A stretch of 64,000 nucleotides of DNA from Labia minor (lineage: Eukaryota > Arthropoda > Insecta > Dermaptera > Spongiphoridae): assembly GCA_963082975.1 (NCBI GenBank), contig OY720344.1, positions 90,458,107-90,522,106 of the forward strand, given 5' to 3'. Made by a program: the position numbers and the translations under genes. The notes below the pieces were generated by a model, which had not been told where the DNA came from, did not search any database, and was given only the letters and a program-made list of their open reading frames with translations. This document shows, in pieces, positions 1 through 64,000 of the stretch (position 1 is its first letter; each line of letters starts with the position of its first letter).

Positions 1-49
1 TTAGTAATGAATTTTCTAAAATTTGCTGAGAAAAAGAATAGCTTTTTAG

Positions 50-172
50 TCATGGATCTTATGCCAGGTCTTGTACGATGTCCAGGCGTCTTGATGACGA
101 TGCCACAGCCACCGGCATCCCTCGCCGCTGTCCCCCAAGCACCGGCCGCCGTCCCCAAACTGCCACAATCAG
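50..172 (+). CDS. stau: Staufen, first visible exon (Pro/Ala-rich)
   Basis: A GC-rich patch in AT-rich surroundings. An acceptor (GCTTTTTAG, ending at 49) is followed by TC-ATG, and a donor follows at 173 (CAG|GTGGGG). The frame from ATG 52 is open and ends in phase 1. It joins the next exon in frame through a Gly codon just before [10 protein letters not shown]. The encoded stretch is Pro/Ala-rich, like the N-terminal region of fly Staufen. Whether ATG 52 is the true start or upstream coding exons exist cannot be decided here; ATG 1301 in the next exon is an alternative start. Confidence 0.5.
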
Positions 173-3100
173 GTGGGGACCTCACCTGAACCTGAGATTT
201 CTTCTATCCTATCTCCTTCACTTCAAATCCTCACAGAAATTTTTACTTAATTTAAAGAAGATTAATAATTTTACTTTTAACATTGGTTTACTTTTTTATG
301 TACGTATTCTCTTCTCGTATAAATATAATTATTATCATTTTTCAAACACAAAAACTTAACATAATATTAAATATAAAATTTAAAGAAATTTGAATTTGGA
401 TTATTTCTTTTACATCATAAGGTTCGTTAACATCAAAGCAACTTATTTTAATATTTGTTAATGTTAATGATACTTTAGTATAATTTCAATAAAAATTCTC
501 AGTAAAAAGATATCAAATTAAATATTCCCTTGCCAGTCCGATTCTGCTCTCCTTGTAATCTACCAAGGGTGGAAAAATCTTAAGATATATTAATAAATAA
601 TATCATTCAAAAAAAATTAATATATTGTTTTTTTGAATGTACTTAATCACTTCAAGGTTGTGAACTTAAATGCATTATCTATCCCAATATAAAACTTATA
701 ATTGTTTAAATAAACCAGTTGTTTAATTAATATACTTATTATATAATATTTAATAAATATGAAGTCAATCTCTGGCTTTAAATAATAACCATCAAGTTCT
801 AAAATTAATTATATTAATCTTGTTAGAGTAAGATTTTTTTTGACATAAAAATATCGCTAACTAAATTTTATTTATTAACTGAAATAAAAACAAACAATTA
901 AAGATATGTTCAAAATCACAGTAGATATAGTAGATATAGTAGATGTATAGTATGATATTCTTACACTATAAGATTGTTTTGATGTTTATCAACCTTTATT
1001 TTAGATATCAACCTAATATGAAAACAATTTTTATATTAAAAAGTCTAACTCATTTATATTATCACTTTTAAATGTTACATTATATTTTAGTTTTCTATTA
1101 GCTATATTTTTTCAAAATATTTTCTATTCTTCATTTAATTTAATATCTATTTTCTATTAAAATTATTTTATTTTACTTTTTATAACATTAATTTTATTTT
1201 ATTTGTTTACTAAATTCTTTATTATTCTATTATATTATTATATCATAATATAATGATATAATTAAGTATATTAATATTTTTATAAATCAATTTTGAAGGC
1301 ATGTCTGGGGGCGGAGAGAATGACTCGCATCGGCCAGCACCTCAGACACAATCACAGCCGCCGCCCATGGCCCAAAACGGCGGAGGAAATCAGGCGCCCC
1401 CAACCGCCGCTGCTGCAGCAGCCAATGCCGCTGCAGCTGCCGCGGTCTCCAATCATTTGGCAAACACGAAAGAGAAAACTCCGATGTGCCTGGTTAATGA
1501 GCTAGCCAGGTTCAATAAGGTAACATATGTTAATTCTACTCTATCATTAACATTAAATTTTTTGAGGAAAAAAATATATTTTTCATCAAATAATGATTAA
1601 TAATTACTTACCGTGAAATTTTATTATTAAATTAAAGATTAAATGTAATCAATCATTTCTCTTTTTTTTAGATCCAGCACCAATATAGATTAACGAACGA
1701 ACAAGGTCCTGCACATAAAAAAGTTTTTACAGTAACATTAAAACTTGGCGATGAAGAATATGCATCCGATGGAGCAAGTATTAAAAAAGCTCAACATAGT
1801 GCAGCCAACGAGGCTCTGCAACACACACATTATAAACATCCACCTCCTAAAGCAGCTCGTAATGTGCGTATTGGAAAAAGCAATGTCACACCAACAGTTG
1901 AGCTCAATGCGTTAGCGATGAAACGCGGAGAGCCAGCCATCTATACCTTTCTCGAAACAACCCCTCCTATTGCACCTCCTGCCCAACCTCCGCCTCCACC
2001 TGCACCAGGACCACCATATCTACAACAACCCCCACCTCCTTCACATCATCAGGGCTATAACTATAGACCAGGACATCATATGTATCATCATCAGGCAAGT
2101 TATCAGATTTCTATTAATTCTTTAAATATTAAGATGCAATCTAGTTTTTTGTATTACTATGATGAACTTGATTTAATTTAAAATTTTATTACTTTTTTAG
2201 CGTTATCATTATAAGTCTGGTCCTGGAAATTCATCCAGTGGTGGGTACCAGCCAACTATGTTTCAAGTTTGCCTAAGAGTAGGCTCTCGTGAATATTTAG
2301 GTGAAGGACCAACTGCTCAGGCTGCCAAACATGATGCTGCTGGAAAAGCGGTTACTCAACTTAAACAACTCCCTCTTCCCGATGAACAACCAAATCATCG
2401 ACCAATAGGTAAATATAAACATTAGTTGTTCATTAAATTTATATTGAAATTAATTTCTACAATGCAAATTTTGTAATATAATATATTGATTAATAATAAA
2501 TAATTAAATTTTTTACCTTTTTATTAAATTTAAATTTTAAAAATTGTAATTTTCGTAAAATATAATTATTTTCTTTTCAGATGAAAATGAACCCATTGAA
2601 ACTTCAACAGATCCTAATATGGATCTCAAGAGTCCAATTTCACTCGTTCATGAAATTGCATTAAAAAGGTCATATAATGTTACATTTGATGTGGTTAGTG
2701 AAAAAGGTCCTCCTCATATGCGAACATTTGTTACAAAGTGCGTCGTTGGTGACAAGGTAGTTGTATAATTTTCTAATTATATTTAATTGAATGATATCGA
2801 TATCAATTAATCTATTTCTATTTTTAGATAGCAACAGGAGAAGGAAATGGAAAAAAAATATCTAAGAAACGCGCTGCTGAAAAAATGCTTGAGGAATTAC
2901 GAAATTTACCTCCTCCATCCCCAACTCTTGTAGCATCCCGAATTAAACGTAAATCAAATCCAGGCAAAAAGAAATCTCGTAATTTAATAAAAGTATATCA
3001 TCAGGTATTTTATTAATCATTAAACATATACAGATTTTTTTTTAAATTTATAAACTAAAATTTTTATTTATAAAAATACAAAATATACAATTAGAATTTT

Positions 3101-6100
3101 TTTCGGTTTTCAGGAACAGAAAATTGAACCAGATTATGGGAATATAACAGGAAACCCAGGTCCTATAAATACTAGTAGTAGTGGAGGCGGCGGATTAGTG
3201 GGAGGTGGAGGCAACAGGGGTGGTGGTGATAATAGCGGCGGCGGCGGAGGCGGAGGAGAAAGAGGTGGTGGTGGTTGTGGCGGCGGCGGCGGCGGCAGTG
3301 GTGGATCAAATAATGGAACTGAGGATATAAACCCTATTTCACGACTGATACAAATTCAACAAGCAAAGAAAGAGAAAGAACCAATTTATACTTTAGTCGA
3401 AGAAAGAGGCGTTCCAAGGAGACGAGAGTTTGTAATGGAGGTAATTTTTATATTTAAAACTAATTCACTACTCTAATAATTTATTAAAATTACAAATCTA
3501 CAAAAAAACTTAATTAATTTAATAAAAGTATATTTTTCTTAGTCATAATAAAATTTAAATTGAATTTTTTCTAATTACGTTCTAAATTTAAATAGGAAAA
3601 CTTAAAAAATCTTAGAATTTCTTCTAGTTGATACATTGAATTAAATTTATGTTTAATTTTTCTATTATATTTTAGGTTAAAGTTGGTCAGCATGCATGTA
3701 CTGGATGTGGTCCAAATAAAAAACTTGCAAAACGTGCTGCCGCCGAAGCTCTCTTAGCTCATTTAGGTTACTCTCGACCTACACCATCCAATCCAACATG
3801 TCCTCCACTCCCAGGAAAATCTGCTATTAAAGTACCATCTGATCATTCTTCAATGAATGTAGTAGAAAAGGCTCGAAAGGTTATGTTTCTCGATGAAACA
3901 ACAGATAAAGGAATGGGTATACCAGGCAGTGGAGGTGATATAAATTCTTCAGTAGCAGTAGCATCGGTTACTCCAGCAGGAGGTCCAAGTGGAAGACAAC
4001 TTGTTCCTGGCTTGTTGCTCATGGCTGATACTGCACAGGTATTATTCCTTTTCAAATTATTCCTAATTTTTTGATCAATTAACCCTCAAGCAGGAAACCC
4101 AAGTACGTACTCGGGCCACAAAATCTATCATAACGGTGGGAGCCCGAGTCCGTACTTGTCGACTTCCAGCGTTTATATAAATTTCAATTCCTCTGTCATC
4201 TCTTGATCAATTTTGAAAATTTTTGTACCTACTAAAACTACAATATTTACACTTTCTCTTTTTTTCCACTCACTTATTGTTTTTTTGTTCGAATACATTT
4301 TCTTTAAAAGTAGAAAAACTTTTTTTTCGAGAGTTTAACTAATTACCTGCTTGAGGGGTTAATAGAATTATTTTTTGAATACATTATTCATTTATCCTGT
4401 TGATGTTGATAGGTCTCTGGATACGCGGCCACGCCCCCTAAGTCATCGGGCGTCAATCTGCAGACAACTGCAACAATTGCCAAGGAGCTGCTCAAGGCAG
4501 GTAACTCCCCGACAGCGGAAGCACTAGCCAAAGGATCTCCAGGCAGCGGTCCTGGAACTGGAATTCCCGTCGTTAGTTCCTTGGCAGCTTTGGGACTTGC
4601 TTCCCCGGCGGCAGCTGCAGCGGCGGCAGCGGCAGCCGCGCCAGCGACTCCTGCCACAACTCCTATCATTAAGCCCAAGGAACAGCTCCTTTACTTGGCG
4701 CAGTTACTTGGTTTCCAGGTGCAATTCTCCGACTTTCCAAAAGTAAGTATTTTAATTAATAAATCGTTTGCCTTTTATAGATATTAATTTTAATTCTTTT
4801 TTGACTGATCAAACAGCTTCAAATGAATTATTGATCATTCAACCAATGGATGTTATCTTATAGAATTTTGTTTCGATCCTAAATTTATTTAAAAAAAACA
4901 TTAGTTATATTTTTTTAATGTATAATATTAACTAAAGATTTGATTTGTACTTTTTTGTTGAATAGGGAAATCATAGCGAGTATTTATCGCTAGTATCATT
5001 ATCAACGGATCCGCCACATGTTTGTCATGGAGCGGGAAGTACAACAGAAGCCTCTCATGATCAGGCAGCATTAACAGCCCTTCGTGCTCTGGCTGAGATC
5101 GGTTTAGACGCGGTGTCACCTCCAGGGGGCTCCATACCTCAAACCAACGGCCAACAGGAGACCGGAGTTGACCCGTGAGTTGATTGCTTCACCCTACAGC
5201 TCAGGCTCCCTCCCCCGCACCGTCCTTTCCAATTTATAGATCAACCACTTAGAATCGAACTGTTAAACTGTTTGTTATTCTTACTAACTATTCCTATTTT
5301 TTGTGATATTAGTACATAAAAAATAAACCAATATTTATACCCGTGAAGGGAAATTAACAATCAATGAATGTATAATTTTGTAATTTTTTTATGTTGTTAG
5401 ATAAGAATTTTAAATAAAGAGATTTTTAAACTTAAAAAAATAAAAAAAAATAAAAAATATAAGTTATTAAAATGAAATAAATTAACAAAATCAAGGGTAA
5501 CTTTTAAAAGAATAAAATCATAAATTTATATTAAGAAAAATAAATATTATTATAAAAGATGGTCAATTTATATATTTTAAGCCATATATTCGTTATAATA
5601 CTTTAAGTATATTTTAAGTTGTTAATAATGTAATATTAGAGAAGGAAATAAGGATCTTAATATGAGAGGGTTTGGATTCAGCGAACCATCTTTTTTAATA
5701 AATATCTACTTTCTTTTTGTTTAATTTCCTTTTTAATTTTTTTAAAAGCCAATTTATCTGATTGTTAATTTATTTCTATATTATTTATGCAATGAAAACT
5801 AATTAGACTTAAGAATATATTGAGCCGTGCAAATTGGGGCTGTAAAAATTTGAATAAAAAATATAACATTATATGTCGAGAATAAATTTGTTAGTTTATT
5901 ATTTACTGGCGAATTTTTTTTAGAAAAAAAATTATTTTTCTATAAATAATATTATATATCATATTTTTATTTTATCATAAATAAATGTTATTAATGATAA
6001 AAGAAAGTAAGAACATATAATATTATGCTCGGTTATAAATTGTAAATAATTTAGAATTTAGGTATTAAGGATGGAATTTTCATTTTATAAATTTTCCTTA

Positions 6101-7901
6101 TCTGGAATTCATGATGCAATTAGATTATCGATTATAATTATTATTTTTTTTAATTTCGACATTAGAGTTATATTTTTTATTTAATTTTTATTTCTTTAAA
6201 TAATAATTAATTAAAAAATAAAATAAATATGGAATATTTATCTCTAATTTATTAGGTTTTATTTTCTTGTGTGCGGAAATAAAAAATGACTATTTTATAG
6301 ATTAAATAAATATCTGGAATAAATCATAATGTGTGATTGAGGATTTTTATTAATAATTTTATAATAACTAAATAAATAGAGATTTGGATATTTTTCAGAG
6401 TTTTATTATATTTTACGCGGATATAATTATCATATATGAATATAATTCAAATATATTTCGATTGTGTTATATTCCCATAGATACTTTTTAACAACAAGCT
6501 TCAATTATTTTAACCTTAAATATTTATTTTTGTTTAAGGTATTTAATAATTATTACTTGTATATTTATATATAGATATATATTTTTTCACAATTTCAAAA
6601 ACCACTTACTTTTAAAATAGGATTTATTGTGCATTCTATCATTTTATGATTGAATAAATTATCTCTATTAATTGTTTACAAATTTTTAGCCCCAGTTCTC
6701 TTGAAGATTATATACACATCTATCAATTTTGTATTTGATTTTTAAATGAAAAAGATAGATATGTTTTTCTGCATTTGAGATTAGTTCATTTGCACGGCCA
6801 TTTAGACTTCTTTAGTAATATTTTTTTAAATTAAGTGGAATTATATTATTTTTGTTTTTTTGTCAATTTAAGGTTTTTTTCTTAAAAACTAACAAGTTTT
6901 TTTCTACGTATAACCCTATTTAAGCAGAAGAATTTAAAGAATAAAATAAAAAAATACATATAGGTGTAAAATGTTATACAAATTTCTTCCAGCGATTTTC
7001 TTTTCCAGATTTTATAATAATTAGTTTTAATTTTTAAGAAAAAAATTTTAATAATTTTTGAATTAAAATTCTTTTTTTTTTGGTAGAATACCAACTTTTC
7101 GTGATATTTGTTTACTATTTAAATAAATTGGAACACATATTTAAAAAGAAGAAGAGAGAAGAAATAAATTTCTTTTGTAATATTCATTGTGAATATATTT
7201 GTTGAAAATAGAGATTGACTATTTAGAGTTATATTACTTAATTGTGTTTTATATATTACGTTAAGAATTTGGTATTTTATTTTTCAATTTTAATTAAAAC
7301 ATATTTGTTTTGAATTGTCACGGATTTTTTACTTAAAGATAATTGTAAATTATTATAATTTAGCTGTATTTTGTTTTATTTATATTTAAAAAAGTTAGTT
7401 CATGTTTTATAAGTCATTTTTGTAACCAATTATTTTCTTTTGTAACCAAATAAAAACTATATCTCCCATTAAAAAATATTATTCAAGTCTTATTATATCC
7501 ACTTACCCGGTAATAATTTTATAAGAGAATAATTCATTGTAGATAAAATTTAGTATATATATAAAGTATACATTTTAATTTAAACTACAAAGGTTATATT
7601 TTATCTAGATGAAAAATATCATCTTCGATCTAAATAAAAATAAGTACTATTAAATTCACAGATTCTAATAAATCACAGTTATAAATCAAATTTAATATTT
7701 TACAAAAATGGCATCTTTATTATTATTTTTGTTTTAGATGAATAAGTATATATTTAAACATATATTAGTTTTATATATATATTAATATATATATTTATAC
7801 GGGTATCTATTTGTTTTTTTTTTGTTCTTTCTTTCTATACTTTACATGATTAATTATTTTTCATTGTTTCTTTCATTTACAGAACTGGCTATACGCAGTA
7901 A
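50..7901 (+). CDS. stau: Staufen homologue, dsRNA-binding mRNA-localisation protein (multi-exon, 5' end may be missing)
   Basis: Staufen binds structured mRNA 3'UTRs and couples them to motor and anchoring complexes in the cytoplasm. Exons 50-172, 1299-1519, 1672-2094, 2201-2408, 2581-2756, 2828-3004, 3114-3440, 3676-4038, 4413-4742, 4966-5174 and 7883-7901 join in frame to about 857 residues from the ATG at 52. Five dsRBDs are visible: dsRBD1 (1477-1850; [24 protein letters not shown]), dsRBD2 (1890-2370; [12 protein letters not shown], split by a Pro/His-rich insert), dsRBD3 (2630-2900; [19 protein letters not shown]), dsRBD4 (3330-3770; [13 protein letters not shown]) and dsRBD5 (4675-5110; [20 protein letters not shown]). 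The split dsRBD2 and a dsRBD5 without the KKxxK helix match Drosophila Staufen, whose dsRBD5 binds Miranda. Linkers are low complexity (poly-Ala, poly-Gly). Identity is secure; the first exon and the C-terminus are less so. Confidence 0.95.
1299..1519 (+). CDS. stau: Staufen exon with poly-Ala tract and start of dsRBD1
   Basis: The acceptor AG is at 1297-1298 and the donor AAG|GTAACA at 1520. The exon encodes a Gln/Pro-rich stretch, a poly-Ala tract (about 1408-1445), then [16 protein letters not shown], the nearly invariant start of Staufen dsRBD1. It ends in phase 0. ATG 1301 could serve as the initiator if the 50-172 exon is not used. Confidence 0.92.
1672..2094 (+). CDS. stau: Staufen exon: rest of dsRBD1, start of dsRBD2, proline-rich insert
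   Basis: The acceptor is a T-rich tract with AG at 1670-1671. The exon continues dsRBD1 ([30 protein letters not shown]), then starts dsRBD2 ([13 protein letters not shown]-like) and runs into a Pro/His/Tyr-rich insert. The insert splits dsRBD2, as in Drosophila Staufen, where this insertion is required for microtubule-dependent localisation. The donor is CAG|GCAAGT, a GC donor. The exon length of 423 nt keeps phase 0. Confidence 0.95.
2095..2200 (+). other. GC-AG intron in Staufen
   Basis: This 106-nt intron starts GCAAGT after CAG and ends TTTTTTAG. The nearest GT (2099) would shift the frame and give TAA within five codons of the next exon, so the GC donor is the one compatible with an intact protein. 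The match to the GC-donor consensus (AG|GCAAGT) is perfect. Confidence 0.85.
2201..2408 (+). CDS. stau: Staufen exon: second half of dsRBD2
   Basis: The acceptor is at 2199-2200 and the donor at 2409 (ATAG|GTAAAT). It encodes [20 protein letters not shown] and [15 protein letters not shown], the beta strands and C-terminal helix of dsRBD2 after the insert. It ends in phase 1. Confidence 0.93.
2581..2756 (+). CDS. stau: Staufen exon: first part of dsRBD3
   Basis: Acceptor TTCTTTTCAG ends at 2580; donor AAG|GTAGTT at 2757. It encodes [13 protein letters not shown], then [17 protein letters not shown]. dsRBD3 is the strongest RNA-binding domain of Staufen, and the GPxHxxxF loop that contacts the minor groove is intact. 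Confidence 0.93.
2828..3004 (+). CDS. stau: Staufen exon: end of dsRBD3 with basic helix
   Basis: Acceptor ends at 2827; donor CAG|GTATTT at 3005; 59 codons in phase 0. It encodes the [16 protein letters not shown] helix, which carries the phosphate-binding lysines, then a Lys/Arg-rich linker ([13 protein letters not shown]). Confidence 0.93.
3114..3440 (+). CDS. stau: Staufen exon: poly-Gly linker and start of dsRBD4
   Basis: Acceptor GGTTTTCAG ends at 3113; donor GAG|GTAATT at 3441. A glycine-dominated linker (about 3180-3315) precedes [18 protein letters not shown] and [13 protein letters not shown], the first helix and strands of dsRBD4. The Gly tract is made of GGN repeats and is probably length-variable. 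Confidence 0.93.
3676..4038 (+). CDS. stau: Staufen exon: end of dsRBD4 and linker
   Basis: Acceptor ends at 3675; donor ACAG|GTATTA at 4039; 121 codons in phase 0. It encodes [20 protein letters not shown] and [13 protein letters not shown], completing dsRBD4, then a Ser/Pro/Gly linker towards dsRBD5. Confidence 0.93.
4083..4358. mobile_element. piggyBac-like MITE in Staufen intron 8
   Basis: A 276-bp element sits between TTAA duplications at 4079-4082 and 4359-4362. Its terminal inverted repeats are CCCTCAAGCAGG (left) and the complement of CCTGCTTGAGGGG (right, one extra C). TTAA targets and CCC-starting ends are characteristic of the piggyBac superfamily. An internal 16-nt inverted pair (4101-4116 and 4142-4157) adds a hairpin next to the left end. 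There is no transposase. The element fills about three quarters of the 374-nt intron. Confidence 0.85.
4413..4742 (+). CDS. stau: Staufen exon: poly-Ala linker and start of dsRBD5
   Basis: Acceptor ends at 4412; donor AAA|GTAAGT at 4743; 110 codons in phase 0. It encodes a linker with a second poly-Ala tract (about 4606-4650), then [20 protein letters not shown], the first helix of dsRBD5. Confidence 0.92.
4966..5174 (+). CDS. stau: Staufen exon: main part of dsRBD5
   Basis: Acceptor ends at 4965; donor CC|GTGAGT at 5175, phase 2. It encodes [20 protein letters not shown] and [20 protein letters not shown], a close match to the C-terminal domain of fly Staufen. Read-through into the intron hits TGA at 5176-5178, so retention of intron 10 would end the protein right after ...GVDP. 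Confidence 0.93.
5175..7882 (+). other. Long intron 10 of Staufen
   Basis: About 2.7 kb of very AT-rich sequence between GTGAGT (5175) and CATTTACAG (7882). I see no further exon, transposon ends or RNA gene in it. Short AT tracts and homopolymer runs occur throughout. Confidence 0.6.
7883..7901 (+). CDS. stau: Staufen terminal exon (phase-2 reading, TGYTQ stop)
   Basis: Acceptor CATTTACAG ends at 7882. Joined to the phase-2 donor at 5174, the exon adds P-TGYTQ and stops at TAA 7899-7901. The same exon read in phase 0 stays open for 35 codons to TAA 7988-7990, beginning [14 protein letters not shown] and ending NRWTENEK. That frame would be used if exon 4966-5174 were skipped, because the exon ending at 4742 is phase 0. 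Which end is used, or both, needs transcripts. Confidence 0.6.
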
Positions 7902-7985
7902 GAAGAGAATTAATAGAACGAAAAATGAAAGCGAGAGTTGAACCTGAAATGCAGTTGCTTCTTAACAGATGGACAGAGAATGAGA

Positions 7986-7991
7986 AATAAA
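7986..7991 (+). terminator. Possible poly(A) signal AATAAA of Staufen
   Basis: An AATAAA hexamer lies 85 nt after the TGYTQ stop and overlaps the stop of the alternative frame. Many A-rich hexamers occur further on, so the true cleavage site is uncertain. Confidence 0.3.
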
Positions 7992-8016
7992 AATCGAACC
8001 TGAATTCCAACAAATA

Positions 8017-8266
8017 CATAGGCGCCGACTTCAAAGAATTGGGTATGGGATTTGAATGAATGGTTGATTACACATACAAATTTCGATTTGAAAATATAAA
8101 TAATATAAGGGTATTATTAATTATAAATACTATATAATTATTAAATACATTTATACTAATATATTATCATTCTACTTAATATACTATATTTAAACAAATA
8201 TTTAAAATTTGATATTAAAAAAAATATGTAATTTGCATCTAATTTATTGTAAAGTCGGCGTCTATG
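8017..8266 (+). repeat. 17-nt inverted repeat in the probable Staufen 3'UTR
   Basis: CATAGGCGCCGACTTCA (8017-8033) and TAAAGTCGGCGTCTATG (8250-8266) are inverted complements, with one G-U wobble and one mismatch. They are separated by about 216 nt of AT-rich sequence. In RNA they would form a stem closing a large loop. They could instead be the ends of a small unrecognised MITE. Confidence 0.5.
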
Positions 8267-8504
8267 TTTACATATTTATACACTTATTACAAAAAAAATA
8301 TATAATATATATATATAACTGTTTATTTTAAAGAGAAGAAAAAAATCTCTAAAAGCCCTTCAGACCATGGCGTCTTAGACCAAACTATGGTTAATTGTAT
8401 ATGTTTATATTTATGGTCTAAATGTCTAGATGAATTTAATAGACCAGCACTGATCTTAAATTTTTTGATCACTAATTTTTATTTTATTATTTATTTTATA
8501 TTTA

Positions 8505-8505
<1 letters not shown>

Positions 8506-8538
<33 letters not shown>

Positions 8539-8551
8539 TATTATTATTATG
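8506..8551. repeat. (ATT)n microsatellite
   Basis: About 46 nt of ATT repeats with one interruption. Confidence 0.9.
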
Positions 8552-8589
8552 AATTCTATTGAACTATTTTCACTTTTCGTTTGGTCTAC

Positions 8590-9532
8590 ATTACACCAGG
8601 GCCCGAAGGGCGCAATAATATAAGCACATAAACATGAAGGGTCTTTATGTGTTAAATCAATAGGAACATTTAACACATTTAGATTTTCCTATTTATTCTT
8701 GTTTTGAAAATGAAAAAAAAAATAAACAGAAAAAAAGAAGTAAAAGAAAAAAAAAAATGGAAAAAAATCGTTTTAAAAAGAAAAAAATTTAAATGCAACT
8801 ATAAATCGGTCGAAACTGTTGGATTGATTTCATTTGTTGTTAGTCGTGTCTTGCGGCAAGCACCTTATTAAGTAGACTGGGTGACTGCGGCGACGACAAC
8901 ACATAGAGTGGTACTCGACAACCTACCCCATTCCCTGAACCCCAACTACAATGTTGAGGGCCACTCATAAAAACTATTCTTAGAATAAGATTTTTTCAGA
9001 AAATATTTCCCAGACGTAATTTTAATCAACCCAAGTAATAAAAAAAAAATTAAAAAAATAAAAAAAAAATAATTATAAAAATAAAAACTTCATTTTTTAA
9101 ATGTTTCAAAATGTTAACATAATCTTTGTGTATTCTGTCTTTATATATACATAAATGCATATATATATATATATACATAAATATAAATAAATATATATAT
9201 ATATATATGAAATAACATATATGTATATTTCAGGTCCGAGCAGAAAATGTTTAGTCTGATCGGATCTTGATTTATTTAAGCTTCAACTGATGATAAATGT
9301 CTCCAAACCCATAGATCCGAACTATTTTTCACCTCTTACCTAAACTTCTTTCACATTCTGGAAGCTTAAAGGAGTGCCAAAAGTAAATGATTCGAAATTA
9401 GAAAAAAAAAATATTGATTTTTTTTTATTCAATAATCATTTTATTTTTATTCCAATGTGTATTGTAGTATTGTATTGATGAATTATTTTTATAATTTATT
9501 TTTACTTACACACACTCACTTTTATCTTCCAG
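8590..9532. other. Mixed block downstream of Staufen with GC-rich hairpin-like patches
   Basis: GC-rich patches (8597-8612 GGGCCCGAAGGGCGC; 8840-8960) alternate with A-rich runs (8700-8800, 9035-9110) and a TA-rich stretch (9140-9215). No convincing coding exon. It may be extended 3'UTR or intergenic DNA. A string close to the miR-100 sequence lies at 9306-9323 but has no visible hairpin partner. Confidence 0.3.
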
Positions 9533-9961
9533 TTGTCTTACACTTGCACATCCAGAAACATTCTCGCTCACCTACACATACTCACATATTCCTCATTGAC
9601 ATATCTAAATAGAAGAACATCTTACGTTTTTTCATCGTTTGAAGCCTTCAAACCAATAGCTCTGGGGAACATTTTCCTTCTCGGCGTTGGCGGCGCAGGC
9701 GGCGCTCCATTTGAGGCGTTTGTTGATGATACAGAGACAAAATTATTTTGTTACCATTCATTAGCCCTTCCTTGGGGCCTTCGCCCCATTGAAGATCTTG
9801 TGCTTAGGTATCAGAAGGTATTGAACCAAGCTTTTCGTTATTTTTTGCCCCCTCCCGCCGTCACGGGGGCGACTGGCGTCGATGGGGGCCCGCCTTTTAT
9901 TGTACAGGCGGTTTTGTGTAACATCAGCAAACGCCGACATGTGACCTGTGACTTTAAATAA
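9533..9961 (+). CDS. Candidate exon: 142-codon open frame behind a splice acceptor, function unknown
   Basis: A strong acceptor (CTTTTATCTTCCAG, ending at 9532) opens a frame of 142 codons to TAA 9959-9961. The frame has no ATG start, so it would have to be an internal or terminal exon. The translation has a Gly/Ala patch (LGVGGAGGAPFEAF) and a Pro/Gly patch (LPPPAVTGATGVDGGPP) but no domain I recognise. The DNA is much richer in GC than its flanks and contains GGCCTTCGCCCC-type palindromes, so part of the openness may be compositional. The opposite strand is also open for 67 codons at 9761-9964. Weak call. Confidence 0.2.
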   Translation: MSYTCTSRNILAHLHILTYSSLTYLNRRTSYVFSSFEAFKPIALGNIFLLGVGGAGGAPFEAFVDDTETKLFCYHSLALPWGLRPIEDLVLRYQKVLNQAFRYFLPPPAVTGATGVDGGPPFIVQAVLCNISKRRHVTCDFK

Positions 9962-10019
9962 CACCTTATTAGTATATTTAGATATTTAAATCATTCGGTA
10001 AATTAATATTTCTAGCCAC

Positions 10020-10150
10020 AGTTATATGGGCTCTTTCAAAGGGCGCTTTTTGGGCGCGGCAGTGCCCTTCAGGGTCTCTTATTTATGTCTAATGTCTTGT
10101 GTTGCTGCCGCCAATTCTTTTTTTTTTGTAGTCGCAGCGCCTTTTAAGAA
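10020..10150. other. GC-rich patch with GGGC/GCCC repeats
   Basis: Contains AAAGGGCGCTTTTTGGGCGCGGCAGTGCCC, given here only as a description of positions 10037-10067: repeated GGGCGC words facing a GCCC word. It resembles the palindromic patches at 8597 and 9778. Origin unknown. Confidence 0.3.
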
Positions 10151-10159
10151 TTTTAGGAA

Positions 10160-11404
10160 AAATAATGACTGAAATCAATAAATCAACAAGCAAATGTATT
10201 CGTTTGTTTTCATTTTATTCCTTTTCTCCAATTAAAAAATGACACATTTTTTTCTAAAATTTATCACTAAAAATAATTTCAAAAAATGATGACACTTAAA
10301 TATATTATAAGTATTCTCTATTAAAAAAACAAAAACAAATATATTTAAATAAATTTATATAGCCATGGAAATAAGGATGGGATTACCTCATAGGAAGTTT
10401 TACAGAAATTTAATTTAAATAATTTTAAAATTAGATTATTTTTATTTATTTGGTTGTATACATTTAATAATTTGAATAATTTAAAATTTTAAAAAAAAAT
10501 TTGCTTATCTAAAATGTAGTCTTGTGTTAAAATATATGAATGGATAAAAGTATGCTCATATCAATCTGAACTTTTCTCACTTTTACTAATTATCACATTA
10601 TCAATTTGCTATTTTAACATCAATTTCACTTTAAATATGAAATAATAAATAAATATATTTATATAAGTGAGATCTTAAATAAAACAGAATATCTATAATA
10701 AAGCTAAAATATATTTATTTTGAAAAAATATATACATATTATAATTCTATCTATGACTAATATACTTTAAGAAGGATATTTTTAAAAAATACAGCTTTTC
10801 ACATTATAATTATCAACTAATCTATTATGAATTCACAAAGGTAATTTTTTTTTAATTATGTATTTTTCTGAAAATAATATACTTCCTGCAAATGCCCACG
10901 AGCTGATCTCGCCCACTCATTGATCTTGAGATTCATCATTGAAATCGTATTAATAATTTCAAAGTGAAATGGAAGGTAAATATTTCCTGAGTGGAAGATG
11001 TGTATGTGTGTGTGTATCATTGATGTGCTTTTTTTTAATTCCGTAGACAGGTATGTGGATTGCACCAAATTATTAATAATTAATTGTAATATTTACTTCT
11101 TTAATAGATATTCTTTTAAAATAATTCCTTATTTCAACTAAATTATATAATAAATATGTTCTATTATTATATTAATTAGAATGATAAATTTTAGTATAAA
11201 TTAAATAGTTTAAATATTCGATTATTAAAATTTAAAATAAAGTAATGCAAGACTAAAAATTAAACCTTTGGAGAACCAATTACTTTATTTTAATGATTAT
11301 AAAAAAATTTGATTATAGACTTTTTGCATTACTCTTTAGCTTTAATTCTAGAAATAAATCACAAAGCAAATATGGTATCTCAAAACGGTTTTCTTATTAT
11401 ATAC
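10160..11404. other. AT-rich sequence without recognised features
   Basis: Very AT-rich, with a short (TG)n run near 11000-11015. No splice-consistent frames or transposon ends seen. Confidence 0.5.
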
Positions 11405-11780
11405 CAGGAGTGGTCACACTTGCTGATACTTAGAGCAATAAAATCGAAAATGTTTAAGAGCCAAATCGGGAAAAAATTTTACCTTTTTGGGGGGGGGGGG
11501 GTTCGTAGTCGCAGAAAATTACGAATTATCACTGAATTAAAACTGAATTATCAACAGCTAAAAATATAAATAAATAATAAAAAGAAACATTTTCTATTTA
11601 AAATAAAATTAAATCGAATTATAATTATTTTTATTATTTATCTATTTTATTAAATTTTATTTAAAGAGATGTTACATGCCCAGAACCTAGTAGAAAGTAT
11701 TTATTAAACTTTTTTAATTGAGCCACAATAAACTCAAAAAGAGCCAAATGTGGCTCACCAGCCACGGTTTGGAACGGTTG
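11405..11780. mobile_element. hAT-like element remnant, 376 bp
   Basis: The ends are CAGGAGTGGTCACACTTG (left) and the complement of GTGGCTGGTGAGCCAC...GGTTG (right), the degenerate CA-starting ends seen in hAT elements. The flanks TTATATAC (11397-11404) and TTATATAT (11781-11788) fit an 8-bp target duplication with one mismatch. A G13 run lies inside (11489-11501). No transposase. Confidence 0.55.
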
Positions 11781-11789
11781 TTATATATT

Positions 11790-13517
11790 GACTGGAAGAT
11801 TAATTAATTTTGATATTATTAGGTTTAAACGTTCCATTTCTACTTTTAAATTTTAATTTAACCCTCTTTAAAATATTATTAAATATAATTTGTAAACGGA
11901 ATGGTCCACTTTGATGTATATGTCTGATTAAGGTTTAAAAATATTTTTTTATTAAAATATCCATTTTAAAATCTAACATTTTCAAATTATTGTTAAGTTT
12001 TGGAGGAAAATTATATCCTTTATTAGTGTTTAATTATAGAAATATATTCTATAAAGCAGTGGAGCAGCGTGCTTAACTCGAACCCGGGGCAGAATGCCTT
12101 TTTAGTCCCCCCCCACATTCGAAAACCATATATGTAAAATATACTCACAAATTAATAAATAAATAAAGTTATAGGCTCAAGCTAGGCTTTAAGTTTTAGA
12201 CAAAAAATGTATTTGAGAAAACAAGACTAGATTTTTTAAAATGTTGACATTGCCGCCTTTTCACCCAGTTTCTAGAAAGAGAGAGAGAGAGGGAGAGAAA
12301 GGGAAAGATTTAAATTAACTAAAATTTTTTAATTGTCCCCTATATTATGTCAATATTTTTATAATAATAATATTGAGTTAGTTAAAAAAATCAATCTATT
12401 TTCATCATTATAATAGATTATATTTATATAGGATAAGAATTTAATATTTTATAAATTTTAAATATCAATTAATTTAAAATAAATTACTTATTAATATTAA
12501 AACATTTATTTTTTAATTATATACCATAATATAGCTATTATAGAATGAGAAATGATAAATTTATTAAAGCAGTAGAAAAAAAAAACGGGTCTCTCCAGAA
12601 CACTTCGTATGACTAAAATATTTTTCTTTCGAAAAGCGATAAGTCCATTTCTTGGAAATCCGATAAAATAAAAATAATATAAAATATTTATTTTTTAAAT
12701 TAGTTTCCTATGCTCAATGGATAAGAAATGACACCAAATTGAAAATATGACTTGTGGTAAGTGTTATAATTACTCGTATATAGATGTTTTTGATTGCATT
12801 GCAAATGATTTTATAATTCAATCATATTTTAAAATTAAAAAGTTAATTTAATTCATTTTATCATTTTTAACATCAATTTTATTAAAAATAAATTAAATTA
12901 TGTATTCATTCATTAAACAAGCAAGTTGATTTAAAATTGCAATACTTTTAATTATATATTATATAAGCTACTTTTTATAGTCCCTTTAATACATGTATTT
13001 GAATTAAAAAGATGATACAGTTTCAAAATTATAATGTTATTTTTGTAGTCTTACTCGAGGCAATTTTTTTGTAGTATTTATATTTATTTATAGTCATTTC
13101 TTGTTCAAAGGTCAAGATAGCCACATTACTTAATTAGCATGTAAATAAATTTCACGACAAATACCAACATTTCTTAACATTTCGGTATTTGCGTCCCAGT
13201 TTTCAATCATAATTATTATCGCATCCCCCCTTTAAATAAAATACATACCAACAATCATTTATATTGAGTATTTTGGATTTTAAACTAACAGTTAAAACAA
13301 GAGTTTTTTTATGTGTATATGCGCACATTTCAACAGTTATTCAATTTTTTTTAAATAATATTCTCTCTTTTGGATATACTCGCTATCCCCTGTGAGGGGG
13401 GGGGGCATAGGTTGACTATCGCTGTTCTATGCGAAAGAACACTAATTGAAAGTATGCAAATAGATGCAAATCATCAAAAATAATTGTTGATCTTAAAAAC
13501 AAAATTTCAATTTTTTT
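11790..13517. other. AT-rich sequence without recognised features
   Basis: Includes a GA-rich patch (12278-12308), a C-run (12109-12115) and a G-run (13396-13405). The C/G runs flanked by text like 'ggttgactatcgctgttct' (13411-13430) hint at another old hAT end, but no paired end was found. Confidence 0.4.
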
Positions 13518-14064
13518 ACTATCCCGCCAGAAGAAACGGGCATTATTCAAAATTCGTAGTTTTCTATTAACTTTTGAGAAATGTAGCTCTTTTCGAAGTA
13601 GGTTTTCATTTTTTTCCCTCTAAACTGACCATAAAAATAAAGACCTATGTTTGTTAGTTTTTCACATGATTAAAAGTTGTACAAAACTTCTATATATAGA
13701 ATTTCAGCTTGATTGAATCGCTGAAAGTACCGGATTGAATTTTTTAACACGTTGACTCATGCGCCAGCCCTTGACGTGGTGCCATCAACAGAGCCAAACA
13801 CGCGCTGGTTTGATAAATATTATTTAATAAATTTAATTTATAATTTAATTTAAATATAATATGTTATTTATATAATCCAATTCAAATTTGCGAGATAGTC
13901 GTGTGGAAACACTCCAGATTTTTTTAAAATATTATCGGACATCTAAATTGTGTGAATATGCTGAAATATATATATATATATCTTAAAATTAATTATTTAA
14001 GTAGTTTGTTTTTATTTATTATTTTTTGTTTTCATTATTCGTAGTTATCTTCGATTTGTATATA
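13518..14064 (-). mobile_element. Helentron-like family A, copy 1 (left part, interrupted by mariner)
   Basis: Matches the family A consensus from the TTTTACTATC end to GAGATAGTCG...GACACTCCAGA (13894-13920). About 190 nt after the hairpin end (TCTCGCCAGAGATAG to the CAAACCGTTT region) are deleted. Similarity to copy 3 continues about 150 nt past the usual family boundary, through 14064, and resumes after the mariner at 14976-15003. Confidence 0.7.
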
Positions 14065-14975
14065 CACCCTCCATTCCAAAAGAAACCGAACTTTTTAAAA
14101 AAACAAAAAACCAATGTACATTTTGGAACAAATCATTTTTGTTAATCAATGTATTCCCCTTCTGCATCGATACACAAATTTGCACGCTCCAACAAGTTGT
14201 CAAACGACTTCTCCATGTCCTTTATTGGAATGGTCTTTAAGACGTCGGTCGTCGCCTTCTCAATGGCTTGATGCGTGCCACTTTCCTTTCATCGCCAAAT
14301 GCAGTTTAGGAAACAGATAGAAGTCGCACGGAGCCAGATCTGGTGAATAGGGCGAATGATACAAAGGAATAACGTGATTTTTGACCAAAAATTCAGTTAC
14401 AAGTCGCGAACGATGTGATGGTGCATTATCGTGCAAAAGAGTCTAACTGCCGATTTCTCGATATTCTGGCCGTATACGACGAATTCTTGGCAGCAAACGC
14501 TTCATGACGCCCAAGTACAACTCTCCAGTGACTGTCTGGCCGGGTGGAACAAATTCTTTGTGGATAATTCCTTTTGAATCGTAAAAATCCGGTTCTGTGG
14601 ACGGCCTGATCTTTCGTCATCATCCAGCGTCTCTCTAGCCGATTTGAATCCTTCGAACCACTCGTAAACTTGCGTACGGGATAGACAATCATCACCATAG
14701 GCATTTTGTAGCATTTGGTGCGTTTCGGTAAAAGTTTTACCAAGTTTAACACAAAAATCAATTGTAGCTCTTTGTTTGAAACTCATTTCCCGACCGATGT
14801 ACTAAACATACTGACATTTGAAACGCAATAACTTTTGTTGTATGCATCCAAATGTCATGAAATTTATACCAGATGTCAATGAGAAACTAAGCCATCTACG
14901 GGTCAAATATTACAACAGACGACATTAGTGGTACTATTTTTTTTAAAAGTTCGGTTTCTTTTAGAATGGAGTGTG
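14065..14975 (-). mobile_element. Internally deleted mariner (DD34D) transposon
   Basis: A 911-bp element between TA dinucleotides (14063-14064, 14976-14977). The terminal repeats run CACCCTCCATTCCAAAAGAA (left) against the complement of TTCTTTTAGAATGGAGTGTG (right) and continue through CCGAACTTTT. The transposase lies on the minus strand. Full mariners are about 1.3 kb; the missing length matches the central transposase segment that is absent here. It sits inside Helentron-like copy 1. Confidence 0.92.
14142..14786 (-). pseudogene. Mariner transposase pseudogene
   Basis: Starting at ATG 14784-14786, it reads MSFKQRATIDFCVKLGKTFT, AYGDDCLSRTQVYEWFEGFK and DDDERSGRP, the paired helix-turn-helix DNA-binding region. 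The frame then jumps to FYDSKGIIHKEFVPPGQTVT, so roughly 120 residues are missing, including the first catalytic aspartate (usual W.TGDE motif). Beyond it are LLHDNAPSH and PYSPDLAPCDFYLFPK; the two aspartates are separated by 34 residues, as in DD34D mariners. An in-frame TAG replaces Trp before LLHDNAPSH, and a frameshift lies near 14270. It ends at TAA 14142-14144. It cannot encode an active enzyme. Confidence 0.92.
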
Positions 14976-15005
14976 TAATACGGTACCTGATAGAATATAT
15001 TTTGC
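14976..15005 (-). mobile_element. Helentron-like copy 1, outer remnant beyond mariner
   Basis: TAATACGGTACCTGATAGAAT continues the match to copy 3 (33662-33685) that breaks off at the mariner's left end, so the mariner interrupted a pre-existing repeat. Confidence 0.65.
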
Positions 15006-15030
15006 ATGTCCATATTACCTATTTTTAACA

Positions 15031-15089
15031 CGTTCCCGCCGGCTTCATAATTTGTCTATTTTTTTGTGGCGGTACATGCCGGTGGGAAC
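15031..15089. repeat. Short GC-rich fold-back element, copy 1
   Basis: GTTCCCGCCGGCTTC at the left and GCCGGTGGGAACTA at the right are inverted complements around an AT-rich centre with CATAATTTGTCTATTTTT. The same unit occurs at 54511-54589. TTAA precedes both copies. Confidence 0.7.
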
Positions 15090-15094
15090 TACTG

Positions 15095-17195
15095 GTGTTT
15101 TTAGATGCTATTTGTTAAAAAAATTATAAAAAATAAAAGAAATAGAAAATTGGTTTGCAGATAAATTTTTAATTGTTAACCCAATGAATCAGATCACCCA
15201 AAACTCAAAATGATTCATGATAAATAACAGAAGATATCAAATTTTTCTAGAAAAGTTGTTCTTATAGTTTCAACTACTGGTACACATTCATATATTTATA
15301 TATATTTAATAATCCTTATTGTTTGTTGAAGATTTCCTTCGAGGCTTCCCTGGTTGCATAGATTTAGGAAAACTCATATTTTTAATGTCATTTAAATATT
15401 TCTTCAATAATATTTTAAATTTTCATAAAATTTAAAAAATATTTTAGATAAAAATTTATTTTGGGCAAAATTATTTTTAAAATTTTAAAATTACACTATA
15501 TATTCATACTTAATAGTTCATTTGTTAGTTTTTTTTAACTTTCAATTACTAAGAAACCTGCAATTTAAGATTCTTTATTTTCTTTATTTATATAGACAAT
15601 TTGTCTTTATTCGATGAATGTGATTATTTATCCGATTCTTGTCAAGAGTTCCAAGTTGAGTTGGCGTAAGGTATTGCCTTGGACTATTGATACAAACAAA
15701 CTCGATTGCTGGAGGCAATTTTGTATTGAACAGAAAAGAATTGGCATTCGACGAGTGAATGCTGATCGCGTTCCTGAGATCTTATAAAAGTTCTTGAAAT
15801 ATCATTTACAATAGTAAACTCCCTATCGGTATGTCTATTGATTTACTGTTTCTGTTTCGTTTAGCTATCTTTACGCCAAACCTGTGTCTTAGCCTTACTT
15901 CCCACATCATCACTCCACTCCCAGACGATCAAGTCATTCGCAACCCCCATCTCTTTAATAATATCATAAAATATATAATAAAATCGTCTTTCTAATCTTC
16001 TTATATTTAATATAAACAATCTTTTCTATAAATTATTTATTAAATAAAATTTTGAGAGTTTAAATTAATAAACAAAAATTTTCTAGATTTATTTTTTAAT
16101 ATTGTTTTAAAATCTTAACATTTTTGGGAAATTTTTTTTACAAATAATTATTTTCTAATACTTCTAGCATTTTCATCTAATCTCGACTTTCCCTTAACTT
16201 TTCAATGTCAATATTTATCTTGTCTCAATGGGTTCTTTATCTTCCTACTGCTAGTTTGCCAATTGGTTTCCTTATATATATCAATTCTTATTCCATATTT
16301 ATACCGTAAACTTGTTTTTTATAAATATTAATTTATATGTACATACCTACCAATATTCAACATTTGGAAACACTAGATAGGTATAGAATATTGAAATAAT
16401 TTCCTTGGAATTTTTTTTCTATTCTGGTGGGTAGAAATCCCAAGATTCAAAGGATGTATATTTTTTTGGTCCATCAAACGAACGAAAGGAGAGAAGCGCA
16501 TGTGCTCAAAGAATCATTTAACATTGAAAATATGGATGACTATTTAATAATTAAGTTGTAAAAAAATTTAGCAATATTTATTATGTATATTATTTATAAA
16601 TATGAAAAAAAATTATATAAATAATAATATAATATAAATAATATAAAAATAAATAAATAAATAAAATAATCTTTCCCTGAAATTGGTTTTGAAAATTCAT
16701 GTTTTTTATATTACAAAAAATTATATACATATATATTTAGTGTATAAGTATTTATAAGTAAATATATGTATATATGTTTTTTTGAAAATTTGATTGATAA
16801 ACATAGAAGATTAATTCATTTTTTCGTATATCATTTTCTTTTCAAAAGATGTTATGTATATCAGTAAAAATTCAGCTTGTTTTATGATTATACTTATGAA
16901 ATTCTTCGTTTTGCTTTTGTAATTTTATTTTAATCGAATGCGTAACGAAAACGATTGGTTTCCAAATTTATCTACCAATCTATATATAGTAGGTATGTCT
17001 ACGTACACTTAGCCATCGGCATTATTTAAATCATTCATTGGATTCCAGTGTTTTTCTTTCTTTTCTTTCCTTTATTATGATTATGATTATGATTATTTTT
17101 AAAAGTGAATGAGGAAGGAGATGGATAAATGGGTACCTGTTATCGGAATCCCGGATTGATTCTGTAACGCAGGTACCAAAGGGCATAACGTGTAC
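15095..17195. other. AT-rich sequence; one exon-like segment
   Basis: A pyrimidine-rich acceptor (TTTATTTATATAG, ending near 15594) is followed by a short open stretch reading NLSLFDECDYLSDSC and a GTAAGG donor near 15665. It is too short to call an exon. The rest, including 16570-16670 (AATAA repeats), shows nothing recognisable. Confidence 0.3.
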
Positions 17196-17199
17196 CCGA

Positions 17200-17760
17200 G
17201 ATCCCAATGGCGACACGCCCACTCGACGACCACCTGTCCTGTCCTTCTCCCGTTTCGAGAAGAGAACAGGTCTTTCAAGGCCTCGCATTATCAAAATCGA
17301 TGCCTCTCCGCGAAAGAGCATATTTTTTCCTGGCGATGACTATACTAGCGCAGCAGAGCCAGTGTGAGGCTTTCCCCGCGCGGTGGCGTCCCCATCGCCA
17401 CTCCCCCACCGCCCCCCTCTCTCACTCACCCAGGCGGGTACCGTGTGTCCGCCGCAAAGCAGAAGCAGTCTGCCACGAGCGCTCAAACCTAATATCTACT
17501 AAACGATCTTATCATTCTCTCATTGATTGTCTCGGATTGGATTGCCGAGGTGTGTGCGTGTGATTTCAAGACATTTGTGCTGATGAAGTGGTGGTGGTGG
17601 TCTTGAAGTGGGTGCATGCATGTGGAGGGTTGTTGTCGTCGTCGCCCTCGTCGACGGGGTACTCCCCCAATTGTCATCCCAGCAGCATGCCGAGGAAAAG
17701 ATCCTACAGTGGTAGTCGTGCCGGCAAAAGTAAGCGCACTTTGACATCTCCTTTTGTTAT
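17200..17760 (+). promoter_or_regulatory. GC-rich island, probable promoter and first exon of a + strand gene
   Basis: About 550 nt of GC-rich, CpG-containing sequence stands out from AT-rich flanks. CT-rich initiator-like tracts (17398-17440), several overlapping open frames and, at its right edge, a GTAAGC donor suggest a transcription start with a 5' leader. Overlapping open frames occur on both strands (17207-17563 plus, 17489-17782 minus); these are more likely a by-product of composition than separate genes. Confidence 0.45.
17687..17729 (+). CDS. Candidate first coding exon, gene unknown
   Basis: ATG 17687, in a favourable context (CAGCATGCCG), opens MPRKRSYSGSRAGK and reaches a good donor (AAAA|GTAAGC at 17730) in phase 1. 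An upstream in-frame ATG at 17588 would add a Val/Gly/Ser-rich 33 residues. The next exon is not visible: the splice-site pair at 57828 would put a stop in this frame two codons in. I do not recognise the protein. Confidence 0.3.
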
Positions 17761-17764
17761 TTTT

Positions 17765-18105
17765 TTTATTTAATTTAATCATCCCACAATTGGTTTATTC
17801 CCATTTCATACTCGTCACTTTTTTTTGTTTTGTTTACATAAATATAACATCTAAATAAATAAATAAATAAATAAATATTTTCTTTAAATCTTTTTTCTTT
17901 CATTACACATATTTATATACAAATATAAATACATATGTGCAATTTTTTATCACTTTAAATATTTATATTTATTTTTAAAATATTTTTTTTTTCTTTTCTT
18001 TTTATTTTAATTCTGCGCTTTATTCTAAATATTTACTTGAATTTGTTTTTAATTATTAATGAATGTGAATAAGGAACAAGAATTAAATAGAATAATTGTA
18101 AATTG
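17765..18105. other. AT-rich sequence after the candidate first exon
   Basis: T-rich and (AAAT)n sequence (about 17849-17877). Nothing else seen. Confidence 0.5.
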
Positions 18106-18109
18106 CATG

Positions 18110-18420
18110 TGGACACGCTGCGGGGGTGATTCTCAGGAGTGATCTAAGGGAACACACTTGTTAGCCTCGTCCTTGTCTCACTATCGCTATCCCATTCCCA
18201 CTTATAGAGTGTAGGAATGTCGCTCTCCCCTCCGTATACCCTTCCCCTCTCATCGCGGTCTCGCGAACACTCCCCATCAAAAGTTAGTGCACTTGTTTAC
18301 CATGCATCCATCCGTGGACATCATTCACTCACACACCCTATGCCTATCAAATCAGAGATGTCAACGCAACATCGACCGATATCTCATTTTGTGGAATATG
18401 GATAGATTTATCTCCCACTC
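18110..18420. promoter_or_regulatory. GC-enriched island
   Basis: About 300 nt with a much higher GC share than its flanks and many CT-rich words (CTCTCCCCTCC, CACTCCCC). It has only short open frames and could be part of the regulatory region of the gene that may start at 17.2 kb. No specific factor site is claimed. Confidence 0.25.
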
Positions 18421-18686
18421 TTCCTTCACATATAAACACATATATTTAAAAGTGATATATAATCACATAAAACCAGTGCTATAAAGTAAACATCACAAAT
18501 ATATATTTATTTTTTAAAAAAATGAAATTTTCAATTATTTTTTAAAAAATAGATTTTTATATACAAATACACATATATATTTTATATTATAACTTAAATA
18601 TATAATAATAAAAAAATTTCAAGGAAGACACAAAATTGTTCTTAGTCTAAATTAATTGATTTAAATTAAACAAATATACGTATATC

Positions 18687-19305
18687 ATTTTTACCGACCG
18701 ACGATAGTAAGGGAGGTATTGTTTTCACACCAAATTTCACATGTGGAGATTTTTACATATCTCCACGAATCATGCATTTTCTTGACAGAAAAAAGTATTT
18801 TTAGCATGATGTCTGTCCGTCCGTCCGTATAGATGTGTACAGCCTGAACGGCTGAACGGATTTTGATGAAATTTGGTATATTTACTTAATGCATCAGTGG
18901 GATGAATTGATCAACTTTTGGTGCAAATCCGGAAACCGGAAGTGGTAGTATTAGCGATCGACGATAGGAAGGGAAGGGTTATTTTCATACCAAATTTCAC
19001 ATGAGGAGATTTTTTACATATCATCACGAATCATGCACTTTGCATTGGTTTTATACTTGATAAAAATCATCTTTATTAGTTTTTTCTTAATTAAAATTAT
19101 AGGAAGTCATCCAGCCATTCATGACGTCACAGCCTGGTCTTACATATATATTATAAATAAAATAACATTAAAAATATTTATGTTATATCCATATCTGTTT
19201 TTTATTACATTAATAGATATATTAAAATTATTTGAAATTGTTTCTGTAGCTGGAAATTAATTTATTTCAAACCGTCGGTCGGTTCGGTCCTGGCCACAGG
19301 TCAAC
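18687..19305 (-). mobile_element. Helentron-like family B, copy 1 (most complete)
   Basis: The 3' end, read on the minus strand, is CTATCGTCGGTCGGTAAAA. The 5' end is AAGTTGACCTGTGGCCAGGA followed by the subterminal repeat ACCGACCGACGG. The two subterminal sequences are inverted copies of each other. Inside lie a (GTCC)n run (18808-18824), the motif ATGAAATTTGGTATA, and hairpins such as GGAGATTTTTACATATCTCC. (GTCY)n runs, subterminal inverted repeats and non-symmetrical ends are features of DINE-1/mini-me type Helentron-associated elements. No replicase. Confidence 0.65.
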
Positions 19306-22300
19306 TTATTTTTTTAATTAAACAATCATTTTATCTATCAATTCATCCCCTCTCATATTTTCAAACATTTTAAATTCATTGGAATAAAATAGATTTTTTT
19401 AAGTCATCGGAAATAATATTCATGATTATTTATTTATAATAAGTAAAATATATTTGTAGTTTATTATATGATAATCATCATCCCCATTTCTCCAACTCAT
19501 TCATTCTCCACACTTTCTTCACGATTTTATCTGATTAGATTTTGTTAATATTTATATTTTTTTAACTGCTTTTTATTTATTTTTTCAATTATATTATTTT
19601 AATTCTATATAATTTAACATAATCCTTATTTTTAAATGTAGTATATAGTAGTATATAGATAGTATATATAAAAGTATAAATCAAAGAGTTCTGATTTCCG
19701 CCCAAAAATTTAAAAATTTGTAAAATAGACCATTTTTAAAAAACAAAACTTTTTGTTTATACAAAAAAAAATATTTTATTACTGTTTATGTATTTTTGAA
19801 AATATATAAAAAAAAATATTTCAAAAATTCGTATATTTTATTAGGTATTTTTCTCTAATAAAATTAGAAAAAACCTAAAACACCTGTAAATATTTATTGT
19901 TTTGGTCCTCCAATGTTGAATATATTTGACATTATTCTAATTTTTATAATTTCTTCTAGAAACAATAATTTCTAGCTTTTCAATTGTGATAAAATTGCAA
20001 TTTCATCAGAGAAGTAATTTTTCAAATTCCCTATTTCCATAGATTATCATGAATATTCCTCGATATATATTTATATATTATGAATAATAAGATAAATAAA
20101 TATTGGGAATGAAACCTTCATATTTGTATTACATGTCTATTAAATAGGAGATTATAATAATATGAATAACAAATTGAGTATAGATAAATCATTAAACATA
20201 ACATAAAATAAAATATTTAATTTAAATTAGGGCCATTTATTTTCGTAACATTATCACCCAACATTAAACATTACTCTAAATTGGATTGAAATATCCAAAT
20301 TTAAAATTTTCACAAGCTATTTAACGAAGTTATTTTAGAATCTTAAATCAAGGGCTGTCAAAAATAAGCTTACCCAGTCATTCATTATGGTTGAAAAGAG
20401 GATTTCAACGGAGTTTTAGGATAATTCAAGACTACTACTCTCATGTCAAAGAAAAGTTCGCATTACTTTAGTATATAAACTCCGATATTCAGAATATCTG
20501 AATGAATAAATAAACTTTGTCCATCAAGAATTATAAATCAAGAAAAAAAAAGAACAGAATAAAAAAAAGACAAAATTGAGGAAATTAACATTCCAAGAGT
20601 TCATGTAAATGTTTCATGTGTTCCACGAAAAGATTAGCGGTGCCTCATCAGTAAAACTAGTTCCAAGCGAACAATTCATTAGTCGTTTGTGAATGACATG
20701 CGACTCCTTTTCCTTCGGAACAAATAAAGAACAACCAACTTTGGTATTGTGGAATGGGAAACTCGATTTCTAGTAAAATTACTAATATAGCTACGTAATT
20801 CTTGGATAAAGGTAATAATTTAAGTGAAAGAAAAATTAAAAAAAAAATAAATAAATAAAAACAAAACAACAAACGAACAACAACAAAGAAATCTTGAAGT
20901 GGGAATTAAAAAAGAAAATTCCTTCCTAAATTGGAGAAAATCAAATAATTGTTTTCAAGAAGAATATATTCATTTGTGAATTGAATATTATATAAGATAA
21001 CTTGTTGAACACGAATATAATATCCGGATAACACGATGTATTCAATTAAAACTATAACATTTTTATATTTCCTTCTGTTCGTTTGAAATATAAAGAAGGT
21101 TACAATAAAGTAATTGAGTATTCATATAAAATCCCTAAGGATGTCCACTAAATCCCCAAATTATTAGGAATATTAGTGATTAACATTTCACAAGCCATTC
21201 CAATGTCATTAATATGTTTCATTGAATTAAAATTGATAAAGTTTGGCATTTTCTACCCTTCTCTCATAAATTGTCTAATTTAATCTGGTCTCATATTTAC
21301 AGGATGATTTATTTTCGACATTCATAAAATAAATAATATTTTATTCTCTTTTTTTATTCTCTTTTTTATTAATTAATTGAAGAAAATATAGAATATTATA
21401 TACAAATGGAAGAAACAAAACAAAAAAAATTAAATTAAATTAAATTTAAATTAATAATGATTAATGAACTTAAAACCAAATTAAGTTTAATATTTTTATA
21501 TTTACAAAAAGTTAATCTTAAGAGATAGTTAAATATTTTGTAAATAATTTAAAAAATAGGATTATTATATTTAATTTTAAGAGATATAATTAGTGTTAAC
21601 TATTGAATAGATTTTTATGTATGAAGGATTATTTTTTTTAATGATCATTATTATACTACACTTATTACGAGCTAACGAGCCTTGAAAATATTTATTTAAT
21701 TTAAAAAACTCAACGTTTTTCTGTTGTTGTATATTTGACAAGTGGATGGAGTCGTTCTTTATGCCTCATTTCACTTCTACAAAAAAAAAAAATTCAATAT
21801 AATTATTAATTTATAAAATATATGTAAATAGGTATTCATTCATATAAGAAATCCAAATTATAAGTGGCTTTCCTTTTCTCTTATACACGAAAGAATAGTT
21901 AAATGAACATTGGAGTCAAAGAATAGAATAAATAATATTCTTTGTAAAAAGAAAATTCTAGGTAATGTATTTATATGACGTTAAGCATAATCATCTTTAT
22001 GACTTGAAAGATAGCAATTCAACTTCTGAAATTTTACTATGATAAGATTAAAAAATATGTAATTTTTATTACTTCAAAATAGAGTTCTTTAAATAATAAC
22101 AAGCTATGACAAATAATTATTTCGAAGATACCTAATTACATAAATCTCTCTTTTTCTAATAAAAGTATATTCCAATCTTATCTATCCTATCTCTTCAATC
22201 TTCTCCAATTCTTATTTCTCATTTATTCTTTCTAATATATTGCAAATTATTTATTAATTATTGTTTTATTTATTATTTTTTAAATAATTTACTATTCTTA

Positions 22301-23639
22301 ATTTATTTAATAAATATTATTTATAATATATTAATTTATATATCTATATATAAATATACATTTTTGTAAATGGTTCTAAAATTATTTTGTTTGTCTATAT
22401 ATTTATTTGATTTTAGTAATATATTTCGATAAGATAACAAATTTATGAATATATCTAAAATAATATTAATCGAATTATATTAGATAATATTTATGTGAAT
22501 TTAAACTGATTCATAAATATTGTTTTATTGATGGCATCTTTATTTTTATCAAAACAATTTTTTGATTATTATTATTAATATTAAAACTACTCATTGAATC
22601 TAACAACTCTTACTATCTCTTTATTAATTCAATAAAGTAATTAAATATAATTTAATTTGTTTTTATCATAAATATATATAAATTTTAATAATATTATATT
22701 ATTTTTTTTAAAGGGGATTTTTATAATTTTTTAACATTGTGATTTGAATGGGTGATATGTCACTGTGAATAAATCTCAATATTAAGCCATTGAATTTTTT
22801 ATTATTTTTTCTAGTCATATTTAGAAAATTTATATACATGATATCTTAATTTCTCTCCCTCACTGAATATATATATATGTATATGTATGTGTCAATTATC
22901 TTTTGTATTTTCACTGGGCCGAACCAATTTGTTTTGATTAACAATTCATGACTTGCCTTTTGTATACTAGAATATGTATATATATATATATATAAACTTT
23001 TGTTTAATCTAAATGCGATATTTTTGTATTAAATAATTTAATTGAAGCTCAAAGACAATTGACGTCATCTTTTATAATTGGTTTCAATTCAAACTCCCAT
23101 CATCTAATATTATCTCAAAAAAGTTCTTTTTTTTTGTATAACTTAATAATTAATATTTTTATATTTTAATATATAATATTATCTGAACACATTTGCTTTC
23201 TTAAACAAACATTTATAAATAATATTCACGTAATTTCCAAATGATGATATAACGTAGTTAATTTTGTTTCTTTCGTCTCTTTCCATGATTTGAACTTGTA
23301 TTTACCATTAATCACTTCAAGATTCTTATTTGAAATAAATCCAGATTAACTTAAACAATCCCTGACGGTTGTCAAAGATCATCTTTTTTTTTTTATTTAT
23401 TATTTTTCATTCGTCTTACTACAAAATGGCATCATTTCTTGTTTGTTTTTATTTGAAATTTTAATACTCTCCTTCGCCCATATTTTTTTATTTGTATTCT
23501 ATAAATCATTGAAATATTCTTTTAATATTTAAAGAGCAAATAAGTGATGAGTAATTTTGAAAAAAAAAACATTTTATTATTTATTGATCAATTCACATAT
23601 TAATAATAATATAATTAATGAGATTTTTTCGTTCTATGA
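19306..23639. other. AT-rich, presumably intronic sequence
   Basis: No coding exon, transposon end or RNA gene recognised over about 4.3 kb. A less AT-rich stretch at 20580-20830 lacks a usable frame. Simple TA tracts occur at 22870 and 22978. Confidence 0.45.
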
Positions 23640-24240
23640 TTTTGTTTTTGTTGTTGTTGTTGATGATGTTGTTTTTGCTATCCCGTTCATTCAGCCTAAT
23701 GAATTATCTCCAATTCTATTAATTAAATAAGATTTTGGAATAGTAGTGGTGGTGGTGGAGAGGAGTAGAGTGGATGTTTTTGTGAGTGGTGTTGTTTTCT
23801 TTGGTGGCTGTTGCTGGTGGGTTCGTTCATGTCCTTTCCGAGATGAATGGCGGAACGAGGGTCTGCCTCTCCATGATCCAGGCGAAGGCAACCTCTTGAT
23901 AAAGGCGAGTCTCTCACTCTTTCTCTCGTTCTCTCCGTCTCGCAGCCAAACGACCTCCTCTTCACTCTCTCCCCGATGGTGCTGACGTCGACTTCGGAAT
24001 CCCCCCGGGCAGAGCACATGCCACTTGGCGTCCATTCATACTCGCACACCATCGCCACCGCCACCGCTCCCATTCAAATCACCCACTACTTGCAATTACT
24101 CACTGCCTGGTACTTCAATTGAGGACAATTTTGCTAGATCAGGGTTGTTGGCAGTGTTCTCTTCCGGCAACCGATTCACTTTTATGTCGGCCACCATCCA
24201 CTCACTCCGCTTCAACATAAAAACGCTTATATAATGAAAC
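23640..24240. promoter_or_regulatory. GC-rich island, possible alternative promoter
   Basis: GC-rich block with a (TTG)n run at its left edge (23648-23664), GT-rich and then CT-rich tracts (23910-23965), and several open frames on both strands. One + strand frame (23976-24122) begins with an ATG. It resembles the 17.2-kb island in composition. Confidence 0.3.
23976..24122 (+). CDS. Small open frame in GC island, 48 codons
   Basis: ATG 23976 opens MVLTSTSESPRAEHMPLGVH and stays open to TGA 24120. A potential GT donor lies at 24110 (CTG|GTACTT). The codons are GC-ending, unlike the genome's bias, which may only reflect the island. It could be an alternative first exon of the gene starting at 17.2 kb or a chance frame. 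Confidence 0.15.
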   Translation: MVLTSTSESPRAEHMPLGVHSYSHTIATATAPIQITHYLQLLTAWYFN

Positions 24241-24377
24241 CCAGCTATTAGATTCTTCAATTATATCCTGTCTTTTATTTCACTCGTATATTATTCTAGA
24301 AAGATGCCTAGGCAAGCAGATGAATGAACATCTCATCAAGAAATCCCTTCCATTATATTCATTATCCTAAATGATCT

Positions 24378-24379
<2 letters not shown>

Positions 24380-24415
<36 letters not shown>
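24380..24415. repeat. (AT)n microsatellite
   Basis: 36 nt of uninterrupted TA dinucleotides. Confidence 0.95.
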
Positions 24416-24419
<4 letters not shown>

Positions 24420-25097
24420 ATTATTATAATCATATTTTAATGATAAAAAAATAATATTTTACAAAATAATTAATTTCTTGAATCAAAATATCTAAGTATT
24501 GTTAATTTTTAGAAAATTTATTAATAAAATTACAATAATTCTATAAATAAATAATAAAACGAAATAATATAAATATGAGGCAAGGGAGATTCTGCATGCT
24601 TTTATTTCTCAATTTTTTTTTTAAATCGTTATAAGTTCTAGAACATTTCTCAAGGTGTCATTACGTAGCCTGAAGTTTAAGGTTCATCCGAGATTTTTTA
24701 AAAGTCTCCAAGAACACCCGTTTGTTGCCGACGTTTATTTTTATACCAAGTGGGAAAATGCCCAATATCTCCCCTACACGGTATAATAAAAAATATTTAA
24801 TTTCACAAAATAATATATACATAGATAGGAGTAGCGGGTGGATACTCTCTATGAGCCCGATAGAGATAGGTTCACTTCAGGGAAAGAATTGAGGAAATCG
24901 TGTCCTAAAGCCTAAAAAATCCTATTTAGTCAATATATACTCCATCTACTCATCAACCCGTCTAGTCAACTTGGCGTTTCATGGTTAACAACCCCCTAAT
25001 CATTTTTGACGATTCCTAAAACAAAAGGATAGAGAAAACTGGAAACAGTTAGGGGAGGTCTTCGTCCGAAAATGGATAAGAAAATAGGCTTAAAAAG
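24420..25097. other. AT-rich sequence with a moderately GC-enriched part
   Basis: Positions 24640-25080 are less AT-rich and contain no usable frame or known element. Confidence 0.4.
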
Positions 25098-25476
25098 TCT
25101 GGAGTGTCTCCACTCGACTATCTCCCAAATTTGAATTGGATTAATTAACACATACATATATTATATTTAAATTAAATTGAATTAATTATAAATTATAAAT
25201 TAAAATTAATAAATAATATTTATTAAACCAGCGCGTGCTTGGTTGATGGCACCACGTCACGTGCTGGCGCGTGATTGACAGTCAACGTGTTAACGGTACT
25301 TTCAGCGATTCAATCAAGCTGAAATTCTATATATAGAAGTTTTATACAATTTTTAATCATGTGAAAAACTAGCAAAAATATGCCTTTATTTTTACGGTCA
25401 CTTTAGAGGGAAAAATTGAAAACGTGGTAGGTAATGAGCCTCTTCCGAAAGAGCTACATTGGCGAGTTAGTGAAAA
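25098..25476 (+). mobile_element. Helentron-like family A, copy 2 (3' part deleted)
   Basis: Starts TCTGGAGTGTCTCCACTCGA and follows the family consensus to GAGCTACATT. It then jumps directly to the hairpin end in the degenerate form GGCGAGTTAGTGAAAA, losing about 220 nt that include the TACCAAATTTCAT motif and the CA microsatellite. Confidence 0.75.
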
Positions 25477-25621
25477 TATACATTTAAAAATATATTATTA
25501 TTTTTTGTTTTGTTTTGTTTTATTAACTCTTTGGATTAAAATTAGCCAGGTTAAACATACATTTATTTAAATTTATATTAAACATTATATAAAATATTAT
25601 ATTTTAAATTTTTGTAAACTT

Positions 25622-25685
25622 GGTGAGTTTTGAACCTTCATTCTCAAGTTCAATAGTTCAGCATTTTACCACTTAACTACGCTCT
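25622..25685 (-). repeat. tRNA-like SINE head, family 2, copy 1
   Basis: The minus strand reads GCGTAGTTAAGTGGTAAAAT (A-box-like) and, about 35 nt on, AGGTTCAAAACTC (B-box-like). It matches the copy at 27247-27316 over about 65 nt. Cloverleaf pairing is poor, so this is a tRNA-derived repeat rather than a tRNA gene. Confidence 0.6.
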
Positions 25686-25689
25686 TTAT

Positions 25690-27246
25690 ATATATTTGAA
25701 AATTACAATTAAAATTAATATAATTTCTCTTTTCTCTTAATTAATTTTAAATATATATATATAAATATTAACCTCCCCTTTAAAGGATGTATTTCTGATC
25801 ATTATTAAAGAAATGAAATATAAATTTATAACAAGAAGTCATTAGATTTCTTTTTAATATAGAAAATTACAAACACCGAGTAAACCGATACCTACAATTG
25901 TTCAATTTCAATAAATAAAAGTATTAGTGATAATGAAATATATCTGACAATTACATGCCTCTCTTAAATATAAAATTTATAGTGTTTTATTTTTGTTTTA
26001 GTCTGGACTGAGAAAAAGAGAGAGCAATTTCAAAAAGTGTCTTTTTACTCGTTAGAACGCCTCAAAAAAGATAATATATTCTGAATATACCTTAAACATA
26101 TAATTAAGGAATTTTGAGCGTAACATTATATATTAATATATTTGAAATCATAAAAACAAATATAATTTTAGTCATTCTTTTATTTAACTATTTATTTTTA
26201 AAGTATTTTTCTACAATATTTATGTTTGATAAGGAAGCGCTTTAACATTATTTACATACATATGGCTATAAGTTTACTAAATTTCAAATTGAAGAATTTC
26301 AAAGAACTTCATTATTATTTTTATTGAATAATAATTTAAAAATAATGTTTAGCTGGTCTTTTCTTTCCAAAAATTTAATCTTGCTATCTTCCAAATATTA
26401 TCTAAACTATGTCTTTCTATTCGCTCCTCATTCATTAAATTTTTATCAATACAAAGAGGAATTTAATAATGATACAAAATGTTATATTTAGCATTTTTTT
26501 AAACTGCAACAACTGCACAAATGAAATTTTAACAAAGGTCCATTTCATAGATCGTATCGTTTTCCTATTAATTATACCTACATATCCAAAATTTTATAAA
26601 TTAAATATTGACACCAGAAAAAGAAAATATAAAAAATTGTTTATCTTTCTTTTCATCAAAATCCAAAACATTTCTTTTCTCCTTCTACTCGTTTAAGTAA
26701 TTTGTGGGGAAAATAAATAGAATCACTGCCAATAACAGAAGCCCCTTCAATCCATTGACGATATTGACCCTTAAATTGAATAAATACTTTGTATTTGACA
26801 TTTTCAACATTCTTTATTTTCTTTCCCTTCTCGGAGGGTTTTTTGCTTCATTGAACTTGATTCTGATTAATTAATAATTATGGAATAAAACGATCGTTTC
26901 CTAATCTAACATCAGACAATTTAAAATAAATGATAAATAGGTAAATTATTTTAATATATATTCTAGTTAAAATACGAGTATGTAATAAAAATGTATTTTA
27001 TATGGTATATATACCATATATAATTGATAAAAATTATTAAATAATTAACTGACTGACTAATACATCTTATCTTTGTCATTAACGAAGAAAAATGATATGA
27101 ATACCTTTTCTTTAAATCAAATATTTTTAGATTGTAGAATTGTTGGTCCTAAGGATCTAATTAATTTAGCTGTTTTATATATTTATTTGGAAATTTATCA
27201 CATTTAAATTTATTAAAATTAAAAAAAAATGTTTTTTTTTTGCTTA
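25690..27246. other. AT-rich sequence without recognised features
   Basis: Nothing recognisable. The frame at 26469-26696 is lysine/isoleucine-rich, as expected of chance frames in AT-rich DNA. Confidence 0.5.
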
Positions 27247-27316
27247 ATGGGATTTGAACTCTATTCTTCAAGTTCAGTAGTTTAGCAGTTCAGTATTTTA
27301 CCACTTAGCTACGCGA
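27247..27316 (-). repeat. tRNA-like SINE head, family 2, copy 2
   Basis: The minus strand reads GCGTAGCTAAGTGGTAAAAT, then GAGTTCAAATCCC, a better B-box than copy 1. An inserted TGAACTGC-type partial duplication (about 27280-27290) distinguishes it from copy 1. Confidence 0.65.
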
Positions 27317-27319
27317 TTG

Positions 27320-27786
27320 ATAAACCGAATTTAAATATCAATATTTTAAATTTATATTTTTGTTGTATTTAATATTTTAATTAATTTTAATCACTTATTT
27401 TATTTATATTAGATTAAAAATTATATATCATATAATGAAATGAAAAAAAAATAATTTCGTAAATATCAATATGTTCGATGTAATATAAAATAAAAAATAT
27501 GATTTTTTTTATTTACTTACATTCATAAGTTCAAAGAAATGTCAACAAATTTTGATCAAGACAATAAATAAACAGATTTTATCTCCAGAGATTTTTCATC
27601 ACAATAGATAGTCTAAAATAAATAGTTCCTTTTTAGTTCTCTTTCATTGTTTTCTTATTAAAAAGTGAAACAAAACAAAACCTTATTGGATTTTGTTATA
27701 TATATATAACACTAATGTGTCTATCTTATCTAATATTTTATTAAAATTTATAGTTTAAGATATAATAATATATAGAAATATTTATT

Positions 27787-27824
<38 letters not shown>

Positions 27825-28110
27825 TTGTATTGGGGAAATATTTATTTTCTATAATCTCATGGCAAGTTAATCGTTTCTGAATGATATTATATATATATTA
27901 ATATATATATGTATAAAAAAATAATAATTAATCGATTGTTTTATATTCTTTACATTTAAGTTAATAAATTAAAAGTACCTACCAAATAAATAAAATTATT
28001 ATAATTTATAAATTAACTAACAATAAATATGAATAAAAATTATTATATTTAATTTATTATTTTCTTAGTTTTTTTCTGTATAATTTAATAAAATGATTTT
28101 AATATCATTT
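27320..28110. other. AT-rich sequence with an (AT)n tract
   Basis: Contains a 33-nt (AT)n run at 27790-27822. Otherwise nothing recognised. Confidence 0.5.
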
Positions 28111-28119
28111 TTTTTTGTT

Positions 28120-28480
28120 TGAATTGAGTTTGGAGGTGGATCGTTGCCGTAGTTTTGATAGAATCAGATTGTTCATTGGAGAAGGAAGCTGACCATTTGG
28201 GCGGTGGTTTCCTTCTGATGAGACAGCAACACGTTCGTTTGCGAATGGGAGATCCATTTGGTTAATGGTTTTGGGACTGCCTCGGATGGTTTCCCTGGGT
28301 CATGGTCAGGGTCCGATCCGGGCTGTTGGCCGCACTCCCCGATCGATTCCCAGCCAACTTGCCCTCCCATCCATCTACTTACTTTATCTTCACACCATCT
28401 TTCATAAGGCCCTTTCTAAGTTACTCTATCCCATCCCGTCTAATCACGTAATTGGACTTGCACGTTCAAAGGAATTGTAA
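28120..28480. promoter_or_regulatory. GC-enriched island
   Basis: About 350 nt of markedly higher GC, with open frames on both strands (28265-28480 plus, 28173-28370 minus) that resemble no family I know. It could be a conserved non-coding element or an alternative first exon in the long intron. Confidence 0.25.
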
Positions 28481-30556
28481 ATGAATCTTCCGTTGAACTC
28501 TTCCAAATGCAAGAACACTTCCTGATATTATCCATTCTCTTCTGAACATGCTATTCTCATGCACCCTAAAACAATATATTCCATTTTTCATAAAATATCT
28601 CATATTTCGCTTTTTGTTTCCTCTTTCAGTTCCAAAACAAATTTATTAACAATTTCAGAATATCATACATTATACATCTCTTAAAAAGAACTATTATTCT
28701 TCATATACTACTAGTTATTTTATGATTAAGTTGAAAAAAGGAAATTGAATTTCACTGATTTAATTTTTATAAATATACATTTATTCATATTTCTCTTATA
28801 CATAATTTACATAAATATTTTTTTATTTTAAAAAGGTTCAATTAAATAAATAATATTGACAATCATTTTATACTCAATCTCTTAAAAGATTACTTGATTC
28901 ATCTTATTGGGCAAACAATGTTATAAATATATACTATATTCGAGTATGTAATTATTTTACTTTCACATTATAAACATATAAAAGAAATCTCCATAAGTAA
29001 TAAGTATTTGAAAAAATACACTGTTCGATTTTAAACATTTTTTTAGAAAAAGTATTAATTTTTAATTTAATAATTTAAAATTTAAACTAATAATTGTTAC
29101 CTGGTACTACTCTATTGATATTTTTAAATGTCACTTGTCAGATTTAATATAATTAAATAGAAAGAATTATTTTACAATCTTACCTAATATTCAAAATATT
29201 CTGCTTTGAAGAACAAAATTTTCCCCAATAATATATTTGATAATCACTTTTATTAATTAATTAAAGAGAGAGAGTCCAAATGATTTCTCTGATTAAGTGT
29301 ATCAACTAATTATTTATTTAAAATACAAATAAATTAAATACCTGTAGAGCTTTATATACTTACATATATTTTTATTTTTATAATTTAATAATTACGTATT
29401 TAGATTAATATAAGATATATTATATAAATATTATACATATTATTATTTATAAATTAAAAAAACATAAACTTAGTTATTGATAAATATAATAATATTAACA
29501 ATAATAATAACTGTTTTTCTTTTAAAAGAATTTGAATAAAATAAATAAAATACAGTTTAGATATATTATATCTATGAAATAAAACAAATAGCGAATATTT
29601 TCTAGAAATCGTTAAAGTCTATCATTGATTAATAGACAAGTTAATGACGTGTCACATTCATTGCCTACTCTTGACAATATTTCGAAATCTTTCCATTTTA
29701 CCAAGTTCAAATATCGATATGTTGAATTTCTTAAATAAATATTATAATTTATTTATATATATTTATAGATTTATATTATTTATTTTTATCTAATGGTAAA
29801 CAAATGTTCTCATCGTAAGTTCAAACACTCTATTGAAGTCTTCAAAGAGCAATTGATTTTGAGAGATTTCTTTTTTACTAAATTCATTTAAAGTTTAAAT
29901 AAAATTTTATCAAACCATTTGTTTCTTTGTGTTCTATTTTTCTATTTATTTTTTATGTAAATTAAAATTACATTTAATTTAATTTTCAAAGAAATTACGT
30001 CAATTAATATATTCTCATTCATATATTCATGTCATTTTATATTCTTTGCTTTTTTTTAAGAATGGATTTAATTAGATTATTTAAAATTTGAAAATAAAAA
30101 AAAAAAATAGTTTCTAAATTCACAAATTTAAAATCTTTTTAATTTAACTTAGATATTAAATAAATATTTATAAAATTATACTATGTATTTTATTTTTTCT
30201 AAGAATCAATTAATGTTAAACATTAATTTATTTATAATATAATTTTTAATCAGTTTTAAATTTGACAAAATTAAAATCTTAATATGAAAACAATGCTTTT
30301 TTAATTTAATTAGAAAACTTGATTAACTTGGACTATTATTCATGAATCTTTAAATTTTATTATACTAATTTCAAAATATAGGTAGAAAGTGTAAGGGGCC
30401 TCGCCAATTCAATTAGGGATTTTCTTTTTACATCGAAAGATAAGCCACTAGGCCAATTCACTTGCTATTTACATATATTCTATATATATTATTTTTATTT
30501 AGTTTTTTTAGACAATAAATATGACAAAACACACACACCAGGTCATTTATTTAGAA
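28481..30556. other. AT-rich sequence without recognised features
   Basis: About 2 kb in which I see no exon, RNA gene or transposon end. Confidence 0.5.
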
Positions 30557-30824
30557 CAGTGATTCTCAATCTATGTGCCGTGAGATGATCAAAATGTGCC
30601 GCCAAATTAATACAAATGTAGAGACTCTTAAACATTTCCGACTTGTTTTATAAATTTTTTCAATTTGGTCCTAATAAAAAAAAAAAAAAAAAAAATGGTA
30701 AAACATTTTTGGGACCACTTTTATCAATATGGTAAACTTTTACACTTATTTTTTTCTTTGTGTGCCGCCAAATTTTTAAACCGTTAAAAGTGTGCCGCGG
30801 TAAAAAAAGGTTAAAGGTCTACTG
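30557..30824. mobile_element. hAT MITE, family 1, with perfect 8-bp target duplication
   Basis: A 268-bp element flanked by ATTTAGAA on both sides (30549-30556, 30825-30832). The left end is CAGTGATTCTCAATCT and the right end is the complement of CAGTAGACCTTTAACCTTTT. Subterminal GTGCCG and CGGCACAC words face each other. An A21 run (30679-30699) lies inside. The copy at 43272 belongs to the same family. Confidence 0.85.
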
Positions 30825-30832
30825 ATTTAGAA

Positions 30833-32959
30833 TATAAATTAAGGAATTCTTGAATATCTATTTAAAAAAATATTTAATAATGTATTATAAGAAATTATGC
30901 TTAGAAAATTTTTTTTGAAAAAACTGACCCATGTTATTGAATTTGAGTAAAAACTTGTTAGAACCCTCTCTCTACTAATATTTTATTTTTTTATCTATTA
31001 TAGAAATATAAAATATATGATTATAAGTCAATGTCTCCTTTAAATTATTATTTTATTATTTTTTAATAAAATTATTAAAAATACTAAATGGTAATAATCT
31101 ATTGTTAATAATATTCTAAATTTTCTCTTCACGTTTTATATTTTTTTTTTTTAATTTTTTCTCAAAGGATTCCTGCAAGCTCTTAATAGGCTTGAGTGCT
31201 CTGGAACAAAAACTGTCCTGCACGTCTTATCAGGCAGGAGTCAGTTTTCCTCAATGGGATCCTTGTAATCCGATCCCTCTATCTGTGATTAGTTAAAGAA
31301 AGTGAAGAAAAAATTCGATTTTGGCATTTCCTTACATTTTATACTTCATAAAGGATATTGAAAATATATCTATTTTTTTAATAAAACATTGGATACAAAT
31401 AAAATATGACTGAATATTAATATATAAATATTCATACAATAAGGGCTCATTCATCTTTTGAGGATGATTTCTTAAATATTTTTATATAAGTCATATTATG
31501 TTATTTTGTTATTTATACTTATATTTAATTCTAAAATATTCGGTAAATTCATAGGTTAGTATATTAAATCTTTGGTCCCTTAAATTCCATATCAGGTAAA
31601 ATAAGTAACTTTAAAATATGTTCACAATTATTTGTTCAATTTTTATTTTCAAAACCAAATTTTAATTAATATAAAGATCTCGTTTTTTTTTAGGAAATCC
31701 CATTTATATTCTTTTATTTTATTCTTTTTATATAAACCCCCAGCCTTCTTATATTATAATAACTTGAAATAGAATTAATTTCATAATTATAATTTTACTT
31801 TTCTTTAGAATTATATTATAATAATGAAAAGAATAAATTATATGAAAACCATTTCCACATAATTAATTATAAATAATTATCTTTTATTTATTTTATCTAT
31901 TTTATTTAAGAGCTTCATTCATTACCTATACAGATTTTATTCACTATTATTGCAATTAAAAATTCTATTCATCTTTTATTCTTCAATTAAAAAATGCATT
32001 TATCTTTAAACAAATGTAATGTTTATTTATTGTAAACATACAATATATATCAATATTATCAAAGATAATGGTAATGTTAAATTCATATATTTCATATCAA
32101 ATATTATTAATCATTCAATCAATCAACTTTATTTTTTAAATATTTTAAATAAATAATGTGAATTTGGTAAAATAAACATATACACAATTTTTTTTTTTTT
32201 TTTTTTTTTAATTCTTTAATTTGTTTGTAAATCATGGTAAGAGGATGGACATATTTCAATCGTTAAATTTTCCAAGAAAAAATTTATTTTTTCATCAACA
32301 ATTTTCAAAATTAAATAAAAAAGTATATTTACTTAGATATATTTTTTCTAAATTGAAATATTAATTTTAATGTATGGAATATTAATTTATATTTTCACAT
32401 CTCTCTACTTTAATAAGATTCAATGTATAAAATCTTATGATTTAAAATAAAAGTTCTTATCTATCTATTTTATGCTTGTTATACTATTGAAATCAGCATG
32501 ATTTCATGTCGAGCTAAGACCTTGAAGATGAGCGCTCATCTGATGAAATAGTGAGCTGGCGCATATAGGGTCACGGGGATAACAAATAAAGTGAGATGAA
32601 TGCAGATAATATATTCAGTGTTAATTAAAATTCTTTTTTTCTTTTCTTAACTTAATACATAGTTTAATGTTTTTTTGTTTTGTTTTTTTTTTTATTTTTA
32701 TTTTTAAATCAAATTTGCTTAAATTCGTACGTATGATGAGAAAATGGTTCAGTGATGTTTTGACATAGTTCAATATAAACCTCTATTTAAATAACAGGCT
32801 TGATAATACTAAAAAAATTAAAAATCACCATGATTGAAAGAAAAAGGGTTCTCGAAACTGGAGTCAAACATTCCAGATTTAATTGTCCTAAACTAATTTG
32901 ATGATTATTGTCTGTATTCAAAAACCTGAAAAGTTTGAATATATATATTTTTGATTTCT
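30833..32959. other. AT-rich sequence; small GC-enriched patch
   Basis: The patch at 31165-31300 has facing CTGTCCTGC and GCAGGAGTCAG words. A T22 run lies near 32188-32209. No gene recognised. Confidence 0.4.
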
Positions 32960-33530
32960 TTTTTACTATTCGTCAGAGATAGTATTACGATCACGAAAAT
33001 TTTCGATGTCGAGTTTTTTATGTTTTTATACGTTTTGAAGGTCCCTGAGTCATTTTCACTAAGGATGAGAAAAATGTCTGTGTGTATGTAGACAAGATTA
33101 CGAAAAACGGTTTGAGCTAGAATAATGAAATTTGTTACATGAGCATTATTCAAAATGCGTAATTTTCTATCAACTTTTGAGAAATGTAGCTCTTTTGTAA
33201 GACGGTCATTACCTACCACGTTTTCATTTTTTTCCTTTAAACTGACCGTAAAAATAAAGATAAATGTTTGATAGTTTTTCACATGATTAAAAATTGTATA
33301 AAACTGCTATATATAGAATTCCAGCTTGATTGAACCGCTGAAAGTAACATTGCAAATCACGCTCCAGCACGTGACGTGGTGCCATCAACAATGAGCCAAA
33401 CACGCGCTGTTTTAATAAATATTATTTATTAATTTTAATTTATAATTTAATTAGATTTAATTTAAATATAATATATGTTAATTAATCCTATTCAAATTTG
33501 CGAGATAATCGAGTGGAGACATTCCAGATT
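32960..33530 (-). mobile_element. Helentron-like family A, copy 3 (near complete)
   Basis: From the hairpin end (TTTTTACTATTCGTCAGAGA) to the GACATTCCAGATTTTT end. The minus strand carries a 125-codon open frame (32905-33282), including VVGNDRLTKELHFSKVDRKL and LRILNNAHVTNFIILAQTVF. Related readings are present in copies 4, 5 and 8. Similarity to copy 1 extends beyond the end, to about 33690. Confidence 0.8.
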
Positions 33531-33779
33531 TTTTAAAAATATTATCGGATATTTAAATTGGGTGAATATACTGCTATATATATATATTATTAAAGTATTT
33601 TGTTTCTATTTATTATTTTTTATTTTCATTTCATTATTTGTAGTTATCATCCATTTGTATATAATACAGTACCTGAGAGAATATTTGCATTCCTAATCTC
33701 TTGGTACTACTTATATTTACTTGTGGCCTCTTTAATCAATATGTCATTAGTATAATGTGATAATTAGAATGGTAGTTGT

Positions 33780-33960
33780 ATTTGTTTCCTGACGTTGTGA
33801 TAAGAAGGAGACGATGTTGATTATATAACGTGGCTAATCCAGCTGAAGTCTCCTGCATGGTTTGCATGGAGCCGTCATCCAGCTAAACGGGGATCGGATT
33901 ATCCGATTGGCAACCTGTTTTGCATCTGTTCTTTCATTTCTCTCACCGGTTATATAACAT
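33780..33960. promoter_or_regulatory. Moderately GC-enriched unique patch
   Basis: Contains GATAAG and GGATTATCCGATTGG-type words and an inverted TGCATGGTTTGCATGG repeat (33853-33868). It may be an intronic enhancer; this is inference from composition only. Confidence 0.15.
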
Positions 33961-34980
33961 TCATGATTCATTCTTCGCCAATAAGAGATGACTTGGCTAT
34001 TGAATGTTTATCCGTTTCATGTGAATTCTTTATCAAAGTTATTTTTTCTTTACTGTTGCGCTCACAAACTCAACCCTTATATAATATGAATCGATTATGT
34101 TTGTATCTAAGTTTTTACATTTCAGTATTTATTTATTTATTTATAGAAATTTTTTATTTACCACTATTATTCTTTTATAATATTTAAAGTATGTTATATA
34201 TACTTATATTCTCAGTACAGAATTTTTCTTTACAATTTTTCTAATAAAGTAATTAAAAATAAAATAAAAAATTAGTCGAATCGTCCTAAAACAAATTATT
34301 TACTCCAATTATTCTATTTGACCTAAAAATACTGAGAAATTATTTGTATTACTTATATATTTATGTTTTTATTGAAATTAGAACCATTTTTGTTATTAAT
34401 ATTTGTTAGAAAATTTTGTTTTTAACTAAAATAAAATATGGAATGTATTTCATTAAAAAAATAATTGAAGTTTACCTGCTTGTGAAGTTTGAATTTTTTT
34501 TAAAAATAAATACCTATATTTTTTATGAATTTTACATAATTGTTAATTATAATTATATCATACATTATTAAATTATGTTTATTTATTAAAAATATTCTTC
34601 AATTTATTTGATATAATAATAATAATGTAGTTTATATGGGGTTCAATTCATGTGATATTTATTTATTATTACACAGAAAGGAATCATTAAAAACAAAAAA
34701 AATTATTTATAAATTTATGAGTGAACTTATTTTTTATTTATATTTAATAATTGAATTTTTTTAATGTTTAACAATCATTATATGAAAGAAACACATTAAT
34801 ATTGTTTTGAATAAATATAGTTAAATTTACACAAATTTTAAATATAAAATATTTTATAGGAGAACAAAATTCATTTTTTTAATTATATTTTTTTTTGAAA
34901 TTGTTTCTATTGCAAAACGGTATCTAATAATCAAGTTTTGCCATTTACCACATTTATTTATTTAATTAATTATATAAAAA
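33961..34980. other. AT-rich sequence without recognised features
   Basis: Very AT-rich; nothing recognised. Confidence 0.5.
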
Positions 34981-35232
34981 AGGCGCCACAGGGTGAGAGG
35001 TAGCGAAGCTGGCTCAAATTCTCGTGGTCCCGGGTTCAAGTCCCGGACCTGGCAAGAGAATTTCTCAAGCTGGAGTGTATGGGACGGAGTCAACCCAGCC
35101 TCTGGGATCAACATTTGATAAAATGTAGCGCCCCCGATCAAGAAAATCAAGGTAAAGGCCGTTTTACTGATCATAGGACACCTAATTGACTTGATAGGCG
35201 TTGTCCTTGCGTATGACGTACAAAAGTCGTTT
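34981..35232 (+). mobile_element. tRNA-derived SINE, family 1, copy 1 (near full length)
   Basis: A perfect-looking A box (TAGCGAAGCTGG, 35001-35012) and B box (GGTTCAAGTCC, 35033-35043) sit in a tRNA-like head, followed by a tRNA-unrelated body (GGACGGAGTCAACCCAGCCT; CAAGAAAATCAAGGTAAAGG; TGATCATAGGACACCTAATT). It ends CGTTGTCCTTGCGTATGACG plus a T run. The body recurs at 40001-40235. TATAAAA words on both flanks may be the target duplication. Confidence 0.85.
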
Positions 35233-35234
35233 TT

Positions 35235-36029
35235 TTTCATTTTATAAAAATTATTGAATGTAGTGAGATTTTTATTAATTTTTTTTTTTTGCAAAAAATA
35301 ATTTGTTTTTAAAGATTCAGTTTTATATTTAAAAGTCAATTTAAAAAAAAATAGATTATCAATAATCTTAAAGAATATATTTACCTTTAATTGAATTGAG
35401 ATTCTCTAATAATTTATTGCAAGATCACCTGTGAATTCAACATAATCTAAATAAAGAATTTTATTTTTAATATATCTCTAATTAGTTTTATTCTAAATAT
35501 TTTGCAATTTATAATCGAATATTATTTAATTGCAATTTATTAAAAATAAAGTATTATCTGATAATTGAAGATTGATATCCAGATATAAAATTCTTTTTAA
35601 TTCTTAACATAAATAACAATAAAAGCACTATATAGGGATAAAGGGATTGAAAGCGAACTAGAAAGGTCTCTTGTTAAAATATTAATAGAATTTTCTATAA
35701 GATAAACGATAATTGTAGATCTATTTCAGTTTCACATAAATATTGATTACAAGCGTGAAAGATTAAACTCTCATTTTACATCCACCAAAGAAAACTATAT
35801 AATTTGTTTCATATCAAAACTTATTTTAAATAATATTACTAAATTTTATAGAACATTAATTTTTTATAGACTTTTATTTAACTTTGTATGTGTTTGTTCG
35901 TCCGAGTTTATTTATATGTCTGTTTACATAAATCACCGCTATGCGAAAGCTTGGATTGCTATGTAGCATAAATTAACAAATATAGGAATATTATTAATTT
36001 AAAATATTTGATAATTAATTTTAAAAAAA
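35235..36029. other. AT-rich sequence without recognised features
   Basis: Nothing recognised. Confidence 0.5.
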
Positions 36030-36516
36030 TCTGGAGTGTCTCCACTCGACTATCTCGCAAATTTGAATTTGATTAATTAACATATATTATATTTAAATTA
36101 AATTATAAATTAAAATTAATAAATAATACATATTTATTAAACCAGCGCGTGTTTGGCTCTTTGCACCACGTTACATGCTGGCGCATGATTGTCAGTCAAC
36201 GTGTTAAAAAATTAATTCCGGTACTTTCAGCGATTCAATAAAGCCGAAATTCTATATATAGCAGTTTTATACAATTTTTAATCATGTGAAAAACTCAAAC
36301 AAACATATATCTTTATTTTTACGGTCAGTTTAGAGGAAAAAAATGAAAACGTGGTAGGTAATGACCCTCATCTGAATGAGCTACATTTCTCAAAAATTAA
36401 TAGAAAACTACGAATTTTGTATAATTACCGTGTACCAAATTTTATTATTCTAACTCAAACCGTTTTTGCGTCTTGTCTACACACACACACACACATGGCT
36501 GGCGAGATAGTAAAAA
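36030..36516 (+). mobile_element. Helentron-like family A, copy 4
   Basis: Runs from TCTGGAGTGTCTCCACTCGA through TACCAAATTTTATTATTCTA and a (CA)n run (36479-36496), then directly to GGCGAGATAGTAAAAA. The segment after the microsatellite (TTTTTCTCAACC onward) and half of the terminal hairpin are deleted. The frame GNDPHLNELHFSKINRKLRI is readable on the plus strand. Confidence 0.8.
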
Positions 36517-36759
36517 TTAAGACTGTAACCAAAACTCTTTTAATTTTTTTTTTCATTTATCCTAACAGATTATCTGATAAAAATTATTTTCTATTTTTTA
36601 AAACCATTTCTAATTTGATTAAAAAAATATTAATTATTTTTGATTATTTTTCTAATGAATAAATACATTGATTAACTTTTAATTTTTATTCTTGAGTTAT
36701 TTTTTTCATCTGAAATATGTGGAATTGATTTTAAATATAGAGAAAGAAAATTCATTCAT

Positions 36760-36965
36760 GAAAGGAGACTTCGAACTGAATAGGGTGGGGAGTACACTTC
36801 CGGATAAGGTCACCAGGTCATTGAATGTTTCCACGAAGGCATCATGCTTTTGGATGGGAATCGACGTTTGTGATTGGCACGACATCATTCTCCTCCTCTC
36901 TCATTATTATGCTATGGACATTGATAATTTTATCCCCCCATCCCTCCTCCCACATACACACATAC
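36760..36965. promoter_or_regulatory. GC-enriched unique patch
   Basis: About 200 nt of higher GC inside AT-rich sequence. Frames are open on both strands (36692-37078 plus), but no family is recognised. Candidate conserved intronic element. Confidence 0.15.
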
Positions 36966-37288
36966 ATACACTTTCTCTCATATCATTTATCCAATATAGA
37001 ATAAATTTATTCTTTAAAAGGTGTAGAGCGAAAATAAATTTATTACTCTCGGAAATCAACATTTATTTATTTGAATAAATTTCTTTATTTCGTTTTTAGT
37101 AAACATATGTGTTGATCATTTTATCATATCATATTGTACTTGTATGATAAAAAGGGATTCTATCACATAAAAATAATATTTATAATGAACGTAGCTATTG
37201 AATAAAAGTTCATTTAACTATCTTTACATTTTTTTTTTATTGTATATGGTAATAAATATGTGGTAATCATTTAAAACAGTCTTTATAT

Positions 37289-37775
37289 CATGGATTTGGA
37301 TTAAACTTTACCAGTAGGTTGCTTTATTAATTCCAAATTTCTTATGCAATTTTTGCGGGTCGCTTCTAGTTTACGAAATAAAAATGATTAAAGTTTGACA
37401 GATTAACTGGTTATGAACGTCGAAATGTGTGTGCAGCCATTAAGTAATGTTTTATTGACTAATTCACTTATTCACTAATTTTCGGTTTTTTCGGTTCGGT
37501 TTGGATATAGGGAAATTATTTAATTAATTATTTTTTTAATTATTCTATTAATATATTAATATATCCAAACCGAACTAAAAAAATACAGAAAATTAGTGGA
37601 GCCCTCTGATCGTCAAATAATAAAACATGGTAGCTAAATAGAATATCAATGGATTTATATGCAAACTTTAATCCTTTTTATCTCGTAAACTAGAAGCGAC
37701 CCGCAAAAATTGCATAAGAAAAGTTATTTGGAATTAAAAAAGGAATCCATTGGTAAAGTTTTATCCAAATCCATG
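37289..37775. repeat. Long fold-back (inverted repeat), arms of about 220 nt
   Basis: The left arm 37289-37508 (CATGGATTTGG ... TTCGGTTTGGATAT) is the inverted complement of the right arm 37560-37775 (ATATCCAAACCGAA ... CCAAATCCATG). The arms include a perfect 36-nt match (37341-37376 with 37683-37718). The centre is an AT-rich loop of about 50 nt. Arm identity falls in the middle (37405-37460). It may be a fold-back transposon; transcribed, it would give a long hairpin RNA. Confidence 0.85.
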
Positions 37776-37789
37776 ACTGGATGACCATT

Positions 37790-37953
37790 CAATATAATTA
37801 CCAAATAAGTTTATTAAAATGAAATAATTTATATATAGTAGAGTATTTATTAAATTTAATGATCGAAAAAAATATTTCATTTATTTTATTTTTCAATGGT
37901 CCCTGAAATGGTCCTTGTTAGAGCTGTAATTCTATTAATTAATAATTTTTCTA

Positions 37954-37988
<35 letters not shown>

Positions 37989-39990
37989 TATTCTGGCGCT
38001 ACTGAACTTGAAAGTTAACCTTAAGAACTACATTCCTCCGTTCAATAATTCCTATCATCTTTCAATTCCTATATTTATATTGTCAACTTCTCGATTCTTT
38101 GGTTTTCAAAACAGTCGTTTCTCAAATGGTTTCTCTATAAAACTTGTCGCCAATTTTTCGAACCAAACCAGTCCCGCTAAAAAATATTAATAGTTGAATA
38201 CTTTATATTAATCTTATCTTCTCTCTCCAACCAATATTGTTTAAATTCCTAGTCTTTCTACATTATTCTATGGTTTTAATGTTTTTTTAATAGTAAATTT
38301 TTCTTATTTTCTATTTCCCTTTAACTTTTTTTATTTTTATATAATCTACTTGGAAAAACTTTTCCGATCATATTAGTGAGATGTCGTAGCAATCCGTGTT
38401 CATTTCCTTTCCTTCGATTCTCATGTGCTTTCACTTTTTGATATCTGTTGCCTTTTATTGACTATTTGGATTCGACAAGCTGATATCCAATTGATGTGCA
38501 ATTATGGATAAAGTGAATGGCGTTAAGGAAAGAGACACCCACCCTCCTCCTTAACTCAAACCAGGATTGGTTTCATCTAATCAAAATTCATTATGATTAA
38601 TGGAATCTTGAAACATAAAATTACCTTCTAGCTAAAATCGATTAGTTAGATGTTATTGATGAATAATTCTAAATATTTAAAACATCGGTCCATAGGAAAA
38701 TATTAATTTAAAAAAAAAATATATTTACTAATTTAAATTTTTCATACATCAAAAAATATGATATTTTGAGAAAGTATGTAATAAATCAACAATTACGTTA
38801 TATCATATAAAAGAGAATGTTTGCATGTGTAGTCCCAGGGAAAATGCAGGTGCCCCTCCCACTCCATTTACAAGACTTATGGGTGGGGGGGGGGGAGGTA
38901 CAGGGAACTGATTTCTTGGAATCCTAAACTATTTATTATTTGTTTACTAGTGCATTGGTTGTCCAGGAAAATGAGTGGGGTGATAGGGAGACAGGATGCC
39001 AACATAGGTCACTAAATGGAGAGGGACATGGACCAGATGGTATTTTAATTAGTAATTATTTTTCATTTTTTATTATTCGAATTGACTTGGAATAAATTTT
39101 TTTTTTTTTTTGAATATACACATATATCAAATAGTAAATTGAAAAACAAATAAACTTTTAAAATTATTTGTGTATATTAAAAAAAAAACATAATTTGTTC
39201 CTGATAACATATTTATAATGTTTTCATTTTTCAATCTAAGTTTTACATTGAGAGATAGAATCCATCTAAGAAAAGGTTGACCTAGAACTAAAATCGTATT
39301 CTAAAAATAACAGATACCACACATATATTTAAATTGAATTATCCGCTAAGATTTATGTCTTATATTCTTCTACTGAATTTCTAGAATTATTCATTTTGGA
39401 CGTATATTAAAATTCTAAGAAAGATAGCCTTATTCATTTCTAATAAGTTTCATTTCTTTTCTTAATCTCCGGTCTTTAGAGACGTCTCGTTGTTATTATT
39501 AGAATCCTTTCTTCTATCTCTTGGATTCTATCAGTAACAAAAAAAAAACCAAGGATAAGGGTAGGGGGTAGGTTGGTGGGGAGAGTGGGGAGAGGAAGCT
39601 AGAATTAAATCAGGATTCTTTGATCCGATAAAAACTCTTAAAGAGTTAGAAGGCAAGAGGCCACGGATCTTGGTTAAACGTTTATTTTTTTCATTTAAAG
39701 TTCAAACTATAATTTATTCTGCAGCTCAATCTGTTACACTTTTTTTGTTCTGTTCTGTTTTGTTTTTTTTTTTGTATAATAAACACCTTAGTCGATTTTT
39801 CAAAGACTAGGCAACAGCTTGACTCCTTAATGCGTATTCAATTCTTTTGGATAAATGAAAAAAATCAAATTTTATTAAAAATTAATATACTTACGTATTT
39901 TCATTGATTTATTATATTTAAGAAATAATTGAAAGAAATAAAATAAGCAATAAATATAATAAATAAATTCTTAAATTTTATAAATTTATG
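37790..39990. other. AT-rich sequence with CT/TA tract and GC-enriched patches
   Basis: A (CT)n(AT)n tract lies at 37951-37988. Patches at 38350-38560, 38820-39050 (with a G12 run, 38886-38897) and 39470-39680 are less AT-rich but give no usable frame. Confidence 0.4.
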
Positions 39991-40000
39991 AAAATTATGC

Positions 40001-40235
40001 CTCACATTCTCGCGGTCCCGGGTTCAAGTCCATGGCCTGGCAAGATAATTTATCTATCTGTGGTCTATGGGACGGAGTCAATCCAGCCTCCGGGATCAAA
40101 ATTGGGAAAGCTACTTGATAGCGCTTCCGCTCAAGAAAATCAAGGTAAAGGTTGATAGGACCTACTGATCATAGGACACCTAATTGATATAACCGACTTG
40201 ATAGGCGTTGTCCTTGCATAGGACATACAAAGTCA
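40001..40235 (+). mobile_element. tRNA-derived SINE, family 1, copy 2 (5' truncated)
   Basis: Begins inside the tRNA-like head, retaining the B box (GGTTCAAGTCC, 40021-40031) but not the A box. It then follows the body of copy 1 (GGACGGAGTCAATCCAGCCT; TGATCATAGGACACCTAATT) to GTCAGTG and a T run. Confidence 0.8.
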
Positions 40236-40239
40236 GTGT

Positions 40240-41505
40240 TTTTTTTTTATTTCATACTTAAATGATGGAATTTCATTTTCACTCTCTAATTATAAAGATA
40301 TAAGGACCTTTAATCAACAACTTAGTTACGGAATTGAATTACTTCTTCAAAGTTCTGATTTGAAACACTATACCAACCCTCCAGTCTATTTATTATTAAA
40401 TTATTAATGAAACCAAATATTTAATTATCTCAATTTCGAAATTCTCCCATTTATGAGTAATGGTCTCACTCTGTCGATAACAATTTCGGGAATGTTTGTT
40501 TAAGTGTCATCGTCTTTTGTTCCTTGATTTTGAAACAAATTTGAAAATGGACACCAAAACTAAAATTCCAGAACAATGTATTATAGGGCGAGTGATCTTT
40601 AAAAGATGCTAATTATATTGAAATTATGTTTTCTTTATAATGCTATTTGTGATTTTCTTATAATCCTAAAACACACAACAAAAACTCCATTCTATGTTGA
40701 ATTCAGAAATATTTATTTTAAAAATATATTTATTTTATTTCGCGATGTCATCATTTTCTAGTTTTTGATATTTTGTCTGAAAATTATCACTGAAAATAAA
40801 TGAAAGAATTTTCTTTCATTTATTTTTTTTTTTCGGTATTTAATTAGGCTATCTGTCATCAGCTGTTAAATAGTTGTTTCGCATGACAAGAACACTCCAT
40901 GTTTTTCTTTCTTCTCAAAATAAGAAAAATAAACATAGCGTGATTCATCCTGAAGTGATGACTCCTTCGTATTCTTTCATTCAAAACGAAAAAAAATTAA
41001 TTTTAGTTGTACTCAAAATAATTTTCATTAAACAAGTATTTACTTTAGTTAAATTTAGCTGAACCTTTACCTAATTATTAAAATAAACTGACATGTAAAT
41101 CATGAAATTCATTAAGATTGAATATACATACATTTTTTAATACAAGAATAGTAATTGTATTATAATATATCTATATATACATTATATAGATATATTATAT
41201 ACAAATATAGATAAATCTATTTTTAGTATTTTCATATTATAAATTCTATTTATTTTTACTATGTTTTAGTTATCTTCGTTCACTTCATTGACATTTCAGG
41301 GTTCAAATTTCGGAAAATACTCTTTCAGATCACCGAGCCTTCTAACTTCACTTATCGCATTCATATGACCCTTGGGAAACATCAGAGGGTAGAACTTTCT
41401 CCTCATAAAATCAAACCGCCAAAATAATATCAAATATCATTGACGTCATAGATATAGAATCTCAAAATTTACTGTTATAGAGATCTGGTAATTTTCTCAT
41501 TTAAT
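40240..41505. other. AT-rich sequence; palindromic TA stretch
   Basis: Positions 41160-41215 form an imperfect TATATAGATATA palindrome. Nothing else recognised. Confidence 0.5.
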
Positions 41506-42085
41506 TTTTTACTAACTCGCCATGGATAGTATTGCGATCATGAAAATTTTCGATGTCGAGATTTTGATGTTTTTATACGTTTTTAAGGTTCCTGAGTCAT
41601 TTGCACTAAGGTTGAGAAAAATGTCTGTGTGTGTGTATGTAGACAAGATTAGGCAAAAATGGTTTGAGTTAGAATAATGAAATTTGGAACACGGGCATTA
41701 TTCAAAATTCGTAGTTTTCTAACAACTTTTGAGAAATGTAGCTCATTCGGAAGAGCATCATTACCTACCACGTTTTCAATTTGTTCCTCTAAAATGACCG
41801 TGAAAATAAAGATATATGTTTGATTGTTTTTCAAATGATTAAAAATTGTATAAAACTGCTATATATAAATTTCAGCTTGATTGAATTGCTGAAAGTACCG
41901 GAATTAATTTTTTAACTGCTAATCACGCTCCAGCACGTGACTTAGTGCCATCAACAAAGAGCCAAACAAGCGCTGGTTTAATAAATATTATTCATAATTT
42001 AATTAATTAAATTTAATTTCAATATAATATATGTTATTTAATCCAATTCAAATTTGCGAGATAGTCGAGTGGCGACACTCCAGAT
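41506..42085 (-). mobile_element. Helentron-like family A, copy 5
   Basis: Near complete, from TTTTTACTAACTCGCCATGG to GACACTCCAGATG. It has a short (GT)n run (41627-41638) and the minus-strand reading NELHFSKVVRKLRILNNARV. Confidence 0.8.
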
Positions 42086-42089
42086 GTTT

Positions 42090-43270
42090 TTTAAAGAGAA
42101 TAATAATTGATAATTTGTTTTAATGTAAGTATGCCATATCTTTATCTAACCATATATAAATATATTTAAATATCTAATTAAATAATTAATTCAATTACAA
42201 TTAAACCTATCCAACTACAACAACAAAAACAACGAACATACTTTTAGAATTCGTTTTTTAATTTTTTTTTTTTCTAAAGAAAACAATAAATTGCAATTAA
42301 GCAATACTATTCAAAGCATAATCAATTCTTATAGAATCTGATATCATTGATACTTATAAATTTAATACACACAATCCGTCTTTATAATTGCATGCTTTTA
42401 TTTGAACCATTCATAATAAAGGGCTACAACTGTTACTTCTGTAATTTAACCAATTAGAATTATTAGAATTAATATTTTAATATAAAAATTTTAAATCTAT
42501 CTATATAGGTATATTTATATTTATATACTAAAAACATTTATATTTATTATAATAAATAATTAAAATATACTTAATAACAAAATATTATTATATTATTTTT
42601 TATAACGATAATATTTTTTTTTATTATTTATATTTATTTATATTTTAAGTGTTAAAAGGACTATATTAGAAATATTATTCATTATTTATTAAATAAATAC
42701 ACCGATTATCTTAAATAAGAATAGTTTAGATGTTTAGATATTGTGATGAAAAAGTTGAAAGACCTCTGATTTTTTCCTGATCTCTTAATCCCAAATGTCA
42801 AAATATAATTTTAATTAATCACCAAATTTGATATCCCTTGGAAATTTTGTTTACCTCAACTTTCTACGATCAAAACTTTGAGTCTATTTTTATATATTTT
42901 TTTTTTAGATTAAATTTACGTCATTTTTTTTTTCTTGAGAGATCAGGTTTAAATTTAAATTTATTTAAACGTCTTATACACAGTGACTAATCAATATTGA
43001 ACTCTCTTAAATATTTACGTAATTGAAAAAAGATTTGAAATAAAAAAATTAAATTGAAATTATTAAAACGTTCAATTTATTTTCACGTATACTTATTGTT
43101 TCGATTCAAGGCTAGTTTACAATTAATTAAAATGATAACCAATGCAATTTCAATTCCTCAATAAATATTCATGGTATACTTGTGCCTGTTAGGTGATTAA
43201 GAAATAAGTAAAAGTGTCATTATTATCAGATTAAAAAAAAAATTCATTGTATATTATATCTATATCTATA
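42090..43270. other. AT-rich sequence without recognised features
   Basis: Nothing recognised. Confidence 0.5.
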
Positions 43271-43271
43271 C

Positions 43272-43520
43272 CAGTGATTCTCAACCTTTTTTTTTTACCG
43301 CGGCACACTTTTAACGGTTTAAAAATTCGGCGGTAAACAAAGAAAAAGATAAGTGTAAAAGTGTAAATTTACATATTTACCATTTTAACAAAGTCGAAAA
43401 TATTTAAGAGCCTGATCGCAAAAACATTTTACCTTTTTTTTTACATATATATAAAATAAATAAGTACTTTTTCTTAATTTGAACATTACATTTGTAAAAT
43501 TTGGCGGCACACAAAAGTGA
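43272..43520. mobile_element. hAT MITE, family 1, copy 2 (right end missing)
   Basis: Starts CAGTGATTCTCAACCTTTTT and ACCGCGGCACACTTTTAACG, the same subterminal words as the right half of the element at 30557. It continues through AACATTTTACC to TTTGGCGGCACACAAA. No matching right terminus or target duplication found. Confidence 0.7.
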
Positions 43521-44162
43521 TATTTTCTTGTATAAAAAATTTGTCAAAATTCGAAGAATGATAAGGTCTGTGAACTTAAAAGTATAAAATAAAATCCATA
43601 AATTATAATTTCATTATAAAACAAAAATCTAATATGAATCCTTATATAATGAATCATTGAATATATATATCAATAGGTATATGGATAAAATCTTTCATAA
43701 CTTGTAAAACTACAATCAATATTCAATATTTTTATAAACATTTATATACAATTTATTTTTTTATTTCAGAAAAATATTTCTATTCAAGTTTTTTATAGGA
43801 AAATCAAATAATTATAAAAATTAATTAATAAATAGATATAAATTATCTGAAATTAAATACAATGGGTAGAAATTTAAAGTTTAATTAATATTAATAATGA
43901 TTCTAATTTAAATTAGGAACAGATATTTTCAATTTTTTTCATATAAAAAAACGTCTCAAAAAATAAATAAATAATCAGGTCATATGATTTTTAAATCTAA
44001 GAAATGGATTATCATGTCTCCGAGAATTGAAGGCTTATTTTAGAAAATTCATTAGAAATGAAGAATGAACGGGAGAAGAAGGTCAATTGTTAATTAATCA
44101 AAGTCAAGCATGCTTTGGACAATTGATAAAAAAAACATAACATCATCCATCTATTCTAATTG

Positions 44163-44164
<2 letters not shown>

Positions 44165-44194
<30 letters not shown>
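44165..44194. repeat. (AT)n microsatellite
   Basis: About 30 nt of TA dinucleotides. Confidence 0.9.
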
Positions 44195-44202
<8 letters not shown>

Positions 44203-44423
44203 CATAATAAAGAGGATAAAATATAAATTTAATTAAAAGTGCAGTGTAAGTAGTAGAATTATTTGACGTTGAAGATAACACCGTTTTAGAAGCTTTGATA
44301 ACTAAACATTATTACAAGATTACAATCACTTTTTATACAAATATTTTAACAAAAAACTGATCTGATATATTTAGAAAGGCTTATGATTAAAATTATTTCT
44401 AATACTAATAGAATTATTTCAAT

Positions 44424-45036
44424 TTTTACTATCTCGCCAGAGATAGTATTGCGATCACGAAAATTTTCGATGTTGAGATTTTGATGTTTTTATACGTTTT
44501 GAAGGTTCCTGAATCATTTTCACTAAGGTTGAGAAAAATGTCTCTCTGTGTGTGTGTGTGTGTATGTGTGTGTGTGTGTGTATGTATGTAGACAAGATTA
44601 TGCAAAAATGGTTTGTGCTAGAATGATGCAATTTGGTACATGAGCATTATTCAAAGTTCATAGTTTTCTATCAACTTTTGAGAAATGTAGCTCAACCGGA
44701 AGAGGGTCATTACCTACAACGTTTTGATTTTTTTTCCTCTAAAGTGACCGTAAAAATAAAGATATATGTTTGATAATTTTTCACATAATTGTATAAAACT
44801 GCTATATATAGAATTTCAGCTTGATTGAATCGCTGAAAGTACCAGAATTAATTTTTTAAAACTGCAAATCTCACGCGCCAACACGTGCCATGGTGCCATC
44901 AATAAAAAAACCAAACATGCGCTGGTTTAATATTTATTATTTATAATTTATAATTAATTAAATTTAATTTAAATATAATATATTATGTTATTTAGTCCAA
45001 TTCAAATTGCGAGATAGTCGAGTGGAGACACTCCAG
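44424..45036 (-). mobile_element. Helentron-like family A, copy 6 (full structure)
   Basis: Best example of both ends: TTTTTACTATCTCGCCAGAG with an intact terminal hairpin (CTATCTCGCCAGAGATAG) at one end, and GCGAGATAGTCGAGTGGAGA followed by CACTCCAG at the other. The (GT)n run is expanded (44536-44589). ACTATCTCGC and GCGAGATAGT form the subterminal inverted pair. Confidence 0.85.
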
Positions 45037-45356
45037 CTTATTTGTTAATAGGATCTATACATGTAGGTTATTGATTTATAATTCTTGTATCTTCTTTCAA
45101 AATAGATTTAATATTTAAATGACGGATTGATTTCAAAAGGAATTAAAAAAAAGTAATTTATTTGTATTGCTTTAAAATTTTTATGAATCCATATTTGTTG
45201 AAAAACTATTATTATTATTATTATTAATATACATTTTTCAGTTTTTTTTTTATATAATCAATAAAATATTTCCCTTTTTTTTAATCATATTCAATAATCA
45301 ATCTTCATTAAATTATTTTTTTTTTAAATTTAAATACTCATTTCAAGAATCATATA

Positions 45357-45859
45357 CAGTAGAACCTTAAAATCCAAGGGAAACAAAATATTTTAAGTTA
45401 TAGAGGTTTTATCAAGGATCTATGTTAGGGATAGATAGGTTAATAACATTTTTTTAAAGGCTAAATCATGCCGTTTCTTAAAATTCTCTAACCAGCCATT
45501 ACTTGCTTTAAAATTTTTGATTTTCAGCGAATTAGCGAACTCTTCACCTTTTCTTTCAGTATGGGTCCACTAACACTGATGTTTTTGTTTCGACACTGTT
45601 TGAACCACGTAAACAAACATTCTTCTAAAATAGGGAATTGGGCTATTTTTCGTCTTTTACATTGAAGACTTTCTCCTGATTCTTGTTTCTTCAAGATTTC
45701 AGCTTCTGAGGGCCAATTCAGAGATTACTTATTTAAGTTATAGAGGTTGCGTATTTTAAGTTATTGAGGTTTTGGGTACTGATGGGAAGAGGACTTATTA
45801 TTTTTTGAAGTTATAGAGGTTTTTAAGTTACCGAGGTTTGAGTTATCGAGGTTCTACTG
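45357..45859. mobile_element. Tigger/pogo-type element, 503 bp, internally deleted
   Basis: Flanked by TA (45355-45356, 45860-45861). The ends are CAGTAGAACCTTAAAA and the complement of CAGTAGAACCTCGATAACTC, with repeated AAGTTATAGAGGT words near each end, as in Tigger elements. It carries a transposase fragment on the minus strand. Confidence 0.88.
45524..45715 (-). pseudogene. Tigger transposase fragment (CENP-B-type DNA-binding region)
   Basis: A 63-residue open stretch reads KRRKIAQFPILEECLFTWFK, QCRNKNISVSGPILKEKVKS and ends at a TGA. The pattern [I/L]LEE.L..WF.Q.R..N..[I/V]SGP.L.EKAK is the second helix-turn-helix of Tigger/pogo transposases and CENP-B. The first helix-turn-helix and the DDE catalytic region are missing. 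Confidence 0.8.
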
Positions 45860-45967
45860 TATTAATTAAATAAAGGGATTGTTATATCCTGGTGAGCCCA
45901 ATTATGAACAATTTTATTACATTTAAAATTAATCTAAAACAATTTAACATATGAATTTATCCTTTTC

Positions 45968-46503
45968 GAATTTTTTCGATGTTGAGGTTTTGATGTTTTT
46001 TGTTTTGAAGGTCCCTGAGTCATTTTCACTAACAATAAGGTTCAGAAAAATGTCTGCGTGTATGTGGGTATGTAGATTTGAGCTAGAATAATGAAATTTG
46101 GTACACGGACATTATTCAAAATTTGTAGTTTTCTATCAACTTTTGAGAAATGTAGATCATCCTGAAGAGGGTCATTACCTACCACGTTTTCATTTTTTTT
46201 CCTCTAAACTGACCGTAAAAATAAAGATATGTTTGATAGTTTTTCACATGATTAAAAATGGTATAAAACTGCTATATATGGAATTTCAGCTTGATTGGAT
46301 CGCTGAAAGTACCGGAATTAATTTTTTTAACACGTTGACTGCTAGTCACTTGCCAGCACGTGACGTGGTGCCATCAACAGAGCCAAACACGCGCTGGTTT
46401 AATAAATTTTATTTATAAATTTTAATTTATAATTTAATTTAATTATAATATATGAATATCCAATTCAAATTTTCGAGATAGTCGAGTGGAGACACTCTTG
46501 ATT
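45968..46503 (-). mobile_element. Helentron-like family A, copy 7 (hairpin end missing)
   Basis: Begins inside the repeat at ATTTTTTCGATGTTGAGG, lacking the terminal hairpin, and runs to GTCGAGTGGAGACACTC. The microsatellite is reduced. Confidence 0.8.
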
Positions 46504-46799
46504 TTTTAAATTATACTTTATGTGCAAATATCTTTTTCTTTGGTAACTCACAAATTTTTTTAAATATAATATAGATATCAGAAAAAATATGTTATAATCT
46601 CAACTAATCTTTTTTTTTGACAAGATACCAGATATATATTATTTATTTTATACTGATTTATACAATATTTAATTCTTCTATTCTTGGCTAAACCACTTGA
46701 ATTATTGATATAATCAGATAACTAAGATATTTAAACATACTAGCATGCTTAATGAATAGAGAATCAATTTTATAAGATTCGGTCTGTATTTTAATAATT

Positions 46800-47420
46800 A
46801 AGAACGAACAATTGTGGTATCGGAATCGGGACGAGTGTATAATGTCAATCACATGCCAGGTTCGTTAATGGAAAGTTGGGACAGAATTCCTAGAAAGTCT
46901 ACCAGATGCAAGGTTTGCAATTGGCCATCGTTATTTATAGCTCTTGGAATGAGTCATTATATAGCCAATGCACAACGGTGGGGTGGGGGCCAGTCCTGGT
47001 GACACAATCTCAATCAACGACGATCACCAATTGATAAACATCCTTCTCCGTCAAGCTAAACTGCCAAGGTGTTCCTCCAATCAAATTCTCTCCTTTGATT
47101 TCAACGAAATTATCATAAATATAAAAATCACTTTTACATCAAAGATAAAAATTTTGTTTTTTTTTATATCAATATTAATTAGTGTATCAATTGGAAGTAG
47201 AAATGTTCTTTTTATAAAACATGTGATATTTTCTTTTTGACAATTTAATTTTTGTTCCTGTATTAAAGTCCGTGGGTGAAATAACATTATGCGTCATTAT
47301 GGTGGAATTTCTCGGAATGAGAATCTTTTCTTTTTCTGCCTCGAGGAAACTAGGCTTTCTAGTCAGTTCCAGGCATTCCTTGACACTCACTAAACTTCTC
47401 AAAACCAACAAAGCGTAAAT
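46800..47420. promoter_or_regulatory. GC-enriched unique patches
   Basis: Positions 46800-47085 and 47260-47410 are richer in GC than the flanks. Short frames are open (46814-47002 plus, 47187-47411 minus) without recognisable domains. Possibly conserved non-coding DNA. Confidence 0.15.
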
Positions 47421-47498
47421 TATCTTTGTGAATATTAAATTTAAAATTATTTTACTAAACTAAATCTCACCATCTCACTACACTCTACAAACTAAAAA

Positions 47499-48010
47499 CC
47501 AGGCACTGAACCGACCGACGATTTGAAATAAATTAATTTCTCAACAACATTATAAATATATATATATATATACTCGTATATATAAAGTATAGTAAGAGAT
47601 ATATTTTTAAACCTTCAATTTAAATAACTAAATTATATTATCTTTTCTTAGTTTAATTACTCAATTATTAATTACTACTATATTTTAAGTGAAAAATTTC
47701 CGACAATGAATATAAAATTAATAATTTGTAAAATACTACTTCTGATTTCCTGATATACACTAAAAGTTGATGAATTCATGTTACTGATGCATTAAGTAAA
47801 TATGCCAAATTTTATTAAAATTCGTTGAGGTTACGAGCTTTTCACATCTATACGGACACACAATGGACAGACGGATGGACGAACAGAAAAATGCTAAAAA
47901 TACTTTCTTCTGTTAACAAAATACTTGATTCGTTGATATGTAAAAATCCCTACATGTGAAATTTGGTGTGAAATTAATACCTTCCCTTCTTATCTTTGTG
48001 GTCGGTAATA
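47499..48010 (+). mobile_element. Helentron-like family B, copy 2 (diverged)
   Basis: The 5' end GAACCGACCGACG-ATTTGAAATAAATT matches copy 1. The central part (47550-47745) is replaced by unrelated AT-rich sequence. The 3' part from AAAAGTTGATGAATTCATG through GACAGACGGATGGACGAACA to GTCGGTAATA matches with many substitutions. Confidence 0.6.
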
Positions 48011-49244
48011 ATCTCAGAAATATACTTATTTACATAAGTTTTTATTATTACCGTAAATATTATGCAATGCAAAAGGACGATTATTCTTTAATATTTGTGT
48101 CTATCTCTCAACATCTCTATTTTTTAAATCATTCAAAGAAGTTCTTTGATCTTATGATTTTTTTAGTAGATGGTTTTTATATATTCAGTGTATTTTTATG
48201 AATAATATAAGAATTGTCAACCCTTTTCCATTTTATCTTACAAATTATACTAATCTTTAAGATTTTTACAGTGTCAACACAATATTATGAGTCATATCGT
48301 TATCCCCATCATCTCCTTTTTTGATCTCCTTCAATCTACATTCACCCTAATCATTTGATGTTTACCAATTAGTTTTCCCTTAACTCATTCTTCCACCATA
48401 TCGACCCCTTCTCGACTTTATAACTAAGTTTGGTTGAAGATTCATAAAAATCATTCAAATTCATCCTTCTTCATTTTCATTTATTTTTGTCACTATATTC
48501 TTGATTAGATAAAGAAAATAAAAATTATATTTTTCTCTTTCATATTTAAATTAACACAAAAAAATCTATTTACGTAAATTCATTTGCACATAAATTGTTA
48601 TATTTATGCAAATATACTAAACATTCGATACTTGAACAATAAACCACTTCATAAATAAGATAAAACATAATCAGACTCAAAGTATGGTTGCCACTTATTC
48701 ACATCTTTAATATTATTTTATGAATAAAATACTAGAATAGATAGTTTGAAATTTATTATAAATTTATATATATTATATATATTATAAAATATTATATTAG
48801 TTTTAAGATAAGCAATTCTTTCTTTTTTCATGTTCATTCAAATACATTAATTATAATCGATTATTTCAAAAAACTTCATCAGCACTATCACAATCAAGTA
48901 AAATAAATTTGAATTCAATCTTGAACCTTGGACTATTTTCATTATCAGGACATTTTTTCCTCTTAATTAAATCTTTTGAAATATTTCCATTAAGAAGAAA
49001 TAATATATAATTTAAAAGATTCAAAACGAGTTCACCTGGAAAATGGATTAATATTTGAAAGACTCCTTAAAATGATAATCAGTTATCAGATTTTTTTGAC
49101 AGTATTTTTAACACTCACTTTTTCCATTAAAATAATTGAATTATCGATTTCATCAAATATAATATTCATTCACTGATAATAACAAAATGATATCTCTACA
49201 AGAGGTGGAATGGGCCTGAAACGTGGTTAGAATGGGAGAGAAAA
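48011..49244. other. AT-rich sequence without recognised features
   Basis: Nothing recognised. Confidence 0.5.
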
Positions 49245-49560
49245 GTCTTGCGAGAAATTATATATTATTTATTACGTTTTTATCAACTTTACTTCATGTC
49301 TGTCTATCTGTCTGTCTGTCTGTACGCTCTTTTTCATCAACTTTAAATTGAGATAGACTTTTGAAAATTTTTATAGATATTTCAATGGATCGCTAAAAGG
49401 TATTTAAGAAATACAATTAATTAATTTTAATGCGCAAAACGTTTTTCGTTGAATATGAAGCAATTCATCCATAAACTTTATCAGGCTTATAGAAAAATTA
49501 TTTTATTCTTTTTTGCCAATGGAAAAACGTTATTTAATAAATTTTTTTTATATTTATATT
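49245..49560. repeat. Possible further (GTCT)n-bearing dispersed repeat
   Basis: A (GTCT)n run (49300-49322) is flanked by non-simple sequence (ATCAACTTTA, TTGAGATAGACTTTTG) laid out like the microsatellite-bearing Helentron-like repeats here, but I find no second copy or ends in the window. Confidence 0.3.
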
Positions 49561-49572
49561 ATTGGGTAGTGA

Positions 49573-49731
49573 AGACGGTTGGGTAGGCCAAGGAAGAAAT
49601 GGGCATACAATGTAATGAAGGATGTTAGGGAGATAGAAGAGAATAGGAGTTGGATGGAAGGGCTTCAGTATAGTTACTGCGGCCAAGAACTATCCAGTTT
49701 CGTAGAGTCACAGAAATATAATGATATATAG
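49573..49731 (+). pseudogene. LINE reverse-transcriptase C-terminal fragment
   Basis: A 52-codon open stretch reads RRLGRPRKKWAYNVMKDVRE, then IEENRSWMEGLQ, ending at TAG 49729-49731. The R.GRPRK.W...V..D.R pattern, followed by Trp and Gln spaced as here, is typical of the extreme C-terminus of ORF2 in several non-LTR retrotransposon clades. No reverse-transcriptase core lies upstream, which fits a 5'-truncated insertion. The clade cannot be assigned. Confidence 0.5.
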
Positions 49732-49734
49732 ATA

Positions 49735-52700
49735 TGTAGTTTGATTCATAATATTTTTTAATATATACTAAATAACCTACTCATTATGTTAAAAATACTT
49801 AGTAAATTTATATTTTAAGATTTAAATTTTGTAAATTGAATTGTAAAAATAAATACTGTAAAATAAAATTTTTTCAATGCCATTTAAATAAAAAAAAACA
49901 TCCTAATCATTTAGTTAACTTAATTTTAAATAATTGATATTATTTATATACAATATGAGAAGAAACGATACGTTTTTATTTTATTAATGATCCATTAAAT
50001 AATTTATTTTTATTTTTATTATTTTTATTGGGCATTTATTGAATAAAATGACCAGTTTTTGGATTCTATCTTTTAGATAACAACACACATTTACATTAAC
50101 CTTATCTAATGATTTTCTTCAATGAATTCTAGATAATTATAAAAATGCAGTTCGATTGATTTTGATATATAATAATTTATTATATATATTAATAAACTTC
50201 AACCTATTTAAAATTTTATTATAATTTGATTGAAAAATAGTATAGAAAAAAATCGTAAATTATTTAATTTTTTAATTTTAAATTTAATGTTCCATTGTGA
50301 ATAATTAACTTTTCTTATTCTTAATCTTAACTTTATTAATGGAGTATTATAAATATTTATGTTTAATAATTTATAGGTAATATTCATTATGAATTATTGT
50401 TTTAATTTATTCTTCAATGTGCAAGTTTATAGATAGATATGATTTATCATTACTAATGTTTATTTTTACTTTATTTTTTTTTTTAATTCAGAAAAAATTC
50501 TTTTATTGATACATTTGCATTTGATTAGTTTCTAAGATCACCCTGGAGTCTAAAATCCTTCTAATATAACTCAATCTTATAATTTTGACCTTTACAAAAG
50601 TCAATGGAAAATGAATCGTTTTTCTCCCTCAGATAAAAGAAAATGCGTATTTTTCTCATTTCTAAATAAAAATAAAATAAGAAAAATAAATGAAAGACTC
50701 TATTTTCTCCCACTCTTAGTTTTATTAAACAATATTCTAAAAAAATTTTTGAAAATTTAAAAAAATCAAAATTTCTTTTTTTTTAATTTTTGTGTGTAAT
50801 ATGTCATTAAATGGATACGTGGAGGGGGCATGAAATAACGTTCCATTAAATCATATGGAGGTATAATTTAATTTAAAAAAAATGAATAAATTGATTTTTT
50901 ATATGAAAATTCAAACACAATAAAATTTATAAAAATATTAATTATTATTATTATTTAACCAATTTTTCAGACAAATTTACCTGTATGATAATTACAAAAC
51001 AACATTAGAAATAAAAATTAAAAATCGAAAAATTATTATTTTTTTTTTCAAAAATATTACTACAATCGAATGTTTGAATTAAGGTTGGTGTTTTCCTGAA
51101 TGTGTGTCCCAGGGAGGTCCTTTCATAGTTTTATGGTTAAAAATTAAATTAATTGATTGATAAGAAATTATGCTGAAAAGTCTTAATTCCCAAAATTACA
51201 ATATTAATAATAATAATAATAATAATAAAACAAACAAAATAAAAGAAATTAATGAATAATTTGAACTGTAAATATACATCTATAGATAATAATTTTTTTT
51301 TATAATAGAAAAATAAATAAATAAAAGAGGGAGAAGGGAGATCTTTCAAATATCCAAAGGTTAGTCGAGCTTGTAAGTGCGAAGTTTCTTTACCCGATAA
51401 TTATTCAATATTAGTCATTTCGCCTTGACGTATTCAACAAAATAGTATTAAAAAGCCAAAGAATCGATTATATAAAATGATTGTTCATAATACATAATAT
51501 TAGAGTATTTCTTTTAATAAAATAATCCTTTTATATTTACTTTTATTTATTTAGTTATTAATATTATTATTATTATTATTATTATTATATTAATATTTTA
51601 AAAAAAATATTTTACTTAAAAAAATATTTCTATCTAAAGTTCATTGAAAATAAATTTATTTGTTTTGCTTAGCCATGACTACAAGCAGCATCATTGCAAG
51701 GGCATTCATTTGTGAATTTTGTTTGATTAAATATTGTAATATAACTTTTGCAATCAAGAAAATTACATTTTACAAATTCAAAATAGAATAAACAAATGCC
51801 TGAAAAAATAATAGAGTTTTATAAATTTTATAATTAATCTACAAATAATTTAATTTTAGTCACAAAACCAATTAAAATAAATAAAATTATAAAATTTAAT
51901 TCCATATATATATTGGGATCGTGTAAGTTAGAATGCCTTATTGAGAAAAGAAAACCGTTTTGTTAAACTTTCTTCTTATCTTGTCATTTCATATTTACAA
52001 ATTTTAATCATTATTTTATAATAACAAATATATAAATAAATGAAAGAACACTTTATAAGAAGCCATTTTTAAAAATTTGATACTGTTAAGGCCCTTTTAG
52101 AATGGCTTTTTCGTGTACATAACCATAATATTCTTTTAGAACAGTGAAAATATTAAAAATTAAAATATTATGTATATATTTTTGTAAACATGTATATAGT
52201 GAAAAAACTCAAATAATAATTTCAATTTAATAATCTACAAAAAAAAAAATTACTTTATGAGAATATAATAAGTAATATTTATTAATATAGTAAGTAATTT
52301 TAATTCTTTATTTTTATGTATGAGAATTAAAATTATTAATTTATCGCTTTAAAATAAATTTTTAAAAATATATAATTATTCTATATCAAATTAAAATACC
52401 GACAAAATAAAAATGATTTACTAATGATATAAAAATAATACATATTACAATCTCGATTATTTATTTATGTTTTTAATCTTAAATGTTGTGATTTGTATTT
52501 AATTAAAATGTGAAATTCGTTTTTTCAAACATTACAATATGTTTACAATATTTGTCATTGTTTTCTAATTGAATTTTAATTCGAATGTGATGAAATGTAT
52601 TTTTATTTATTCAAATAAGATGTTTTTGTCATTCTTTTCTTCTTTTTTTTATTTGTTTAATAATAAATTAAATGTAAATTTTACTTTAATATATGTACCA

Positions 52701-53405
52701 CAATGTTTATTCGAAATAATATAAAAATAATATAAAAAAAATTATCATTTAAATATGAAATTTCAGAAAAAAAAAATATTTTCATAGAATATTTAGGGAA
52801 AATAAAATTTTTCATATCAATGAAGAATTTGCTTTTCAAAATCGTTATACAACTTATATTTTATAAATGAATAAAGAATTTTGAATACATTCTCGTCTAT
52901 ACCATGAAACAATGATACATATAAAGGTCAAGAGGAGGAGTCGAAACGTGTATATTTAAAAAATTAAATTTCATTTAAGTTCTGTGTGTGGTCTTTACAA
53001 ATGCGGTTGTGGATGTAAAGTCATTTTAAAGTGAATTTGAAAGAAAATCAATTTTTTTTTTAAATTATCTTAACTTGAATATATTTAGTATCTATAGATT
53101 AAATATTTTCTTTGATCTTTTTTTCTAATTTAATTTTTAGTTTAATTCTTCTAGTTTAATTTTTAGTTAATTATTTCACTTATTTAATAGTTTTAATTGA
53201 TATTTATTTATTAATTATTTAATTTAATTATTCTAGTCATGTTCACTGGGGATCCCTTTATAGTCTCCCATTATTTATCTTAGCATTAATTATTATTACA
53301 TTTCAATATGACACAAATGGCCCATGAAGTGCCTTTAAACCAAAAATAACATAATAATTAAAAAGAAGAAACCTTTATTTTATTTAGTTTTAATTTTTAG
53401 AAAAC
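49735..53405. other. AT-rich sequence without recognised features
   Basis: About 3.7 kb with (ATT)n and (AAT)n runs (51203-51227, 51562-51587) and nothing else recognised. Confidence 0.5.
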
Positions 53406-53413
53406 ATTTAAAT

Positions 53414-53575
53414 CAGGGGTGTCTAAACTATGACCATTCGAGGGCCACATTGCAAAAAATACTAATATGCTGGGCCGCACATAAATATCATTTTTTTTTT
53501 TTTTTTAAAGAACCATATTGAAAAAATTTAAATATTATCATAATTTGGGGCATGCACCCACTTTAGACACCCCTG
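53414..53575. mobile_element. hAT MITE, family 2, with perfect 8-bp target duplication
   Basis: A 162-bp element flanked by ATTTAAAT (53406-53413, 53576-53583). Ends CAGGGGTGTCTAAACT and the complement of CAGGGGTGTCTAAAGT form near-perfect 16-bp inverted repeats. A T16 run lies inside. No coding capacity. Confidence 0.92.
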
Positions 53576-53583
53576 ATTTAAAT

Positions 53584-54505
53584 CAATTAATAAGATTCAT
53601 TTTCAAAGTGATTTTCAATATGACTATAGTCATTAGCTTAAATATCTATTTTTTTATAATTAAGTCCTGTGGGACCCTTTATAGCCGCTCCACACACACA
53701 CACATTACTATCATTATTTTTTCAATATTCTTTAATTAAAAATAAATTTAAATATGGAAATGTTTCCTTAAATAAGATACTATTACCTGGCTATATTACT
53801 ATTATATGGCCTGTGATATCGATAAGCACTTTCTAATATAATATATAATAATAAAATGATTATATTATAATTATAATTTATTTATTTACTTTAATTTCGG
53901 CAATACTTTTGTCAAAATACCTATATTAATTAAATTAATATTCTAGGGAATAATTCAAAGTTGAATGAATCTATTGAACAGAAGAAAAGAATCAACCTTA
54001 TCATTTACAAAGAATAGCGGATGTTACGTTAATTTTGATGTTTAGTAGAACAGAAAGATTAGACCAATTACTGGAACGAAAAATTTACGTTTAAATTTAG
54101 CCACATTAATGACTATTTTTAATTTTCAGTTCCCCATTCCTCTATGGATGGATTTGATCTCTAGAAATATTCAATAAATATAATACTCCATGGAGCTTCC
54201 TTCTTCATCTACTCAGGCTCTTAAGTTAAGAAGCCAACATTACGTCATTTATATTATTGCTATCTATTCACTTATTATATATTGTTTAAGATAAAAATTG
54301 CATTATTATACTCTTTTCAAATTATAAGATTAATTAAATAATATGCTAAATAATTTATTTAAATTATATTATCATTTTAAATAAATTCAAATTTTGTGTA
54401 TCATCATTGAGAGGATGTAAATTTGTAATTATACCCTCGTTGAATTATTGTAGTTTAAAAAAAATCATTTCGTTTATTTATTTATTATTTCCACGACCAA
54501 TCAAT
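53584..54505. other. AT-rich sequence without recognised features
   Basis: Short (CA)n run near 53692-53704; nothing else. Confidence 0.5.
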
Positions 54506-54510
54506 TAACA

Positions 54511-54589
54511 GGTTCCCGCCGGCTCCATAATTTGTCTATTTATTTTATGTGGAGGCATGAGCCACCGGTGGTACATGCCGGCGGGAACC
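54511..54589. repeat. Short GC-rich fold-back element, copy 2
   Basis: GGTTCCCGCCGGC (left) and GCCGGCGGGAACC (right) are perfect 13-nt inverted complements in a 79-bp unit with the same AT centre as 15031-15089. A nested ACCGGTGGTACATGCC pair adds to the fold. TTAA lies just left. Confidence 0.8.
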
Positions 54590-54599
54590 AAATTTCGAA

Positions 54600-55790
54600 A
54601 TTCTGTAAAAAGTAAATTCTATTTATTTTTAATATTATTTATCTCTTTCATTTAATTAACTTTTTATTATCCATATTATTAATAATAATATTTTTATTAT
54701 TTTTGGATCTCACCATGTCCACTCTTAATATTTTTATTTATTGTCCATGGTGTCATTATGTCTATTCATTGATATTTTTAAACTGATCCAACCATTTTCA
54801 TTCATTTATTTTAGCCATCTCATTCCCCTGTGCATATTCCCTGAATATCTTCTTATATAAGTGATAATAGGCTACTCTGAATAAACTTCTACATATAAAA
54901 TTCCTGAGAAATATCAATTTGAAAAAGATTATTCTTATGCGACATTTTGCATCAATGCGGAAACGTCGTATTAAACTCGTCATATCCTCCGCTGTTAATT
55001 TATATAATAAAGAAAAATAATATCGCGTGCCCTTCCTCCTATGTCTGATACGATTACTCGCAAATGAAGATAATGCCTATTAATCAACGAGTGATATGCC
55101 ATAATATAATTGCATACTATTCAGAGAATGGCATACTTATCTCTTTTACACTTGGTGTTTCAAAATATATTTAAATTAGTCTAAAATCAGGTGTACCTTT
55201 TCGATTTAATGCAAGTGAATCGGAAATGGAATAAAAATAACAAATTGATTACTCTTTTATCTCATAAAATAGGTTTATTAATTCACTTATTTGCCGCCTA
55301 ATTATTAATTCATCGATTCATTGAAATAAAATTATATTTTTCCTTTTTTTATTACCTTAATTAAAAACAGATACATAATCATTATTATTAGTAAATATAA
55401 CGTGGTCCCCCAAACATTGTGCAAAAAATAAATTTAAAAGTGATTAAAACTCAAAAGTAAAAAAAAGATGATTTTGTGGCCAAACTATTGAACATTTTCG
55501 ATTATTTTAACGTTATGAATAAATAAATAATTTATTTTGTCAAAAATTTTTCTGGGGAGACACTCGGAATCCCCTGTCCCCAAACATAATAGATCACGCG
55601 ACTGTGTATATATGTATATATTTGTTATTTGAATAATTTAAAATCAACTACTATATTTACTCAATGGTTATATTCTATGATATATTAATTTTTATTTTTA
55701 TTAAAAAATTAATTATTAATTACACACAAAAATTTCAATTTTAAATTAAATTCTAATATCAATAATAAAATTCAAAACTTTTTAAAATAA
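54600..55790. other. AT-rich sequence without recognised features
   Basis: Nothing recognised. Confidence 0.5.
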
Positions 55791-55791
55791 A

Positions 55792-55827
55792 ACAATACCT
55801 CCCTTACTATCGTCGGTCGGTAAAAAT
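55792..55827 (+). repeat. Helentron-like family B, 3'-end fragment
   Basis: ACAATACCTCCCTTACTATC followed by GTCGGTCGGTAAAAA, identical to the family B 3' end. No adjoining body. Confidence 0.8.
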
Positions 55828-55829
55828 TA

Positions 55830-57122
55830 ATCAAAATCAAATTATATAAATAATAATCTAACACCCTTAGGTAGTTAATGTTTTTACTTTTAAAGAATTT
55901 TCTTTCTATTTACATTTAATTAATAATTCAATTTCTATTAATATAAATCACCATTATTTTTCTTTAAATAATTATACTCCAAATATAATATAGATAGTTA
56001 AATATAAGATATATACATTTCATAGATAATATATTAAATTAAATAAAATAATATATTAGAAAGAAGCAATCGACTATAATACTCGTATAAACGCTAAATG
56101 TGGTGATAGACAATGCATGCTGTCTGCGAGGTCTTTCCTTGTTTGTTGGAAATCCGTGAGTCATACGGCAACGTTTTCACTTTTATTAAATTAATATATT
56201 TAAGATTAAAAGCAATTTTCTTATATAATAACAAATAAATTATTATTTACATCACGAATGTATTTTATTTTTTCAAAAATCATTTTTAGATTCATTAATA
56301 TAAGGATTGGAGGAATTCTCTCAGGGGACTTCAAAAAAAAAAAAAAATTTTCATATTGTTTAGAAAATTTTTATTATTATATTTTAAGAATAAAGATTAA
56401 TAATGTTCTCAATTCTGAAATCTATTAAAATATCTAATCTTTGATTAATTTTAAAATTATTATAATTAAAAAATATATTGTTTTCTTTAATAATTTTTTT
56501 TTCTAAATATACTTCAATTTAGATTTTTAATAACAGACGGAAAGCTTTAGGGGGACAAAATAAAGTGATGATTTTCAAAAAATTTTAATATTAATATTTT
56601 ATAATTTGAAATGATTCATTTGATATTAAATATTTTAAAATTATTTTAACCTTTTTGGTTTTTTATTTTATTATATTGTTACCAGTATCTTCTTATTGGT
56701 AAAATTTTTAAACAACAAAATGGTTATTTTGGAAAAATTAAAATAAATTCTTATAGATTTTGGCTGTTTATTTTTGACAGAAACAAAATCCTAATAAAAT
56801 ATAACTTTCCTATAGAATTTTGCATAAATTCTATTCTTTTCGTTTTTTTTCTTTTTTATTCTGTTTTATTTATTTATTTATTTTTTTTATTTTTAATAAA
56901 TGTCTCATAAATTTTTAAATATTAACATAACTATCTTTATTGATGCTAATGTATATTTCATATACTATAATTTCTTAGAACACTTACTATGAAATATCAT
57001 AAAATACTTTTTCTTAGAAAAATTATTTAATTTTTATTAAAACTTTAATTTATATACTTTTTTAATATTCATTTTTTTTTGTTATTCAATTTCATTTCAA
57101 TTAATATAGAAATTGATATATA
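55830..57122. other. AT-rich sequence; small patch with TGAGTCAT
   Basis: Positions 56085-56180 are less AT-rich and contain GTGAGTCATACG, an AP-1-like word. Otherwise nothing recognised. Confidence 0.35.
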
Positions 57123-57130
57123 CTATATAT

Positions 57131-57296
57131 CCACAGTGGCCAAACCGTGATGTTGCCCTTTTTGAGTTTATTATGGCTCAATTAAATAATTTAAAGTCAT
57201 GACACAAAACAAAGGTAAAATTTTTTCCGATTTGCCTCTTAAACATTTTCGATTTTTCAATATGGTTCTAATTATCACCTAGTGTGGCCGCCCTTG
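57131..57296. mobile_element. hAT MITE, family 3, with perfect 8-bp target duplication
   Basis: A 166-bp element flanked by CTATATAT (57123-57130, 57297-57304). Left end CCACAGTGGCCAAACCGTGA, right end complement CAAGGGCGGCCACACTAGG. Ends are degenerate but comparable, with shared GGCC words. Confidence 0.7.
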
Positions 57297-57525
57297 CTAT
57301 ATATTATTCTAAGTTTACTAGGAATTTTATTTAAAATATTAATTTTTATAAATATCATAGAGATAAAAACTGTGATATATATATATATATATTACATTTT
57401 TATAGGAATTGAAATAATTATATATTACAAATCTTACAGTTGAGTAATTAAGATAACAAAATTCCCTATATTCATTATATAATAGTAGTAATTATATTGA
57501 TTTAAAATCCCACCCCCTGGCTGTT

Positions 57526-57565
57526 ATGCAACCATAATAAACTCTCTTGAGTTATATGGTTGCAT
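57526..57565. repeat. Compact hairpin
   Basis: ATGCAACCATAATAAACTC pairs with GAGTTATATGGTTGCAT around a TCTT loop: 17 pairs with a two-base bulge. It stands out in unique sequence 260 nt upstream of the splice-site pair at 57828. Confidence 0.6.
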
Positions 57566-57827
57566 GAACATGAACTTCAAAAATTCTGGCATCAAAGTGC
57601 CTTATTTTATATAACATGAGTATATAAATATTTTGTAATCATATTAAATTAAATAATTAATAAATCTTATTTAATATTTCATTTAGAAATAAATATTTTT
57701 ATATTATATTTATTTATAAGTATTTATCTTGTGGGTATTATATTTACATTTTAATACAAGTTTATTTATCCTCAGCACATAAAACGAATGAATAATAATT
57801 TAATATTTGTCTTTTTTTTTGTTCTAG

Positions 57828-57863
57828 GTAAGTGACGATCCTGATGTTTTATTATTTCCACAT
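57828..57863 (+). CDS. Recursive splice site or 36-nt microexon in a long intron
   Basis: A pyrimidine tract (CTTTTTTTTTTGTTCTAG, ending at 57827) abuts GTAAGT, and a second GTAAGT donor follows 36 nt later at 57864. Two readings fit. First, a recursive-splicing ratchet point, where the upstream part of a long intron is removed and the regenerated GTAAGT is used again; such sites look like (Y)nAG|GTAAGT, often followed by a short exon-like segment with its own donor. Second, a 12-residue microexon (VSDDPDVLLFPH), open only in phase 0. The only upstream candidate exon (ends at 17729, phase 1) would meet TGA here, which favours the first reading or other unseen exons. Confidence 0.5.
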
Positions 57864-57869
57864 GTAAGT

Positions 57870-60495
57870 CAGTATTTCTCAAGTCATTTTACTAAAGTAT
57901 TATATTTGTTTGTTTGTTTAAAGAATAATACAAATAAAACTGTTATCTGAGTATCACTCTAAATTCATTTATAAGATAAAATTTCTGCAATTATTATAAC
58001 ATCAATTTTATATTAGTATTTTAGTAAAATGTATTTGAAAACCTTATTAAGTACTTAAGTATTATTATTTTTGAAAAGGAATATTTCATTTGAAATATAT
58101 ATATATATATATAAGATATATTGAAGGAGTGACGGTTAATGATAATGGCCCAACAGTCACTTTTCTCTCTCTTCCTTCTGAAAATTCATGACTTGTGAGT
58201 TGGCCATTCAAGTCAATTGGCACCTAACGGTTGAAAGGCAAGTTTGTTAGTAGGCAGCTTGGTTTCGAATCTCGTACAGTTAGGAACCGAATTGTTTATA
58301 AATTACTTTTTGCTTATGGAATCCACTTGGAACACTTACGACATCAGGCTCTGTTCTTCACTAACAACACCATTCCCAATAGATTGCATTAAATACTAGA
58401 AATTATACATTAAAGAAGAGTATATGTTACTATGCACGTGTTAGTTTCTAACAAGTGTCTTGACCTTATTATTATAATATAGAAATTAAAACACAAATTA
58501 AAATTAAATAAATCTAAAAATGCATTTTATATTGTTTATAATTATGCAATTAAATTAATTATAATATTAATTATTTTGATTTGTATTTCATTTTTTTTTC
58601 TATTTTTTTCTCTTTTTAATCACATATATAAAAAATATTTATTTTTTTAAATTATAATTCATGTGTCCATTGGCATATAATGTACATGTAAAAATCACAT
58701 AAATTTTATATCTATTAATTAATAAAATAAAATTTAATATTTTTAGAAAAAAATAATAGTTATTAAAACTACAAATAAAATAATTAAATAATTTTTCAAA
58801 ATATTAAAACAAAAATTCAAAATATCGTTTCTAATTTTATAATTTATTTAGCTGAGTTAAAATGAACTCATTTCTTGCTATTGGACATTATTCATCAATT
58901 AAGCAAATTGTAATATTATAATTATGTTTGTTGATTATAATCAAAGCTAAACTTTAATTTATTCAGTTTTTGATGAAGGGTTACATATTTTAAATAAATC
59001 TATAGGTCTTTAGAAATACCTTTGTAAATTTAGAATTTACTTAATAAGGTGAGTTTTGAAATGAAAAATGGATATATATTTTATATGCATATTTTTTTTT
59101 CTTAATTAAATTAATTAATAACAAGTGTCAATAAATATCAATATCATTGCATTCATTCAAGGTGGCTTATTAATGTGACTTTTAAAAAGATAAAAGTTAT
59201 ATATATAGTATATATAAGGATATTATAAATTTATTATTAATTTGTATATAATATAAAAAAAAAATTTTAATATATGTTTATTTAAAATGATAATTAAAGG
59301 GAAACATTAATTTTATTACGATCCAATAATTGAATAAAATTAATTTAAATTATTAGTTTTAGATGAATTTAAATGAGATTTGATTATTATTTAGAAATTC
59401 ATTTTAAAATAATTAATTTAACTGATGAATTAATGAATTGATACATTTTTTTTATATTTATTTTCAATTTAATTTTTCAATTTTTATCATATCTTGTCAC
59501 TTGATATAGGCGTCATTATTTGTCTATTGTTTTAATTATAATTCTTAGAAAATTATAAGGGTCTTTAACTTTTGAGCTTATTCCTCTGAAGAACTGTTAA
59601 AATAAAAGGCTTCCTTTAGTGAAGGTCTGGTACCGGGGCTTTTTTTAATTAGGCAACGAGAAAACTGTTAAAAGAAAGAAGCCTTGTTAATTCCTTGTGT
59701 CAACCAAACATCACCCTTTGACTAAATAAGGGTTTCTCGCTTTAATTCTAAAATATATATTTAACAACATTTAAAAATTCATCTCCAAAGAATTTAATTA
59801 CGTTGAATTGATTTCACTTGAAAGGAAATCTATTTTGAAAATTTCATCAAAATTAAATTTACATCATAGCTTTTTTTGACAGATAACGATATATATATAT
59901 ATTGATTATTATTATTGTTATGATGATGATTGACTGAGATTCGGATATAAGCTAAATTAAATCAAATTATATATCTATGAATATAAATTGATAATATTGA
60001 AAATAGTTAATAAAATAATTTATAACATAATGAATTGTGTAGGTAAACCTCAGCAATATAATAATTAAATATATATTAATTAGAATGTTAGATAAATATT
60101 AAAATCTAATTTACATATTTGAAACTTGATAAAAAAACTTTTATTAATAATAGATATTATGAAAATTAATTTTCTATCTCTACTCTAGAACAAAGTTGAG
60201 GCTATTCTTCCAAAGAACTTTTCCAATAAATTATATATTATAATAAAATAAATTATTAACAGTACGTATATTTATTTAATAATTTTTTTTCAACTAAATA
60301 TGAGTTCGAGGGATCGAACCTCACTAGGTTCAATTAATTTATAATTTAATAAAAAAACATTATTGAATAAAATATAAAAATATAAAATAAAAAAAGATAG
60401 GAATTGGTAAAGGCCCAAAACAAAAACAAAAAAACTAAAATTATTAGAAGAAACAAAACCACATGAAAAGGAGATAATACAAATAATGGATCAAT
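57870..60495. other. AT-rich intron-like sequence
   Basis: A less AT-rich patch at 58120-58350 contains a B-box-like word (GGTTTCGAATCTC, 58260-58272). Another B-box-like word on the minus strand lies at 60305-60320. Neither has a matching A box. An inverted GGCTTC/GAAGCC pair lies at 59608-59690. No genes recognised. Confidence 0.35.
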
Positions 60496-60501
60496 AACAA
60501 T

Positions 60502-61153
60502 AAGTTGACCTGTGGCCAGGTCCGAACCGATCGACGGTTTGAAATAAATTAATTTCCAGCTACAGAAACAATTTCAAATAATTTTCATATATCTATTAAT
60601 GTAATAAAAAACAGATATGGATACATAAATAATAAATATAAACATTTTTAATTTTATTTTATTTATAATATATATACAAGACCAGGCTGTGTCGTCATGA
60701 ATGGCTGGATGACGTCATATAATTTTAAATCAAGAAAAAACTAATAAATATGATTTTTCTCGAGGATAAAACCAATACAAAGTGCATGATTCGTGGTGAT
60801 ATATAAAAAAATCTCCTTTGGTGTGAAAATAACCCTTTCCTTCCTATCGTCGATCGCTAATACTACCACTTCCGGTTTCCGGAATTGCACCAAAAGTTGA
60901 TCAATTCATCCCACTGATGCATTAAGTAAATATACCAAATTTCATCAAAATCGGTTGAGCCGTTCAGGCTGTACACATCTATACGGACGGACGGACAGAC
61001 ATCATGCTAAAAATACTTTTTACCGACCGACGATAGTAAGGGAGGTATTGTTTCTGTTTAGAAAATGTATGATTCGTGGAGATATGTAAAAATCTCCAAA
61101 TGTGAAATTTGGTGTGAAAACAATACCTCCCTTACTATCGTCGGTCGGTAAAA
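60502..61153 (+). mobile_element. Helentron-like family B, copy 4 with inverted terminal duplication
   Basis: Runs from AAGTTGACCTGTGGCCAGGT to TCGTCGGTCGGTAAAAA and matches copy 1 throughout, including GACGGACGGACAGACATCAT. An extra inverted copy of the 3' end (61022-61052, ACCGACCGACGATAGTAAGG...) is inserted about 100 nt before the true 3' end, so the last 135 nt form a hairpin with 31-nt arms. Confidence 0.75.
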
Positions 61154-61689
61154 ATTTACTGATTTGTAAATATATATAAAATATTTAGAGAAATTAAAAA
61201 CGTCATAGAAATGAGATTAAAATGTCAGAATACGATTCAAATCCATTAAATGTGACTGGTAGTCAAAAATGATTTATAGCTACATTATTTTACTTTCAAA
61301 TTAATAGCAATCAATTTTTTTTAAATGAATGTTTTTATTATCATTCAATATCTTATATTCTGATTGGTCCAATTAAGGAAAAAATAATATTTGATTTCTT
61401 TCATTCTTTTTTTCTATTTTAGTAAAAAATTTATTTAATTTTTCTGAGACTACTTATTTCTTAATTAATATTATTTTAATAATTTTTTTAATTAACCTTC
61501 TTTTTTTTATATTAATTTTAATATGGAAATTATAATTTTAAAAAATAAACAAATCCGATAAGAATTATTCTGGGTCCAAGTTTTGAGGTTTTTATTTAAA
61601 TTCTATTTTGAGAATGCATTGATTTAAAATTAGTTTGAGACCTATCTTTTATGTAGTCAATGGATTCAACGTTAAAAAATGTCTCATTT

Positions 61690-61860
61690 TTTTGAAGTTA
61701 TCCAAGAATTCACTAAATTTTTGGCTCTTTCATATAAAGTCAAGTACCCCGAGATAAGGTGGTAAAGAGGAGCAATGTCTGGTTAGTACGGTGTGTTTGT
61801 CATCCAAATGGTTCGCCTTGGAAGTTTTCTTTACGATTGTATGACCGAGTTTTGCCTTCT
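61690..61860 (-). pseudogene. Decayed mariner-type transposase C-terminal fragment
   Basis: The minus strand reads TRSYNRKENF (compare ARPH-type words), then after a frameshift PY-stop-PDIAP, and further on AKNLVNSWITSK, which resembles the (Y/W)SPD.AP and ..NWLDSWIASK segments of DD34D mariners. It has a stop and at least one frameshift. No terminal repeats located. Weaker evidence than for the mariner at 14065. Confidence 0.4.
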
Positions 61861-61920
61861 TAAAACAACACATTGTTTTTTACTTAGTGGAGTCGTTTTA
61901 GCTTCATTATCTACCCTAAC

Positions 61921-61943
61921 TGTGTGTGTGTGTGTGTGTGTGT
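61921..61943. repeat. (TG)n microsatellite
   Basis: 23 nt of TG dinucleotides. Confidence 0.95.
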
Positions 61944-61944
61944 A

Positions 61945-62830
61945 TATATTTATTGTTTTTGTTTTTTTGATACTATTTTTTAGAAAATATAAAAATAATG
62001 TAATTCATTATTAAACATAATCTCCTATTTTATTTTACTACTACTATTTTTGTCTCCCAGAATCATATACTAGACCTGAAATCGATACTTTACTATCGGT
62101 AAAATAATAATTTTCTAAATTTCAATTTTGAATCTTTTTGATAATAATATGGTTGAAATAAAACTATCTAATTACAAAATATTAATTTAAATTCTTCTAG
62201 AAGATATTTGTGAATATAATTATATCCCAAATTTTTAAACTTTTCTACATTTTCAATTTCCTTGTACTTTATATATAGTCACGAATATGTTTCTAATAAA
62301 AATTTTAGATAAAATTCCCTCATCTTGTTTCCATTTACCTTATCTACCCAAAAGTTACTTTGCATTTCCTCTCCTTTGATAATATGAGTTTTTGAAAACA
62401 TTTAAAGTAACCGAACCCTTATAAACTGCTTGTGCCCTTCGACACTTAAATTTTCATTGAACCTAATAAAACCCGAAGACAAAATCTAAATTTCCTTTTC
62501 TCCTTCGCACTCGTTATAGTTTTTCATTTGATCAACGAGTTGTGATAAAATCAAGCTATCCAGGTTCTAAAATTTGACTCGCAATCATTCCTCACATTAA
62601 ATCCAGCTTCTTTAATAGTTCTTTTATTTCCGAGGGAAAATAATTGGAGTAGTTGATAATTCTCACTTTTTTCCAAAAAAGTTCTCAATCACTTAGTGTT
62701 TTAAATTTCCAACTATGTTATTGATACACCTTTTTTCCTTTAATATTTATATAATACTATCATTTATTTTAATTAATAAGATAATAAATATTTTAATTAA
62801 ATCATCTTTGAATGAAGAAATTGTAAAAAA
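61945..62830. other. AT-rich sequence without recognised features
   Basis: Nothing recognised. The part at 62330-62660 is slightly less AT-rich. Confidence 0.5.
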
Positions 62831-63392
62831 TCTGGAGTGTTTCAGAGATTCAATCAGGATGAAATTCTATATAAAACAGTTTTATACAATTTTTAATCAA
62901 ACATATATCTTTATTTTTACAGTCAGTTTAGAGAAAAAAAAAATGAAAACATGATAGGTAATGGTCCTCTTCAGAATGAGCTAAATTTCTTAAAAGTTGA
63001 TAGAAAACTACGAATTTTGAATAATGCCCATGTACCAAATTTCATAATTCTAGCTCAAACCGTTTTTGTGTTATCTTGTCTACATACACACATACACACA
63101 CAGAGACAGACAGACATTTTTCTCAACCTTAGTAAAAATGACTCAGGGACCTTCAAAACGTATAAAAGTTGATAGAAAACTGCCCATGTACCAAATTTCA
63201 TTATTCTAGCTCAAACCGTTTTTGCGTTATCTTGTCTACATACACACACACACACACACACAGAGACAGACAGACATTTTTCTCAACCTTAGTAAAAATG
63301 ACTCAGGGACCTTCAAAACGTATAAAAACATCAAAATCTCGACATCGAAAATTTTCATGATCGCTTTACTATCTCTGGCGAGATAGTAAAAA
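62831..63392 (+). mobile_element. Helentron-like family A, copy 8 with internal tandem duplication
   Basis: The 5' end TCTGGAGTGT joins directly to TTCAGAGATTCAATCAGG (about 140 nt deleted). The part from AGTTGATAGAAAACT to CTTCAAAACGTATAAA is present twice (62995-63166 and 63167-63326), each with its own CA/GACA microsatellite. The 3' end TACTATCTCTGGCGAGATAG, with a perfect terminal hairpin, is intact. Confidence 0.85.
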
Positions 63393-63394
63393 TA

Positions 63395-63615
63395 TATATT
63401 GAAACTGACATTGATATATATGTCATATACATAAATATTCGAGACAAATAATAATATTTAAAATAAAATATAAAATTTTTTAATCGAGAAATATAGTAAT
63501 TTCTTACATTTAAATATTCCATATATTTTATATTTAAAATTTATTTACTTGATAACATTTATTTTAGTAAAATGAGGATTAGATAGTTAGGTAATTTGTT
63601 AGGTTAAAATTTTTA
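63395..63615. other. AT-rich sequence without recognised features
   Basis: Nothing recognised. Confidence 0.5.
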
Positions 63616-63619
63616 ATTT

Positions 63620-64000
63620 CTGAATTGATAAATTTCTTTCCGATGGGATCTTAAATATTTGAAATGAACTGAATGAACTGAAAACCGTGTTGCTTTGGAG
63701 AGGTGTTCGTTTGTCTTCCTCTTAATGAATTGAATTTCCTGATTGTTACTCCGCGTTCGATGCCTGTTGGGTGGTTGTTTTTGTTTGTCTTGGCCTTTTG
63801 AGGACTGGAAGTGATTGACCTCGATACTCGTTTTTCTGGAGGTCGTCTGTCTTGTCTGCTCGAGTCCATTGAAGAGCCAACCAGTGGGTATGTCTTTCCA
63901 GTTGACGATTCGCAGAAGTGAGCCGATACCGGCGAAGTACAATTCCCGGAACTCGGATGCTGAGTCACGCGGTCACTTCCCCTCCATGGTCTTTCAAGGG
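63620..64000. other. GC-rich island at the right window edge, unresolved
   Basis: GC content rises sharply. Three long frames overlap: minus 63651-63968 (105 codons, Ser/Arg/Lys-rich), minus 63613-63942, and a + strand frame open from about 63808 through the window end, including MSFQLTIRRSEPIPAK. None matches a family I recognise, and no splice sites fix the strand. It could be the start of a promoter or exon region continuing to the right. Confidence 0.3.

Follow-up and report, generated by a model that had tools for sequence, protein, structure and literature searches.

The junction at positions 57827/57828 of the window, as we term the whole 64,000-nt stretch of DNA analysed here, is best explained as a probable ratchet point whose short RS-exon would mostly be skipped, a reading to which we give about an even chance. 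Direct reading of the + strand yields tgtctttttttttgttctag/GTAAGTGACGATCCTGATGTTTTATTATTTCCACAT/GTAAGT (slashes mark the putative splice junctions), in which the AG ends at 57827 and a second GTAAGT begins at 57864, exactly 36 nt past the first; the fused acceptor and donor is thus TTTTTTTTTGTTCTAG/GTAAGT. These elements, their order and their spacing are directly observable in the DNA. The preliminary description of the locus, a pyrimidine run ending in TTCTAG that is followed immediately by GTAAGT, proves to be exact, and the second GTAAGT lies where that description had placed it. Two hallmarks of a ratchet point are present, namely strong 3' and 5' splice sites juxtaposed around AG/GT and a short RS-exon carrying its own donor, GTAAGT, 36 nt downstream.

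The putative 3' splice site of the ratchet point (57800..57827, + strand) comprises a pyrimidine-rich tract and TTCTAG, together with a branch-point-like TTAAT at 57800-57804, that is, at -28 from the site (the motif being an approximation). It is preceded by a long AG exclusion zone: no AG occurs from 57775 until the terminal AG of the site itself. Only six of the 2391 AGs on the + strand, this one included, score as high or higher as acceptors. The putative regenerating 5' splice site, GTAAGT at 57828..57833 (+ strand), directly abuts the AG and, in its genomic context TAG/GTAAGT, shows the best predicted pairing to the 5' end of U1 among 2474 + strand GTs (-11.4 kcal/mol). The candidate RS-exon or microexon (57828..57863, + strand) spans 36 nt, a length divisible by three, and contains stops in two of its three phases, as had been claimed, with phase 0 open (VSDDPDVLLFPH). 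It is bounded by the RS-exon donor GTAAGT at 57864..57869 (+ strand), whose exonic context CAT carries a mismatch at -1.

A staufen gene, recognised by the Pfam families dsrm and Staufen_C (dsRNA-binding and C-terminal domains), occupies the left end, and its reading stops with the TGA at 5176-5178. To its right, no Pfam domain scored above cut-off in the three + frames between 20 and 64 kb or in one of three frames between 5.2 and 20 kb, the scan of the minus strand consisting of three chosen ORFs; matches to WIYLD (E 0.35) and IL22 (E 0.018) fell far below the cut-offs and were taken as chance. This result for the scanned + frames between 5.2 and 64 kb is in keeping with either intron or intergenic DNA. 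Three GC- and CpG-richer blocks (17095-17771, 23725-24255 and 28114-28477) stand out in the AT-rich DNA as possible promoters or first exons of a putative + strand gene, and among all acceptor-donor pairs on the + strand, the one at 17434-17549 scores highest. The first of these blocks holds the ATG at 17687 and the donor of the only upstream coding exon candidate that was picked out (17687..17729, + strand; ATG...GGCAAAA/GTAAGC, reading MPRKRSYSGSRAGK plus one base), which putatively belongs to the same transcript as the site. Its donor at 17729/17730 is fairly weak (6.6 bits) and lies 40,098 nt before the site. The distance of about 40 kb to the nearest candidate first exon given in the preliminary description therefore holds for this candidate. 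Downstream of the site, the remaining 6.1 kb of the window contain no recognised exon, and a downstream exon would lie outside the window. From this arrangement we infer a 40-kb host intron across the site, in a region that may instead be intergenic.

Under the ratchet-point reading, the putative host would be a long intron of a + strand gene located to the right of staufen. The spliceosome would first recognise 57828-57863 as an exon, by means of its strong acceptor and of the donor at 57864, and the upstream exon would then be joined to 57828. By analogy, the site would most likely work like a fly ratchet point. The reading presumes that the region is transcribed, that a long intron spans it, that the sites are used and that the segment is mostly skipped, all of this inferred. 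Of the recursive splice site originally proposed, the anatomy matches and does better than chance, the long intron, + strand transcription, conservation and use of the junction being putative. Skipping of the 36-nt segment would be needed after the visible exon candidate, since its inclusion there would read S, K, stop, which corroborates the earlier statement that the segment has a stop in the phase of that candidate. The strength of the ratchet donor depends on the upstream exon, which supplies its exonic side once the first step has taken place. If that exon ends in AAA, as the candidate does, the scores are 8.4 bits for the ratchet donor and 9.6 for that of the RS-exon (approximate matrices, not trained on this organism), and the predicted U1 pairing after joining is -6.4 against -6.0 kcal/mol (U1 5' end approximate), so these close scores do not by themselves assure skipping. 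With an upstream exon ending in AAG or CAG, the ratchet donor would reach 13.1 or 14.4 bits, respectively, against the same 9.6 bits. Two further observations weigh against this reading. A 40-kb step from the exon exceeds the 9-15 kb of typical fly segments reported in the excerpted text of Pai et al. (2018; PMC6110457), and no second strong fused site lies between the exon candidate and 57827 among the ten best + strand sites, the next best there being one of 8.9 bits at 31595. Moreover, a length divisible by three sits poorly with a cryptic RS-exon, published ones being generally out of frame as far as the excerpts of PMC8605326 go.

One alternative, which we regard as doubtful, is that a T-rich stretch followed by AGGTAAGT has arisen by chance in AT-rich DNA and is unused by the spliceosome. 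To gauge it, fused sites were scored on a 16-nt pyrimidine tract, NYAG and the six donor bases, with approximate matrices that were not trained on this organism. At 21.7 bits, the site at 57827/57828 scores highest of the 274 AGGT tetramers in the window (145 on the + strand and 129 on the - strand), the runner-up on the + strand reaching 15.6 bits and the best on the - strand 11.6. That runner-up, at 11050/11051, reads ttttttaattccgtagacag/GTATGT, and the mean best score in Markov sequences is 13.8-14.8 bits. None of 240 Markov runs (60 for each of orders 1-4) matched the score of the site; with 57701-57950 excluded from training, 7 sites in 1500 order-3 runs and 13 sites in 1500 order-5 runs did so, a rate of 0.005 to 0.009 per 64-kb strand. 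None of these 20 sites had a GTRAGT 15-150 nt downstream, which is weak evidence when taken alone because only 0.7 were expected. A count-based estimate for a strong acceptor abutting a donor gives 0.0016 (GTAAGT) to 0.0029 (GTRAGT) expected per window over both strands, assuming independence and keeping the real T tracts, with the site itself included among the 10 acceptors and in the donor counts. The + strand carries 10 GTAAGT, both copies at the site included, and the chance of a second one is about 1.9% within 150 nt and 0.4-0.6% within 36 nt, so that the latter requirement multiplies the count-based estimate by about 0.5%.

Other figures are more favourable to chance. The 9-mer YAGGTAAGT, present once in the 64 kb (both strands), is not significant alone, since about 0.5 are expected per window in dinucleotide shuffles and 36 of 100 shuffles carry at least one. 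Taken as a plain exon, 57828-57863 is the second-ranked acceptor-donor pair on the + strand, and one pair on the - strand scores higher; considered alone, the 36-nt exon does not exceed chance. In addition, all of these estimates apply to one site already picked out beforehand, and not to a choice among many windows, and sites at the 0.5-0.9% level are to be expected when a large number of windows is scanned for a variety of features. The combination of a fused acceptor and donor, a polypyrimidine tract and a second donor does nonetheless exceed chance.

As the next reading, which we hold to be unlikely, the segment could be an expressed RS microexon comparable to m1 and m2 of Ubx. It would then constitute a 36-nt frame-preserving cassette, adding VSDDPDVLLFPH after an upstream exon that ends in phase 0, and its first bases would double as a donor, so that the segment could be either included or removed by re-splicing. 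A length divisible by three, one open phase and, with certain ends of the upstream exon, an exon donor about equal to the ratchet donor all fit this notion, and there is precedent in the published RS-exon reporters, which in the excerpts of PMC8605326 include Ubx-m1, msi, ps, heph, sm and mub. The same excerpts, however, put the expressed RS-exons of Drosophila at fewer than 50 and its intronic ratchet points at more than 500, and the only upstream exon candidate visible would join the segment in the wrong phase, leading to a stop. The composition of the segment is likewise unhelpful: an open phase is present in 80% of local 36-mers, and its GC content of 12/36, set against a local mean of 23%, is reached or surpassed by 23% of them, so that neither property amounts to coding evidence. 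The 10-letter core of the peptide was absent from the literature searched and the back-translated 12-mer from viral contigs, neither search being a test against animal proteins, and no PDB sequence matched the phase-0 reading when extended to 40 aa. A regulated version, in which some transcripts, started at a promoter with an exon ending in phase 0, would add VSDDPDVLLFPH to the host protein, and in which transcripts from the 17.7-kb exon would have to re-splice or meet the stop, appears improbable. If true, one short segment would serve both as an intron ratchet and as an isoform switch.

Very improbable, in our judgement, is an ordinary cassette microexon or alternative terminal exon that starts with GTAAGT by accident and is not re-spliced, for although it would account for a strong acceptor and a strong donor 36 nt apart, the full GTAAGT at the start of the exon would have to be silenced. 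An Srrm234 (eMIC)-type neural microexon, as a sub-case of this explanation, could claim the long AG exclusion zone that is common to eMIC exons according to the excerpted text of PMC8797185, but of the fly eMIC features reported there the site has neither a TGC (UGC in the RNA) within 40 nt upstream of the acceptor nor a CTAAY (CUAAY) branch point, nor yet a TCTC or CTCT within 30 nt upstream.

A repeat origin of the site was rejected within this window: in a self-search of 57001-59000 against the window, similar copies covered only 57155-57306, and the SINE-like block that follows the site begins at about 58123. This GC-richer block (58123-58298) contains a B-box-like GGTTTCGAATCTC and by eye, with an approximate motif, resembles a tRNA-derived SINE. 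Repeats are found elsewhere in the window as well. A family of about 0.3-0.6 kb is present in both orientations at 13.5k, 25.1k, 33.0k, 36.0k, 41.5k, 44.4k, 46.0k and 62.8-63.4k, with a CACACA run in some copies, and an inverted pair of repeats of about 0.65 kb (18687-19313 and 60496-61155) is 88% identical, the second member harbouring a perfect 37-nt inverted repeat (61017-61053/61118-61154). The minus strand carries a broken mariner/Mos1-like transposase at 14263-14801, with a match to HTH_48 in its 14505-14801 piece and, by eye, further transposase-like pieces in other frames. The predicted RNA fold at the site is no better than that of shuffled sequences (z -0.3, with 69 of 200 shuffles folding as well or better). 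A hairpin with a 13-bp stem and a 5-bp inner stem is located about 260 nt upstream of the site (57524-57567); its surroundings (57490-57630) fold well (z -4.3, with none of 200 shuffles as good), and it has no match among Rfam families. A link between this hairpin and the site was rejected, the evidence for it being wanting.

The closest known counterparts of the probable ratchet point are those of Drosophila. As described in the excerpted text of Joseph et al. (2021; PMC8605326), these consist of a tandem acceptor and donor, a short cryptic RS-exon of variable length (around 50 nt) and a downstream donor, the cryptic exon being recognised before splicing and generally skipped. The preliminary description had regarded a short segment with its own donor as a vertebrate trait, a view that this account of intronic ratchet points in Drosophila contradicts. 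Such sites are common in long introns, a high-confidence recursive site having been found in 63% of fly introns longer than 40 kb (PMC6110457, in excerpt). Like the intronic ratchet points of kuz, Bx, Ubx-RP, ct, nmo and others, as they appear in the excerpts of both papers, the site presents a polypyrimidine tract and an AG that runs straight into a strong donor; a further donor follows after a few tens of nt, and no coding domain was seen around 57827. It differs from them in being known from sequence alone, whereas theirs are backed by intermediates, saw-tooth patterns and conservation, and it departs from the cryptic RS-exons of Drosophila in that, with the visible exon candidate upstream, its two donors are similar in strength, and in its length divisible by three.

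Two other systems invite comparison, both through the excerpts of PMC8605326. The segment resembles the Ubx microexons m1 and m2 (Hatton et al. 1998, cited therein) in being short, divisible by three in length and provided with a donor at its start, but it spans 36 nt instead of 51, there is no sign of Ubx here and its coding use is putative. With mammalian RS-exons (Sibley et al. 2015; Blazquez et al. 2018, both cited therein) it would share exon definition by a segment with its own donor, followed by competition between two donors; those exons, however, belong to what is presumably another animal group and are under the control of the exon junction complex. The site adds one likely example to the several hundred known. 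As a clear sequence-only candidate with an RS-exon in an AT-rich genome, it would also provide a useful test of the reach of the rules laid down for fly ratchet points, that is, of a fused acceptor and donor accompanied by a short cryptic exon.
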